From Rugalucina vietnamica (Eukaryota; Mollusca; Bivalvia; Lucinida; Lucinidae), in assembly GCA_964017185.1 (NCBI GenBank), contig OZ024884.1, forward strand, positions 10,827,548-10,891,547: DNA of 64,000 bases. Reading direction: 5' to 3'. A program made the position numbers and the translations under genes. This document shows, piece after piece, positions 1 through 64,000 of the stretch. Numbering within the stretch: the first letter of the stretch is position 1; every line of letters starts with the position of its first letter. Below the pieces are notes generated by a model. The model ran no database searches. It had not been told where the DNA came from and saw only the letters and a program-made list of their open reading frames with translations.

Positions 1-253
1 AGGGTGGAGATGCATTTGAATTAAAATGTCATTTTAAGGGTAAATCTTGCAGGAAATGGACAGTGGGACTGAATATCAATAATTCTGTAAAATTCTCCCG
101 TTTTCGACCCACCTACCGATTGGCCTGTCTCCTATAAGCTGAAGTAATCTTGACTGAATCGGAAAAAACTCACAGGGTCTGCATAACCGGCAGGTCCTGT
201 TAGGGATTCCAAATTCTAGGAACGCTGCGATAAAAGAGGTGATCCTATCACTT

Positions 254-445
254 GAGCTTTCATTCGAGAAAACAAACAACCATGTCCGACACAAACCACC
301 TTGTACAGTCCCAAAAGCAGGCTAGAAGCTATTGTACTATCTATGCAGTGAAATCAAAAATACTGATCAGCTGTGCAGTTACCGCACAGCTGATCTGCGT
401 CTTTGTTTCGCATATGCAGATTGTTGGTTACTGGTGAAGCGACTC
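254..445. mobile_element. GAGCC-family MITE, left-arm copy
   Basis: Short nonautonomous element with inverted ends and a central palindrome around CAGCTGTGCAGTTACCGCACAGCTG (positions about 369-393). The same element sits at 16562-16800 in the other arm, so it was already present before the inverted duplication. That partner is flanked by a 4-bp AAGT duplication. No coding capacity is visible. Confidence 0.75.
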
Positions 446-789
446 ACTTGTAAATTATACATGTATATGCATCTGCAACTGTATTTATTTCAAAATACGT
501 TAAACAAAATAAAGAAAAAACGTAAGTGTTTCTTCTAACATTGCTGAGCATGAGCAACAAAATACGAGTCGTAAGGACATACAGAATCTGTAAATAAACC
601 TTAGTTCAGGACAGGTTATCAATGTGACTTAAGATGATTCGCCATTTTTGCTCGACTAAAAGCATCCCATGAGGTCAGGGTAACGTGTAATAAAGTATTT
701 CAGGAAAAGTATTCTGTCTATTCAGGAATATACAGTGGTGTTATGGCTAAAAACCCAAATTAGCCGTTTTAACGGCTAATTTGTTAACG

Positions 790-985
790 GCTAATTGTAG
801 AATTTCGCGGTGAAATTGTGTGTAAAATAAAAGTCAGCGCGGAATTTCGCCGCGAAATTCCGCCGCGTAATTCCAGATTTCGCGGCGAAATTTCGCGGCG
901 GAACATGGCGAAAAAAGTATACCTGTCATTACGCATAAAAATCAATTGACCGGCGTCTGGCGATGTTTCGCGGCGAAAAAGACGA
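790..985. repeat. Left subterminal cluster of TTTCGCGGCGAAA palindromes
   Basis: Several exact or near copies of the palindrome TTTCGCGGCGAAA/TTTCGCCGCGAAA are packed here, including those near 845, 876 and 964. They stand out as GC-rich islands in AT-rich sequence. The matching cluster is at 3130-3330. Symmetric subterminal motif clusters in DNA transposons are commonly transposase-binding sites; that role is inferred here. Confidence 0.8.
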
Positions 986-1395
986 CAGTCGCAATTTTTT
1001 GTTGTTGTTTAAATATAATTTTAAATTGGTTGTTTTTATTTCATTTCATGTTGTATCAATATTTTGTTTACGTCTCAATCTTGTATAATTATCGTTTTAG
1101 TCTCGACAGTCACAACAGTTTTATTGATTAAATTTCATTATAATTTGTATGCATCTATTACTTTTCAGTCGTATAAATATTTTGTTTTCTTTCAAATTTT
1201 GTATAATTATCGTATTTTATTCCTGTCTTAACTACTTTGAAGTTTCTGAGACCCTGATTATCGGCTTTTTATTAATTTTCATGCGTCTTTTTTCAGATTT
1301 ATCAGACTTACCCGATAATAGATCCTATTATCTAGCTTAACAGAAAAACGCTCATAGCGGCGTAAGCAATTTTCATGGTATGATTGCCCACAGAT

Positions 1396-1602
1396 TTGTT
1401 TGTTTGTATTGAGGCTGAACGTCCCAGTCACTAATATTTTAGTCCTGTCTGGACGGAGCTTCCGTTTCCTGGGTATTAAGTAGTACTGTGGGTTGTCAAT
1501 GTGCCTTGCTCAAGGACACAACACGATGTCGCCAGTGCGGATCGAACTCAGGATCTCTCGATTTAGAGTCTGATGCACTACAACTATGCCACCGCGATCC
1601 CA
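1396..1602 (-). mobile_element. tRNA-derived SINE, copy 1
   Basis: On the minus strand it starts with a tRNA-like head (GGTGGCATAGTTG box A region, then a GGATCGAACT-type box B complement). It ends in the tail block AACGTCCCAGTC followed by (CAAA)n, seen on plus as TTTGTTTGTTTG. The same architecture recurs at 23598, 45738, 49664 and 53705. It lies inside the TA-flanked transposon 733-3381. Confidence 0.8.
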
Positions 1603-2809
1603 ACCCACATATTAATACAAGTCTTTGGATTCAACATGATGAAGCAATTGGCTTCAAGTCTGTTTTAGACATTTAATCGCCTGTGGTTAATGACACTGCT
1701 AAAAGCATCAATGATTTTCGATTGTGTCAAGTGGATGCCGTTTTGTTGAAATCAATTTAGTCGAAACGACATTTGGTCGCATACGACCATCACCGGGTCG
1801 ATACAATATTCGGTCGAATACAAGCAATACAACAACGTACATGTATAACATTGTGTCGAAATTGTCGATTTTTACTAACCGTTTTGAGGTGAACAGCGTG
1901 TTGTGTTCCTTCCAAAATGCATATGTACGGATGGCTTGGAACACGTGCATGCATATCGAATGACAAAACCTCATTGTATACAAGGCACAATACACTAGGG
2001 AGGGTACTGTGTTTAAAACAAAGTACTGACGTCAGTATATAAAGTTTTGAGTTTATTTTGGAACACATATTTACAGTAAGGGCCGTGTACGCATCATGGC
2101 AATATGAGCGCATGCCCCATTACATTAATTAGAACAAAGTTGAGCGCAGAAGCCTAGTGGTGGGTTAAAGGAATTGAATCAAAATGTCCTGTGTTCGATT
2201 CCTATATTCATTGGGTTTCGTACTTGAGCAAAACCGGTATACATGTATTTCCCTGAAAGTGTTGTAACCATGGGACTGTTGACTGTTAAACTGATCTTCG
2301 CTAGTTGTACTTCTACAAGGCAAGTATAATGTATAAATCGATATGATTGCGATTGGTCTTGTGCTGGCATTCATAGAGGGTGATCAGAGTGGTAACCAGC
2401 AAGCCCAAATGTCAATATGCCTCTTTTTGTTTTGTCGTTTTTACATGGTTGAGCTCAAATTAAGTTATCGTAGTTCACACCTTAAACGCTATAAAGTGAA
2501 GCAAGTGAGGAAAATTTACAAAAAAGAAAGCAAGTAATCTTACTGTTTATTTAGTATTACCCTTTGGACAATGTGCTACAAAACAAGGCACACAGTTAGA
2601 TGACTCCTGCCCATTGGGACCTAAAGAAATATATAGGCTGCTTGTGTCCCCAGGCAAAACTTATACGCTATTGGCTGATCATCTGATTACTGGTTTACCG
2701 CTCAGGTCTGTGCCTGCCCAGGAAAAATGGTTTTTTGTAAAACCATCCATACGTATAAGCAGTATCGGCTTAGAGGAATCGTTATATTTCTTGTTAGATA
2801 TCATGACGT

Positions 2810-2892
2810 CCCATAAAATGGGGGCAGCGTCCCGACATGACCATTGCTGTTGATTAGGACGTAAAGCATATATTCAAACAAACAAACAACAA
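2810..2892 (+). mobile_element. SINE 3' fragment
   Basis: Contains the SINE tail signature (GCGTCCCGACATGACC, then TTGATTAGGACGTAAAGC) and a CAAA-type tail. The tRNA-like head is absent or too diverged to see. Confidence 0.6.
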
Positions 2893-3129
2893 AGTTTGAT
2901 TCAACGAGCTGGCGCATTACGTTATAAATATTTTCGTCTATCCGTGATTTCGCTATCGTACCACGTACGTAATACCAATGGAAAAGTCGCGTTATGCACG
3001 TTTTTCATTTCTATACATGCATAATCGTACTTATTATTATGTGCACGTAAATAACGATCTATACATGGAACAGATGAATCATAGTGTGGTAATTAAATCA
3101 AAAATAACTAATTTTATGTTAACATTTCC

Positions 3130-3335
3130 AGGTATTTCGCCGTGTTTCGCGGCGAAATAGGAAATTTTAACTTACCTGTTGTAAACGTTAAAACATGAAT
3201 TTCGCCGCGAAACACGGCGGAATTTCACCGCGAAAATCCGATTTTCGCGGCGAAAAAATTAACCGATTAAACGTTTAAATTTTTCCTTGGCCGGTGAAAT
3301 TTCGCGGTGGTTTCGCCGCGAAAAATCACAAGTGA
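3130..3335. repeat. Right subterminal cluster of TTTCGCGGCGAAA palindromes
   Basis: Counterpart of the cluster at 790-985, with repeated TTTCGCGGCGAAA and near copies (for example near 3142, 3198, 3241 and 3311). Together the two clusters bracket the internal part of the 733-3381 element. Confidence 0.8.
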
Positions 3336-4559
3336 TCAGCGCGAACTGTGCAAAAGTGGGTTTTTAGCCATAACACCACTGTATATTTTATCCCTAATAA
3401 ATATTTAGATACTGTCATACGCAGTTATGTTTTGATATCTTTCTTTATATAACCAATTTGTTGTTTTATCTCGTCTTGGTCATACTACACACGCAATGAT
3501 ATCACGAAATATTCATGTAGAAGTATCTTAACGCGGTGGCAAGTTTTCTTGTTAGGCGAGCTACTTTGATTTTGCTAGGTCGTCATGGTGAGCCTTTTTA
3601 AGGCACATTAAAAAAACACGCTATTAGTAATGCAATATATACAGATTTTTCTTACAACTTCGATCAATTGAAACAGCTGAAAAAATATTGTTTCATTCAT
3701 TTTTATAATGATTTGTTTTATTTTTCTTATACAAATGCTTGAATTATGGATTGTGAGTACATTTCGCAAAACATACACACTGTGCACTCCAGGGCCTTTC
3801 AGAACCAGAAATGTCTTTCGGAACCAGAATTTTATGGTGACTTTGTTTACAAATTTAAGAAACTATAGGAAGGAATGATTTTTCTTTTCAGTTTCGAAAA
3901 AATTAGTATAAGTTACAAACGTTTTGCGTATAATTAAATGTTACGCGCCAGTCTGCATGCTTAAAAGTTTTGTAAGGGCGACGCACTTAAAGCACTGCAA
4001 TAAATAAGGCAACGACGGAAATACACCCTTCGTGCCATTGAGTTACCATGGTGTAAAATTTAGCTAATTTGTTTATTAGCTTTGTGTTGCATTATACAAA
4101 AAAAAATCTTGCCATTTCGCACCTAAGAGTAAAATTGCAAATTGCCTGAAGTGTTTTCTGGTTTTGCAGACACAACATAATATCTAAGGGACTCATTTGT
4201 ATATAAAACGCAAATGATTTTATAATTGTAGCTTTTTAATACATAGTCGCAGTCTGTTGTATTCCCAAAGTAGTCTTACGTAGGCAGATTAAGCGGTTCA
4301 GGGTCTTTGAAAAAAATGACAAAATATAGGATAGTGCATGTCGGAGATTAAAACATGTCAATTTAGAGATCTTTAGAAACTAAAATACCTTGGAATATTA
4401 CTTAATTTGTCGATTCGTAATAAAAAGAATTATAATCTCATGACCATTACTGATTTGCTGATTTTGAAATTGTGGTCCTGTGAACAATCCCAGTTTGGAA
4501 ACTTCCAATTGAGATTTCCAGTAAGGTTTAACTTAGGAGACGAGCTACCGACTTGATTT

Positions 4560-4830
4560 TGCACTCGTTTTGATTCCTATTCAAACATGCCCATGTAATA
4601 TACTTGTATACCCCCTTTAACCCCACTTTCATATAGTAAAACTGGGGTATACAGGAATATCGTACACTTTTCTTATTTTGATCCAAAACATAGATTGTGG
4701 ATTCTCGTTTGAACCGCCCCGCCAAGGCGGTTTTAAATTGTACCCACAATCAATGTTTTGAGCAAAAATATTAAATACATATAAAAATCAATTTTCACAG
4801 TATAAAAGATTGTTTATATTGCATGGGCGT
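4560..4830. mobile_element. Hairpin MITE (GAACCGCCTCG family), diverged copy
   Basis: Shows the family order: outer end with CATGCCCATGTAATATAC, an ACTGGGGTATAC block, an AAAACATAGATTGTGG block, the central hairpin GAACCGCCCCGCCAAGGCGG, then the mirrored ACCCACAATC/ATGTTTTGAGC block and TATTGCATGGGCGTG end. It is matched by 14690-14925 in the other arm, so it predates the inverted duplication. Confidence 0.75.
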
Positions 4831-5686
4831 GTTCAAGTTTCGTAATTATTGTAACGGAGTAGCGGATCCAGTACGGGAGCAAACTACCACGTGACCAAAA
4901 CCCAAACAATACTACAGAATGATATTATTTTCAAAAATCAAACACAAATTATTTTGAAAAAAAAAAGTTGGGTCTTATTTTCACCCTAATTTGATATATA
5001 TTTAAGAGAAAACTAAGACATAAAATTACATGGAACCGCACTAAATGTGCCTTTGTGGTAAATAGAAAAATTAAAAGAAAATAACACCATTTTGTCATTT
5101 TCTTGATAGTTCCTAGGCTTTCCACTCATATGAAAATAAACCACTTGAAATCATTGGTGCTGTCTATTGTACGCAAGACCTAGCCTCTGATAGTTATTGC
5201 AACATGGATTGGACATGTTTTAATGTTTGCTTGAACTGTAACTTCCAGATGATTAAAAAGATCACTGTATAAAAAGACCTAAAGAGATAGTATGCCCTTT
5301 GGTATTAGTCTAGGGGCGAAAATGGTAACATTTTGTGTTGTTATGCATATGTTTAGCAACGGTTACGGTGCTCAATCTGGAGTACAAAAATTGGTATACA
5401 GTTTTATATCATAGGTTGTGTCCGCTTAGGATCTGAATGTGGCATCGCCAGCGTCTCTGATATCTATTTGATAAGCTTCAGTAACTTGCACATTGCCCTT
5501 GGAGTATGACAAAAACTGGTTTTCGAATAAGCTGACTCAAAACTTTGATGCTTTTAGACCTACAAATTGAGTCATATCCCATGACACTTCAGTTCTGTAG
5601 CATCTCGTTTTATTTATGCTTGGCATGCACTATTATAGTGTATAACGCCCATGCGATCCTTTAGTAATGTCCCGTGCAATATATTT

Positions 5687-5884
5687 CAGCATGCGAACGA
5701 GAAAAACCAACAATTTGAGTTTCTGACCAGGTCCGACACAGACTGGCCTGTACAGTCACAGAAGCAATCTAGAAGTACTAGCCATGTAGCGAAAACAAAG
5801 GCACTGATCAGCTTGTAACCGCGAAGCTGGTCTGCACCTTTGCTTTCGCATATGCGGATTCTTGATTTTTTTATGCCACGGCTC
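5687..5884. mobile_element. GAGCC-family MITE, left-arm copy 2
   Basis: Has the ATTGTTGG-type inner terminus, the TCCGACAC block, the CAGCTTGTAACCGCGAAGCTG centre and the GCCACGGCTC end. It pairs with 12452-12690 in the opposite arm, which has a clean AAAT/AAAT duplication. The left end is mutated here. Confidence 0.7.
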
Positions 5885-5915
5885 ATTTATGATACAGTAA
5901 TCTGGAAATCGTGAT

Positions 5916-8006
5916 CACACCGTACATACGGCTCGTCAAATTCCAACTGGTACGTCAAATTCCAGATGTTTATGTCAGGGTAAGTTATTTTGCTGTATTT
6001 TACACAGAATACCTAAACTTTTCATGGTATAATCTTATTGAGGCTTATATTTTTTTCAATCTCCATCGGAAGGATCATTGATAATCAACTTTTACAGTGT
6101 ATTTATCCTTTTATTCTGTCGCTTGGCGACAAAAACAATACGCCAAAGTACAGACGGGCGAATGTCATATGATAAGTGAAATAACAGACGGCCGATACGG
6201 AATGACCCAGACGGTAGATCAACATTTTATGATACGGGTCTACTAAAACACTTCTTTGTTATGCAATAGTCAGTATATGGTTTAATTTGCAGCGTTACTA
6301 ACCATAAATTGCATAAAGAAAACATTACTTTTAAAGGAAATAAAGTGAAACGACTGTCTTTAAACGATTTTATATGTTTTTTTTATACTCAAGATGGCCA
6401 GTCGATGAACAAAAAGCTGATTGTACCTTTGACTATATAGACGTTTGGGAAAAAAAATGAAAGCAGATAGTGTGAACATTTGATAATATTCCACATAACT
6501 TAACTGATACATGGCTACTGCAAATCAATTTTAAATATTCAAATAGAACACTACACGACTCAGTACACGTACATGTATAAGCGCCATGAGACGGGGAATT
6601 ATTTACGAATAGCGCATTGCTTCTAGCTTTACTTATATGAATATCCCTAATTTTGATTATAAATTCAGTATGGCATGGGCCGGAACTGAACTTTGCGGTC
6701 TGTGCCTGGGCATACCAGGGTTCAAACTGATTGTTGGTTTCCTTATGCTCCAATGTCCAGGGGCGTTGTTAGGCATCAGGTGTCTTCACGCATTCGCTCG
6801 GTTGAGTCTTCGCCCTAGAAACACCATTGCATAACCTGTGCTTTATTTGTTTGCCAATGTGCTTCTTTGGTGGAATTTAATTTTTATACCAACGGAACAA
6901 ATACATGTGTTTTTGATTGTTTGAATTGATGCTTTACAACCTCTGGAGGATGACGGGCACTAACTACCCACTAGATCAAACGACCGCACAACAGGCCGTG
7001 GTTAAGGTCGTTGACTATCAGCGCCTTTAATATAAGATTAACCAAGGATCAAGAACTGAGACAATCAGGTTTCAAACCCCAACCACTATATCACTCTCAT
7101 AAAGTTATACTGTGTTTGAGTGGAAACAAAACAGCAGACACACAAAGTTGAAACAATTTCGAACCAATGTTGATTCAATCAACTTTGAAACAATGTTGTA
7201 GAATCAATGTTGATTCAGTGAATCGAATTGATTCAACAATGTTTAAAGGTTGACCGAAACAACATTATTTTAATATTATTTTAACAATGTGTGTCTTAAT
7301 GTTGATTCTACGGTTTCAACATTTTGTGCAAATGTTGATATAGTGAATCAACGTCGTGTGTCTTAAAGGTGGCCATTTTTGAATATATACTTCCAAGTTG
7401 ACCGCTTAAGAAGGCCAAACAATGCCAGGGTGCCATGGGTATTTGAAATAATCGCACTCAACACGTCTGATGCGACACGTATCCAAAGTCGTGTTTACGT
7501 CTGTTATTTGACGTATCAAATGCTATTTTCCGTCTGGTCTTTCAAGTATAAAACGACTGTCGTGGTTCGTATCATGTAAAATCACACATGGTGCAAAAGA
7601 ATGAGCTGCGCTATCAATAGTAGTGATTAATTTGAATAAAAGTTTAAATCAGGCTTTTAAATAGATACTAAGCTATATATATTCGAGCAAGCGACTTTCA
7701 ATTATTTCTAGTTATGGAAATATTTGGCAAAAAGTATGGATGTTTTCTGAAAACGTGCCATTTTAAGACTTTCGTGCAATGTTTTCGCCAATCCACTGAT
7801 AAGCTTACCATGACACCTGTATGTACTGATGCATGGATGTCCACACAAGACTGCCGATTATTATTTTCTTTTGAAACCATTAGCTAAAGTATAATAAAAC
7901 AAGAAAAAACAACAAAAATAATTTACCCGCCAAAACGCACGCGCTGACATAAACATCTGGAATTTGACGTACCAGTTGGAATTTGACGAGCCGTATGTAC
8001 GGTGTG
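5916..8006. mobile_element. 2.1 kb DNA transposon with 63-bp perfect TIRs
   Basis: The ends are identical inverted repeats of 63 bp (5916-5978 and 7944-8006) beginning CACACCGTACATACGGC. Similarity resumes inward (GGTAA-TTATTTT) after a short indel. GTGAT flanks both sides (5911-5915 and 8007-8011). The opposite arm at about 12395-12435 carries the empty target with a single copy. A 5-bp duplication with CAC...GTG ends resembles Transib or Chapaev-type elements, but the superfamily is not settled by what can be seen. No transposase frame is visible. A smaller repeat (7136-7363) is nested inside. Confidence 0.92.
7136..7363. mobile_element. MITE-like unit with AATGTTGATTC repeats
   Basis: It starts AGACACACAAAG and ends CGTCGTGTGTCT, giving short inverted termini. 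The interior repeats CAATGTTGATTC and its complement many times. It is nested within the 5916-8006 element. No target duplication is clear. Confidence 0.5.
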
Positions 8007-8186
8007 GTGATGTTACTCGTCATTTCGTTTAAAAGTGATTGCGGGTACTTGTATCAACTCCCTTACCGGGGTTTTAAAATGAACACAATCTGTGTTAAAA
8101 ATACTAGTATATATTGTGTACACTCGTATGATAATAAGCAGGAAGGGGAAAAAGTAGTGTCTTAGAAAACCAAATGGCGTGGTCAC

Positions 8187-8190
<4 letters not shown>

Positions 8191-8222
<32 letters not shown>
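8191..8222 (+). repeat. Poly-T run (32)
   Basis: Uninterrupted T tract immediately after the end of the left inverted arm. It could be a retroposon tail read on the minus strand or a slippage product. Confidence 0.9.
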
Positions 8223-8228
<6 letters not shown>

Positions 8229-8536
8229 TTACAAAGATCAGAAGCAAAAAGCTTTATATGTCTGTGTAATACAAGTATTAGCTTGGGGAGTATCAAACGC
8301 AAATTGTAATTCTGTATACAATGTAAAAAGTAAATTAAATGTTCTATCTAGCTTTATGATATACTAGTAACTGAATAATTAGATGTGCATGTGGAAGGAG
8401 TGTGAAGGGTAGTGCCAGGCAGGCTGTTATAAGTATCATGAAAATTTACCTTGGCTAAGATACATGTAAGACTTCAGATGTGTATGTAATGCACATGTAC
8501 CAACGTTAAACAATTAAGAAAACATTTAATAGCCTA

Positions 8537-8759
8537 AGGGAGCGACCATTTGATTTTTATGGGTGTGGAAGATTGTTTGAAAAAAAATATATATTCCAGG
8601 ACCGAATTTTGCCCGTAAAAAATATCTAGGACGGGATAAATTATATTGCATATATGTACTGTAATAAAAAGACAGGACCGCGTCGCGAGTGAAAAAATAT
8701 CCAGGCCCGAAAACATCTTCCATCCCCAACCCCACCATAAAATCAAATGGTCGCTCCCT
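8537..8759. mobile_element. MITE with AGGGAGCGACCATTTGA termini
   Basis: Inverted ends AGGGAGCGACCATTTGA...TCAAATGGTCGCTCCCT enclose about 190 bp, with inner similarity continuing (ATTTTTATGGG against CCATAAAAT). There is no coding capacity. Target duplication is unclear. Confidence 0.8.
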
Positions 8760-8908
8760 AAATAGTGGCAACGATCTATCACATGAGAGCAGAACAGTAA
8801 GATCTTCGTATTAAGAAGATCTTACGGTAGCCCTTAATTCATGCAAGACTGTTGAAGATCTAATCAAATATGAAGGATTAGAGTTGTCACTACACTTATC
8901 AATTAATA

Positions 8909-9952
8909 CACTGAAACCAAGTTATAAAGAGGCCACTTTTCAAACTCATTTTTTGTTTCTAAGCCAAGTTCAAAATTGCACAATTTTTTGCCAAAAGACG
9001 TGTCTTTCAAGTAAGTAAAGTTCCAAAGTGTTAAGAAATAATTTTCTTTTAATAAAGGCGTTTTTGGAGTAAAAATGCAAAAATCAATGTTTTTAAATAA
9101 AAAATTGGATACAGCACACCATTTATTGAAATTAGGAACGGGTGTCATCAAAGGGGTCGTTACGGCTCGGAAAAACATCAAACATTCGAATTTTCTCTAC
9201 TGGTAGAATTTTTATGCATTTTTAAAAATCGCCAATTTTGAGATGTTTTGAAAAATTCATAAATGTGCCTCTTAAACATGTTGACCCCTGTTAAATTCAC
9301 TTGATGAGGCCTGGAAATGAGAGATATAATTCGACTGAACTGTTTTTGACCATTTTCGAGGACCAACATGTCAAGGCTGCCGCACACTTCCGGTTTCAAT
9401 GCCAATTTTTAACGAACAAAATAACAAAATTTATGGACGATTTTTTTAATTTTCAAAGTTTATCAGAGTCTAGTATTTGACCTAAATAATCGCTGAAAAT
9501 TTCAATGCCGTGCTGCTGATAATAACGCAACTGGAGAATAACAAAGTTGGTATGCAAATTGCATACAAAAGCTGAATTCCTGTTATTCAGGTTGTTGTCT
9601 TCTTGCATGTGCAAAACAGAAACGAAGATTCTTATTGCAGCAACACTTTTGACTTAATTTTATCTTGCATCATGGCAGTCAGTAGCACTTTCAAATAAAT
9701 TAAAATGTAAAAACACAACGTCATAATATGACATTTAATTTGATGTTAATAAAGTGTGACTTTTCGAAATAGGGTACCTTTACACATGCTTCGTCTGTGT
9801 GAGAAGTATCACGCATTTTGGAATGCAGAAACTCACAGAGCCACTGTTAGACATTGGTTTATTCATATGATCATGAATTTTAATTGATCGTATTTTACTT
9901 TCTGAACTAGAAGACAAAATATGAGGTGGCCTCTTATAACTTTTTTTCAGTG
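8909..9952. mobile_element. 1.04 kb TA-flanked element, copy 1
   Basis: Imperfect inverted ends of about 27 bp (CACTGAAACCAAGTTATAAA and mirrored ACTTTTTTTCAGTG) are flanked by TA at 8907-8908 and 9953-9954. It is nearly identical, about 99% by eye, to 12762-13804 in the same orientation. No transposase is visible. A 75-codon minus-strand frame (9178-9405) is conserved between copies but looks like chance. Confidence 0.9.
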
Positions 9953-9954
9953 TA

Positions 9955-11215
9955 CATGTATTGATTTTTCAAACGCACAAGGGAATCTAATTCTACAAGT
10001 CAGCAATATGGTCTGTCCAAATTTCAAAATCCATTATTTCAAGATTGTCCTTTTTTAATGCAAGAATGCAGTCAAAAGGTGAGGTGCTAGAGCGGCCATT
10101 AAAGCATTTTCCTAGTTGCTGAAGCACTTACTCGCAAACAAGCATAATCAAACCAACATTAATACCGAAAATACATGATCACTCTGATATCTGAAGAGAA
10201 TCACAAGTTCCTAGTCGAGAGGTTTTAAAACTGTTTTTATGCTCGACCGAAATTTCAACAGCTCATAAATACTGGAGTACGTTACTTTTTAAACGTGTTT
10301 CTGTATCTAATCAATGTATACTAACCCAAGGACTCAACGCAACTGTATGTTGTTTCTTCGATTGTACTCGACCTGTCCAGCAGTCTCAAAAAATTAAGTG
10401 TCGGGTTATTCAAGCATCGCGTGGAACACTTTTTTTCCAACAGTCGATTAGGTGCCACGAAACAATTGATTTTCGATTTTCAAGGCAGAGTGCCTGGAAA
10501 AACAAAATGCGTGGAGATTTGCTAGTGTTCGGTATGTGCATGTGCCACACATGAAAAAGAAACGTCCGGATCTTCTTATATTTCATTTTATGAAAAAATC
10601 TTATCGCATCATTGCTTGCTGCATGCTTGTTTTACATTTTGAGAATCACTTATCAATTGACTTGGAGGGGGGGGGGGTGGGGGCAAAATGTGTTTCACAG
10701 TATTAAGATTAACCCTTATATCAGAACAATGCAGGATCGATTGAGTTCATTGTTGAATTAAGAGAAAATGGTGCGGTATTTTCTCATGCAACAATGTTTA
10801 CTAGTATGGGCAGGCGTCAGAGAATTGGAAAGCACAAAGCTGTCCTTGTTGAAATGTCGAGAATACCAAGAAAATGGATAAAAATAGTGTTTTGACCAAT
10901 CAGAAAACAGCTCTGTGAACCTTAATCTGTTGAAAAAATACACTGTATAATGGCTTTCATATGTTTGTTGGACGTTCAATGGTTCATGACTAAATGCTAT
11001 CAGTAGGGTCTCCCTTGAAAACGTATTTCTGTAAACAAAATTCCTCGTTACGTTGTGAGTTTTGGTTAGTATATTTCCCTCGAGCCATTTCTTACCTTAA
11101 TACGAATCCGCCGTCTTCCTCATGACGAAACCTTGCATGTAATACATATATTTTCTTGAACTTAAAAAATTGAAGACTTTCCATTAAAAATGTTGATAGC
11201 TTTAATATGTTTGAT
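9955..11215. other. No gene or repeat recognised
   Basis: AT-rich sequence with a short G run near 10668-10683. No convincing reading frame, TIR or tandem structure is seen. Confidence 0.5.
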
Positions 11216-11263
11216 CCAAAACATAGATTGTGGGTACTCGTTAGAACAGCCTCGGCGGACATG

Positions 11264-12188
11264 ATTAGGTTAGGGTTAAGGTCGGGTTAGGGTTAGGTCA
11301 TGATAGTGTAAGGTTATGGTTAGGTTATGGTTAGGTTAGGGTTTAGGGTTACGTTAGGGTTTATTATTGCGTTAGGGTTATGGTAAGGTTAGTGTTATGT
11401 TTAGGTTAGGTTATGGTTAGACTATTGTAAGAGTTAGGGTTTGTTTAGGGTAAGGGTTAGTTTAGGGTTAGGGTAAGGTTACGGTTAGGGTTAGGGTAAG
11501 GTTAGGGTTAGGTTAGTGTTAGGTTTAGGTTTAGGTTAGGGTTAGGGTCTAAATAGTGTTAATGTTAGGTTATGTTAGGGTTAGGGTTAGTCAGGGCTAG
11601 GGGTACGGTTACCGTTAGGTAACGTTTAGGGTTTGATTAAGATTAGGGTTGAAGTAAGGGTTAGGTTAGGGTTAGAATTAGGTTAGGGTTAGGGTTAGGG
11701 TTAGGGGTTAGGGTTAGGGTTTGATTAGGATAAGGGTTAGGTTAGGATTCGGTTATGGTTAGGGTTAGGTTAGGATAAGGACACGGTTATGGTTAGATAG
11801 GGTTATGGTAATGTTAGGGTTAGTGTTAGGGTTAAGGATAAGATTAGGGTTAGGTTAGAATTAGGGTTAATGTAAGGATAAGGGTTATGTTAGGGTTTCG
11901 TTAAAATTAGGGTTAATGTAAGGGCTAGGTTAGGGTTAGGGTTACGTGACGGTTAGGGTTACGGTTTAGGGTTGGGGTTACGTGACGGTTAGGGTTACGG
12001 TTTAGGGTTAGGGTTAGTGGTGTTAGGGTTAGGGTTAAGCGTTAGGGTTAGGGTTAGTGTTGGGTCAGGTTAGTGTTAGGGTTAGGGTTAGGGTTAGGGT
12101 TAGGTTAGGTTATGGTTAGGGTTAGGTTAGGGTTAGGGTTAGGTTAGTGTTAGGGTTAAGGTTAGGGTAAGAGTTACGTAACCCTAAC
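11264..12188 (+). repeat. Interstitial telomere-like (TTAGGG)n array, degenerate
   Basis: About 0.9 kb of TTAGGG, TTAGG, TTATGG and similar units, all with the G-rich strand on plus until a terminal GTTACGTAACCCTAAC turn near 12172-12188. It is flanked by the two halves of a hairpin-MITE centre: CGTTAGAACAGCCTCGGCGG on the left and GGCCAAGGCTGTTCTAA on the right. TTAGGG is the molluscan telomere repeat. Degeneracy indicates an old internal array, not a chromosome end. Confidence 0.93.
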
Positions 12189-12451
12189 GGCCAAGGCTGT
12201 TCTAAAAGTTTTTCACTATGTTAATAATATAACGTGCCATTTGGTTTTCGTCACCATATTTTCCCCTTCCTGTTTAAAGTCATTTTTACATTATCATACA
12301 TGTGTAGCACAGATAACATACATTTACCAACTTTTAACACGGATTGTGTTCATTTTAAAACCCCGAGAAGGGAGTTGATACAAGTACCCGCAATCAGTTT
12401 TAAACGAATTGACGAGTGGCATCACGATTTCCAGTTCATTGTATTACAAAT

Positions 12452-12690
12452 GAGCCGTGGCATATCTCAACAACAACAAAAAAAAATCTGCAAAGCAAAG
12501 GCGCAGACCAGCTTCGCGGATACACCGCGAAGCTGAGCAGCGCCTTTGTTTTCGCTACATGGATAGTACAATTCCTCTTCTACTTAAATCCAAAATTTCA
12601 AACTTCTAGATTGTTTCTGTGACTGTACAGGCTTGTTTGTGGCGGACTTGGTCAGAAACCCAAATTGTTGGTTTTCTCGTGCGCAGGCTC
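12452..12690. mobile_element. GAGCC-family MITE, right-arm copy
   Basis: Full element from GAGCCGTGG to GCGCAGGCTC with AAAT duplicated at 12448-12451 and 12691-12694. The centre holds the palindrome CAGCTTCGCGG...ACACCGCGAAGCTG. It is an older sibling of 5687-5884. Confidence 0.85.
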
Positions 12691-12761
12691 AAATATATTG
12701 CTCGGATCATTACTAAAGGATCGCATGGGCGTTATACTATTTTATCATAATATTATAACTA

Positions 12762-13804
12762 CACTGAAACAAAGTTATAAAGAGGCCACTTTTCAAACTC
12801 ATTTTTTGTTTCTAAGCCAAGTTCAAAATTGCACATTTTTTTGCCAAAAGACGTGTCTTTCAAGTAAGTAAAGTTCCAAAGTGTTAAGAAATAATTTTCT
12901 TTACTAAAGGCGTTTTTGGAGTAAAAATGCAAAAATCAATGTTTTTAAATAAAAAATTGGATACAGCACACCATTTATTGAAATTAGGAACGGGTGTCAT
13001 CAAAATGGTCGTTACGGCTTGGAAAAACATCAAACATTCGAATTTTCTCTACTGGTAGAATTTTTATGCATTTTTAAAAATCGCCAATTTTGAGATTTTT
13101 TGAAAAATTCATAAATGTGCCTCTTAAACATGTTGACCCCTGTTAAATTCACTTGATGAGGCCTGGAAATGAGAGATATAATTCGACTGAACTGTTTTTG
13201 ACCATTTTCGAGGACCAACATGTAAAGGCTGCCGCACACTTCCGGTTTCAATGCCAATTTTTAACGAACAAAATAACAAAATTTGTGGACGATTTTTTTA
13301 ATTTTCAAAGTTTATCAGAGTCTAGTAATTGACCTAAATAATTGCTGAAAATTTCAATGCCGTGCTGCTGATAATAACGCAACTGGAGAAGAACAAAGTT
13401 GGTATGCAAATTGCATACAAAAGCTGAATTCCTGTTATTCAGGTTGTTGTCTTCTTGCATGTGCAAAACAGAAACGAAGATTCTTATTGCAGCAACACTT
13501 TTGACTTAATTTTATCTTGCATCATGGCAGTCAGTAGCACTTTCAAATAAATTAAAATGTAAAAACACAACGTCATAATATGACATTTAATTTGATGTTA
13601 ATAAAGTGTGACTTTTTGAAATAGGGTACCTTTACACATGCTTCGTCTGTGTGAGAAGTATCACGCATTTTGGAATGCAGAAACTCACAGAGCCACTGTT
13701 AGACATTGGTTTATTCATATGATCATGAATTTTAATTGATCGTATTTTACTTTCTGAACTAGAAGACAAAATATGAGGTGGCCTCTTATAACTTTTTTTC
13801 AGTG
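12762..13804. mobile_element. 1.04 kb TA-flanked element, copy 2
   Basis: Same ends and length as 8909-9952, with TA at 12760-12761 and 13805-13806. It lies in the right arm, in a segment absent from the corresponding point of the left arm (about 5645). Only a handful of substitutions separate the two copies. Confidence 0.9.
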
Positions 13805-14353
13805 TATAAATAGACAGAATTTCAGACAATGCATTTAGCGCATATGTATACACTAATTCATTTACAGATAAAAATTGTTATTTTGAAATTATTTTTATCA
13901 TGTTTGTACAAAAAGAGTGTTATATAATAAAACAATGCGCCTCGGTCAATATTGGTAGTCTCTGTTGGATATCACAAAGTCATCATATTCAATGACTCAA
14001 TAGTCAATAATTGTATAAAATTGCATGTCAAGCATAAATAAAACGGGATGCTATAGAACTGAAGTGTCATGGGATATAACTTAATTTGTAGGTCTATAGG
14101 CATCAAACTGTGAGCCAGTTATTCGAAAACTAGTTTTTGTCATACTTGAAGAGAAATGTGCAAGTTACTGAAGCTTAACAAATAGATATGAGAGACGCTG
14201 GCGATGCCACATTCAGATCCTAATCGGATACAGCCTATAATATAAAACTGTATACCAAATGTTTTGTACTCTAGATTTTGCACCGTAACCATAGCTGAAC
14301 AATTTACAGCACAAAATGTTACCATTTAAGCACCACCACCACCCTCCCCCCCC

Positions 14354-14670
14354 TGATCGTTCCAAGGCGATACTTCTGTGGTGGTTCTTTTTGTTTTGTG
14401 TCTTGGTGTTTAAAACTTTTTTGTGCTGTTGGCGCCTTATGTGTGTTTTCATAGTTTTAGTTAAGTTAAGGTAACTGAGTGGCCACCTTTTGGGAAAATA
14501 GCTGCTCATTCGGCTTACGATATGTTTCATGGTATAAGTACTTGATTGTTAGTTTGCTTTTTTCCCACCGGTTTTTGGAGTGGGATTCTTTTTCTGATTG
14601 CGCCTTTTCCTGATTTTTACCTACTTGTACCTTTTAATACTGTGAAAAGTCAAAATTTTCTACTGAGAAA
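14354..14670 (+). repeat. GATCGTTCCAAGGCG-family repeat
   Basis: Begins CTGATCGTTCCAAGGCGATAC and passes through GTTAAGTTAAGGTAACTGAGTGG and a GGTTTTTGGAGTGGGA block. Further copies are at 19015, 24420, 27235 (minus), 35850, 37495, 37815, 51655 (minus) and 52985. It is probably a nonautonomous transposon; termini are not resolved. Confidence 0.75.
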
Positions 14671-14689
14671 TTGTGATTTTTTTAAACAA

Positions 14690-14925
14690 TTTGCTCAAAA
14701 CATTGTGCGTGTGAAACTAAACTTGATAAGTATGATGTGATGACAAGTTAGAACTGCCTTGGCGGGGCGGTTCAAACGAGTAGCTAAAATCCATGTTTTG
14801 GATCAAAATAAGAAAAAAGTGTATACCCGTGTGTATACCCCAGTTTTACTATATGAAAGTGGTGTTAAAGGGTGTATACAAGTGTATTACATGGAAATGT
14901 TTGGGTAAGAATCAAAGCGAGTGCA
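14690..14925. mobile_element. Hairpin MITE, right-arm copy
   Basis: Contains GCCTTGGCGGGGCGGTTC, the CATGTTTTGGATC block and the CCCCAGTTTTACTATATG block. Partner of 4560-4830. Confidence 0.7.
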
Positions 14926-15168
14926 AATTCAAGTCGGTTTTTGTAGCTCGTCTTCTTTGTTAAGCCTAACTGGAAATCTCAATAGGAAAGTTTCGAAACT
15001 AAGATTGTTCACAGTACGACAATTTCAAAATCAGCAAATCAGTAATGGCCATGAGATAATAATTCTTTTAATTACGAATCGACGAATTAAGTCATATCCC
15101 AAGGTATTTGAGTTTCTGAAGATCTCTAAAGTGCCATGTTGTAAATCTCCGACATGCACTATCCTATA

Positions 15169-15397
15169 GAGCCGTGGTGCGAGAAAACCGGTCTTCGGGT
15201 TTTCCGACCCGGCCATAGTATGATACAAGCCGGCCTATGCACACACAGAAGAAAGCTAGAATCCTGAAATTTTGGGTTCAAGTAGAGGAGATATTGTACT
15301 ATCCGTGTGGCAAAAACAAGAACGCTGATCACAGCGGCTGTGCAGTCTGTGTTTTCGAATAGGCAAAAATCCAGTTTAAAAATCCATTACGCGGCTC
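15169..15397. mobile_element. GAGCC-family MITE, insertion private to right arm
   Basis: Runs from GAGCCGTGGTGCGAGAAAAC to ATTACGCGGCTC. The left arm at about 4315-4345 reads straight through this site, so the element moved after the duplication or was lost cleanly from the other arm. The target duplication is not clean here. Confidence 0.8.
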
Positions 15398-16561
15398 ATG
15401 TGTTGTCACTTTTTTATTTCAAAGACCCTGAAACGATTAATCAGCCTACGTAAGATTACCCTGGGAATACAACAGACTGCGACTATGTATTAAAAAGCTA
15501 CAATTCTAAAATTATAAATTTTGCGTTTAATATACAAAAAGAGTCACTTAGAAATTATGTTGTGTCTGCGAAACCGGAAAACACTTCAGGCAATTTGCAA
15601 TTTTACTCTTAGGTGCGAAATGGCAAGATTTTTTGTATTATTCAACACAAAGGTTATAAAATGATTTTACACCATGGGAACTCAATGGCACGAAGGGTGT
15701 ATTTCCGTCGTTGCCTAATTTATTGCAGTGCTTTAAGTGTGTCACCCTTACAAAACTTTTAAGCATGCAGACTGGCGCGTAACATTTAATTATACCCAAA
15801 ACGTTTGTAACTTATACTAATTTTTCTAAACTGAAAAGAAAATAGTTTCTTAAATTTGTAAACAAAGTCACCATAAAATTCTGGTTCCGAAAGACATTTC
15901 TGGTTCTGAAAGGCCCTGGAGTGCACAGGGTGTATTTTTGCGAAATGTACTCACAATCCATAATTCAAGATGAAACAATATTTTTTCAGCTGTTTCATTT
16001 GATCGAAGTTGTTAGAAAAATATGTATATATTGCATTAGCGTGTTTTCGTGTGCCTTAAAAAGAAAAGGCTCACCATGACGACCTAGCAAAATCAAAGTA
16101 GTGCGCCTAAGAAGAAAACTTGCCACCGCGTTAAGATACTTCTACATGAATGTTTCGTGATATCATTGCGTGTGCAGTATGACCAAGACGAGATAAAACA
16201 ACAATTGGTTATATAAAGAAAGATATCAAAACATAACTGTGTATGACAGTATCTAAATATTTATTAGGGATAAAATATATATTCCTGACTAGACATAATA
16301 ATTTTCCTGAAATACTTTATTACAGGTTATAGGACCCTGACCTCATGGGATGCTTTTTGTCGAGCGAATAATCTGTAGTCACATTGATAACCTGTCCTGA
16401 ACTAAGGTTTCTTTACAGATTCTGTATGTCCTTACGACTCGTATTTTGTTGCTCATGTTCAGCAATGTTGGAAGAAACACTTACGTTTTTTTCTTTATTT
16501 TGTTTTACGTATTTTGAAATAAATAAAGTTCCAGATGCATATACATGTATAACTTACAAGT

Positions 16562-16800
16562 GAGTCGCTTCACCAGTAACCAACAATCTGCATATGCGAA
16601 ACAAAGACGCAGATCAGCTGTGCGGTAACTGCACAGCTGATCAATAACTTTGTTTTCACTACATAGATACATGTAGTACAAAACCTCTTCTTCTTAGATC
16701 CAAAAGTTCAAGCTTCTAGCCTGCTTTTGGGGCTGTACAAGGCGGTTTCTGTCGGACATGGTCGGAACATCAAATTGTTTGTTTTCTCACGTGAAATCTC
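16562..16800. mobile_element. GAGCC-family MITE, right-arm partner of 254-445
   Basis: AAGT flanks both ends (16558-16561 and 16801-16804). Central palindrome CAGCTGTGCGGTAACTGCACAGCTG at about 16613-16637. Confidence 0.85.
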
Positions 16801-17307
16801 AAGTTATATGATCACCTCTTTTATCGCAGCGTTCTGAGAATTTGGAATCCCTAACAGGACCTGCTGGTTATGCAGACCCTGCGAGTTTTTTCCGATTCAA
16901 TCAAGATTATTTCAGCTTATATGACGCAGGCCAATCGGCAGGTGGATAAAAAACGGGAGAATTCCGAGTAGAACTAACTGGCACACCCGCAAACAGAACT
17001 TGGTTTGCCTCACATGCTCCCAAGGTAACCAGACACAGCGGTGAGATGATCGAAATGATTAGGCGGGGTAATTAAATATCAGCGCTCTTAATCGCTCGGC
17101 TACGGGGGTGGGGCGCTCTCTTGAGGATTGTATGACATAAAATCCCTGACCTAAACATGGTATTTCAAGTTTCATACACCATTGTTCAAAGAACTTTCAG
17201 TCGTGTGTATTTTGTCAGACCGACGCTACATTTTTCTGACATGTCAGACATTCAGACAGTCTTTGGTTCTTTGTATGGGTGAGATAAAAAATAATCATGA
17301 GAAAAAC

Positions 17308-17365
17308 AACAACAGCAGCAGCAGCAGCAACAACAACAACAACAACAATAACAGCAACAACGACA
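17308..17365 (+). repeat. Compound (CAG)n/(CAA)n microsatellite
   Basis: AACAAC, then CAGCAG units, then a longer AAC run. It gives poly-Ser/Asn on one strand and poly-Leu on the other; these frames are artefacts of the repeat. Confidence 0.9.
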
Positions 17366-17693
17366 TCATTTTTTTCATTGCACACGTACTATTTGCTCTC
17401 AGGACCTTGTATTGAAGGCAATAATGTCCTATACCAAAGCGAACATTTGTTTTCGTATGTCCGATGAAAAGGCTCTTGTGATTTGACATAAATACTAATT
17501 ATTAACGCTCAATGTTTGGCGTGTGAAATCGCTTTTGTCGGTGTTGTAATATAGTCATATTTGTCTATCTTTCAGATAATTTTACAGCAGATATCTTACA
17601 TGTCTCTCAGGCTTTCCAAGAATAATCATAAGTTAGAGTTCATTACAAAACACATACATGCAATATACAGAGATTTGTTCAGCTATAGAAATT

Positions 17694-17694
<1 letters not shown>

Positions 17695-17727
<33 letters not shown>
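17695..17727 (+). repeat. (GA)n microsatellite
   Basis: About 16 GA units. Confidence 0.9.
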
Positions 17728-17728
<1 letters not shown>

Positions 17729-17834
17729 CAAATTGATAATATTGCATGTATATGGGCAAGGTGGCCATCTTGTCCTGTGACCTGGATTTTTATATACATA
17801 TTGGTTCCACCTTCCAATAAACGCTTCATATAAA

Positions 17835-18152
17835 ATTTTGCTTTGATTGGTCAAACAGTTTCAGAGGAGAAGCGGTTTAACTTTATAGTAATATACATGT
17901 ATATTGCCCAGGGTTGGGCAGATGAATCTCTGGGGTTTAGTGATTTTCATTGCTATTCGGTCCTACTGCCCATTTCCTGCAAGATCTCCCCTTTAAATGA
18001 CAGTTTAATAGTTTTCCCTATTCAAATGCATCTGCGACCTATGTTGACCTCGCCGTAAAATAGGTCAAGGTCATCACAGGGTCATTTATGTATACATTGT
18101 AATACTTTAGTCATCGATGCTTCATGCCAAGTTTCGTTGAAATCGGTTCAGA
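17835..18152 (+). repeat. Dispersed repeat (TCAAGGTCATC family), interrupted by LTR element
   Basis: Shares ordered blocks with 41641-42175: the ACATGTATAT start, CCTGCAAG, TTCAAATGCATCTGCGACCTATGTTGACC, AGGTCAAGGTCATCA and TGCTTCATGCCAAGTTTC (read as separate short blocks). It stops abruptly at GTTCAGA, where the 5' LTR begins. Confidence 0.75.
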
Positions 18153-18448
18153 TGATCTTTAGGTGCATCTTTAAGACTGCAGTTGACAATTCCTATTCTT
18201 TTAGTTGATGTTATCTAAAATTCTTTTCTAATGTCCAGAGATCAATCACTTTTAAGCTTCCTGCACTCGCCCAATATAAACTGGGATATTCGATGAGTTC
18301 AGCACTTCACTCCAAGTGCTTGTCGAATAAACGTCATAAGCTCACTTAGTGTTTGACCCTTTGGACGCATTGCTTTTAGGTTGTCCTCGCGTGTCACAAA
18401 GATTCCCTGCTAAAACGACACTTACAAAATCGTTGGCTGGAAATTTGG
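18153..18448 (+). repeat. 5' LTR
   Basis: Starts TGATCTTTAGG. It has a TATA-like AATATAAACTGGG at about 18272 and an AATAAA signal at about 18326. ACTTACA at 18426 gives a TG...CA end, but identity with the other LTR runs about 20 bp further. A TGG that could begin a primer-binding site follows at 18434. Confidence 0.8.
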
Positions 18449-18920
18449 CGGAGAGTCCAAATCTACCACGTGCAGCTACATTCCCCAACAACATCATTCC
18501 AAGCAACAGAAGTCAGGCGGTCAGACAGTCAGCCGGAAAACTACAATTATACACGTAGCCGAGCCCTCGTCGACCAGCCAAAGTCACCGACATTGTACAG
18601 CAACTCGCTTCGTCGGTCTATACGGTGCAAAGTCAAAATCCTTTGCCACCTACAACACAGAGGGATTACCAGCATCGATTCCACCCAACATCACCAAGAC
18701 GGCACTACCAACCACCAGAACAAAGGCGGCAGCATCTACCATGTTCCTAGGACAACACAAAACAACACATCGAAACAACAGAAGAAAATGCATTAAATGT
18801 GGGGGTAAGTCATCTTTTTCGTACAAGCGTTCAGCTTGCCCTGTATATAATGTCATTTGTCAGTTGTGTAGCAAAGTGCACCATCTTGCCAGTGGATGTA
18901 GAAGGAATTCTCGTAAATAG
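18449..18920 (+). pseudogene. gag: Gag remnant with zinc knuckles
   Basis: The last part (18789-18917, ended by TAG at 18918) encodes a Cys-rich segment with C-x2-C-G-G at its start, then a Cys about 13 residues later, C-x2-C, and H-H-x4-C. This is the spacing of paired zinc-knuckle motifs in nucleocapsid regions of LTR retroelements. Upstream, a proline/glutamine-rich stretch reads in a different frame up to TAG at about 18749, so at least one frameshift separates it from the knuckle. Gag would package element RNA. The capsid part is missing or unrecognisable, so the gene is broken and truncated. Confidence 0.65.
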
Positions 18921-19014
18921 CGATTCATGCCTGTCCATGAAAGCATAAATGCTCAGCAAACTTCAAATTTAAAAACGCGCTTTACCACGAGGACGGAAGA
19001 ACTAACTAAATGTT

Positions 19015-19385
19015 ATGAACCACTGCAGAAGCTGAGGGTGAGGTTATGGTCATTTAAAATCGATTTAAACCCGCCAGTAACTTTGTGTTACTGATCGTTC
19101 CAAGTCGATACTTCTGTGGTGGTTCTTTTTGTTTTATGTCTTGGTGTTTAAAATATTTTTGTGCTGTTGGCGCCTCATGTATGTTTTCATATTTTTAGTT
19201 AAGTTAAGGTAACTGAGTGACCACCTATTGGGAAAATAGCTGCTCATTCGGCTTACGACATGTTTTCATGGTATAAGAACCTGATTGTTAGTTTGGTTTT
19301 TTCCCATCTCGTTTTTTGGAGTGGGAATCTTTTTCTGATTGCGCCTTTTCCTGATCTTTGCCTACTTGTACCTTTTTACAATAAA
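19015..19385 (+). repeat. GATCGTTCCAAG-family repeat nested in LTR element
   Basis: Includes the upstream CACTGCAGAAGCTGAGGGTG block also seen at 24420, then the family core from GATCGTTCCAAGTCG. Its presence between gag and env shows the internal region was already degraded. Confidence 0.75.
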
Positions 19386-19844
19386 GGTTATCGCAATAAA
19401 AATATTCGTGATAGCTTGATCTACTGTCGCATTATGCAATCTTCATAATTGCTGTTTTAGCTTCGGTCAGCATGTTATGTCAATGACATGAGGAGATCGG
19501 TCTGATAGTAACTTTGATATGGTTCTGCTTCCCAAAATCTGAGCTCAGTCCCTTTTTTGTCCTATTTGTTTTTATTCTAAACATTTTCCAAAAGTTTTCA
19601 TTTTTTATTTTTTATTTAACATCAGGTGGTCCTTATGGCAGAACTTTACTGACTTTGCTGATGGCCTATGTGATCCTCTGTTTATGTCTAGAGACAAGTG
19701 CGTTCGACCATGATCTTCAACATTAAATTATGGAGTGATCAGGACTTGAACTCACAACTGATTATTGGTTACACACCTTTGAGGTCCAGCTACCTAGTGT
19801 TCAATCAGTAAGGCATTAATCTGGTTGTCATCGTGATAAAAACA

Positions 19845-20016
19845 CATGTAATTTACTGAAGCCCATTCTAAGGGAGGTGCAGTCACTGGTTAGTCAAAAT
19901 GAGGTCATGCTAAACAACACGGTTCGCACAGTAGAAAAGCTCGTAGCTCATGTTACCAAGGATAATCCTCATAGCAACAGGCGATCAATTTTTTCATTCA
20001 TCGGGGCAGTGATCTT
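19845..20016 (+). pseudogene. Env-like N-terminal fragment with basic cleavage-type site
   Basis: A 57-codon open stretch reads on plus from about 19845. It contains one Cys and a helical, Leu/Val-rich segment, and ends with a basic pair (Arg-Arg near 19979-19984) followed by a short hydrophobic segment, then TAA at 20018. A basic pair before a hydrophobic fusion-peptide-like start is typical of class I or F-type envelope proteins. It is in a different frame from the main env frame and separated from it by about 0.6 kb of noncoding sequence. The assignment is inferred and moderate to weak. Confidence 0.4.
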
Positions 20017-20579
20017 ATAATACAAGTGATTGGACTCTAGCCCTATTTTATAGAATATGCTTGACTTGCCACTTGGACTGGGCTGGACAGGTATTCCAAT
20101 AGTTGACTATGCAATTAAATAAGGCAAAATATTTCAAACACTGCCTGTGTTTCACAAAATACTCCTACAAGCATATTGACTATAACTTAAAAAGAAATAT
20201 ACCATTCTAAAGATGAACTGTCCCAGTGTTGTTTGATATAAAATTCAAATAGATTGAGTGATTACTTTTATATAAAAAGGCTGTTACAAAAGAGGCAAAA
20301 AAAACTTCTTCTGGAAGAAAACAATTTTTCTTCATTTTTTTACAGATGGCTTAGGTGTAATTTTTTGTGTATATATTCAAACTTGACATCAAACAACAGC
20401 CCAATATGTGCTTAAACAGATGACATGTTTTGCTTAAATAAAAATGCAATATAGAAGAAGGAGTAGTTCGTAGAAACTGACCACTATAAACACATATTTT
20501 CTTACTTATTCTCCATGTAAATACCTATTGGGCATATTCTAAAACCTGGCCTGACTCCAAGTCACACATACATTGGAAA

Positions 20580-22553
20580 ATGATAATAGCAGTACTGAAG
20601 TTTCAAGTCCCTGTAAATCTACTGTCCCTGATCGGGGATCTATCTAAAACGATTTTCGGGACGGCCACTGTTGAGGACACAAATACACTAGCTAAACACA
20701 TACATGTAAATGCACTGCAAAAACAATCCAAAAATCTTGTTCATTTAATGCAACAACACGAAGATGGGCTATCATCATTTATGTCAACAGCCAATGCGAT
20801 AATGACTAATCTCATGAAAGGTATACAGGAAAACCATGATGCAATCTCAGAGCTCCATTCTTCAATGAAAAATACTTTCAAAGTTATAGACCAATCATTC
20901 ACGACAATGGGTGTATTGATCACAAATCAAATGCAACATTCCCAGCAATTACAATATGCACTTGAAGAGCTAGTATTTAACTCAAGGTAAAATTTCTCCA
21001 GCGTTAATTCCATCACATATTCTATCGAAATGTTTAGATTATATACAGACTGTTTTACATGACAATTCAAAGGTCTCTATCTTTCGAAAACATTGTCACA
21101 CAACCCATATAATTCACTTAAATTCATGTTTGCAAGACAACATTCAAAACTGTACATAACAATTAAGTTTCCAATTACACCTTTTGTAGAACCCATGAAT
21201 CTGAATCTGTATATGGTCAAGACATTCCCAGTACCGGTCAACCATTCAACAACACATGCAACTCAACTTCTAGATCTTGCAGAACACTATGCAATTACAC
21301 ATGATGCCCAGTACTATGTAGAACTCAATAATGTAAACTTGGAATCATGCTCCAAAACAAAAATCAGGTCACGCCATGATACAAAGGCTCTCAATCCCAT
21401 AACTCATAAATCATGCTTATCAGCTCTGTATGCAAATGATAAAACAACAGTCAAAACCTTGTGTGACTTCAGGTTTATCACAAATCATATTCAATCTGAT
21501 CTCATTGAAGTTAACAAAACATCAGTTCTCGCTTATAATAGTGGCCTTTTGGAAATGGGCTGCAAATCTGGCAAGAAAATGATTAAAGGCTGCAATTTCT
21601 GTCTTATAACTAAACCATGCCATTGTTCAATATCAAGTCAAACACGATACCTTCCCCCTCGACTGTCCTCATGCCAGCATCAATCTGACAATATAACTGT
21701 TTCTCACCCTGTCAACTTAGCTTTATTACAGCAATTTTTCAATGAATCTTCTCTCGATGACATCTTTGCAGATACTGTTTTCTCTGAAAAACTGCAAGTT
21801 GACGTACCGTTTTTCAAGTTATACAACCATTCTATGTCAGCAGTTCTTGCAGATGACATCAAACAACACTTCAGTTTACAGAAAATGTCAGAAAAGGCTA
21901 AAAATGATGCTGTTATATAGAGATCATTAACTGAATCTTTCCTAGAAGGAGATCTAACATTAAGTGACATGGGTGCAACCACGAAAGTCATCATCGTACT
22001 TGGGGCACTTCAAAGGGTTGAAAATGTTAAAGCAGCTTCACTACCTGTATTTCATTATCAAAAGACTGTAGGTGATGATCCACAAGCAGCGTCTTACTTC
22101 TGGGAAAATATAAACCTGTCTTGGTAACATGGCATATTCAGTATAGTGTGTTTAATACTCATTGTTACAGCAGTCATTCTTATAAAACTGTTTAAACGTA
22201 AACCCCATAACACAGTACTTATTCTAGAATTAACTACAGGAGACTTGTGTGTTCATATTCCCTTAAAGCATATGCCTTTGAGTCCATTCTATTGGAAAAT
22301 AGTTGCCCCATCATCAATAGATCATATCATGGTCTCTCATGACCTCATACGTCCTAAGTTATCATTTGAATGGTCTGGAATTTCTTTGACAAACACAATT
22401 GCAAATCAAACTTTGACTGTTCCGAGAAGTCACAACCTGAACATGTTTTCGGCTTCTAAAATTAGGCAAATTTTAAATCAAACATATTGCGCTTACTTTT
22501 TCGTAAAGCATTATGACTTGACGATTCCTGTACAATCTTTAGTGGGTAACTGA
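20580..22553 (+). pseudogene. env: Interrupted env-like (F-type fusion glycoprotein) gene
   Basis: Envelope-type membrane glycoprotein gene of an LTR element, which would act at the cell surface in virion entry if intact. The first segment (20580-20990) has a hydrophobic start, the short motif IFGTAT with acidic residues after it, then a long heptad-like helical region; this resembles insect errantivirus and baculovirus F-type Env proteins. The second (21093-21920) is rich in Cys and N-x-S/T sites, as expected for an ectodomain. The third (22146-22553) opens with a single transmembrane helix (about 22146-22190) followed by Lys/Arg and a long tail. All three lie in the same frame. Breaks: a shift of frame between about 20986 and 21092, TAG at 21918 and TAA at 22124. 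It is therefore a broken gene, though lightly so. Confidence 0.7.
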
Positions 22554-23223
22554 CAATGACAAGTAGTGCAACTGAATGTAGGAAAACATGACTAAATAAC
22601 ACCTCACATTTGTGTATATCAAGACAATAACATGGTAAATGACAATAGTGTTTTGTTCCATATTCAGCGTGTGTTGGTACACTTCTTATGAATACCATGC
22701 TTTACAAACTTTCATTTAATTTTCGTGGTACTTCTTTGTGTAATCAGACGGTTAATGTTGTCCACTTTTGTTTCATCCAGCTTTGGAGGACCAAAGCTCA
22801 GCAGGCAGGAGAGTCGTGTCACGCCGACAAAATCAACTACGGAAATTTGTTTAAATTCGTTCATGTTTCTCAAATTTATTTAAAATGCCATTTCAAACTT
22901 TTTGTTATCTCGTTGTACGTAGTTTGCTCTATTCATGTAAGACATTCATATAACGCATTTTGCACACGAATAATATCTGTATTTCACTGATGCGAAATAT
23001 TGCAGAAAAAGCAAATACTGATAGCTTTAACTTTTTTAAACATATTGAAAACTATACATGCATGTTGAAGGCGCGTAAATTTGACTTGATCTATTGCTGT
23101 AGGTAAAACAATTATTAAAACTTCAGTTACTGTCGACTTATCATGCACATCTTTATAGTATATTCTTTCAAATGTCTTTCTGTCGTCGCCATCTTTTACG
23201 GCAGGGTTAATTATCTAAGATAA

Positions 23224-23511
23224 TGATCTTTAGGTGCATCTTTAAGACTGCAGTTGACAATTCCTATTCTTTTAGTTGATGTTATCTAAAATTCTTTTCT
23301 AATGTCCAGAGATCAATCACTTTTAAGCTTCCTGCACTCGCCCAATATAAACTGGGATATTCGATGACTTCACTCCAAGTGCTTGTCGAATAAACGTCAT
23401 AAGCTCACTTAGTGTTTGACCCTTTGGACGCATTGCTTTTAGGTTGTCCTCGCGTGTCACAAAGATTCCCTGCTAAAACGACACTTACAAAATCGTTGGC
23501 GGGAAACTTTA
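23224..23511 (+). repeat. 3' LTR
   Basis: Same sequence as 18153-18448 without the 8-nt GTTCAGCA block. The preceding bases (TTATCTAAGATAA) do not make a convincing polypurine tract. Confidence 0.8.
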
Positions 23512-23597
23512 CACATGTACAGCATGGAAGATCCTATTGCTTATGGCGTCGATATTTGCAATTGAGGCGCAGGCAAATCGTGGATTGCCTGAGAAGA

Positions 23598-23785
23598 AGT
23601 TTGTTTGTTTGTTTGTTTGTTTGTTTGTTTGTTTGTTTGTTTTGAGGCTTAACGTCCCAGTCAATAAATTCAGTCATGTCGGGACGGAGCCAACGCTTCC
23701 TAGGTTTAACCAGTATGTGTCTTGCTCAAGGACACAACACAGTGACGCATGTGGGGATCGAACCCAGGACCTCTCGATTCGGATT
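23598..23785 (-). mobile_element. tRNA-derived SINE, copy 2 (truncated head)
   Basis: Starts on plus with (TTTG)11, then GAGGCTTAACGTCCCAGTC, GTCGGGACGGAGCC, CTTGCTCAAGGACACAACAC and GGGATCGAACCCAGGACC. It stops at CTCTCGATTCGGA, so the far end of the tRNA-like head is missing. Confidence 0.85.
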
Positions 23786-24419
23786 TTTTGTGTACAATGT
23801 AACAGGTTTTGCATCAGTTAGTGGGGACAGTGACCAGATCATAACAACTTGTTATGTAAAGCAATACAACAACCATTCAGACTGAAATCAAGTGGGATAG
23901 CTTGATGGATCTGTCACAGCAGTCTTTAAAATTCTTGTACTACCTATACCGTATGGTGAAAGTGGATGGCCATATGATTTGAACACATAGATTTTACGTT
24001 GGTACCTATGGTTTATATTTCTTAAAGACCTACTTCTGAAGCAGCTAAAAGTGGTACCACTGTTTATTCGGTTACTGACCCCTAATGGTGCAATATGGCC
24101 CTAAGATCAAAGGACTGCCATAATGAGGTGATTATCACATCTCTGCAGGGGGTGATAAAGAGGCCCCTAAAGGATAATACCTGTAGCTTCACTGTTTATT
24201 GATTTTATGGTCCCTAATAACCTGTGCAATAAAAGTGCCTCCCTCTGCAATCAATATTGATTTTTCCTGTTTTGGCCCCTACCTGTTTTCTGAGTCATTG
24301 TCAGGGCACTAGGTTTTCTAATGCCCTGTCCCTTATCTAATAACCCTCAATAGACATGGAAATAGGTCTTTAACATGATTTTTCTTATTGCTTGTTTATA
24401 TTTGTGTATATTAAAGCCA

Positions 24420-24725
24420 CTGCAGAAGCTGAGGGTGAGGTTAGGCACCTGTAAAATCTATTAAAGCGCCCAAGGAATTTCATATTACTCATCGTTCCAA
24501 GGCGATACTTCTGTTGTGGTTCCATTTGTTTTAGGAGTGGAATTGTTGTGCTGTTTGAACCGTATGTACGTTTTCGTATTTTTAGTTAAGTTCGGCTTAC
24601 AGAGTGGCCGCCTATTGGATAATAGCTGCTCACTCGGCTAACGATATGTTTTTTTTTGTATAAGTACCTGATTGTGAATTCATTTTTCACCATCTCGGTT
24701 TTTTCTGTCTGATTGTTCCGTTTCC
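24420..24725 (+). repeat. GATCGTTCCAAGGCG-family repeat (diverged)
   Basis: Has the CACTGCAGAAGCTGAGGGTG leader, CATCGTTCCAAGGCGATAC, and the later GAGTGGCCGCCTATTGG and CACCATCTCGGTTTT blocks. Confidence 0.7.
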
Positions 24726-25022
24726 TGATCATTGCCTATTTTTCCGAATGTCAGTGTCTTTTCATGTTGTCTTTAGATGTAATAAATAGAATGGCTAAGG
24801 AAATAGCCAGGTCATGCCTAACAAATGGGATGTCTTTGGGAATTACGAAAGAAAGTTGTCACGGAAACCCCAAAGGAACCCATTCGAAAGTTCACGTTTT
24901 AAGATATCTGGAAATTGGGATGGCCCTGTCTCACACTGTTTACAATTTGCTTTATCAACTTTATGGAACTGACAATGTCAAACAAGCGTATTCAGATTGC
25001 CTTGTCTATAAACAAGGCAACC

Positions 25023-25258
25023 ACATTAGGAAAACAGGTCCGTGCAATGAATACCCCCAAACCCTCACTTTTATATAGTAAAACTGAGATTTGCAGGTGT
25101 ATACCTATATGTATTTTTCTTATTTTGATCCAAAACATAGATACCCACAATCTATGTTTTGAGCAAAATAAGAAAAATATCATTTTTTTCAATGAAAATT
25201 TTCATTTTTACAACAACAACAAAAAAATCTGTATATTGCATGGGCGCGTTTTCGTGAT
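25023..25258. mobile_element. Hairpin MITE
   Basis: From CATTAGGAAAACAGG to GCATGGGCGCGTTTTCG. The central GAACCGCC hairpin is deleted, leaving ACATAGATACCCACAATC at the join. Confidence 0.75.
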
Positions 25259-25329
25259 GAAAAGACGTCTAATTTTGTCATTTTACAGGAGCTGAGGAAT
25301 CGTGAAAACTTCGATAAAAAGTAAAACTG

Positions 25330-25790
25330 AGCTCCAGAGCAGGGAAACATTAATGAGATAGATGATCGGCCATACCGCGGTTTCGGCTACTCAAGCATCA
25401 CCAGTGATCCTGTAAATCTGGCAAAATGGAGCCAGAGACAATTACTGCAATTTTACAAATTTTAACTAGGATGTCAATACACAGACAGGCAATTCTAAAT
25501 AGAGCCAATCAATTAAAATTGTTCAGATGAATGCATCTAAACTGCGCATAAATTTCTGATTTCTCAGAATTTTATAACTGATCTCAAAGGACCAAAAGGA
25601 AAATATAATATGTACTATGGATGACGTACGGGGATACTTTTTAGGGCCACCACACGGTACAACACCATCTGTAGTAATAACGAATAAGAAGTAAAACTGA
25701 CTTCCTTTAACAGCAAGGAAAACATTAATGAGATAGGGGATTGACCATACTGCGGTTTCGGCTACTCAAGCCTCATGCCGTTCTAAGCAG
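25330..25790 (+). repeat. Local duplication around GCGGTTTCGGCTACTCAAGC
   Basis: The block AAACATTAATGAGATAG...CGGTTTCGGCTACTCAAGC appears at about 25350 and 25727. It is also found inverted at 57840-57880. The interval carries the GATCTCAAAGGACC...GGGCCACCACACGG segment shared with 37265-37345. Confidence 0.65.
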
Positions 25791-25947
25791 TTCTTCTGTT
25801 GCGGTCATATACTAGTAAGTATCTTGGTTTTGTGCCCGTTTAATTTATGTTCCTGTATTTTTATATTGTTCAGTAAAGTTCAGGTGCTTGTGCGGTCACC
25901 TTTTCGGAAAGAACTGATAAATTTTGCATCAACACTTATTTGCCTTG

Positions 25948-26174
25948 TATTACGAAAGCTTGCCCATGCAAAATACAGAGATTTTTTTCATCTGTAAAAA
26001 CTGAAAAATTCACCAGAAAAAAAAAATTTTTATTTTAAATACGTTCGCTATAAACATGTATGTTTTGGATCAAAAAAAAAAAAAGAAAAATTGGCATACC
26101 CCTGCGTACCCCAGTTTTGCTATGTAAAAGTGGGGTTCAAGGGGTAATACATGTCACGGACGTGTTCTCCTGGT
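25948..26174. mobile_element. Hairpin MITE
   Basis: TATTACGAAAGCTTGCCC end, ATGTTTTGGATC block, CCCCAGTTTTGCTATG block and CACGGACGTGTTCTCCTGG end. The central hairpin is missing. It runs into the minisatellite at 26165. Confidence 0.7.
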
Positions 26175-26415
26175 GTTTTAAAGGGGTGGAAATGTTTTCT
26201 TGATGGGGGGGGGGGAAATATGTTTTCTTGATGGTTTTCAGGGGTGGGAATATGTTTTCTTGATGGTTTTCAGGGGTGGGAATATGTTTTCTTGATGGTT
26301 TTAAGGGGTGGAAATATCTTTTCTTGGTGGTTTTAAGGGGTGAAAATATGTTTTCTTGATGGTTTAAGGGGTGGAAATATGTTTTCTTGATGGATTTAAG
26401 TGGTGGAAATATAGC
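26165..26415 (+). repeat. About 31-bp minisatellite, 7-8 units
   Basis: Repeating unit GTTTTCTTGATGGTTTTAAGG-GGTGGAAATAT with small changes. The first unit grades into the hairpin-MITE terminus (GTGTTCTCCTGGTGTTTTAA). Confidence 0.9.
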
Positions 26416-26691
26416 TGTATTTGCACAGGTTCCAAGTCGTTGTTTACATCTTACTGATGCTGCCATGTTTTAGGTTTTACCGTGCAGCACATCTGTTTGT
26501 ACACGTCTCAGATGCGAGGACTCAAAAGACATTTTATGTAAGCCGATCATATTGGTCTCATCCCACGCCATATCGTGATTTTCTGAGCTTTAAATAACAG
26601 TGAACTGTTTATTCTGCTATTTTTCCTCAAATAATATCGTACCACATAGACAGATAGCGAAGAAAGAAGAAGAGCAAAGTAAAACTAACAG

Positions 26692-26976
26692 GCCATTCCA
26701 TGCAATATACAGAGATTTTTTTCAGTTGTAAAAAATGAAATTTTTCGGTAGAAAATTTTTGATATGTTTCTTATTTTTGTTCAAAACATAAATTGTGGGT
26801 ACAAAGATTATGGGTACACGTTAGAACCGCCTCGCCAAGGCGGTTCTAACGAGTACCGACAATCTATGTTTTGAATCAAAAATAATAGAAATAGGTATAC
26901 CTTTACAAACCCCAGTTTTGCTATATAAAAGTGGGTTTTGCGTGGGTATACATTTCACGGACATGTTTTCCTGATG
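26692..26976. mobile_element. Hairpin MITE, well preserved
   Basis: Contains the full order: CCATGCAATATACAGAG, AAAACATAAATTGTGGG, GAACCGCCTCGCCAAGGCGG, CAATCTATGTTTTGAATC, CCCCAGTTTTGCTATATAAA and CACGGACATGTTTTCCTGATG. Confidence 0.85.
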
Positions 26977-27059
26977 ATAGAAACTGTACAATCAGATTTT
27001 AAATCGCGTGCGAGACACCAGACGAGAAAGAAAGTAGAGCGCAAAACATCACAAAACAT

Positions 27060-27230
27060 TTATCAACATGTTTATGGAAAGTTCACCCCTTGAACCCCAC
27101 CTTTATATAGAAAAACTGGGGTTTGCAGGGGTATACTTATTTTTCTTATTTTTGATCTAAAACATAGATTGTGGATATTCGTTAGAACCGCCTCGCGAAG
27201 GCGGTTCTAACGTGTACCCACAATCAATGA
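27060..27230. mobile_element. Hairpin MITE, truncated
   Basis: ACCCCACCTTTATATAG, ACTGGGGTTTGCAGGGG and the centre GAACCGCCTCGCGAAGGCGG are present. It is cut off after ACCCACAATCAATG by the adjoining repeat. Confidence 0.75.
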
Positions 27231-27234
27231 AACT

Positions 27235-27545
27235 AAATTTAAAAACTTAATTAACAATCAGGTACTTATACCATGAAAACATATCGTAAGCCGAATGAGC
27301 AGCTATTTTCCTAATAGGTGGCCACTCAGTTACCTAAACTTAACTAAAAAATATTATAACATACATAAGGCGCCAACAGCACAAACATTTTAAACACCAA
27401 GACATATAACAATAAGAACCATTAGAGAAGTATTGCCTTAGAACGATCAGTAATATAAACTTACTGGCGGATTTAAATCAATTTAACAGGTACCTAACCT
27501 CACCCTAAGCTTCTACAGTGGTTCACAACATTTAGTTAGTTGTGG
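27235..27545 (-). repeat. GATCGTTCCAAGGCG-family repeat, minus
   Basis: Reverse complement of the family: TAACAATCAGGTACTTATACC, AATGAGCAGCTATTTTCC, GGTGGCCACTCAGTTACC, TAGAACGATCAGTAA and CACCCTAAGCTTCTACAGTGG. Confidence 0.8.
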
Positions 27546-27599
27546 TGAATCTCTAGCTAGTCAATGAATCATCATGGACAAACAAATAAATCATGATAA

Positions 27600-27800
27600 G
27601 TAAAATATTATGGTTTGATCCTTTGGAAGCAGTAAAACATTCAAAGGGAGATAGCATGGACTATATTGCGCAATTTACGGTAATGAACCCCCATCTGTAG
27701 CCCTTTTTAAACCGACAACGAAAGCCAGAGTATAGTGTTTCAATTTCGAGAATTAATACGAGTCTACATCAAAGACACATTCCTAAATCAGCTGGGGATT
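27600..27800 (+). repeat. Dispersed repeat shared with 37011-37205
   Basis: Shared ordered blocks: GTTTGATCCTTTGGAAGCA, AAAACATTCAAAGG, GATAGCATG, AACGAAAGCCAGA and CAAAGACACATTCCTAAA. Confidence 0.8.
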
Positions 27801-27804
27801 ACTC

Positions 27805-27880
27805 AATCTGTGAGTCCTCGTTTTTGATTCATCATAAATACCATGAAGAGGACTCACAGATTGAGTAAGCTGCCCGACGA
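27805..27880. repeat. Short inverted repeat
   Basis: ACTCAATCTGTGAGTCCTC and GAGGACTCACAGATTGAGT are exact complements separated by about 30 bp. They can form a strong hairpin. Confidence 0.85.
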
Positions 27881-29100
27881 TGGCGATCCCTGGGCGCCAA
27901 ATAACCTACTTACTCTGGAGGAAAAGAAAAACGGCTGGCCAAGCAACAGACAAGAAGCTCCGGCCCCAACCAACTAAAATGATTAGCTTTATGTCGGGAT
28001 CATCAAAGAGTCTGGTGCCCGACCCACCGGCGTGCAATTAAAGAAGGCAGCATAGTTATCAACCATGACTGGGTTAAAAACTAAGCATGCAGACTGTCGC
28101 ATAACATTCAAGTTATATCCTATTTAACCAGAGTCTCTAAGCATGCTGTATTTTGCATGGCATTCGTGTTGTAGCCGATTATTTTATATCCGTTGGTATT
28201 CTTTTTAAGTATGAAGAAAAAGTTTACTCACTTAACATTTTGATTACTGTAATTAGTGAAGTTAACAGAACCGAAACCAAACTAACTTTCTGTAATATCC
28301 TTGCTGATCTCAAAGAAAAAAGATAATCAGCATAGTGACTGTATACTAGATGTAGAAGGAGGACTTGTACCGCGCGACACAACCTGAGCCACATCACATG
28401 TAGCAACAAATAAAACACGGTAAAAGAACGGTTTTCATTATATCATTATCATAATGTCGTGATATAGACTAAACAGTTATTAAAAAAACATCGCTTTAAG
28501 TACAGCGGTACAAATCCATCCTCAATAACAGAACATGTTACAATTCTGAATAATTTCCCAGCATGATACATGGAAATCTACTAGGAATCATTAATATATC
28601 TGATTACAAAGGCATGCTAATGAATAATGATAGAGGATATTCGGTGCAATGGCCGTAAAATTTGATACCATCCCATGTGAATCTTTGCTGTTGCTGATCC
28701 TTGTAAACAGAATAATTCCTGATCTGTCTCGTTTAAACACCAGGGGTGATCTAGACCAAGTTCGTGAAGTAAGAAAAGAAACTCCAGGAATTCATATAAG
28801 CTCAAAAGAGACACAGATGCGAACGAAAGGGCAAATCATGACGTCGCAAAAAATTGAATGCACTAATGGAGAGTAAGACTGCAGATAGCTATCTAGTATC
28901 AACCAAAACAAAGCTTCCATTTAGGAACTCAATACGAACAAGAGTGGTACGAAGAAAGCGATGATGGCTCCCATGGGGATTCCACGCTGCTTTAAAAAGG
29001 GAAACACTTTAAAAATGCTGTATTATATTAAGGTGTCTCGATACCAATTTTTGTTAATAAATTAGTCGATTATTTTAAGACATATTAAGATATAGGTAGA
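27881..29100. other. No gene recognised
   Basis: A 75-codon plus frame at 28649-28876 has no recognisable domain. Part of it (28800-28880) resembles 62155-62225, so it is probably repeat-derived. Confidence 0.4.
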
Positions 29101-29162
29101 ATGCTACAAAAAAGCAAAAGAATTGTGGGGGTATCCATGCTTTTTAAAAAGTTATCGATTTT

Positions 29163-29163
<1 letters not shown>

Positions 29164-29209
<46 letters not shown>
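29164..29209 (+). repeat. Poly-A run (46)
   Basis: Uninterrupted A tract; slippage or a retroposon tail without an identifiable body. Confidence 0.9.
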
Positions 29210-29210
<1 letters not shown>

Positions 29211-29556
29211 AGCAAACAGCAAAATAGACTTTTTTTTAAACATTTTCAATTTCAGTTTTCACGAAATAGATCTAACACACGTCAACAAAATATGTTTTAT
29301 ACTGTAAATATATTCACAAATAACAAAATTGAAAGGTAAAAATAAAAAATACATTCTGGGGCAAAAATACATTTTTTTTTCATAATTGTCTAGTTCATCT
29401 CCGAGAATATACTTACAATGACAAAAAAATGATTTTTGAAAAAGGAAATGATTATCAAATAAAATAATGTATAAATTGATAGGTCTTTCCACGCTTTTTA
29501 AGCTGCTATAAGCATTTCCCCACATCCACCTCTTACAAAGATGCATATCCTGGCGT

Positions 29557-29836
29557 CATCAGGAAAACATGTCCGTGAAATACATACCCCCTTATACCCC
29601 TCTTTTATATAGCAAAACTGGGGTATGCAGGGGTATACCTATTTTTCTTATTTTTGCTCCAAAACATAGATTGTGGGTACTCATTAGAACCGCCTCGCCG
29701 AGGCGGTTCTAACGTGTACCCACAGTCTATGTTTTGAGCAAAAATAAAAAAAATAAAAAAAAAGATTCTACTGAAAACTTTCAATTTTTACAACCTAAAA
29801 ATCTCTGTATATTGCATGGGTGTGTTTTCGTAATAC
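29557..29836. mobile_element. Hairpin MITE, reference-quality copy
   Basis: Runs from CATCAGGAAAACATGTCCG to GGGTGTGTTTTCGTAATA. The centre is GAACCGCCTCGCCGAGGCGG followed by the mirrored CATAGATTGTGGGTACTC and GTGTACCCACAGTCTATG blocks. This copy best shows the layout of the whole family. Confidence 0.88.
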
Positions 29837-30361
29837 TGTAAAATCAAACCTCATAAAAACTATTTTTTTTTAATAATTTTTAAAGCATGTGATATATGGA
29901 TGTTGAGAATAGAAAATTGCCAATGTGACTATACCAATATAATTAAATTCTGATAAATATTAGATGAGATACAAGTCCCAAACCACCACTTACCACGTAC
30001 ATCGCGATCATATAGTACCGACCATCAGTATGCTGTAGTAACTTTTCTTAAAAGCTTTATCTTCAACCTAAAAAAAATTATTTCCCTTTCAATACCGGCT
30101 GGATCTGAGTAAGAAGAGGCCTTCTAGTTTAAGAATTTAAAACATCTGTTTAATTATTAATATTTTAATTAAAAATATCAAAGCGCAAGCAATTTCGATT
30201 CATTTTACATTTTTCCATTCTACTTGCTTCTTCTATTAATGGCATATGCAAATTATGCGTCTACCATATGATTTTCATCACAATCTATGTTGTCTATATT
30301 AGATCATCCAAATTTCACCAGAACCAAATAACGATAAATCTTGCTTTTTGAGCTCTTTACA

Positions 30362-30364
<3 letters not shown>

Positions 30365-30397
<33 letters not shown>
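30365..30397 (+). repeat. Poly-T run (33)
   Basis: Uninterrupted T tract. Confidence 0.9.
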
Positions 30398-30400
<3 letters not shown>

Positions 30401-30568
30401 ATCAAAACCCCTTATTTGAGAAAAAAAAATCGCAAGCAGCGCTTTTTTAAAAGACAATTCATTCTTTAATCCGATTAATAATTGGTCAAATTAATGGTCA
30501 AATTGTGTATAAGGATGCAATGGACGCACCGATTTCACAAAGCATTCACAGCATTTGCAGTACCGTTC

Positions 30569-30692
30569 TGTCCTTGAGCATGTCACATTAACTCCCCATA
30601 ACACTGGTTAAAATCCAGGAAGCGGTGGCTCCGTCCCGACATGACTGAAAAATTGTTGGCTGGGACGATAAACCTCAATTCAAACAGATAAA
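30569..30692 (+). mobile_element. SINE 3' half
   Basis: TCCTTGAGCATGTCACATTAA, GGCTCCGTCCCGACATGACTG, TTGTTGGCTGGGACG and an AAACAGATAAAC tail. The tRNA-like head is absent. Confidence 0.8.
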
Positions 30693-31385
30693 CAAAATAA
30701 AATGACAACACTCATCTATATAAGTATGAGTATATATTTATACCACTCAGACTCCGCTTAAACCAACTATTTTTATTTGCTCTCAAATGTTCTTCTTTGA
30801 TTTGATTTATCACTGCAGACATTTCTGAGTATCGAACACTTAATGTAGAAATAAAACTAGACTACTTCACCGGAAATAAAACTAGAATATTTCACTTGCA
30901 TGTAGACCTATAAATTCAAGTAAATACACTGGGTTGTCTGAAAGGTTGAGTTCTGACGAAGTTTTTCGTCTGGTAATAACTGGTAATATTAGTTTTGACC
31001 TACCCAATTTGGCCCTATACAGACTCTCCAGCTATGCTGCAAAACAAATTGTTGCGTTTAGATAACCTTGCTAATTGTAGTTCCATAAATAGTGTACAAG
31101 GATGTGTCATAAGAGCTGATAAAACTAGAAGCAACAATAAGACTGAATAAATCTTGACATGACTTCTGTATTAGTAGCATTTATCTTCAGTGCCATCAAT
31201 TATGCTATAAGCATGGTTATTCTAAAACTATATGTTTAAGCAAGATAAGAAATTCCGTACTCGTGACTGACTTATGACCAGACAGTACTTACATTTGAAT
31301 ATTCTTCGCTGGTCGATATAAGATTAATGTATTGCTGAATTGTTTTATGCTCTCCGAGAAGAAAAGACACCACTCAGTCACTTAT

Positions 31386-31485
31386 CGACACACACACTCA
31401 CTTCCTGACGCACACACTCACTTATTGACACACACACACGCGCGCGCATGCACGCACGCAGAGAGAGAGAGAGAGAGAGAGCAAA
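31386..31485 (+). repeat. Compound (CA)n-(CG)n-(GA)n microsatellite
   Basis: ACACACTCACTT repeats, then CACACACACGCGCGCGCATG, then about 11 GA units. Confidence 0.9.
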
Positions 31486-31964
31486 GAGTTTTGAAGCCCA
31501 GTAATGTTAAAAATTTTATAAGAAATCGATCGCACGGAGTATGGGCAAACTGAGTAGACAATTGCTCCTAGCCGTGCTATATAATCAAATGAACGTCACA
31601 GTAGCAGCGTCCAAGTCCGTGCAATTAATAGAATTGATATATTTTGTTGTTGGAATATAGCATAAATGGCTTTTCTGTTCTCGCTTATTTCCAATCCTTA
31701 TGGTTCAGTTTCAATCCCATTATTGTTTTCTCATTAGAAACATGACATAGAAGTCAAACAAAAGATTTTAGGTCTTTTAGATATTAGCCTGAACGCATAT
31801 AACATGGTTATTTCAGCATGAAACTGTAAACATATGACATTTATAAGTCTAAGAATCAGAGTGCAAAAGAACAGAGAGCCTCCACTAATAAAAAGACGTC
31901 CAATCCACGCTAATGAAATATCGCACAAGTTACAATTTTCCACATAATGTATTGTGTCAGCTAG

Positions 31965-32072
31965 CCCAGCGGGCACATGACGTCATAATGACGTCATATC
32001 AACGTCGATGCGACGTAATGACGTTGCATCGACGTAGATCTGACGTCATTATGACTTCATATGCCTGCTGGG
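31965..32072. mobile_element. 108-bp palindromic element of TGACGTCA/CGACGT motifs
   Basis: Ends CCCAGCGGGCA and TGCCTGCTGGG are near-perfect inverted repeats. The interior is a chain of GACGTC, AACGTCGATGCGACG and CATCGACG motifs that folds on itself. Similar CCCAGC...GCTGGG foldbacks occur in many invertebrates. The target duplication is not clear. Confidence 0.8.
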
Positions 32073-32499
32073 AGATACACTCCAAAAGGAGTTTTGCCAT
32101 CAACACATACTGTCTGACTTTTAATGCACCAGGCAGATACTATTTTTATATATATAGTATGCAAAATACCTCACGAATATTTGTAATTAGGATAAATAGA
32201 TTCTAGAATATGTGTATATATAAATTGTGGTACATGCAATATGCTTGGAGGGTAAAATACCATACCTCTGCGTTTCAACATAAAAGTACCGGGCTCAAAG
32301 AAACTAGGGAAACAAACTATCATTGAGAAAATAAAAGTTGGGTTTTCTATCAAATCACTACTCATTAAATGACAAATAGGCATGTGACGGTGCGTCCCAG
32401 ATGATTTTTGTGGTCATTATCGTATTTTTATCATTTTTGTTGCAACACCTATAAATCAAACGTCGAGTGATCTAATGTGATCAAAATTGTCTCTATATT

Positions 32500-32720
32500 C
32501 AGATAAAATGTTGCCATGATAACAATTACTCAATCATTTCTCAAGGGAGATATCATTATACAGGCGTCAGTTGTCAGAAATATTTATAGCCTATACTAAT
32601 GGATGGTCACTAAGATACATAGAAATGCAAATAAAATTTTCTGATGAAATTTCTTTATAAAACATGCTTTAATGCATTATTGCAGCCATTAAACCTATTA
32701 AGCTACATTTATGTTGTCTA
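32500..32720 (+). repeat. Dispersed repeat shared with 39575-39800
   Basis: Common blocks AATGTTGCCAT, ATTATACAG-CGTCA, TACTAATGGATGGTC, AAACATGCTTT and GCATTATTGCA. Confidence 0.75.
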
Positions 32721-33485
32721 CATTTAACTCTCATTACCAGTCACTATTCAGGAAAATAATCCACTGCTTGTTAGACCAATGTTTCTTAATCATGCATTAG
32801 TATACGCATTAACCGACTTATTATCATGGAATGTCCTCTACAATTAAAAAAAGCAAGGTACAACTGACACATTTTTTCTGATGAACCAAATTGCTTTCTC
32901 TTATTACTTCAGTGCAAAATGATGAGTGCTGTATACCTAAAGTACTTTGACCGTGCCGCTTGAACTCAAGTGATGAAGTTTTGTAAACACGGTAAAAGGG
33001 GTACCCATTTGGTTTACATATTTTTCCAGAGCCATGTGAAGCACGTGGTCATATATTGTTTACCGGCATAGAGTTGCTTTTAAGCAGTCCGATCAAGAAA
33101 TGCATATCTATGTCAGAGGTTAAGCGACACGGTCAAAGTATTTCACCTACAAGTCATTTTAGTTATTGACAACATGACAGTACTCGCAATAATCTTCAAG
33201 TCTAATGAACTTTAAATTTTGACCATCAAAGACGTCGACAGATCTCTATCATACTGTACAGTCATACTTGCAGGGTGTGGAATTCAGACTATTATGATGT
33301 TATTTCGTGTAAATAAAGTGCGTGTTGAATTCTTTTTCTTTTATATTCTTTTCATTGTTGCCTCGTGAGGAAATGTTATGAAATCATGCAAAAACAACTT
33401 GATTATGTCACATCGACATGAAACTCCATGAGAACGTAAATAACTTTTTATAGTTTGTGTTCCAAACATATATATTTTGCTAATA

Positions 33486-34504
33486 CGAGGGGAAAGCAAA
33501 AAGTTCGTGGACTTTGTCAATAAAAACAAAAGCACATATGCGATTTCTCTGAAATTACCGTATGTTTGCGATCAATGTAATACAAACAAGCATAGAAAGT
33601 TTCAGACAAATCGCTTGATAAACGTGGTTTCTATGGCAATTTGTTTGATGCGTGTTAGCGGTACCCGGAGCACGCCAAGACGTTAACGTCATTTGCCAAC
33701 GGGTTTTCTGTATACGCTGGCCGAGTCAAAAGTTCCTATAAAAACATTATTTCTCATTCTACTTCAAGCAAATTTTCATATATTTATTCCCCATACGTGA
33801 AGGATTACAGTAGCAAGTTTAAGGCAAATCGCTAGAAAAATTTAGTTTTTATGACAATTTCTGCGACAGACGCTAGGATTATACGGGGCATGCCATGACG
33901 TTAAAGTTGTTCGCATAGAAATTTGTGCTTACTTGTTAATTTTAACAGCTATTTCGTTGTGACTAACACTTTGCACATCATTGAACACTGTTGTATGCTT
34001 CAGTTCTGATGTGTCTCTAGCTGTTTGTAACAAATCAGACGTTTCTGTAGGTTTTATTCGGAAGTCTCGCACAAATTATATCGATGTGCAAGTTTCCGCC
34101 ATTTACCAGTAACGTCATTTTTACTAAATTTTTGCTTAGACTTGTCTTTCAAAAAGTGTCGCTGTGCCGTTGTCTTTCGAATGCGAGAACTGCAATTTCA
34201 CATTTCAAGCCGAATTACATCAATATCAATATTTCCATAATTTAAGGAGATTTAGAAATGACATTTTTTAAAAACGTTTTTAAATTTATTAACACGTAAA
34301 CAGAGATTTTACGGCGTGCTCCGGGGTAGCAAACCCCACGTGTTTGTCGATGTAATTTGACCAATCAAAAATAAGCTTCGACAAATAACATTTTACATGA
34401 ATGTCGAAAATAGACCATTATTACACTTGTGAAAATACGAAAACAATCGGACGCCAATTATAAAAGTTATTAAGAAAGTCCACGAACTTTTTGCTTTCCC
34501 CTCG
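33486..34504. mobile_element. Mariner-like nonautonomous element, 1.02 kb
   Basis: Terminal repeats CGAGGGGAAAGCAAAAAGTT (first 20 of 30 perfect bp) are flanked by TA on both sides (33484-33485 and 34505-34506). The sequence is close to mariner ITRs, which commonly have a CGAGGGG...AAAAGTTC core. No transposase frame remains. The interior has a diverged direct repeat (33590-33690 against 33815-33910, both holding AAATCGCT and a GACGTTAA block) and an inverted match to it near 34305-34330 (GGCGTGCTCCGGGGTA). Confidence 0.9.
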
Positions 34505-34919
34505 TACATACACTTATTTGATGGATGTATTATCTTTAAAGTGAGTTGTTAATTTGCTTCTATCATTCACCAGAGGATTTCAGAATAGTTCCCCCATGTT
34601 TTGGTTAAAATTTCCAATAATGTGTCTGGTCAACTTTATAAACTTAAAACGACACATGGAGTTCACCACAAACCAATAAAGAATCATACAAGCACAAACA
34701 TTTCTTAAAGTACGTACGTTCTGGTCGGTTCTAGATAAAATAATACGACGCCACAAGAATATTTGAAAAGTCAATTTATATTTTTGAATTCGATAAAATG
34801 TTAAATATTACCACAAAAGCGTCTATTAAATCGACCTTGGGCACTGAAAAATAAACTTAGATAAGGGGATATTCTTGTCTGCTGGTTGAAAAAACTAGCT
34901 CATGGACTCAGCTAATATG

Positions 34920-35175
34920 CAGACGAGTGCAACAAAGGGGCAGCAGGAAGCGCAGTGGCCTTGCGGGGGACTGCATGACTCCGTCTAGAGAAGGCTAGGA
35001 CACGAAACATATCTCTGCTGGTTTGCTTAGAGCCACGCTACCAATGTTTGTTCATGCAATGATTAACTATCTTTATTGAAGCAATATTAGAGGTCTTTGT
35101 CCCAATGGCAAAGCGAAGGAGTGCAGGACTCCGGCGAGAGAAGGCTAGGACACGAAACATATCTCTGCTGGATTG
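34920..35175 (+). repeat. Local tandem duplication
   Basis: The block AGAGAAGGCTAGGACACGAA-ACATATCTCTGCTGG-TTGCTTA-AGCCACGC occurs at 34986 and 35130. Confidence 0.85.
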
Positions 35176-35339
35176 CTTACAGCCACGCCTATATTTCAAT
35201 TTCAGTCCTATTATTGTTTTGTTATACGAAACATGACATATAACTCAAACAGAAGATTCTGGGTCTTAAGTTATTAGCATAAAAGCATACGTCATGGTTA
35301 AATCAGAATTATCTGATAAAATGTTGCCATTCAAGATAT

Positions 35340-35572
35340 GAGCCGCCTTGTGGGAAAACCAACAATGTGATTTCCGAACAGGTCCGACACAAACCGGCCT
35401 GTACAAGCAAAGAAAAGAGCTAGACGCTTGAAATTTCGAATTTAGGAAGAAAAGGAAGTGTACTATCCGTGTAGCGAAAACACAGGCGCTGATCAGCTTC
35501 GCGGTTACCGCGAAGCTGATCTGCGTCTTTGTTTCGCATATGCAGATTGTTGGTTTTCTCATGAGGAGGCTC
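35340..35572. mobile_element. GAGCC-family MITE
   Basis: GAGCCGCCTTGTGGGAAAAC to CTCATGAGGAGGCTC, with ATAT on both sides. The perfect centre is GATCAGCTTCGCGG-TTA-CCGCGAAGCTGATC (35491-35521). Confidence 0.88.
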
Positions 35573-35849
35573 ATATCTGACATGTGAATAAGAGCAATAA
35601 ATGACTTTTAAGATAGGATTAGATTTCTTGTTAAAGACAAGTTCTTGGTTGAGACCACAGCAAACATATGACAGTCGGTACTCTAAGCAATCAGACATTC
35701 GATACAATTGAGAAAAAAGAGCAAAATACAGAGAGCTCATCCAACAGATTCAGCAACGAGGTAGTCTTGATTATCACGAAGGACGTGGATCAAAATTTTC
35801 TAAAATGTAAAAAATCAGCCCAAAAGCAAGTACCGCATGATATCATGAC

Positions 35850-36370
35850 TGATCGTTCTAAGGCGGTATTTCTGTTGTGGTTCTAATTGTTTTCTCGTTT
35901 TCCTCTCGACTTTGAGTGCTGTTTGTGGCCTTAATGTGCTTATTCATATACGCAGTTGAGATTGGCTAACTGAATGGTCAGGTATAAGGAAATAGCTGCG
36001 CACTCAGCTTACATGTACGACATTATTTCGTTGCATCAGTACCTGGGGCCAGTCGTTCAAAATTAACGACATCGTTAGTTAACGATCCGTTAAAATTTCA
36101 GTCATGAATATTACAAATACACTGTTGTTTTTTGTTGATAAAATGTGAAAATCCTTTGCATTGCAAAGGATTCTCACATTTTTTCAACAAAAATAGCAAT
36201 GTATTTGCTTTTGAAGTCAATATATAGTTAACAAATTGAAGGCTTAATGACACCGTTAATTTAAAGGAGTTTTGAACAACTGGGCCCTGGTTGTTAATTT
36301 GGCTTTTCCCCACCTGGGTTTTAGAGTGAGACTTAGGTTCTGATTGCACAAGTTCCTGAACATGGTTTAC
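35850..36370 (+). repeat. GATCGTTC-family repeat split by a MITE
   Basis: The family reads from GATCGTTCTAAGGCGG to GCATCAGTACCTG (36045) and resumes at GGTTGTTAATTTGGC (about 36289). The insert is 36046-36286. Confidence 0.8.
36046..36286. mobile_element. MITE with GGGCCAGT-GTTCAAAA termini, CTG target
   Basis: Inverted ends GGGCCAGTCGTTCAAAA and TTTTGAACAACTGGGCC, with CTG on both sides. The surrounding repeat gives the empty site CTGATTGTTAATTT. An inner hairpin TCCTTTGCATTGCAAAGGA is at about 36152-36170. A 3-bp duplication is compatible with PIF/Harbinger-type elements (inference). Confidence 0.8.
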
Positions 36371-36624
36371 TCATTACGAAAACGCACTCATGCATTATAC
36401 ATATTTTCACTTGAAAAAATGAAAGAAAAAAATTGATATTGTTTTCTTATTTTTGCACAAAACATTGATTGTGGGTATACGTTAGAGGCGGTTCTAACGA
36501 GTAGCCACAATCTATGCTTTGGACTAAAAATAAGAAAAATAAATATACCAATCTTGACCCCAGTTTTACTATATAAAAGTGGAGTGTAAGGAGTTATTAA
36601 ATGCATGGACATGTTTGCGTGATG
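36371..36624. mobile_element. Hairpin MITE
   Basis: CATTACGAAAACGCACTCATGC to CATGGACATGTTTGCGTGATG. The centre is shortened to GTTAGAGGCGGTTCTAAC. Confidence 0.82.
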
Positions 36625-36942
36625 TTTACCTTTTTCGAATATATCGCCGCGAGAATGCCTGTGTTGATGTTTTGATTCAAGTTAAGCTTAATCATTGAAT
36701 TACTGCATTGGGATATAGATCTATATACAAAGGAATATTAAAATGAATATTTTCGTTATAGCACAAGGGCCATTGACGGACGTGGCTGCCTCTAAAACGG
36801 TTAAGTGCCCTTAATGGAATTAAAGTGTATCCTTTTCTCCAATGTAGTAAAAAGTAGTTGACTAAAAGACAAGTCACGTGTTTTGTCCGCAACTCCACGA
36901 TGTTCTGGATTCAGTTATTGTAATGCGTATCTGAGTCACCGC

Positions 36943-37496
36943 ATAAGAAAACTAACAGTACCTGTTTTCGCTGCACGGATAGCACAACCCTTCTTCTTCT
37001 TGAATAAAATATAATAGTTTGATCCTTTGGAAGCAATAAAACATTCAAAGGAAGATAGCATGAACCATATTACGCAATTTTGGGTAATGAACACTCATCA
37101 GTAGCCATATTTAAACCGGCAACGAAAGCCAGACTATTGTGCTGCAACTTTGAGAATTTACACGATAAGTCTGAATCAAAGACACATTCCTAAACGGGGT
37201 CAAATAATTAAAACATTGCTTAGACGTATGTTTCTGAATGTGTTTTGAATACTTTGAATATCTTTACTGATCTCAAAGGACCTAAAGAAAAATATAATCT
37301 GCACTAAGGATGATGTACGGGGGACTTTTAGGGCCGCCACACGGCACAACACCAGCTGCAGTAATAGCAAATAAAATATATCCGAAATAAATCCAAAATT
37401 TCAAGCTTCTAGTCTGCTTCTGTGACTGTACAGTACGGTTTATGTCAGACCTGGTCGGAACCCAAATTGTTGGTTTTCTCACGCACAGGCTCATTT
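36943..37496. mobile_element. GAGCC-family MITE split by another repeat
   Basis: The left part (AAGAAAACTAACAG... TTTTCGCTGCACGGATAGCAC) and right part (TTTCAAGCTTCTAGTCTGC... GCACAGGCTC) together make one element. The intervening 37011-37377 matches the repeat at 27600 and is bounded by AATAAAATAT on both sides. Confidence 0.75.
37011..37377 (+). repeat. Dispersed repeat inserted in the MITE
   Basis: Homologous to 27600-27800 in its first half and to 25560-25680 in its second half (GATCTCAAAGGACC, GGGCCGCCACACGGCACAAC). Confidence 0.75.
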
Positions 37497-37844
37497 TGTA
37501 GTTGGTGCCAAGTCTACCAATTACGGGTACCTGATTGTTAATTTAGTTTTTTCCCACCTCGGTTTTTGGAGTGGGATTTTTTTCTGATTGCGCCATTTCC
37601 TGATCGTTGCCTACTTTTACTTTTATTTTTGCTTTTTTCACAAGTACAGATCAAAATACAGAATACTTTCACATAAAATGGTTCCCCTATTTACTGGTGA
37701 GTAAAGACAAATCATGTTTACTTGCTGCATTTATGTCGTTGTGCTTAAAAGTTTGTCTAAGCTCAAAGGAAATGTTAAATTAGTAAAGACATCTGGTCAT
37801 TCAGGTATCTTAGTTTGTAGTTAAGTTTGGGTAACTGAGTGGCC

Positions 37845-37847
<3 letters not shown>

Positions 37848-37883
<36 letters not shown>
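37848..37883 (+). repeat. Poly-T run (36)
   Basis: Lies inside a partial GATCGTTC-family copy (37815-37945). Confidence 0.9.
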
Positions 37884-37884
<1 letters not shown>

Positions 37885-38041
37885 GAGGGTGAATTTCTTC
37901 CTGACTGCCCCATTTCTTGGTCGTTGCCTACTTTTTACCTTTTAATCTAAGAGTTGATAAACAGTACTGCAATACAGTTTCCCAACAAAGCCAACCATGC
38001 TAATAAAGAAGACAGGGGTAGAAACAAATGATTAAACTGTA

Positions 38042-39116
38042 CAGGTGCGTTCAGCTATTAATGTACCCCTTCGATATTCAGATATAAATTGACAACTCTT
38101 CTTGTTTTTTAACCATCGTGACTGGCAAGAAATGGACAACTGGATGCATTTGTTTATATATTGTGTTAAGTTTGTTTATAAATATTTACTCTGTATATAA
38201 AACTTCCAGATATGGTGATGCTGTATACTTAAATTGATTACATAACATATGTATCCAAATTTTAACAAACATTTCGCTTATATTCGCGTTTTAAAGATTC
38301 CACAAGGAACCATTGTTAACCATGATCTGTAATTGTATTTGTTAATTATGAAAGAATAACCATTTTACTACGGCTGAAAATTTGGTGTCTTTATGAGCAC
38401 TATTTACAAAGTTTCACCATAATTGTCATTCACTGTACAGTGTACATTTAGAATTTCATGGTAAAGGGGTTGTTACAATATAAAACTAAGCATGTCAGTG
38501 TTATTTTGCAAGGAAACTAATATTCTGCCAGGACGGTTTTAAGAACAAAGCTTGCTAGTGAGTTCCTTCATAAGGTACAGAACACAAAGCCATGGGTGAC
38601 TCCACAATGCTTTAAGACATGCTTACCTCATGAAGGAACCCACAAGCAAGCTTTGGTCGTAAAACCGTCCTAGTAGAATATTACTTTTCTAGCAAAATAT
38701 CACTGACATGCTTAGTTTTATGTTGTAACAACCATGAAATTCTAAAATGTACAATGAATGAACATCACGGTGTAACGTTGTCAATAGTGCTTATAAAGAC
38801 ACCAAATTTTCAGCCGTAGTACAAAAATGGTTATTCTTTCATAATTTACAAATAATATTACAAATCATTAACCATGGTTCCTTGTGGAATTTTTGTTAAA
38901 ACTTTGGCTCCATATGTTATGTAATGAATTTATGTATACAACATCACCATATCTGGAAGTTTTATATACAGAGTAAATATTTATAGACATACTTGACACA
39001 TAAAATAAACAAATTCATCCAGTTGTCCATTTTTTGCCAGTGACGATGGTTCAAAAAAGAAGTTGTCAATTTATTTCTGAATATCGCAGGAGCATATTAA
39101 TAACTGAACGCACCTG
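38042..39116. mobile_element. 1.08 kb foldback element
   Basis: Almost the whole element is one palindrome: arms of about 530 bp around a loop near 38575-38625. The ends are CAGGTGCGTTCAG and its complement, with TA on both sides (38040-38041 and 39117-39118). Blocks such as TCTGGAAGTTTTATATACAG and AAGCATGTCAGTG recur in mirror order. Arm identity is high. It has no coding capacity. TA targets fit the Tc1/mariner/pogo group. Confidence 0.92.
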
Positions 39117-40365
39117 TAAAATTAATTGTGGACTGTCTCCTACTAGGGGATCGATTGCCTTAAGATAAGCACAATGCCGATCTGATTTATTTTCCGACTC
39201 ATATGAAGGAAGTCCCGTTGTACACATGTACTTTACAATTACCATTCCACCAGTATTAGATATTAACTCATTCAAGCCTGGCGTCCTTTTTATGGGACAT
39301 AGGCAAATAGTATAGCCCCAGATGTGACGCCACTGAACGCGGCGTCCCATCTGGGGCTATTCTGTTTGCTTAGCAGATTTTTCATCGAAAAATGGGATAA
39401 ATTTGAAAATCCTACCTGATGCATCTAAAAATGAAAGTGAACTCACCCAAATGATGATGATGGGGAAATTTATTCGTCAAATATGGGTTAAGGTAATCAT
39501 GATAAACAGACTAAGCGAAAATGGTGTAAGTCAAAGGATGTAATGATCTAAGCGACCCATATTGTCTCTATATTTGTTGATGAAATGTTGCCATAACAAT
39601 TGCTTAAATATTCCCCGCGGATATAGCATTATACAGACGTCATTTGCCAGAAAAGTTTATAGCCAGTACTAATGGATGGTCCCTAACATGCTTTGATGTC
39701 TAAATAAAACTTACAAACTACTTTTTAAACATGTATTCAGAAAACATGCTTTTGTGCATTATTGCATCCATTTATCCATTAAGCTAACATTACTGGGATT
39801 TACATTAAACCAAAACCAATTAAAACAAATTATCCACCGACAGTTTGACCAACATATGTTGACTATGCATTATTGTACACCTTAATAGACATACATTACG
39901 AAAACTTGCGTATGCATTAAACACACTGGTCGATCTATACGTCGATCTGCGGTGTTTTCGACGGTTTGCGGGTATTTACGCTGATTTACTGGAGACAAAA
40001 ATGGCGGCGACCAGTTAAATCGTGTTGCTGCTGTATAGGAAAACATAGGACATGTCAAAATGACTACAGATTTATGTTAGTTTTAAGAATACGACATGCA
40101 CCTGGTGATTGATGTAAGCATTCAGGGATGATTTCGAGTACCACCCAAAGGGTAAGTCGTTTTGTTTTAGTCATCTACCTCCTTCATCGGTACTCGAATA
40201 TATTCTTCAGTAAATCGACCGCTGCATGGCATATTCACAAACATACTTTTACAGTCACTTTAGCATATGACATGCTTTTCCATAGAGTATATATGCGAAT
40301 ATAGACGAAATAGAACCACTTCCAAGTTTTAAGCACCATCAAACTTGCGTAAAACCCACCAAATC
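39117..40365. other. Dispersed-repeat sequence, no gene
   Basis: Holds a short inverted repeat ATAGCCCCAGATG/CATCTGGGGCTAT (39311-39361, related to 57400) and the repeat shared with 32500. No reading frame of note. Confidence 0.6.
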
Positions 40366-40379
40366 AGCTTAAAGATTGA

Positions 40380-40675
40380 CCAGTGTGTTTAAAGGTGTAA
40401 AAAAAGGAAGAAAAAAAAAAGGAAGAAAAAAAAGATAAGTCTTCTCTTTTCTTTTTGCTCAAAACATATATTGTGATTACTTGTATGAATCGCATTGCGA
40501 GTACAAGTCGGAAGCGCCTCGGCGAGGATTGTGGGTACACGTTTGAACCGCCGCTATGTTTTGCATCAAGTATAAGAAAAATATTCATACATTGGTACAA
40601 TTCAATTTTACTATTTAATTAAAAGTTGGGTATAAAAGGGTGTATAGCACAGAAACATGTTATCCTGATGTTTTG
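40380..40675. mobile_element. Hairpin MITE, diverged
   Basis: AAAACATATATTGTG, GCCTCGGCGAGG and GTTTGAACCGCC near the centre, with an ACATGTTATCCTGATG end. Confidence 0.65.
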
Positions 40676-40697
40676 CCTCAGAACGTTCCTAACAAAC

Positions 40698-40897
40698 GAG
40701 CCGCCTCATGAGAAAACCAACAATCTGCATATGCGAAAACATATATCACGCCTTTGTTTTCGCTACTCGGACAGTACAATTCCCCTTCTACTTAAATCCG
40801 AAATTTCAAGCTTCTAGCTCTTTTCTGTGCTTGTACAGACCGGTTTGTGTCGGACCTGTTCGGAAACCACATTGATGGTTTTCCCACGAGGCGGCTC
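40698..40897. mobile_element. GAGCC-family MITE, shortened centre
   Basis: GAGCCGCCTCATGAGAAAACC and mirrored GAGGCGGCTC ends. The central palindrome is reduced. Confidence 0.82.
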
Positions 40898-41640
40898 TAA
40901 TATCAAGAATGAAAAATTCGGGTAACTGGCTGATTTTTATTGATTTTTTCACATTGGAAAAAAACCTGTGGCTAGTCAAATTCATTTTCTTCAATTATTT
41001 TTTGTTCGTTTTGAACCGATTTTCATTTTTGTTGCACTTTTTAAGACTTTTGGAAAACGGAAGGATGACACGACTATAATAATTTCCTTGACTGGTTTTA
41101 AGAAGGGTGAAATTCCAAACAAATATATAAATAACAAGAAAAGCTATAACATGTAGCCACATGTAATAATTGGGCGGTGTGATAAAAGTGGTAGAAATAC
41201 TAAAAAGAAATATGGCTTGATTTGCTAAGGTTTTATTACGGAAACGGCTCCGTGTTAAAATTCCTTCATTCACCGGACTGCTTTCCACTGATTCGGGCGT
41301 TTTGGTCAATTATCAAATATACAGACATTAATGATTCGGTTCCGACTATGACTACACACTCAGTTTAGGCAAATAAAATGTATAATCGGTATACTAACTC
41401 GAGCGATGTAGTCACATAAAAAGAAATTTAAAAAATTCAAAAGAGCAGTCATCCTTTAATTTAATAATTAATGCAGTATTTCTGAACAAGATCATGATTG
41501 AAGAATAAGACTGAATGCAAAACTTAAGAATGGTTAAGAAATATGTGAGGGTCGGGTGATGAACCCCTCCCCTCTTGATTTCTTTTGGTGGTGAGCAAAA
41601 AAACAGTTAAGAACCTACGAAATGTCAATTCAATCCGGAC

Positions 41641-42175
41641 ATGATGTTTGAATATTACAGTCATATACATGTATATAGCCCCGGTGCAGGGGCAGATAAC
41701 CCCCTGGGGCCAAAATGTTTTTGTAAACATAAATATTCCATCCATTTGCCCATGTCCTGCAAGTTTTGCCCTTCAAATCACATTTTAACAATTTTCCCCA
41801 TTCAAATGCATGGGCGACCTATGTTGACCTTGCAGTTAATTAGGTCAAGGTCATCAGAGGGCCATGGATTGATTTATACAAACTTTGTAGAGCTCCATTG
41901 CCTGATGCTTCATGCCAAGTTTCAAAATCATAGGCCTTATGGTTCTGGAAAAGAAGGCTTTGCTACTTATAGCCATGGCGGAAATAACTTTTGTTCCCCC
42001 TTCCTGAGGATAATCCATATAAAGTTTGGCTTTGATTGGCCCAGTGGTTTTAGAGGAGAAGATGTTTCACTGAACATTGCGGACAACAATGACTACAACG
42101 ACGACGGTCGATGGAGCATGGGTATACTATAAGCTCACCTTGTGAACATAACGGCTCAGGTGAGCTAAAAATGGG
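41641..42175 (+). repeat. Dispersed repeat ending CAGGTGAGCTAAAAA
   Basis: Contains GACCTATGTTGACC, AGGTCAAGGTCATCAGAGG, TGCTTCATGCCAAGTTTC, an ACGACGACGG stretch and the terminal AGGTGAGCTAAAAA that also ends the tandem array at 48360. A 163-codon frame covers it, but the sequence is clearly repetitive (compare 17835-18152), so no protein is called. Confidence 0.75.
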
Positions 42176-42221
42176 ACCTGGCGCGTATACTAGCATACAA
42201 ATATGCATTCAAAGGAGCATG

Positions 42222-42424
42222 TTGGCCTGGTGGTTAGTGCATCAGACTCTGGTTAGGGAGGTAGGGAGTGGATCCCCACTGGTGGCTGGCTTATATCACT
42301 GCACGATGAGCAAGGGACATTGACTCTGGAAAGTACTGGTTAATACACACAAAGGAGTGTCCCAAGCTGGGGACATGACAGAAATATTGTTGACTGGGAC
42401 GTCACATCCATACCTAAATCAAAC
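42222..42424 (+). mobile_element. tRNA-derived SINE, diverged
   Basis: GGCCTGGTGGTTAGTGCATC head (box A-like), GGAGTGGATCCCCACTGG in place of box B, GAGCAAGGGACATTGAC, and the GGGACATGACAGAAATATTG and GACTGGGACGTCA tail. Confidence 0.7.
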
Positions 42425-42585
42425 CAAAAGGTTGCACAGTTCAAATGTGGGTTGTACATTTTGTAAAGTGTTGTTTCTTAGTCTTTCTTAAAAATCTGAC
42501 AGCTGCTGACTACTCCATTTTAGCTCTAAAAATTCTGGTGTTTGATTTAAGGTCTAACATTCCTTCTTGGTCATCAATTTTTCAG

Positions 42586-42815
42586 TTATGTCCGGACGGT
42601 GAAACGGTTTTCTGGGTATCAACCAGGGTGAAAATCATGAGAGCCATGGACTAATTTCCCTCCTGGCGCACCCCCCGGTGAAGTATTGTCAATTTGGCGT
42701 GTCACCAGTAAACCATTCAGATTCAGATGTGTCTTGCTCAAGGACGCAACCAAGTCCCAGTGGGGTTTGAACCCAGAACTTTGTGATTCAACACTACGCT
42801 ACTGCCCTCACTAAG
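42586..42815 (-). mobile_element. tRNA-derived SINE, diverged
   Basis: On plus: TTATGTCCGGACGGTGAAAC, GTCTTGCTCAAGGACGCAAC, GGGGTTTGAACCCAG (box B complement) and CACTACGCTACTGCCC. Confidence 0.65.
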
Positions 42816-43305
42816 TACATGACTGTAATATGCTAAACCTCGGCTGCAGCAATCATGCCTGTATAGCTCAATTTCAGGAACATACTCTGAATCCCTGGCG
42901 ACAGGTTTTCTTGCACCCCGACTCACCTACTGATCTCGAAGTCATAAATTTTAAAACCAACAAAAAAAGATCCTTTATATGTCATGAAATTTCATGTATT
43001 TATTTCTGTTTATGCACACTAGGAAAGAACATAAATGCACTATTTACATATATAATACATGTACATGTTTGTACAAAACACATGCAATGTTTTTTTTTGT
43101 TTTTTGTTTTTCGAATTTAACCATGAAAACTCCATGTGACCTGCATTGTCATGTTTGTCCTTTAATGGGTCATGAAAGAAAGTCAACCTTGATAAACATA
43201 TCCATATTGCAAGTATTATAATCTATATCACACTGGTTTATATTCAGAGAGAATTGTGAATGAAAACAATCAATGTCGATGCCATGATCAATACCTGTGT
43301 GGAGT

Positions 43306-44592
43306 ATGGCAAGCCGTTTTACTATTTATTATGCTTATTAGATATCTTGAATAGTAAATAAGATATCTTAATTAGGATATAAGATATCTTATTTAGCAAT
43401 AAAGATATCTTCTTTATCAAAAAAGATATCTTATATCCTAAATTAGATATCTTATATAGTAAAGAAGATACCTAATATGCTAAATAAGATATCTTATTTG
43501 ATCCCACAATTAAGATATCCTATATAGCATATAAGATATCTTATTTGATAATTTAGATATCTAATATACTAAATAAGATATCTACTATACCTAAAAAAGA
43601 TATCTTCTTTACAAGATTAATTAAGATATCTACTTTCATAAATATGATATATATCTTCATTGCTAAACTAGATATCTTATATAGCAAATAAGATATCTAA
43701 AGTGGTAAATAAGATATCTTATTTAGGTATAATAGATATCTTATTTAATATATATGATATCTTATTTAGTATATTAGATATCTAAATTATCAAATAAGAT
43801 ATCTTGATTAAGGCTATAAATAAGATATCTGTATTGGTATAGTAGATATCTTATATAAGCATCAGAAACCAATTGTGATTGGGTAAAACAAATAAGATAT
43901 CTTATGTACTAAATAAGATATCTGATTTGTTTAAATCAGATATCTAATATAGGATATAAGATATCTATTTTTGTGTAAACATAAGATATCTTATTTGTCA
44001 AATAAGATATCTACTTTAGCATAGTAGATATCTTATTTGTGAATGCAATTAAGATATCTTATATGTTGAAGAAGATATCTTATTTGACAAATAAGATATC
44101 TTATATGATAAAATAGATATCTAATATACTTTTTAGATATCTTATATATTAATTAAGATATCTTATTTAGGAAAAACATTATAGATATCTAATTTATCAT
44201 ATTAGATATCTAATTTGTTAAACAAGATATCTTAATTAACAAATTAAATGCTATATCAGATATCTATATTAATTAAGATATCTTATATATTTTTACAAAT
44301 AAGATATCTAATATATCAATCAAGATATCTTATTTGTTAATTTAGATATCTACATTAACAAATAAGATATCTTGTTTAGTTAAAAAGATATCTTATATAC
44401 TATATAAGATATCTTAAATGACAATTTAGATATCTAATATAACAAAACAGATATCTTATTTGCTATATAAGATATCTTCTTTATAATAGATATCTAATAA
44501 AATAAAGTAGATATCTTATTTATTAAAGAAGATATCTTATATACAATATAAGATATCTGTTTGTTTGAATAAATAGTAAAACGGCTTGCCAT
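43306..44592. mobile_element. Transposon-like unit filled with 21-bp-spaced AGATATCT palindromes
   Basis: The ends are perfect 25-bp inverted repeats starting ATGGCAAGCCGTTTTAC. They are flanked by TGTGGAGT (43298-43305) and TGTGGAGA (44593-44600), a 7-of-8 match, as expected for an 8-bp hAT-type duplication. Inside are about 51 exact AGATATCT and a handful of one-mismatch copies. Starts run 43340, 43361, 43382, 43403, 43424, 43445, 43466 and 43487: exact 21-bp steps, with occasional steps of 18, 22 or 26. The 13-bp spacers are AT-rich and not conserved in sequence. There is no coding capacity. Confidence 0.93.
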
Positions 44593-45737
44593 TGTGGAGA
44601 CAACTTTCCACAGATCACAATTTTTTTTTGTAAAGTTGTTCTAAGGCACGTAATTGCATACTACAGTCTTTGAGTCTTTTACTGATTTTATCCGCGTTGG
44701 CTGTTCTCAGTTCTGGATAATCGGTTTGGTATTCTTACTATATATCACTGAAACATGTTTCGTGCACATGCACATCGTTGTTAACAGCTTCTCACCATGG
44801 TCTAATGTCACAGACAGCAAGATCTTTCATGCAGAAGAAACATACACACACATACGAGTATTTAACAACAATTGTCAGAGAATCAGACTAAATCCTCGCT
44901 TCAATAAAACACCTATGGGAAAGAACACAGGTTGCTAAAAAATGATGCACAGTTCAAACCCCAGAATAGATCTTGTCAATGGCACTGTCACACTGAATCC
45001 AGTATAGCCCAGCCTTTTTATAGCAGGGCTTTAAAACTAAACTTTAATGATTTTTGCTTTGTAATATCAACTATATCTTGATTTCTTCACAGTATTACTA
45101 TAACTCATGTCCACTTCAAAACACAGATTGTATTAAAGTCCATTATGTATCATTTAAGTTAGGGTGAACAGTTTATTGTACATGCAGTCATCCCCTCTAT
45201 TTGCTGTTGATGATATTAGCTCTCTCCCCTCTGAAAATAAATGAATACACGCATCAGTAATACATGTAACACCAAATAACAAAACAATGACATTGTCACA
45301 TATCAAAATTGGACATACATGCAGTCACTTTCTGAGTACTATGAAAGGGCTCCTAAAAACAGTTCCTCCTTGTGACGTTTCCTCCTGGACTATTTGCGCA
45401 AAAAATCGAATGGGGCTGTTTGCTAAAAAAGGACGATTCGCTCAAAATCAATTTTATGGGTCGGTTCACCAATTATAGTTTTAGAAGTCCTTAAGCGACT
45501 TGTTTATCCTACTTGGATGTCTTAGTTCGTTGAAATGACATAAAAAATAAATAATTTCAATAAAAAAAAAAAACATTAAAATCAATTTTTTTAAAACATG
45601 TGGCACTCTTCGGGAGTAAATGTCCCGTTTGAAAAATATTTTTTTACGCAAACAGTCCCGGAAGGAACTGGTTTGTGCGTGAAACATCCTGTAACCCCAT
45701 GAAAGCCATGTGTACTATGTCATGTTTTTTGTGTTTT

Positions 45738-45937
45738 TTTTTTTTTTTTGTTTTTTTTTTTTTTTGTATTGAGGCCTTACATCTCAGTCAACAATTTTTC
45801 AGTCTTGTCAGGATGGGTTTAACCAGTACTGTAGTGTCTTGCTCAAGGACACAACACGGTGAGGCCTGTGGGGATCGAACCCAGGACCTCTTTATTTAGA
45901 GTCCAACACTCTACCATTACGCCACCCTGCTCCCTAC
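45738..45937 (-). mobile_element. tRNA-derived SINE
   Basis: On plus: T-rich tail, TATTGAGGCCTTACATCTCAG, CTTGCTCAAGGACACAACAC, GGGGATCGAACCCAGGACC, CACTCTACCATTACGCCACC. The minus-strand head reads as a tRNA-like GGTGGCGTAATGGTAGAG. Confidence 0.85.
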
Positions 45938-46538
45938 TACGGTATGTAATGTGATGACTGATATCACTAAAGATGATCTTACCAAAAACTGTATCATTGA
46001 AATAACACTGAAACATCTGTACGCTGCTTGACATCCAACATACAACATTGTCAGTGTGTCAATCTTTCAACCAAAACAACAATCTGAAACAGACAAATAT
46101 CGTTTGAACTCTTTCATCATTTTCATGTCTGTTGGTATTTATCCAAGTTTGAAGTAGTACTGTCAATGTGCATGTATCTATCCTGCCATACCACCCTATA
46201 TATACCCGAATATTATGCGCATAAATGTATAAAAAAATGTAATAGTATAAATAAACATTTTGAAAGACACCATTTTATGAAAAATAAGTCTGTGAGAAGA
46301 TACAGTTTAAAGAGTGTTTTGTTAAAAGATAATGTGTTAAAGATGCAAATTTAGATAACCAGTAATAAAAATATCACAGCGGATGCATTTAACTGTTTGA
46401 TTGTGTAAAAAATTATATGAAAAAATCATGTCTCACAGTTCCAGACCCAGGGAAAGATCCAGGTATGGGTCGTGTAGCAAAATACATATAATTTGGCACT
46501 GGCACCTAGGCATTATACTAAGGAAATTGCATACAAAA

Positions 46539-46695
46539 CCTATTTGGTATCCCTATAATGATACTCAGACTGCTAAGATAGAGATGGTGCAAAGGACTGC
46601 AGCCAGGTGGACCTGTAGGACAGTAGCGTTGGTGATATGCTAGACAAACTTGAGTGGCCATTGGCTGGAGTCCCGCAGGGAGCGGTCCTCCTAAG
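46539..46695 (+). pseudogene. LINE reverse-transcriptase scrap
   Basis: One frame (46539-46620) gives a W-Y-P-Y ... I-E-M-V-Q-R-T-A-A-R-W segment, the signature just downstream of the RT thumb in Jockey/CR1-type LINEs. After a frameshift it continues M-L-D-K-L-E-W-P, then joins the G-V-P-Q-G-A-V-L motif, which in intact RTs lies well upstream. The fragment is therefore scrambled as well as short. It is a relic of a non-LTR retrotransposon. Confidence 0.65.
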
Positions 46696-46699
46696 ACAC

Positions 46700-47250
46700 A
46701 CTCTGGTACAGTATATCTTGATAAAAACAAATACCTGACCCCAGCACCCAACCTTAAAGAAATGCACAAGACAATTTACCTAAAGTCAGGTCTGGTACAC
46801 ATCAGGATTGAGGTCAGGGATTTTTTTTGTGTGTCTCACGGGCCGAAATTAGGCCTCATTCCCATTGCAAATTACTATTAGGACTGGTGTCTTTTTCCCC
46901 AATCTGGAGAAAAAAATCCCAATTACAGCTGAAAATAATTTTCAACAGTTCCATACATTGTGAAATTCAAACTTTGCTGTTAGAAATGTTATTTAACTTT
47001 TGACACTTTTGATTATGAATTATTATATAATTATTCTAAATGAAATCCCTTATTAAGCTATGTCACTTTGGAAAATATCAATTTTGAATGTCTAGAACTT
47101 GAAATTTCCAAATTCCGAATTTACTTCGTTAATTGTCCCAATCAGAAAGGCCCTAGGGCCCCTTCCCAAAATTGTCAAAAAAATCCCTGGAGGTAAGGTT
47201 TTTAACCTCATTGAGGTTTGAAAATGTACGTGAAATTACTAGATCTATAT
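46700..47250. other. No gene recognised
   Basis: AT-rich. A stretch at 46783-46820 is inverted relative to 49376-49415 (AGGATTGAGG against CCTCAATCCT), so the two may bound an inserted segment within the LINE relic. Confidence 0.4.
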
Positions 47251-47254
47251 TGAG

Positions 47255-48365
47255 AATAAGAGCTGTCGCAGGACAGCGTAGCTCGCCTGACTTGTGCTTT
47301 GTCACTAAATCTATTAAATCTACGACCAAAGACATTGACCTCATTGTCACTCAGGTGGGTTGTGATGGTACAGCATAAAGCAGTTCAACTTGATCCATCT
47401 ACATATTTGATATAGACTTATAACCTAAAATCTAAGTCTGTGACCTTGACCACAGGTGAGTCGAGATGCTACAGCATAATAAAAGAATATAATATCTAAC
47501 AGCAAAGTATCAACTAGATCCATCCATTTGTTCCAGCAATATACAGTTCAAAACACTTTAAGCAAAAGCTTTAACATAAAATTTCAAAGTCTGTGACCTT
47601 GAACTCAAGGTCACCCAGGTGGGTCATGATGGCACAGCATAAAACTTCAGACCAATATCTACCAATATGCAAAGTATCAACTTGATCCCTCTACATATTC
47701 AAAAGATATAGACTTATAAAAACTTTAATCAAAAACTCTAACACAAAATTTCTAAGTCCGTAACCTTGACCTCAAGGTCACCCAGGTGGGTCATGATGGT
47801 ACAGCATAAAACTTCAGACCAATATCTACCAACAAGCAAAGTATCAACTTGATCCCTCTACATATTCAAGAGATATAGACTTATAAAAACTTTAACCAAA
47901 AACTCTAACACAAAATTTCTAAGTCCGTAACCTTGACCTCAAGGTCACCCAGGTGGGTCATGATGGTACAGAATAAAACGTCAGACCAATATGTACCAAC
48001 ATGCAAAGTATCAACCTGATCCATCAACAACTTCAAGAGATATAGACTTATAAAAACTTTAACCAAAGACTTTAACAAAAAATTTCTAAGTCTGTGACCT
48101 TGACCTCAAGGTCACCCAGGTGGGTCATGATGGTACAGCATAAAACTTCAGACCAATATCTACCAACATGCAAAGTATCAACTCGATCCATCAACAACTT
48201 CAAGAGATATAGACTCATAAAAACTTTAACCAAAAACTTTAACATTTTGAGCAACGCCGACGCCGACGCCGACGCCGACGCTAACGCCAACGCCGACGCC
48301 GACGCCGACGCCGGGGTGACTGCAATAGCTCTTCCTGTACTTTCGTACAGGCGAGCTAAAAACAA
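47255..48365 (+). repeat. About 165-bp tandem array, TCAAGGTCA-containing
   Basis: The block CTCAAGGTCACCCAGGTGGG recurs near 47605, 47771, 47939 and 48105, with weaker copies at about 47335 and 47450. Each unit also carries ATCTACCAA-ATGCAAAGTATCAAC and AGAGATATAGACT. The array begins near GTAGCTCGCCTGAC and ends at GTACAGGCGAGCTAA, so its edges are inverted repeats (GCTCGCCTG/CAGGCGAGC). Confidence 0.88.
48257..48312 (+). repeat. (GACGCC)n microsatellite
   Basis: Six-base GACGCC units with two A substitutions, at the 3' edge of the tandem array. Confidence 0.9.
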
Positions 48366-49410
48366 ATACATGTAGCTATGCAAAAATTGCAACATCATTC
48401 CGGGCCGGGCCAATGTTGCTTGCAAAATGTGCAGCTTTCAAATGAAACATTTTTCAGAAAAATCTGTTTGAGAATTCTTTGCAAATTCCTCCAATTTCAT
48501 AAGTGGAAGGGGTAATTTTTGAATTTTGAGATTTAAAATAATAGTCTTCAATGTATGGCATGTATTTGAAAAGTATTTCTGCTGCTTTCTGTATATTTTA
48601 TACTTTTTTCTAAGAATATCATCATTTTGATGTTTAACATTGCTGAAATAGTATTAAACAAAAAATGAAAACAAGTATAAACTTAAAAAAAAAAAGATTA
48701 CCACTTACACCTGATGTCAGTGGCAGAAACCAGGTTTGTGTCAATCAGAAAGACATCAATGCCGGACAGTAGAATTAAGCAGAAAACAATGGTAACATTA
48801 GGTAAAAACATGTTTTGTAAAAAAATATTCTCAGATTAATTTTCAAAACAGTTGTATCAAAAATAAGTAAACGACCAAGGTTAACAGATTTATCAAAGCA
48901 GAATTTTGCTTTTTTCAACGTAAGGCGTAAAATAAAAATAGCCTTGTTTCCGATAACATGCCGAAGGCGGGGTAGAGTCGATAGGTCGGAAAATCTTTTT
49001 ATTTTTTGTGTATTTTTATCTTTCTTGAAAATGGGTAAAAAGGTAGAAACATGCTAAAATTAATCATACATGTAAGTACTCGAAACAAACATGCGATGAA
49101 GTTTAAAACCAGTAGGAAGCTGAATGCGAGTTGACCTAGTATTGTTGAAATTATAGCAGTTTTTAAATCATTGTCTGTTTTCCACTTCAAATGTTGAGGG
49201 TCGGTCTGCATGAAAATATTTCTATTTTATTTTTATTGGCAATAAAAACTGCAGGGTCGGCGCAAAAACTCAGAGTTGGACTGGTTAGCGGAAACACAGC
49301 TATTTTTTGTTTACGCCTAATGCTTCATTTTTCGAAATTTTGCACATGTCTATGCATATTTCAAAACTCAATGGAGGTTACAAACCTCAATCCTGACTTG
49401 CATCAGACCT

Positions 49411-49512
49411 GATAGTGATGCCCTGAAAAATTCATTTTTCCCCAGAACTATTCAGGTTTGGAAAAGTATCCCTTCTCGAGTGGTCTCATCCAAGACCATT
49501 TCAGGAATTTAA
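49411..49512 (+). pseudogene. LINE RT C-terminal scrap
   Basis: Reads K-N-S-F-F-P-R-T-I-x-x-W-x-x-I-P, the well-known C-terminal signature of Jockey/CR1-type LINE proteins, then ends at TAA (49510). It could be the continuation of 46539-46695 displaced by an insertion. Confidence 0.75.
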
Positions 49513-49663
49513 GGTTTCTATCTAAAAATAGGCCCATATCGAGGCAGTTGTTTTAGTGTAAATAGTTTTAATGGTCCACCCCAAAACTATTTTCCCCTTG
49601 ACTAAATTCTAAATTTAGCCAACCACCCCACACCTGAGGTGATGACTGATGATCAGAAATTTT

Positions 49664-49875
49664 GTTGTTTTTTTTTTTTGTATTGAGGCTTAACGTCCCA
49701 GTCATCAATTTTTCAGTCAAGTCGGGACGGAGCCAACTCTTCCTGGGTTTAACCAGTACTGTAGGGAGTTAATGTGTCTTGCTCAAGGACACAACACGGT
49801 GACGCCTGTGGGGATCGAACTCAGGACCTCTCGATTCGGAGTCCGACACTCTACCACTACGCCACCACACTCCCT
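49664..49875 (-). mobile_element. tRNA-derived SINE, full length
   Basis: On plus: T tract, GTATTGAGGCTTAACGTCCC, GTCGGGACGGAGCC, CTTGCTCAAGGACACAACAC, GGGGATCGAACTCAGGACC, CCACTACGCCACCACACTCC. Confidence 0.9.
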
Positions 49876-49925
49876 AAAGATCAGAAATTGATCGACTCAG
49901 TAGGTAGCTTCTTCAACTGCACCCA

Positions 49926-50091
49926 CAGGGGCGGATCCAGGATTTCTGAAGAGGGGGTTCAAATGCAGAAATGGGGGGTACGTTTGCCTAATTTCAGACA
50001 AATTTCTTTAAATTCCCTATGAAGATGAAATAATTTAGGTCCTGAGGGGAGTTGGAGCGAACCCCTTGAACCCCCTCTAAATTCACCACTG
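49926..50091. mobile_element. Short MITE, CAGGGGCGGATCC end
   Basis: Ends CAGGGGCGGATCC and TTCACCACTG are imperfect inverted repeats. ACCCA flanks both sides (49921-49925 and 50092-50096). Confidence 0.7.
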
Positions 50092-50099
50092 ACCCACCT

Positions 50100-51435
50100 T
50101 CTCTGGAAGTCACCAAGCCTAGTGCCACCAACAGAACAGTGCCCAAGAGTGTGAAAGATGAAAAACAGATTTTTTTTATAAAACAAATGGTTATGTAATA
50201 CACGGTATGCGTGTCGATTATTTCCAATGGGGTCATGTTGGTTAGAATCTCCAACACTACCAGACAGCAAGCGTCCAGACCCAGATGGCTAGATTCCTGG
50301 TCTGCAGAGGCTAGACACTGCCTTTTTGAAAAGCTTATACTTGTATAACATTGCATTCAAAAAGCATTACAGTAACATTTGGTAAATACTACCTACTGTA
50401 GTGACCAAAAATTCATGAAATGCCCCGCAATTATATTTCCAAGTATTCAACAGTCTCTAGATTGACAATCAAATAAAAAGAGTGATACAAACCTTGAGTC
50501 ATTTCTTTCTTCGTAAACATTGATCTCCATCACAGTGGATTTTGATACTCTACGGTACCAACTTCGAATACCGGTAGGTTTTACAAAGAAAAACTAAATA
50601 TTAAATATATATATAGCAAGATATTCAACATCTGGCAAACGTTCAAAACTGGACTTTACCAGTGGAATTTCCTTGGTCAAGTTATTCAACTGAAAGTAGG
50701 TCAGCTTGTACAGTCACAGTCAATGGACACCTGTTGCAAAATAAAAATCATTAATAACACCTGTTGTTAGAAAAATTAAGCAAATAAATCCTTCTCTCCA
50801 ACCTCTGATATGACAAAACTGATATCCACTAACTAATAAAACAAAAACAAAATATTTCCAATTGATTCAAGTAAGTAAAATTAATGGTGGACAGGTCCTT
50901 TAGCTGTGGAGGCAAATAGAGGCCCCATATAGGGAAAACAAATTGAATATGAAAACAGACAGAACAATGCAAAGCTAATAAAATCCAAATAAATAATCAA
51001 AACACCGATAAACATAACATCAACGAGAAGAAGAAAAATTCTCAAACACATACATGGAACCATCTGGCAAAACAACATGCTAATAAAGCAAATTCCAAAC
51101 AATTTCCAGACGAGCTAAATTTAGGCAATTTCATGAACCCCCTATTGAGCCTTTTTTCCTGAAACCAAATGGACTATTTATTAATATTTTCCTAAACATT
51201 GTTTATCAATTCACTGATATGACAATTTCTTATCAATTAATTAATATTTTATGAATTATTCCGCCCAGAAAACGCATTTTTGAAAGATGTTCTTTGTAGA
51301 ATAGTAGATTTTTGCTCAGTCGATTGAATATTGGACATTTTGTGCAGTGGTTACAATGTTCTGTAGACACATTTTGCGCTTGGCTAGCTTGTTTCTCCTG
51401 ACACTGATTCTTCGATTCAAAGAGTAAATAACATT
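50100..51435. other. No gene or repeat recognised
   Basis: AT-rich sequence. Frames up to 120 codons on minus (49994-50356) overlap the MITE above and show no domain. Confidence 0.4.
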
Positions 51436-51439
51436 GCGA

Positions 51440-52145
51440 GTCTAAACTCATTTTCAGTTCTATTATTCTTATCATTGTCTCATGGGCATTATTCTGAAAT
51501 ATTAACCGACAGCAGCATAAATATTTCACAGACACCGAAAGGAAACTCAAGTATATTTATAATGCCCTATGAGACCAAAATGACTTTTATATTGTTGCTC
51601 ATGTCTGAAAAGTTAAAAGTAAGCATTCAGATGAAAAGTCCCAACTTTAGAAGCGAGATGTGGAAGAACAAAATGACAATCAGGTACTTGTACAAAGAAA
51701 ACACATCTGAAGCAGAGTGAGCAGCTATTTTCCTGACGGTGGCCACTCAGTAACTGAATATATGAAAACGCACATAAATGATAGCAACAACACAAACGTC
51801 CGACCCAAAGCATAAAACAAGTATAAAAAAACTACATATGTACCGTCTTGGAGCGGCCAGTGACATAAGGGATTTGAGGAACTTATTCTTGGGTCTCATC
51901 GTGCAGGAGTTACATTTTCTCTTGGCTTTATTCTCTAGAGGACATAGATTCTACAATAAGGATTACATGACGTTACTTCGTGTAAATAACACGTCGTGTT
52001 TGAATTCATTTTCGTTTCTTTTATTCTTATCATGGTCTCATGGGCAATATTCTGGAATATCAACCGACAAGAAACATAAATGTTTCACAGAAACATAGAC
52101 ACCATGACATTCCAGTATATATTTTATGGTAGCCTCTTAGGACTG
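51440..52145 (+). repeat. Diverged direct repeats (51445 and 52000)
   Basis: CTTATCAT-GTCTCATGGGCA-TATTCTG-AATAT-AACCGACA is shared at 51468 and 52026. A minus GATCGTTC-family fragment lies between (51655-51790). Confidence 0.7.
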
Positions 52146-52596
52146 AATTGACCTTTAATTTTCGTTTCAGTCAGATTTACGTAACGTTAAAAGCTTAATC
52201 ATCAGCGCGGAAGAAGGGGGTATATTGTGTTTATTTACATGTAAGTAAATAATGAATGGTATCTACGTATAACCCCATTTTCTTTCTAGATTCCTTAGCC
52301 TGAAATCAAACCTGTCCGGAGGCTCTTCCTGCTTATCTAAATTTTAGATCTATTTTTTCTCTCTGATAGATGTACTATATATGCAGACGATAGATGTACT
52401 GTTCTTAAGTTCCCCATAGCGCGTTTAAATTTTCCATTATCGAGTCTAGCCAACTTAATGAATCATTGCAGCTCACTGAAAACTATGGGGCTCGACTTTA
52501 CATGATTTTTGTTCAGATAATATTGATTGATATAAGAGACCGGAACTTCCTTTATGTCCGTACCAGTACGTCACTGTTTTTATTGCTCTTTATATT

Positions 52597-52843
52597 ACGA
52601 AAACTTGTCCATGCAATATACAGAGATTGTTTTAAGTTATAAAAAATGAAACATTTCAGCAGAAAAGTTTTGATATTATTCTTCTAGTTGCTCAAAACAT
52701 AGATTGTGGGTACACGTATCAACGAGTACCCACAAACTATGTTTTGGAGAAGAAAAAAAGGTATACCCTTGCAAACCCAGGCTTTTCTATATAGAAGTGG
52801 AGTTCAAGGGGGTATACATTTCATGGACATGTTTTCCTGATGT
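52597..52843. mobile_element. Hairpin MITE
   Basis: ATTACGAAAACTTGTCCATGC to CATGGACATGTTTTCCTGATG. The centre is reduced to CACGTATCAACGAG. Confidence 0.82.
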
Positions 52844-52984
52844 TTGTCTGACATATTTTAATACTGTTTGCATGCATTTTTTATAGCTTATATCTTATCT
52901 AATTGTTGCGCTATCTTTATTTTACTGTGAACTATGTAATCCAAACGATACTGAACGTGCGCCGCTGAAAAATCCCCACGGTGT

Positions 52985-53160
52985 TTTCACTGTCCTATTT
53001 ATAATAATCACCTTTTGTGCTGTTTGTGGCTTTTATGTGGGTATACATGCATTATTTTAATTAAGTCCAGTTCAGGTAAAAATTGAGTGACTGACCATCT
53101 TGGCGGAAATAGCTCGTAGCCAGTCCTTGTATAAATATCTGATTGTCAGATTTTTTTCAC
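52985..53160 (+). repeat. GATCGTTC-family fragment
   Basis: TGTGCTGTTTGTGGC, TTAAGTCCAGTTCAGG and GGAAATAGCTCG blocks. Confidence 0.5.
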
Positions 53161-53168
53161 CAATATTT

Positions 53169-53402
53169 GAGCCACCGCATGGGAAAACCAACAATCTGCA
53201 TAGGAGAAAACAAAGCCGCTGATCAGCTTCGCAGTAACTGCGAAGCTGATCAGCGCCATTGTTTTCGCTACACGGATAATACAATTCCTCTACTTTCTAA
53301 ATCCAAAATTTACAGCCTCTAATAATCTTCTGTGACTGTACAGGCTGGTTTGTGTCGGACCTGGTCGGAATCCAAATTGTTGGTTTTCTCATGCACGGGC
53401 TC
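53169..53402. mobile_element. GAGCC-family MITE with ATTT duplication
   Basis: GAGCCACCGCATGGGAAAACC to CATGCACGGGCTC, flanked by ATTT at 53165-53168 and 53403-53406. Centre GATCAGCTTCGCAGTAACTG-CGAAGCTGATC. Confidence 0.9.
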
Positions 53403-53704
53403 ATTTTTGTGTTTCTAAAGTGAAAATCTGGTTTTGAATGCATGTCTAATTATTGCTTTCTTGTACCTTTAATTTGATCATACAAGGTATCGTGATACAT
53501 ACAATCTTATTAAGGTGATGCTAAGTAAATCACTTCGTCATAGGACGGTCCGATGGGAAACCCAGGTGGTGTGAACTATTGAACTATGAGTGGATATGTA
53601 CATATGGCCATAGACGCTTTTCAAAAAGGTTGTACAATAGAGCAGTATAAACCCATTTACATGTACCTGTTGAGTTAAAGAAATACGGAACCAGAAACAC
53701 CTTT

Positions 53705-53928
53705 TTGCGCGCGGTGGCGTAGTGGTAGAGCGTCGGACTCCGAAACGAGAGGTCCTGGGTTCGATCCCCACAGGCGTCACCGTGTTGTGTCCTTGAGTAA
53801 GAAACATTAACCCTCTACATTACTGGTTAAACCCAGGAAGCGTTGGCTCCGTCCCGACATGACTGAAAAATTGTTGACTGGGACGTTAAGCCTCAACACA
53901 AACAAACAAACAAAACCAAAAACACCTT
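53705..53928 (+). mobile_element. tRNA-derived SINE, full length, best head
   Basis: The head GGTGGCGTAGTGGTAGAGCG (box A) is followed by an anticodon-loop-like CTCCGAA and the box B GGTTCGATCCCC, close to a tRNA-Arg layout (inferred from the CCG loop). The body has GTGTTGTGTCCTTGAG, GGCTCCGTCCCGACATGACTG and TTGACTGGGACGTTAAGCC, with an (ACAAA)n tail. Internal pol III promoter boxes are both intact. Confidence 0.92.
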
Positions 53929-54754
53929 TTTGTCGCCCGTCACAACGGGTGACATATACGATAGGATTTTCCCAAAGAAACAGCGAAGAAAACCGACAGA
54001 ATCCAAATAAGAAAAATATGTATGGTTCTCGAGATATTTTACATGCCATTCGACAAAGCGGGAAACCAGCAACGTTTTTACCGACAAGAACTGACTATTG
54101 AAAGGCAGAAAGTGATTGGTTAGATCTATTCCGACCAATCATACATTTGGTCTTGAAACTGGTTCGGATTTTTTTGCTGTGGATTTAGCGATTATGAGTG
54201 TACACAGTCGTTTCGCAAGTAGTTTCGTCTCCTGGACACAAAATTTCGGTTCTGTATTTTGATTAGGCAGAATGTTCAACAGAACATTACACCCCACCAC
54301 ACAAATGGATAGACCAAGGTATAAAAGTGTAACGCGATGTAGGTTAGACAGTTGATCTACATGTATATCCTGACAGATAACCATTCTTACGCAATCCAGG
54401 ACTAAATGGATGGTGGTGTAGATCTAAATATCAGATAAACGGGCGATACTAGCTTTTTTAAAAGCTATCCTTGTACTTTGTTATTTTATTTAATTCATAA
54501 TGTTTGTTTTAAAGCCGTTTAATGTTTTATAAATAACTGGGATTTTCCAATGGATTTTCCAATGACACACTTGGGTCGATACAGCGTAGGAATTCATATA
54601 CACACTATGTACAAGATTCCAAAATGAATAAGTTTAAACACAATTTTTTAAAGTTAACTCTTATTCAATATTTCGGCCGAAATTGTGTTTTATTAATTCC
54701 CTGTGGAATATAAACAAATCTAGTGAATAAGTTTAAATGTTCTTGTTTTCTTGA

Positions 54755-54934
54755 AAATGATGCAGTGGTTAAGTCACTCACCTTGTAAACCAGGGGTCGC
54801 AGGTTCGATCCCGGGCTTCTCCTAAAACCTCCTTCCGGTTGAGCCTTCGGGTGCTCCCGGAACAACAAACCCACAAAAACAACCTCCTATAGTACTGGTC
54901 TCGCCCAGGAAAAAAAAAAAAAAAAAAAAAAAAG
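54755..54934 (+). mobile_element. Second tRNA-derived SINE family with poly-A tail
   Basis: Box A-like TGATGCAGTGGTTAAGTCAC, anticodon-like CTTGTAAA, box B GGTTCGATCCCGGG, then a 24-A tail. The body differs from the CAAA-tailed family. Confidence 0.85.
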
Positions 54935-55162
54935 AAAATAAAGATTTATGTTAGTCCTCGGAACTTGGAATCATGATGATGACGACGCTGTAAATATTTA
55001 AATATTTGACTTTATTTCGATAAATTCATTTTACTAATACCTTGTCGTTCAGATGTTTACACATGGTGGATGTTCAATAACCGAGTGTAGACATATTGTA
55101 GGTAAATGTGAAAAAATGAACTGCTTAAGTTTGAAAAGTAAACCGTGCACAGAAAGAAAGGG

Positions 55163-56610
55163 ATGCAAATAATGGGCGATCACCAAAGTGCCCGAACTGC
55201 AGCTGTAGATACGCTGGACAGGTTTTACAACGATCTTTTTAACAAGGAATTAAAACTTAAACTCAGCGATGTTGAAAATGCGGACCTGTATAGTGCTGTT
55301 ACTGATTTTGTTAGGAGGATTGCGAACGACGTAGGAAGAAAGGATCCGCGTTTGAAAATAGTTTATATCAGTTGATAGCGCTAGGGAAGGCACACAGATC
55401 TGTACCCCGTGTGAATATGACTTCTTACTAATTTTGAAAGAGTTATCTAACAACAATGATCTGATTCTCCACGCTGGTTGTCCTGATAGCTTAAGCTATG
55501 TACATGTTTATTAACACAGAACTAGATCGCGACGATGCTTTGACGATATAGCGAAGGATGGTTATTTAAAAGCAACTCAAAATTATGAAAATTATATGTC
55601 ATTCTATAAACAAGATAGTATTAGACAAATTCTTAAAACGTCTTTACAAAATGTCGCAATTGAAAATGCGACACTGGAGGTGACAAATGACTCTGGACCT
55701 TTAAATTTCAAATCAACAGAAATCGAGGCCCATGGTCCTGCACTAATGATACTTCTGAGTTGGCAGTCACATCATGGCGGTGACTCAATGGATATATCGA
55801 CTGACCTGTGTCCAGCTATAAGGGCCGTGTCACTAAGGCTGTGTGCCGGAAAAGAACCAATAACACCGGAAAGTGTGGCATGTCAATCATATTACGAACA
55901 TGCGCAAAAGACAGTTTCAGAATTACTTATACCCTGCAGGCGAAGCGCAACGTGTGTTCACAGACTTTGCTTTAAAGTTGCTCATACAGAAACGGAAATG
56001 CGTCTGATGACTTTGCTTTAAAGTTGCTCATACAGAAACGGAAATGCGTCCGATGGCAAACATCACGGAACATCATAGGAGGTGTTACAAAATATCTTAT
56101 CAATGGACGACCAGGCCCATCCATAGCAATGAAGAGTGTTCTATCCAAGTTTTATTATCCGTTCTATGATCATCCAACGCAAGTTCATTCGTACGCCCTG
56201 AAGGTCCTAGTTTGGAACCACCATTACAAAAGCAAATGTGTCGAAAACAGTTATCTGTCGTCGAGTTTGGATGAAATATTAACGGATCTCAAAACGATTT
56301 TAACATATAATACAAATGGGGTTAACTATGGACATGCTCCCTTGTCCATTTAATAATCGCGAAAGCGTTTAGAGCCAACCAAAACGGTTTGAAGAGAGAC
56401 GGCAACTAGAAGTGGTTATTGAGGACGGAGTGGTCTTAAGACAAAGAGTCCTGTCTTACGAAATTGTCAATGATGGACATGGACAAGTATGATTTCGAAG
56501 CTGTGAAAATAGAAACACTGAACATCGCTAGCTACGATGAGAAGCGGGCACATGTTTTAATGAGTGCTGCGTATGTTTGTACCGCAGTGCTTATGGCATT
56601 AGTCCTCTAG
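55163..56610 (+). pseudogene. Broken Mab-21/cGAS-like nucleotidyltransferase gene
   Basis: Intact relatives are cytosolic nucleotidyltransferase-fold proteins; the cGAS-like receptors among them make cyclic dinucleotide signals in innate immunity. Segment 1 (ATG at 55163 or 55172, to 55374) is an alpha-helical N-terminus with F-Y-N-D and D-P-R-L. After a 1-nt shift, S-A-R-E-G-T then E-Y-D-F (55413-55421) gives the active-site layout GS...EGT...ExD, with Asp where the Gly of GS is expected. TAA interrupts at 55512. The same frame resumes (about 55530-56020) with H-G-P-A and S-x-D-I-x-x-D-L, the third acidic position. A 46-bp tandem duplication (55963-56008 and 56009-56054) shifts the frame again. 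The C-terminal helical lobe (56024-56353) has A-L-K-V-L-V-W. Beyond TAA/TAG come charged segments and a hydrophobic end (56563-56608). There are no introns, so a single-exon gene or retrocopy. Confidence 0.8.
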
Positions 56611-56698
56611 AAAAGGCTTTGCATTTTTCATGATTAGATTTGCCAGAAATCGTAAAGACCTCGTTCAGGCACAATATTTGCCACGGCTATTGATAGAA

Positions 56699-56935
56699 CA
56701 TTACGAAAACATGTCCATGTAATATACAGATTTTTTTTCTTCCTAAGTTGTAAAAATTGAAAATTTTCAGTAGAAAAAAAAATGAGATATTTTTAAAACT
56801 TTACTCAAAACATGGATTGTGGCTACACTTTAGAACCGCCTGTGTGAATCGGTTCTAACGAGTATCCACAATCTGTGTTTTGGTTCAAAAATAAGAAAAA
56901 ATATTAGGTTAACCCCTGAAAACCCCAGTACTTTG
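56699..56935. mobile_element. Hairpin MITE, truncated at right
   Basis: CATTACGAAAACATGTCCATG start and centre GAACCGCCTGTGTGAATCGG. It stops after AACCCCAGTACTTTG. Confidence 0.75.
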
Positions 56936-57474
56936 TCCAATAGGAAACAGACATGACATTTATATTTATAACGGTAAATGTGACGTAAGCCGAAGCTGAA
57001 AATTTCTGTGTTTATCGTTTTAGACATTTACGATTCAAGCCATTTCCAATGTAAATTATCATATGTACAGAGCTATTTTTTTTCTTTTGCTGAGAATTGG
57101 GAAACCTTCTCATAACCAAACATGTATGTCGTCAAAGTTTCTGACATTTACTTACAATCTCTTACAAGTAAACACGTTGATGTCACCAGATTTTCCGACT
57201 TGAAAACATACTTGGGATTTCCTCGGATCCATAATTTAATTGGATCCGAGGGATTTTCTACTTAACCACTGTGACATTAGCCCGTCAGACGAATGGATTC
57301 ACCCATCAATATCAATTTTGGTGAGAGTCATTTCATTTTAGGGACATCAGGAGTGATTTATTTTTTATGCTATTTTTATTGATTTTTTAAGCAAACAGTA
57401 TAGCCCCATTTTGCCTATGTCCCGTAAAAGGACACAACACTTATATGAGTTAACAGAACCTATTATTGGAAACA

Positions 57475-57700
57475 AATGTGGTAGAGCGGCTAGCGAAGTA
57501 CACTGTATATAGTGTATACAGGTTTATAGGGTGCATAATTGACCAGTCTAACTGGTCCGGACCTTTTAGCCTCTTGGTTATGACGCCTGATTTCCACCAC
57601 GGCGATCGGGGTTCGAGGCCAGGTCTGGCTGGATGTTTATTTACATGTCAATATTTCTCCTCCTATTACATTTGGTGCCTGGTGCCAGTCAAAAAGTGCC
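57475..57700 (+). repeat. tRNA-like repeat unit, copy A
   Basis: GGTAGAGCGGCTAGCGAAGT leader, then TTTTAGCCTCTTGGTTATGACG (box A-like) and GATCGGGGTTCGAGGCC (box B-like). Confidence 0.75.
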
Positions 57701-57779
57701 TGGGAATACTAGTAGTTAGTTGTGGATATGTGAATCCTTAACATTTGTAACAAATGCTTCGTTGTACCATGGAGGAATG

Positions 57780-58075
57780 TGGTAGTGCGGCTAGCGAAGT
57801 TCATTGTTTATAGTGTATATATGTTTATACATCTGAAGAGGCTTGAGTAGCCGAAACCGCGGTATAGCCCATCCCCCTTCTCTTTAATACGTTCACTGCT
57901 CGTAAAGGATCCCCGTTTTATTTTTATTATAGGGTGCATAATTGACCAGTCTAAATTGTCCGGACCTTTTAGCCTCGTGGTTATGACGCCTGATTTCCAC
58001 TTCGGTGATCGGGGTTCGAGGCCAGCTCTGGCTGGATGTTTTATTTACAGGTCTATATTTCTCCTCCTACTGCAC
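57780..58075 (+). repeat. tRNA-like repeat unit, copy B, with 95-bp insert
   Basis: The same unit as 57475-57700. Between GTTTAT and AGGGTGC it carries an extra block from ACATCTGAAGAGGCTTGAGT to TTATTTTTATTAT (about 57831-57931), which holds the GAGTAGCCGAAACCGCGGTA motif also found at 25370 and 25750. Copy A lacks it. Confidence 0.8.
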
Positions 58076-58465
58076 AAACATTGCAAGCGATTAAGTCTGT
58101 GTATTGAAAAGAAGCTTTTATTCAGTCTGTCCAGGAGTGTCTATAGCCATTGGTTTTACAAGACGCTCTGTTCTGCAGGAGTGTTTTGCAATTGGTAACA
58201 GCAAAACATCATAACCATATTATTATTTCCGTAGGAAATAATGAAACGCTATATTTCTGAAAAAAGTAAGTGCGGCGTACTAAGTCACAGATTGCTAGAC
58301 GGAACCTTAATGTCGACGTGTTTAGTATTCATGAATTAAACAACACCAACATGAAAAGTGTCCAGTTTTCCGTTTTTGTAGAATGTATTGATGGATAACA
58401 AATATCAGTATACTGGAATGTATAATACATTCTCTTCCATTTGAATGTCCCTATGAGATATTTTG

Positions 58466-58555
58466 TTTGTTTTTTTTGTTTTTATGTTTAACGCCCCGGT
58501 CAACATTTTTTCATTCATGTTGGGACGGAACCACACCACCGTTTCCTGGGTTTCA
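58466..58555 (-). mobile_element. SINE 3' fragment
   Basis: TTTAACGCCCCGGTCAAC, GTTGGGACGGAACC and GTTTCCTGGGTTTC. Confidence 0.75.
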
Positions 58556-58792
58556 TCAGGAAAACATGTCCATGCAATGAATACCCCCTTAAACCCCACT
58601 TTTATATAGTAAAACTGGGGTATGCAGGGGTATATCCATTTTTCTTATTTTTGCCGAGGGGGTTCTAACGTGTACCCACAATCTATGTTTTGAGCAAAAA
58701 TAAGAAAAATATCGAAACTTTTCTACTGAAATTTTTCATTTTTTACAACTTTAGAAATCACTACATATATTGCATGGGCAAGTTTTCGTAAT
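58556..58792. mobile_element. Hairpin MITE
   Basis: CATCAGGAAAACATGTCCATG to ATGGGCAAGTTTTCGTAATG. The left half of the centre is deleted (TTTTTGCCGAGGGGGTTC). Confidence 0.82.
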
Positions 58793-59541
58793 GGAAACTG
58801 GTCTGTCACATATACTGTCTCCTAGAAACAGCCGTGGTCCTATCTATTGTGTTGCTATCCGTTAGTGATTTATGTTGCTTCCAACATGAATTTAAGGCAG
58901 GAGTTGAATTTGGTTCCGAATGCACCGGTTCCTGCTCATTTCCGTCATTTCAATTCACTGCATAGCGACTAAACAAGATCAATAATAGTTATAAGTACGT
59001 TGTATTGAAACAAGATAATTTGGTGTAATATGTATAGTAGGAGTCCATTGATAAATCAGACAGACATTCTTTACATTTCTTTGTGTAGCGTAAGTGCAAA
59101 AATAAAGCAAACTGGTCGCTTGGGAAATTTGGATCCGAAAATGTATTTCCACCCACAATTTATACTTTAAAGCTCTTTTATGAGACACATAAACCTTCAC
59201 TATTGGCTTTTTATGGAGATTACATATCTCCTGAGGATATGTCTCTGGATTTCCAAAGTCAAGAAAGGTACTTCGATTGCATTTCTGCATACTTGTTGGA
59301 TGGTGTTGGTGTTTATGGTGATTTATCGTCGTACAGATGTGCAACGATATATTTACAAGTTGCTTGATCGATATGCTATTCAGTTTCTTTTTTAGTTTCC
59401 CTATTTACAAGTTACAGTTTCCATTTTGATTTCGAGAGCTAGACTTTTTTCTCGTTTTGACTTCAAAAATACATAAAATGCTAAAGTTCACATTTGCAAG
59501 ATAGCTAAGAAATTATGGTCCAAAACTGTCGAATTTCATTT

Positions 59542-59776
59542 GAGCCGCATCGTGAGAAAACCGGATTTTTGCCTATGCGAAAACAAAGGCGCAGATCAGC
59601 TTCGCGGTAACCGCGAAGCTGATCAGCGCCTTTGTTTTCGCCACTCGGATAGTACAATTCCTCTTCTACTTATAGCCAAAATTTCAAGCATCTAGCCTGC
59701 TTCTGAGATTGTACAGGCCGGTTTGTGTCGAACCTGGTCGGAAACCCCGAAGACCGGTTTTCTTGCGTCGCGGCTC
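59542..59776. mobile_element. GAGCC-family MITE, best copy
   Basis: GAGCCGCATCGTGAGAAAACC to CTTGCGTCGCGGCTC, flanked by ATTT at 59538-59541 and 59777-59780. The perfect 31-bp centre is GATCAGCTTCGCGGT-AACCGCGAAGCTGATC at 59594-59624. Confidence 0.93.
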
Positions 59777-59977
59777 ATTTCGCTCAGTTCATTGCCCGAC
59801 ATTTGCCGTCATTTATACATCTCAATGTGTCTATTCATTTCACCGAGAGTGTTCTAATATTCCAAATGAATTATACGCATTTTCCTAGACTACAGAATTA
59901 ATTTGAGAGCTCGTTTTGCAAATAACTGTTTCGTGTCAGATATGGGACACATTCACTTAGACGCCAAGAATCGTTTA

Positions 59978-61480
59978 GCATTACGAAAACCTGCCCCATA
60001 TAGAGAGAAATTCTTTAGAAGAAAAAAAAATGAAAATTGCATTGGAAAAATTTTGTTTTTGTTTTTATTTTTCGCTCAAAACATACATGAGGGTCTGGAT
60101 GGGGTATAATGATTAAAGAATAATGGCCTAAAAATTTTAATGAGAGTGAATAAAGAGCCAAAAATTTAATGATTAGTGAATAAGTAGGTCCTAAAAAATA
60201 ATGAATAAATGAAAAATTTTAATGAATAGCAGAATAATATAATGAATAGTGAATAACAACATTTTACAGAATAATGAATATGCTAAATTTGGCTATGGAA
60301 TTGTCTTAGATGGCCTCCCTGGCATTCCAGAATTCCATTTTTTCACCCCCAGACCCGATTTAGCTCAAATGTGATAGTTGTATTTCTGAAATCTTTGAAT
60401 GTTTGGAAAGACATAGCATGTAGGGACTCACTTCATGAATCTTTTAAAAAGATGTGTCATTTCCTGAGCCAGATACTTTGTTTGCTTATGTATATGTATT
60501 TTCTTTTTATTCTGTTACCCCACTTTGTCCTTATTATGTATGTTCCAATCCTATAATGATAATCTTTTCTGTGGACGGACATCACTTTGCTTTTTTATAT
60601 GACAGAGCATAATTATGGTGACTTTTGCAATCAGAAACAAGCCAGTACTAAGAATGTTAATGCAAATCTAACTGGCAGTTTATATGGCGCTACATAATTT
60701 TTTCGCTCGCTCGGTATTTAAGACATTTATAAAATGTTTTGTACAATCAGGCACAAGCACAAAATCATACTTCACATCACTCCTATGCTTACTAGTTAAC
60801 TAAATAAAAACAACAGCTTTTTATTATAACTTTTACCCCTGAAGTTGCAATTTTTCTTAAATTAACCATTGATATGCATAATTGAAGAGAAAGATTCAGG
60901 GTGAAACTCAGGGCATATTCAGTATACAGTTTGGAGGGGATTATATTCCCAACAGATTTAAAAGAGGATTTGCTAAAATATCAATTAACTATTTTGGAAA
61001 GTTTCTATGAGGCTTTGTGGTCTAGCAGATAATATATGCTTCTCTCAAGATGTTTAAATTAAGGTTGCACTCAGCAGTCTACAATTAAGTATCATATAAC
61101 TTTATATAAGGGATGCCTTAGGTTGGGAATACCTATATTTGCTATTAGAAATTAGCTGGGTGAAGAAGGCGGTTCTAGTAATTATCATATTTTAATGAAT
61201 AATCGAGCTAATTTTAATGAATAAGCCAAAATTTTAATGACAGTGAATAAATGGCTAAATTTTTAGTGATTAGTGAATACCAGGACCCCCCATCCAGACC
61301 CTCATACATTGTGTGTACACGTTAGAACCGGGTCAGCGCGAGGCGGTTCTAAGTGTACCCATAATGTATGTTTCATATAAAAAATAAGAAAATTAGGTAT
61401 ACCCTTGCATACCCCAGTTTTGCTATATAAGTGGGGTAAAAGGGGGTACAGTATATATTACACGGAAATGTTATGATGAT
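59978..61480. mobile_element. Hairpin MITE split by a 1.2 kb element
   Basis: Starts at CATTACGAAAACCTGCCCC and breaks at AAAACATACAT (60088). It resumes at ATACATTGTGTGTACAC (61304) with centre GAACCGGGTCAGCGCGAGGC and ends CACGGAAATGTTATGATGATG. Confidence 0.8.
60089..61303. mobile_element. 1.2 kb element with TAATGA/GTGAATA motif ends
   Basis: Perfect 16-bp inverted ends GAGGGTCTGGATGGGG are flanked by a 6-bp ATACAT duplication (60083-60088 and 61304-61309). Inside both ends (60105-60265 and 61185-61283) short motifs TTTTAATGAATA and AGTGAATAA recur many times, all in the same orientation. The middle (60270-61180) has no reading frame of note. Confidence 0.88.
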
Positions 61481-61484
61481 GGGT

Positions 61485-62280
61485 ACTGTCTCGGTCTCTT
61501 TAGTTCATTCAAGAAAGCAGTCCTCGACTATCGTATATTATGATGGAGGCCACTCCTGGAAGGTTTGACTTTAAACCCCGAGTCAGCTTGAAATATTTGT
61601 ACGATTAATTGAATACTAACCTATTGCATGAAATGTGTTAAGGCTATTTATCATATGACGTCGCTGTTTTCCAGTGGATAACGTCATATAATAAAATGTG
61701 TTATGACCACACGTGTATTAACACTTTTAACACGGGAATACGTAACGGCATTGACGACGTCCGTAACAACAGTGTAATTTTTATTCAAAATATGCCCACT
61801 TTAGAGTCGCTAAAAACCTATTTTTAAATATAAGAAGTCATATTATAAAACGAATCTTACACTCGTGGTTATTTCATTTACTCGTGCAAGATCCTCTGTG
61901 TCTCGAAGTTTGTCTTGATTTTGACAAATCATGTTGCATGATTTGAAGCTATAATGCCATTTCGTAAAATTTCATATTGGTTCCGTGTTTCGTTAACTAA
62001 ACAGTTAAACCGGGATTATACCAGTCATGGGGAGGCGACAATAAACAATGCGGCCACTGTGGCGGATTTTCTCAAGAGACATAAACAAAAAAGTATGAAT
62101 AGAAGGTGCAGGAATTGTCACCATTGAATTTAAAATTCCAAATCTAGACACCAGGCGGGAACGAAAGGACAATTCAAGACATCACAAACAATTCAGCAGC
62201 ACCCATGAAGAGCAAGATGACTAGCTATTTCCCATGAACAGGCACAATCTGAAGAAAGTCCAATTCCAAAAACCATACTT
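61485..62280. other. No gene recognised
   Basis: AT-rich. Near 62155-62225 a short segment resembles 28800-28880. Confidence 0.4.
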
Positions 62281-62289
62281 GTGATACAC

Positions 62290-62500
62290 TTGAGAAGCCA
62301 AATAGGGAGATTTCCTTTTCCAAATAGGGAGAATAATTGAACAAAGAAGAAATATTTTGATTTGAAGTAGGGAGATCCAAAATTCCAAATATGCAGGGAG
62401 ATGTACATGTATAAGATATATAGAGAAATTCTGAAATTCCAAATAGGGAGATTTTGTAAAAAAAATGAATAAAAAAATAGGGAAATCGCTGATATCACAT
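62290..62500 (+). repeat. Degenerate CCAAATAGGGAGA repeats
   Basis: CCAAATAGGGAGA or AGTAGGGAGATCC-type motifs occur six or seven times at irregular spacing. Confidence 0.65.
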
Positions 62501-63010
62501 GTATGCAAATACCGATGTTGGAAAAATCTGTACAGACAATTAGATACTAATGCAAATGTATCGTAAAGTGAGCAGCTGTTTCCCAACTAATGGTAGCATC
62601 ACAGACAACAACACGTGTAAGCACTGTGATGACATTACAGACTGTCAGTAACAGAATACTGCACAATTTATTTTGCTGATGAGCGAATTTTGTCATTACA
62701 CAAGATATGATTAACAAAATCGGAAGAGACGCCTCCCAAATTTGCGAGCAAATGATTGTTTATGTACCAGACATAATAAAGAGATACTGCCGGCTGTGTG
62801 AAATACAAATATAAATCCCTGTGATCTGTGATTTGTAAATTTTTAAGTCTGTGAATTGTGATTATCATCATGCCTCGTGATTGTAAAACCAGTGGTCTAA
62901 AAGTGCATTAAATTCGCAGCCATGGACCTCCAGAATCATAAAATTTTCTCGGGGAAGATCCCCCTAAACCCCACTTTCAACAATAAGCATACCCAATCTC
63001 ATACCCTTTA

Positions 63011-63433
63011 TGAAACAGGTGAAAAATATACTAATCACCTTTTTGCCCCGGCCGAGGATCGAACCAGGGTCTCCTGCGTGCTAATCCAACACTATTGCGT
63101 CGCTGTAAAAGTCGGCTTGTACCGCAAGGCGATACAAGTGTGTATTATACCTAGCACTACTACATATTAACCCTTAATTTTAGATTCGTCCCCGAATCTC
63201 AATTAGACATTCACGAACCTAACTTTGACAAGGATGTGCTCCGAGCCATTGGATGGGTCATTTTACGTTGGGCGCCAAATGTAACAGGCGAAAAATATAC
63301 TAATCACTTTTTTGCCCCGGCCGAGGATCGAACCAGGGTCTCCTGCGTACTAATCCAACACTATTGCGTCGCTGTAAAAGCCGGCTTGTGCCGCAAGGCG
63401 ATACAAGTGTGTATTATACCTAGCACTACTACA
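63011..63433 (-). mobile_element. Miniature LTR retroelement (TRIM-like), tRNA-like motif in LTRs
   Basis: Two 154-bp direct repeats (63011-63164 and 63280-63433; 6 differences) enclose only 115 bp. Read on minus, each repeat starts TGTAGTAG and ends in a CA (TGTTACA, or TGTTTCA in the other). The sequence after the first is TTTGGCGCCCAACG, a primer-binding-site-like TGGCGCC motif. The segment before the second is GGGGACGAATC then TTAAGGGTTAATA, resembling the end of Gypsy-type elements. Each LTR contains a tRNA-like box B, GGTTCGATCC, on minus. It is noncoding and would depend on proteins from another element. A target duplication was not found. Confidence 0.75.
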
Positions 63434-63644
63434 TTTGCAACTTGGCACTCATGAATTACTTTCACATTTTGTGGCCGGCAGGTCTGGTGACAAACAGAAA
63501 TAAAGCTATCATGCATAGCATTACCATATGTTTCACAATATGTCGGTTTATTACGTCATCATAACACGTCTCAGTGACGTTTTCCAGTGTGAATCACGGT
63601 CAGTTGGACAAGTGATCGATCACCTTCTTTATCTCTTAAAAACG

Positions 63645-63660
63645 ATGGCGAACTTGGAAG
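63645..63660 (+). CDS. Possible first coding exon of a gene leaving the window
   Basis: AAAACGATGGCGAACTTGGAAG is followed directly by GTATGT, a strong splice-donor match, and the ATG has a fair start context (G at +4). This would give a five-codon start exon continuing in a later exon outside the window. The alternative frame running on to 63839 shows no domain. Low confidence: short start-plus-donor combinations arise by chance. Confidence 0.25.
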
Positions 63661-64000
63661 GTATGTACATTTTTAGAAAAAATAATCATTGTTTATCTCT
63701 AGCCAAGAAACACAATTTGGAAATTTTCAGTAAGTTTAAAGAAATAAAACAACAATTACCCATTAGTCGCAGCGTCATCATAAACAAGTTGGGATGTGGA
63801 TCAAATTATTTAGAAGGCAGTAAAGTTAAAAAAAATTAAGCCAATTAAACGAATGCAGATTGTTTCATCTTGGATAATTTATCGAACAATCATCGCTTTT
63901 AAGCAGTGCAACTAAGACCCCCTCTTTGTGAAGTGCTATAAAATGCAAAATGGAAACGATTTCCAAATACATTTAAATTAATGGTTGTAAGGTTATATAA

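Follow-up and report, generated by a model that had tools for sequence, protein, structure and literature searches.

The locus lies in a 64-kb stretch of DNA (hereafter, the window) in which the 8-bp palindrome AGATATCT occurs 53 times against 0.87 expected, a count reached in 0 of 100 shuffles. Fifty-one exact copies of this core fall in 43340-44558, inside an element spanning 43306-44592 that holds four further cores with one mismatch. Of the 50 core-to-core steps, 32 are exactly 21 bp, and the 18 others are of 26 bp (four), 22 bp (three), 42 bp (two) and 18 bp (two), with 20, 25, 27, 33, 46, 47 and 51 bp occurring once each. The element is bounded by TIRs (43306-43330 and 44568-44592) that are identical at 25/25 positions. 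An earlier note on this DNA had described about 51 palindromes, starts mostly 21 bp apart and perfect 25-bp TIRs, all of which agree with these counts; its 7/8 target duplication, however, is in fact a perfect 6-bp GTGGAG, and the TIR has one additional outer base, T at 43305. The features are as follows.

41131..51272, no strand: outer repeat, about 9 kb, carrying the element; its ends are defined by a single other copy (L086/L051/L087), its interior by L084 as well
43299..43304, no strand: left TSD GTGGAG, 6 bp, within the outer repeat
43305..43330, + strand: left TIR, T + 25 bp, starting TATGGCAAGCCG
43340..43851, no strand: left arm, AGATATCT array with steps mainly of 21 and 26 bp
43852..43894, no strand: short core-free middle, within a 51-bp core-to-core step
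43895..44558, no strand: right arm, AGATATCT array with mirrored step pattern
44568..44593, - strand: right TIR; outermost A changed to T in the copy class of the window
44594..44599, no strand: right TSD GTGGAG, 6 bp
47257..48357, no strand: insertion in the outer repeat copy of the window, absent in L084 and L087, the two copies compared there

The window element consists of the array only and has no gene, and with its TIRs, TSD and many genome copies it has the attributes of a MITE-like non-autonomous element; most MITEs are shorter than its 1.29 kb. At the place of the core-free middle, two other copies have longer middles (core-to-core, 905 bp in L068 and 551 bp in L090), and by eye TGATTGGGTAAAA is common to the L068 middle and that of the window. 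Elsewhere in the window, a degenerate telomere-like GGTTAG array of ~0.9 kb lies at a chromosome-internal position (11267-12176), and a row of ORFs at 18380-22553 resembles, by eye, a retroelement with an envelope-like part; ORFs 18414-18917, 20490-20987, 21063-21917 and 22128-22550 gave no Pfam match above the curated cut-off.

Pieces of the outer repeat are 94–98% identical to the aligned L086, L087 and L084. Its longest open frame is 173 aa, and comparison of its end regions revealed no convincing direct or inverted similarity. The insertion at 47257..48357 includes a 167-bp tandem array of 4.5 copies (47498-48244). The window element is a passenger of this larger repeat, as are the class A copies defined below, and would no longer depend on its own transposition.

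A search of the 1.09-Gb assembly found 8172 core pairs 21 bp apart (the pattern is self-complementary) against 6 for the reversed-pattern control, and 296 + 293 matches to the TIR with at most two mismatches against none for its reversed control, so that other copies of the element exist. We compared 37 copies with both TIRs, namely 35 from a set of ~100 listed TIR places, nearly all on three contigs, together with the window copy and L009. Class A (26/37 copies) occupies a single GTGGAG site, with both flanks common to 25 copies and only the right flank in L055, and has the right end CCATT. Class B (11/37) has other flanks and ends in TATGG..CCATA in 11/11 copies; its 6-bp TSD is 6/6 in seven copies, 5/6 in L083, 4/6 in L054 and L071 and 2/6 in L077. 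Many copies, their TIRs and the 6-bp TSDs at other sites bear out the proposal that a mobile element carries the array. Its assignment to the hAT type, by contrast, is not sustained: hAT elements make an 8-bp TSD, and the 6-bp TSD together with TA..TA termini in copies at other sites speak against it.

Several loci depart from this layout. L071 (class B), L078 and L080 share the flank TCTCTTACGT, so that L071, whose left and right flanks repeat one another in inverted orientation, may be part of a second passenger group or carrier repeat. L048 is a tandem composite of the element, in which the forward TIR recurs three times at 1065-bp intervals alongside a single reverse TIR. In L085, the first ~1.05 kb appears by eye to be a nested element bounded by TACGTGGGATTATC / GATAATCCCTCGTA beside one TIR. 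Finally, L079 (500-1400) has a perfect TIR followed by 6 kb devoid of AGATATCT, with long tandem repeats of ~330 bp seen by eye, and is another element under the same TIR.

A site profile was built from 55 units of the window copy, the 51 exact and the four one-mismatch cores, which were chosen as such. Within the core, each base carries 1.87–2.0 bits. Of the positions beyond it, +12 is T in 53/55 units and -5 is A in 51/55, A/T is favoured in most columns of the 13-bp spacer, and the three central columns read roughly R-N-Y, the centre base itself being near uniform (~0.01 bit). The centre base is 47% GC, compared with 10.8% in the spacer columns counted beside it and 36% in the window (p=0.09 for 47% versus 36%). 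Since the spacer columns are AT-rich relative to both the centre base and the window, AT-richness looks like a feature of the site rather than of the background, and each site may be regarded as a degenerate palindrome of ~20 bp centred on AGATATCT. The view that spacers are free to vary thus holds in full for the near-uniform centre base alone, most columns being A/T-biased and the central three reading roughly R-N-Y.

The simplest account of such an array would be an ordinary 21-bp satellite trapped between TIRs, with core conservation left over from a recent expansion. However, all 32 exact-21 spacers of the window copy differ, and their pairwise similarity equals that of column shuffles; spacers behave much like independent draws from the site profile. 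In the class B consensus, 45/46 exact-21 spacers are distinct. Among these consensus spacers, 16 reverse-complement pairs match at 12/13 positions or better against 6.9 expected (P=0.005), an excess which shows that block duplication has probably also contributed to the array, and by eye L008 has an internal block duplication, as a satellite origin would predict. The spacers of class A are, moreover, nearly as conserved as the cores. Nevertheless, the array does not fit a simple satellite, that is, tandem-duplicated units with divergence spread over the unit, although a weak duplication signal remains, and a deep subfamily keeps the cores while losing the spacers. We therefore consider the satellite explanation very improbable.

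That deep subfamily is represented by L068 and L090, which count as one observation because they belong to one subfamily. L068 has TIRs identical at 25/25 positions, the TSD CAAGTC on both sides, 57 exact cores and a step string that is nearly that of the class B consensus. It differs at 2/456 core positions (0.4%) and at 198/719 spacer positions (27.5%); for L090, the counts are 5/464 and 208/746, with 3/55 spacer lengths changed. In L068, 3/53 spacer lengths have changed against ~32 expected (P=7e-11), an expectation derived from the distinct events of class A (11 indels per 68 substitutions), raw counts giving ~63. Spacing is less well kept in the diverged L085 (11/28 lengths changed), and in L054, L074, L083, L009 and L077 length changes are near expectation. 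Alignment of copies thus bears out, for the L068 lineage, the expectation that cores and step lengths are kept while spacers diverge, and on aligned sequence the site and, in this lineage, its spacing are shown to outlast a divergence that erased spacer similarity. The same deep comparisons uphold the remark that the pattern is unlike that left by simple tandem duplication. In the class B consensus (27 sites in the left arm, 32 in the right), every ruler slot between the TIRs is filled except for the 51-bp middle, with 58 exact cores and one one-mismatch core.

If the cores are needed for transposition, passengers are expected to lose them neutrally and transposing lineages to keep them. In class A, private substitutions strike cores and spacers at similar rates, 47/9468 (0.0050) and 91/19376 (0.0047), respectively (p=0.77–0.79, 24/26 copies; the composite L048 and L063 were left out of the private, shared and spacer-length counts). 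By contrast, changes common to at least two copies comprise 4 core and 28 spacer distinct events (OR 0.29, p=0.012), a small class in which the columns of any core that the class A consensus itself has in mutated form are counted as spacer. Taken together, the distinct events of class A number 51 in cores and 119 in spacers (OR 0.86, p=0.43), and the rates for all substitutions are.0070 and.0095. Because the shared changes spare cores, which speaks against a clean neutral control, the comparison rests on the private changes, and the passenger copies serve as an internal neutral control from one genome, though an imperfect one. The near equality of cores and spacers in class A (47 core and 91 spacer private changes) comes close to the spacer conservation that the earlier note had named as the mark of an ordinary recent satellite; it arises because these copies multiplied as passengers of the larger repeat, and the deep subfamily restores the claim that the palindromes outlast their spacers.

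In class B, substitutions fall on 52/3196 core and 222/5865 spacer positions (p=2e-9) in 7/11 copies, L046, L068 and L085 (inserts or very diverged) and the short L077 being left out; distinct events number 54 and 232 (OR 0.35). A stricter count over 8/11 copies, without L068, L085 and L077, gives 48/3234 and 154/5790 (OR 0.55, p=2.6e-4), or 52/3497 and 154/6228 with L077 added, and all 11 copies together give 58/3862 and 388/7010. The strict aligner is unbiased on neutral simulations (core/spacer ratio 0.95–1.02 at 2–28% divergence), and strict class B and class A, for which the counting methods differ, are separated by z=2.65. Measured against the class B consensus, class A differs at 105/8725 core and 216/15740 spacer positions. 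Three class B copies have no core deficit, namely L074 (8/371 core versus 12/677 spacer), L009 (9/433 versus 12/749) and L077 (4/263 versus 0/438). In four copies taken regardless of class, cores are spared: L005 (13/185 versus 72/338), L021 (8/61 versus 32/117), L030 (10/162 versus 57/309) and L008 (3/406 versus 20/709). Overall, comparison of the copies suggests that the palindromes and their spacing are preserved chiefly for as long as the element can transpose.

Gene conversion or a mutational process could instead homogenise the cores, as might be read from their greater uniformity than that of spacers within a copy and from the shared changes of class A, which spare them. Private changes in the same class A arrays, however, strike cores at the spacer rate, and we know of no gene conversion tracts of 8 bp; such homogenisation is very improbable. 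Selection on structure, whether for cruciforms or for a foldback single strand, draws on the folding of a 991-nt stretch, which is far better than that of 20 shuffles (z=-28.8). Yet other palindromes would serve a structure equally well, whereas 58 of the 59 slots of the class B consensus hold the exact core; furthermore, mirrored spacers are not complementary beyond chance, and beyond the core the units are not clearly more self-palindromic than expected. We regard structural selection as quite improbable, and cruciform extrusion, which had been suggested as the selected property, fares no better because one fixed sequence is kept rather than any palindrome.

The order of the steps provides a further clue. 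Read from the middle outward, the left arm of the class B consensus has steps of 21,26,21x3,22,26,21x5,26,22,21x4,26,21x7 and the right arm 21,27,21x4,26,21x5,28,21x5,26,21x8,18,21x3. All four long steps coincide between the arms (indices 1, 6, 12 and 18; shuffle P=5e-5), and in L068 three of its four and five long steps do so (P=0.008). As the shuffle ignores the near-regular recurrence of 26-bp steps, the mirror pattern is strong but not conclusive. Identity between mirrored spacers shows no excess (0.545 in register versus 0.54–0.60 out of register). The cores had been thought to lie on one helical face, but phase coherence at 10.5 bp over the array is 0.14, no better than for permuted steps (P=0.79), and the in-phase fraction, 0.80 at lag 1, is down to 0.35 by lag 5. 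A 26-bp step is ~2.5 turns, so each one turns the next block to the opposite side.

Using the 905-bp middle of L068 as a query, we found a relative of the element at C11:43361813 (L089). It has a TIR with two mismatches in 18 and a left arm of 22 exact and three one-mismatch cores, beyond which the sequence is homologous to the opening 144 bp of the L068 middle used as query. Relative to L068, its arm differs at 6/303 spacer and 8/200 core positions (p=0.27), core changes exceeding spacer changes as would be expected for a dead copy. Beyond this, an integrase-core gene is marked by two ORFs that match PF24764, one at 4848-5213 (E=3.8e-45; rve 0.01) and one at 5217-5648 (E=8.7e-19), the first starting ~4.1 kb beyond the last core. 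Neither a right arm nor a right TIR was found in the 10.5 kb of L089, so the integrase may be a mere neighbour. It has 65 matches in the genome but no near copy, the next being 66% identical, and is the only one of its kind found. C11 (56.5 of 1090 Mb) holds 28 of the 65 matches, of which several are fragments of a single locus and many are interrupted by stops. No cores were present in the downstream stretch of one integrase relative (L093). Homologue searches with two other L089 ORFs returned one protein each, 100% identical, which does not tie these ORFs to the integrase gene. L089 is thus a candidate autonomous relative of the L068 subfamily, perhaps one-ended.

The protein that would bind the cores could also belong to the host, with the array recruiting host machinery, open chromatin or transcription in favour of mobility. 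Conservation of cores in copies elsewhere and in the deep subfamily would equally be expected if mobility required a host factor. On the other hand, among the loci examined the TIR start TATGGCAAGCC lacks nearby cores at one place only (L079); being almost always near cores, it indicates that the array and the TIR family go together. In addition, the related arm in L089 has an integrase gene in its vicinity. A host factor therefore seems unlikely, though it deserves serious consideration. Transposase-binding arrays near transposon ends are known, and we think it probable that we are dealing with a non-autonomous DNA transposon in which mirrored arm arrays of putative dimer-binding sites would be a cis requirement for transposition. 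The conservation suggests that each core may be bound by a protein dimer, the likeliest candidate being the integrase-type transposase of the element itself, and adjacent 21-bp sites would form short co-linear blocks. With each 26-bp step turning the next block to the opposite face, an arm could fold into a defined nucleoprotein body, and the two mirror-image bodies would juxtapose the TIRs, which would then be cut and joined at a 6-bp stagger. The earlier proposal that a dimeric protein binds in an array is consistent with the kept cores and step lengths, but not by way of a single helical face. More tentatively, we propose as a possibility that each end is a conserved spacing code: ~27 and 32 putative dimer sites, in 21-bp blocks split by half-turn-shifted, mirrored 26-bp steps, would assemble a matched pair of nucleoprotein filaments by which the ends are synapsed, a code kept until mirrored spacers lost detectable similarity while site and steps persisted. 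An element that is nearly all sites, with conservation falling on site and step length, would offer natural evidence of how distance and helical face are measured by a transpososome, and its rules lend themselves to tests on sequence data and in simple assays of binding or excision.

Several searches for related systems led elsewhere. With a prokaryotic IS3 model, 75 matches were scored of 2,590 candidates, and the one examined (L088) was by eye a Gypsy-type LTR element; a match of the TIR text in a Xenopus Kolobok table was due to chance. The triple-core pattern yielded six stretches in prokaryote genomes, all short tandem repeats of 3 to 8 cores, and none in viral contigs. A Chlamydiia MAG contig (L013, 1-180) carries six AGATATCT at mostly 21-bp steps with similar AT-rich spacers and is probably unrelated. 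In 5.39 million open papers, most subscription papers and Repbase lying outside this scope, we found no report of AGATATCT with transposable element and palindrome; in the open literature, again with Repbase outside the scope, there were neither MITEs with 21-bp repeats nor matching hAT-type subterminal and internal repeats.

Among known systems, IS3EU/GingerRoot elements are described, in the parts of the source available to us, as having TA..TA termini and usually a 6-bp TSD (PMC10045372). The present element is similar in its TA..TA termini (11/11 in class B), in its 6-bp TSD, perfect in 7/11 and in the window copy, and in the integrase-core gene near a related arm in L089. It differs in its spaced array of palindromic sites, which does not figure in those parts of the descriptions (PMC10045372). 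Judging from termini, TSD and the integrase-core gene near a related arm, IS3EU/GingerRoot appears to be the best-supported affiliation. The bivalve MITE-like pearl/DTC84 elements, as far as the consulted parts of the reports go, combine TIRs with internal repeats, satellite-like monomers that number up to six in a short array, DTC84 having a conserved palindrome near the repeat junction (PMC5139131, PMC12628747). They resemble the present element as TIR elements with internal repeats, but by these partial descriptions differ from it in having up to six monomers, where the present element has 8-bp cores by the dozen, set apart by diverged spacers. Foldback elements likewise have two arms of short repeats, whereas here the arms agree in step pattern and not in spacer sequence. 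A parallel in organization is offered by Ac/Ds and En/Spm, which carry many short transposase-binding motifs in arrays near both ends and retain them in non-autonomous derivatives. Their motifs are, however, fewer and irregularly placed, whereas here nearly the whole element consists of sites on conserved, mirrored steps.
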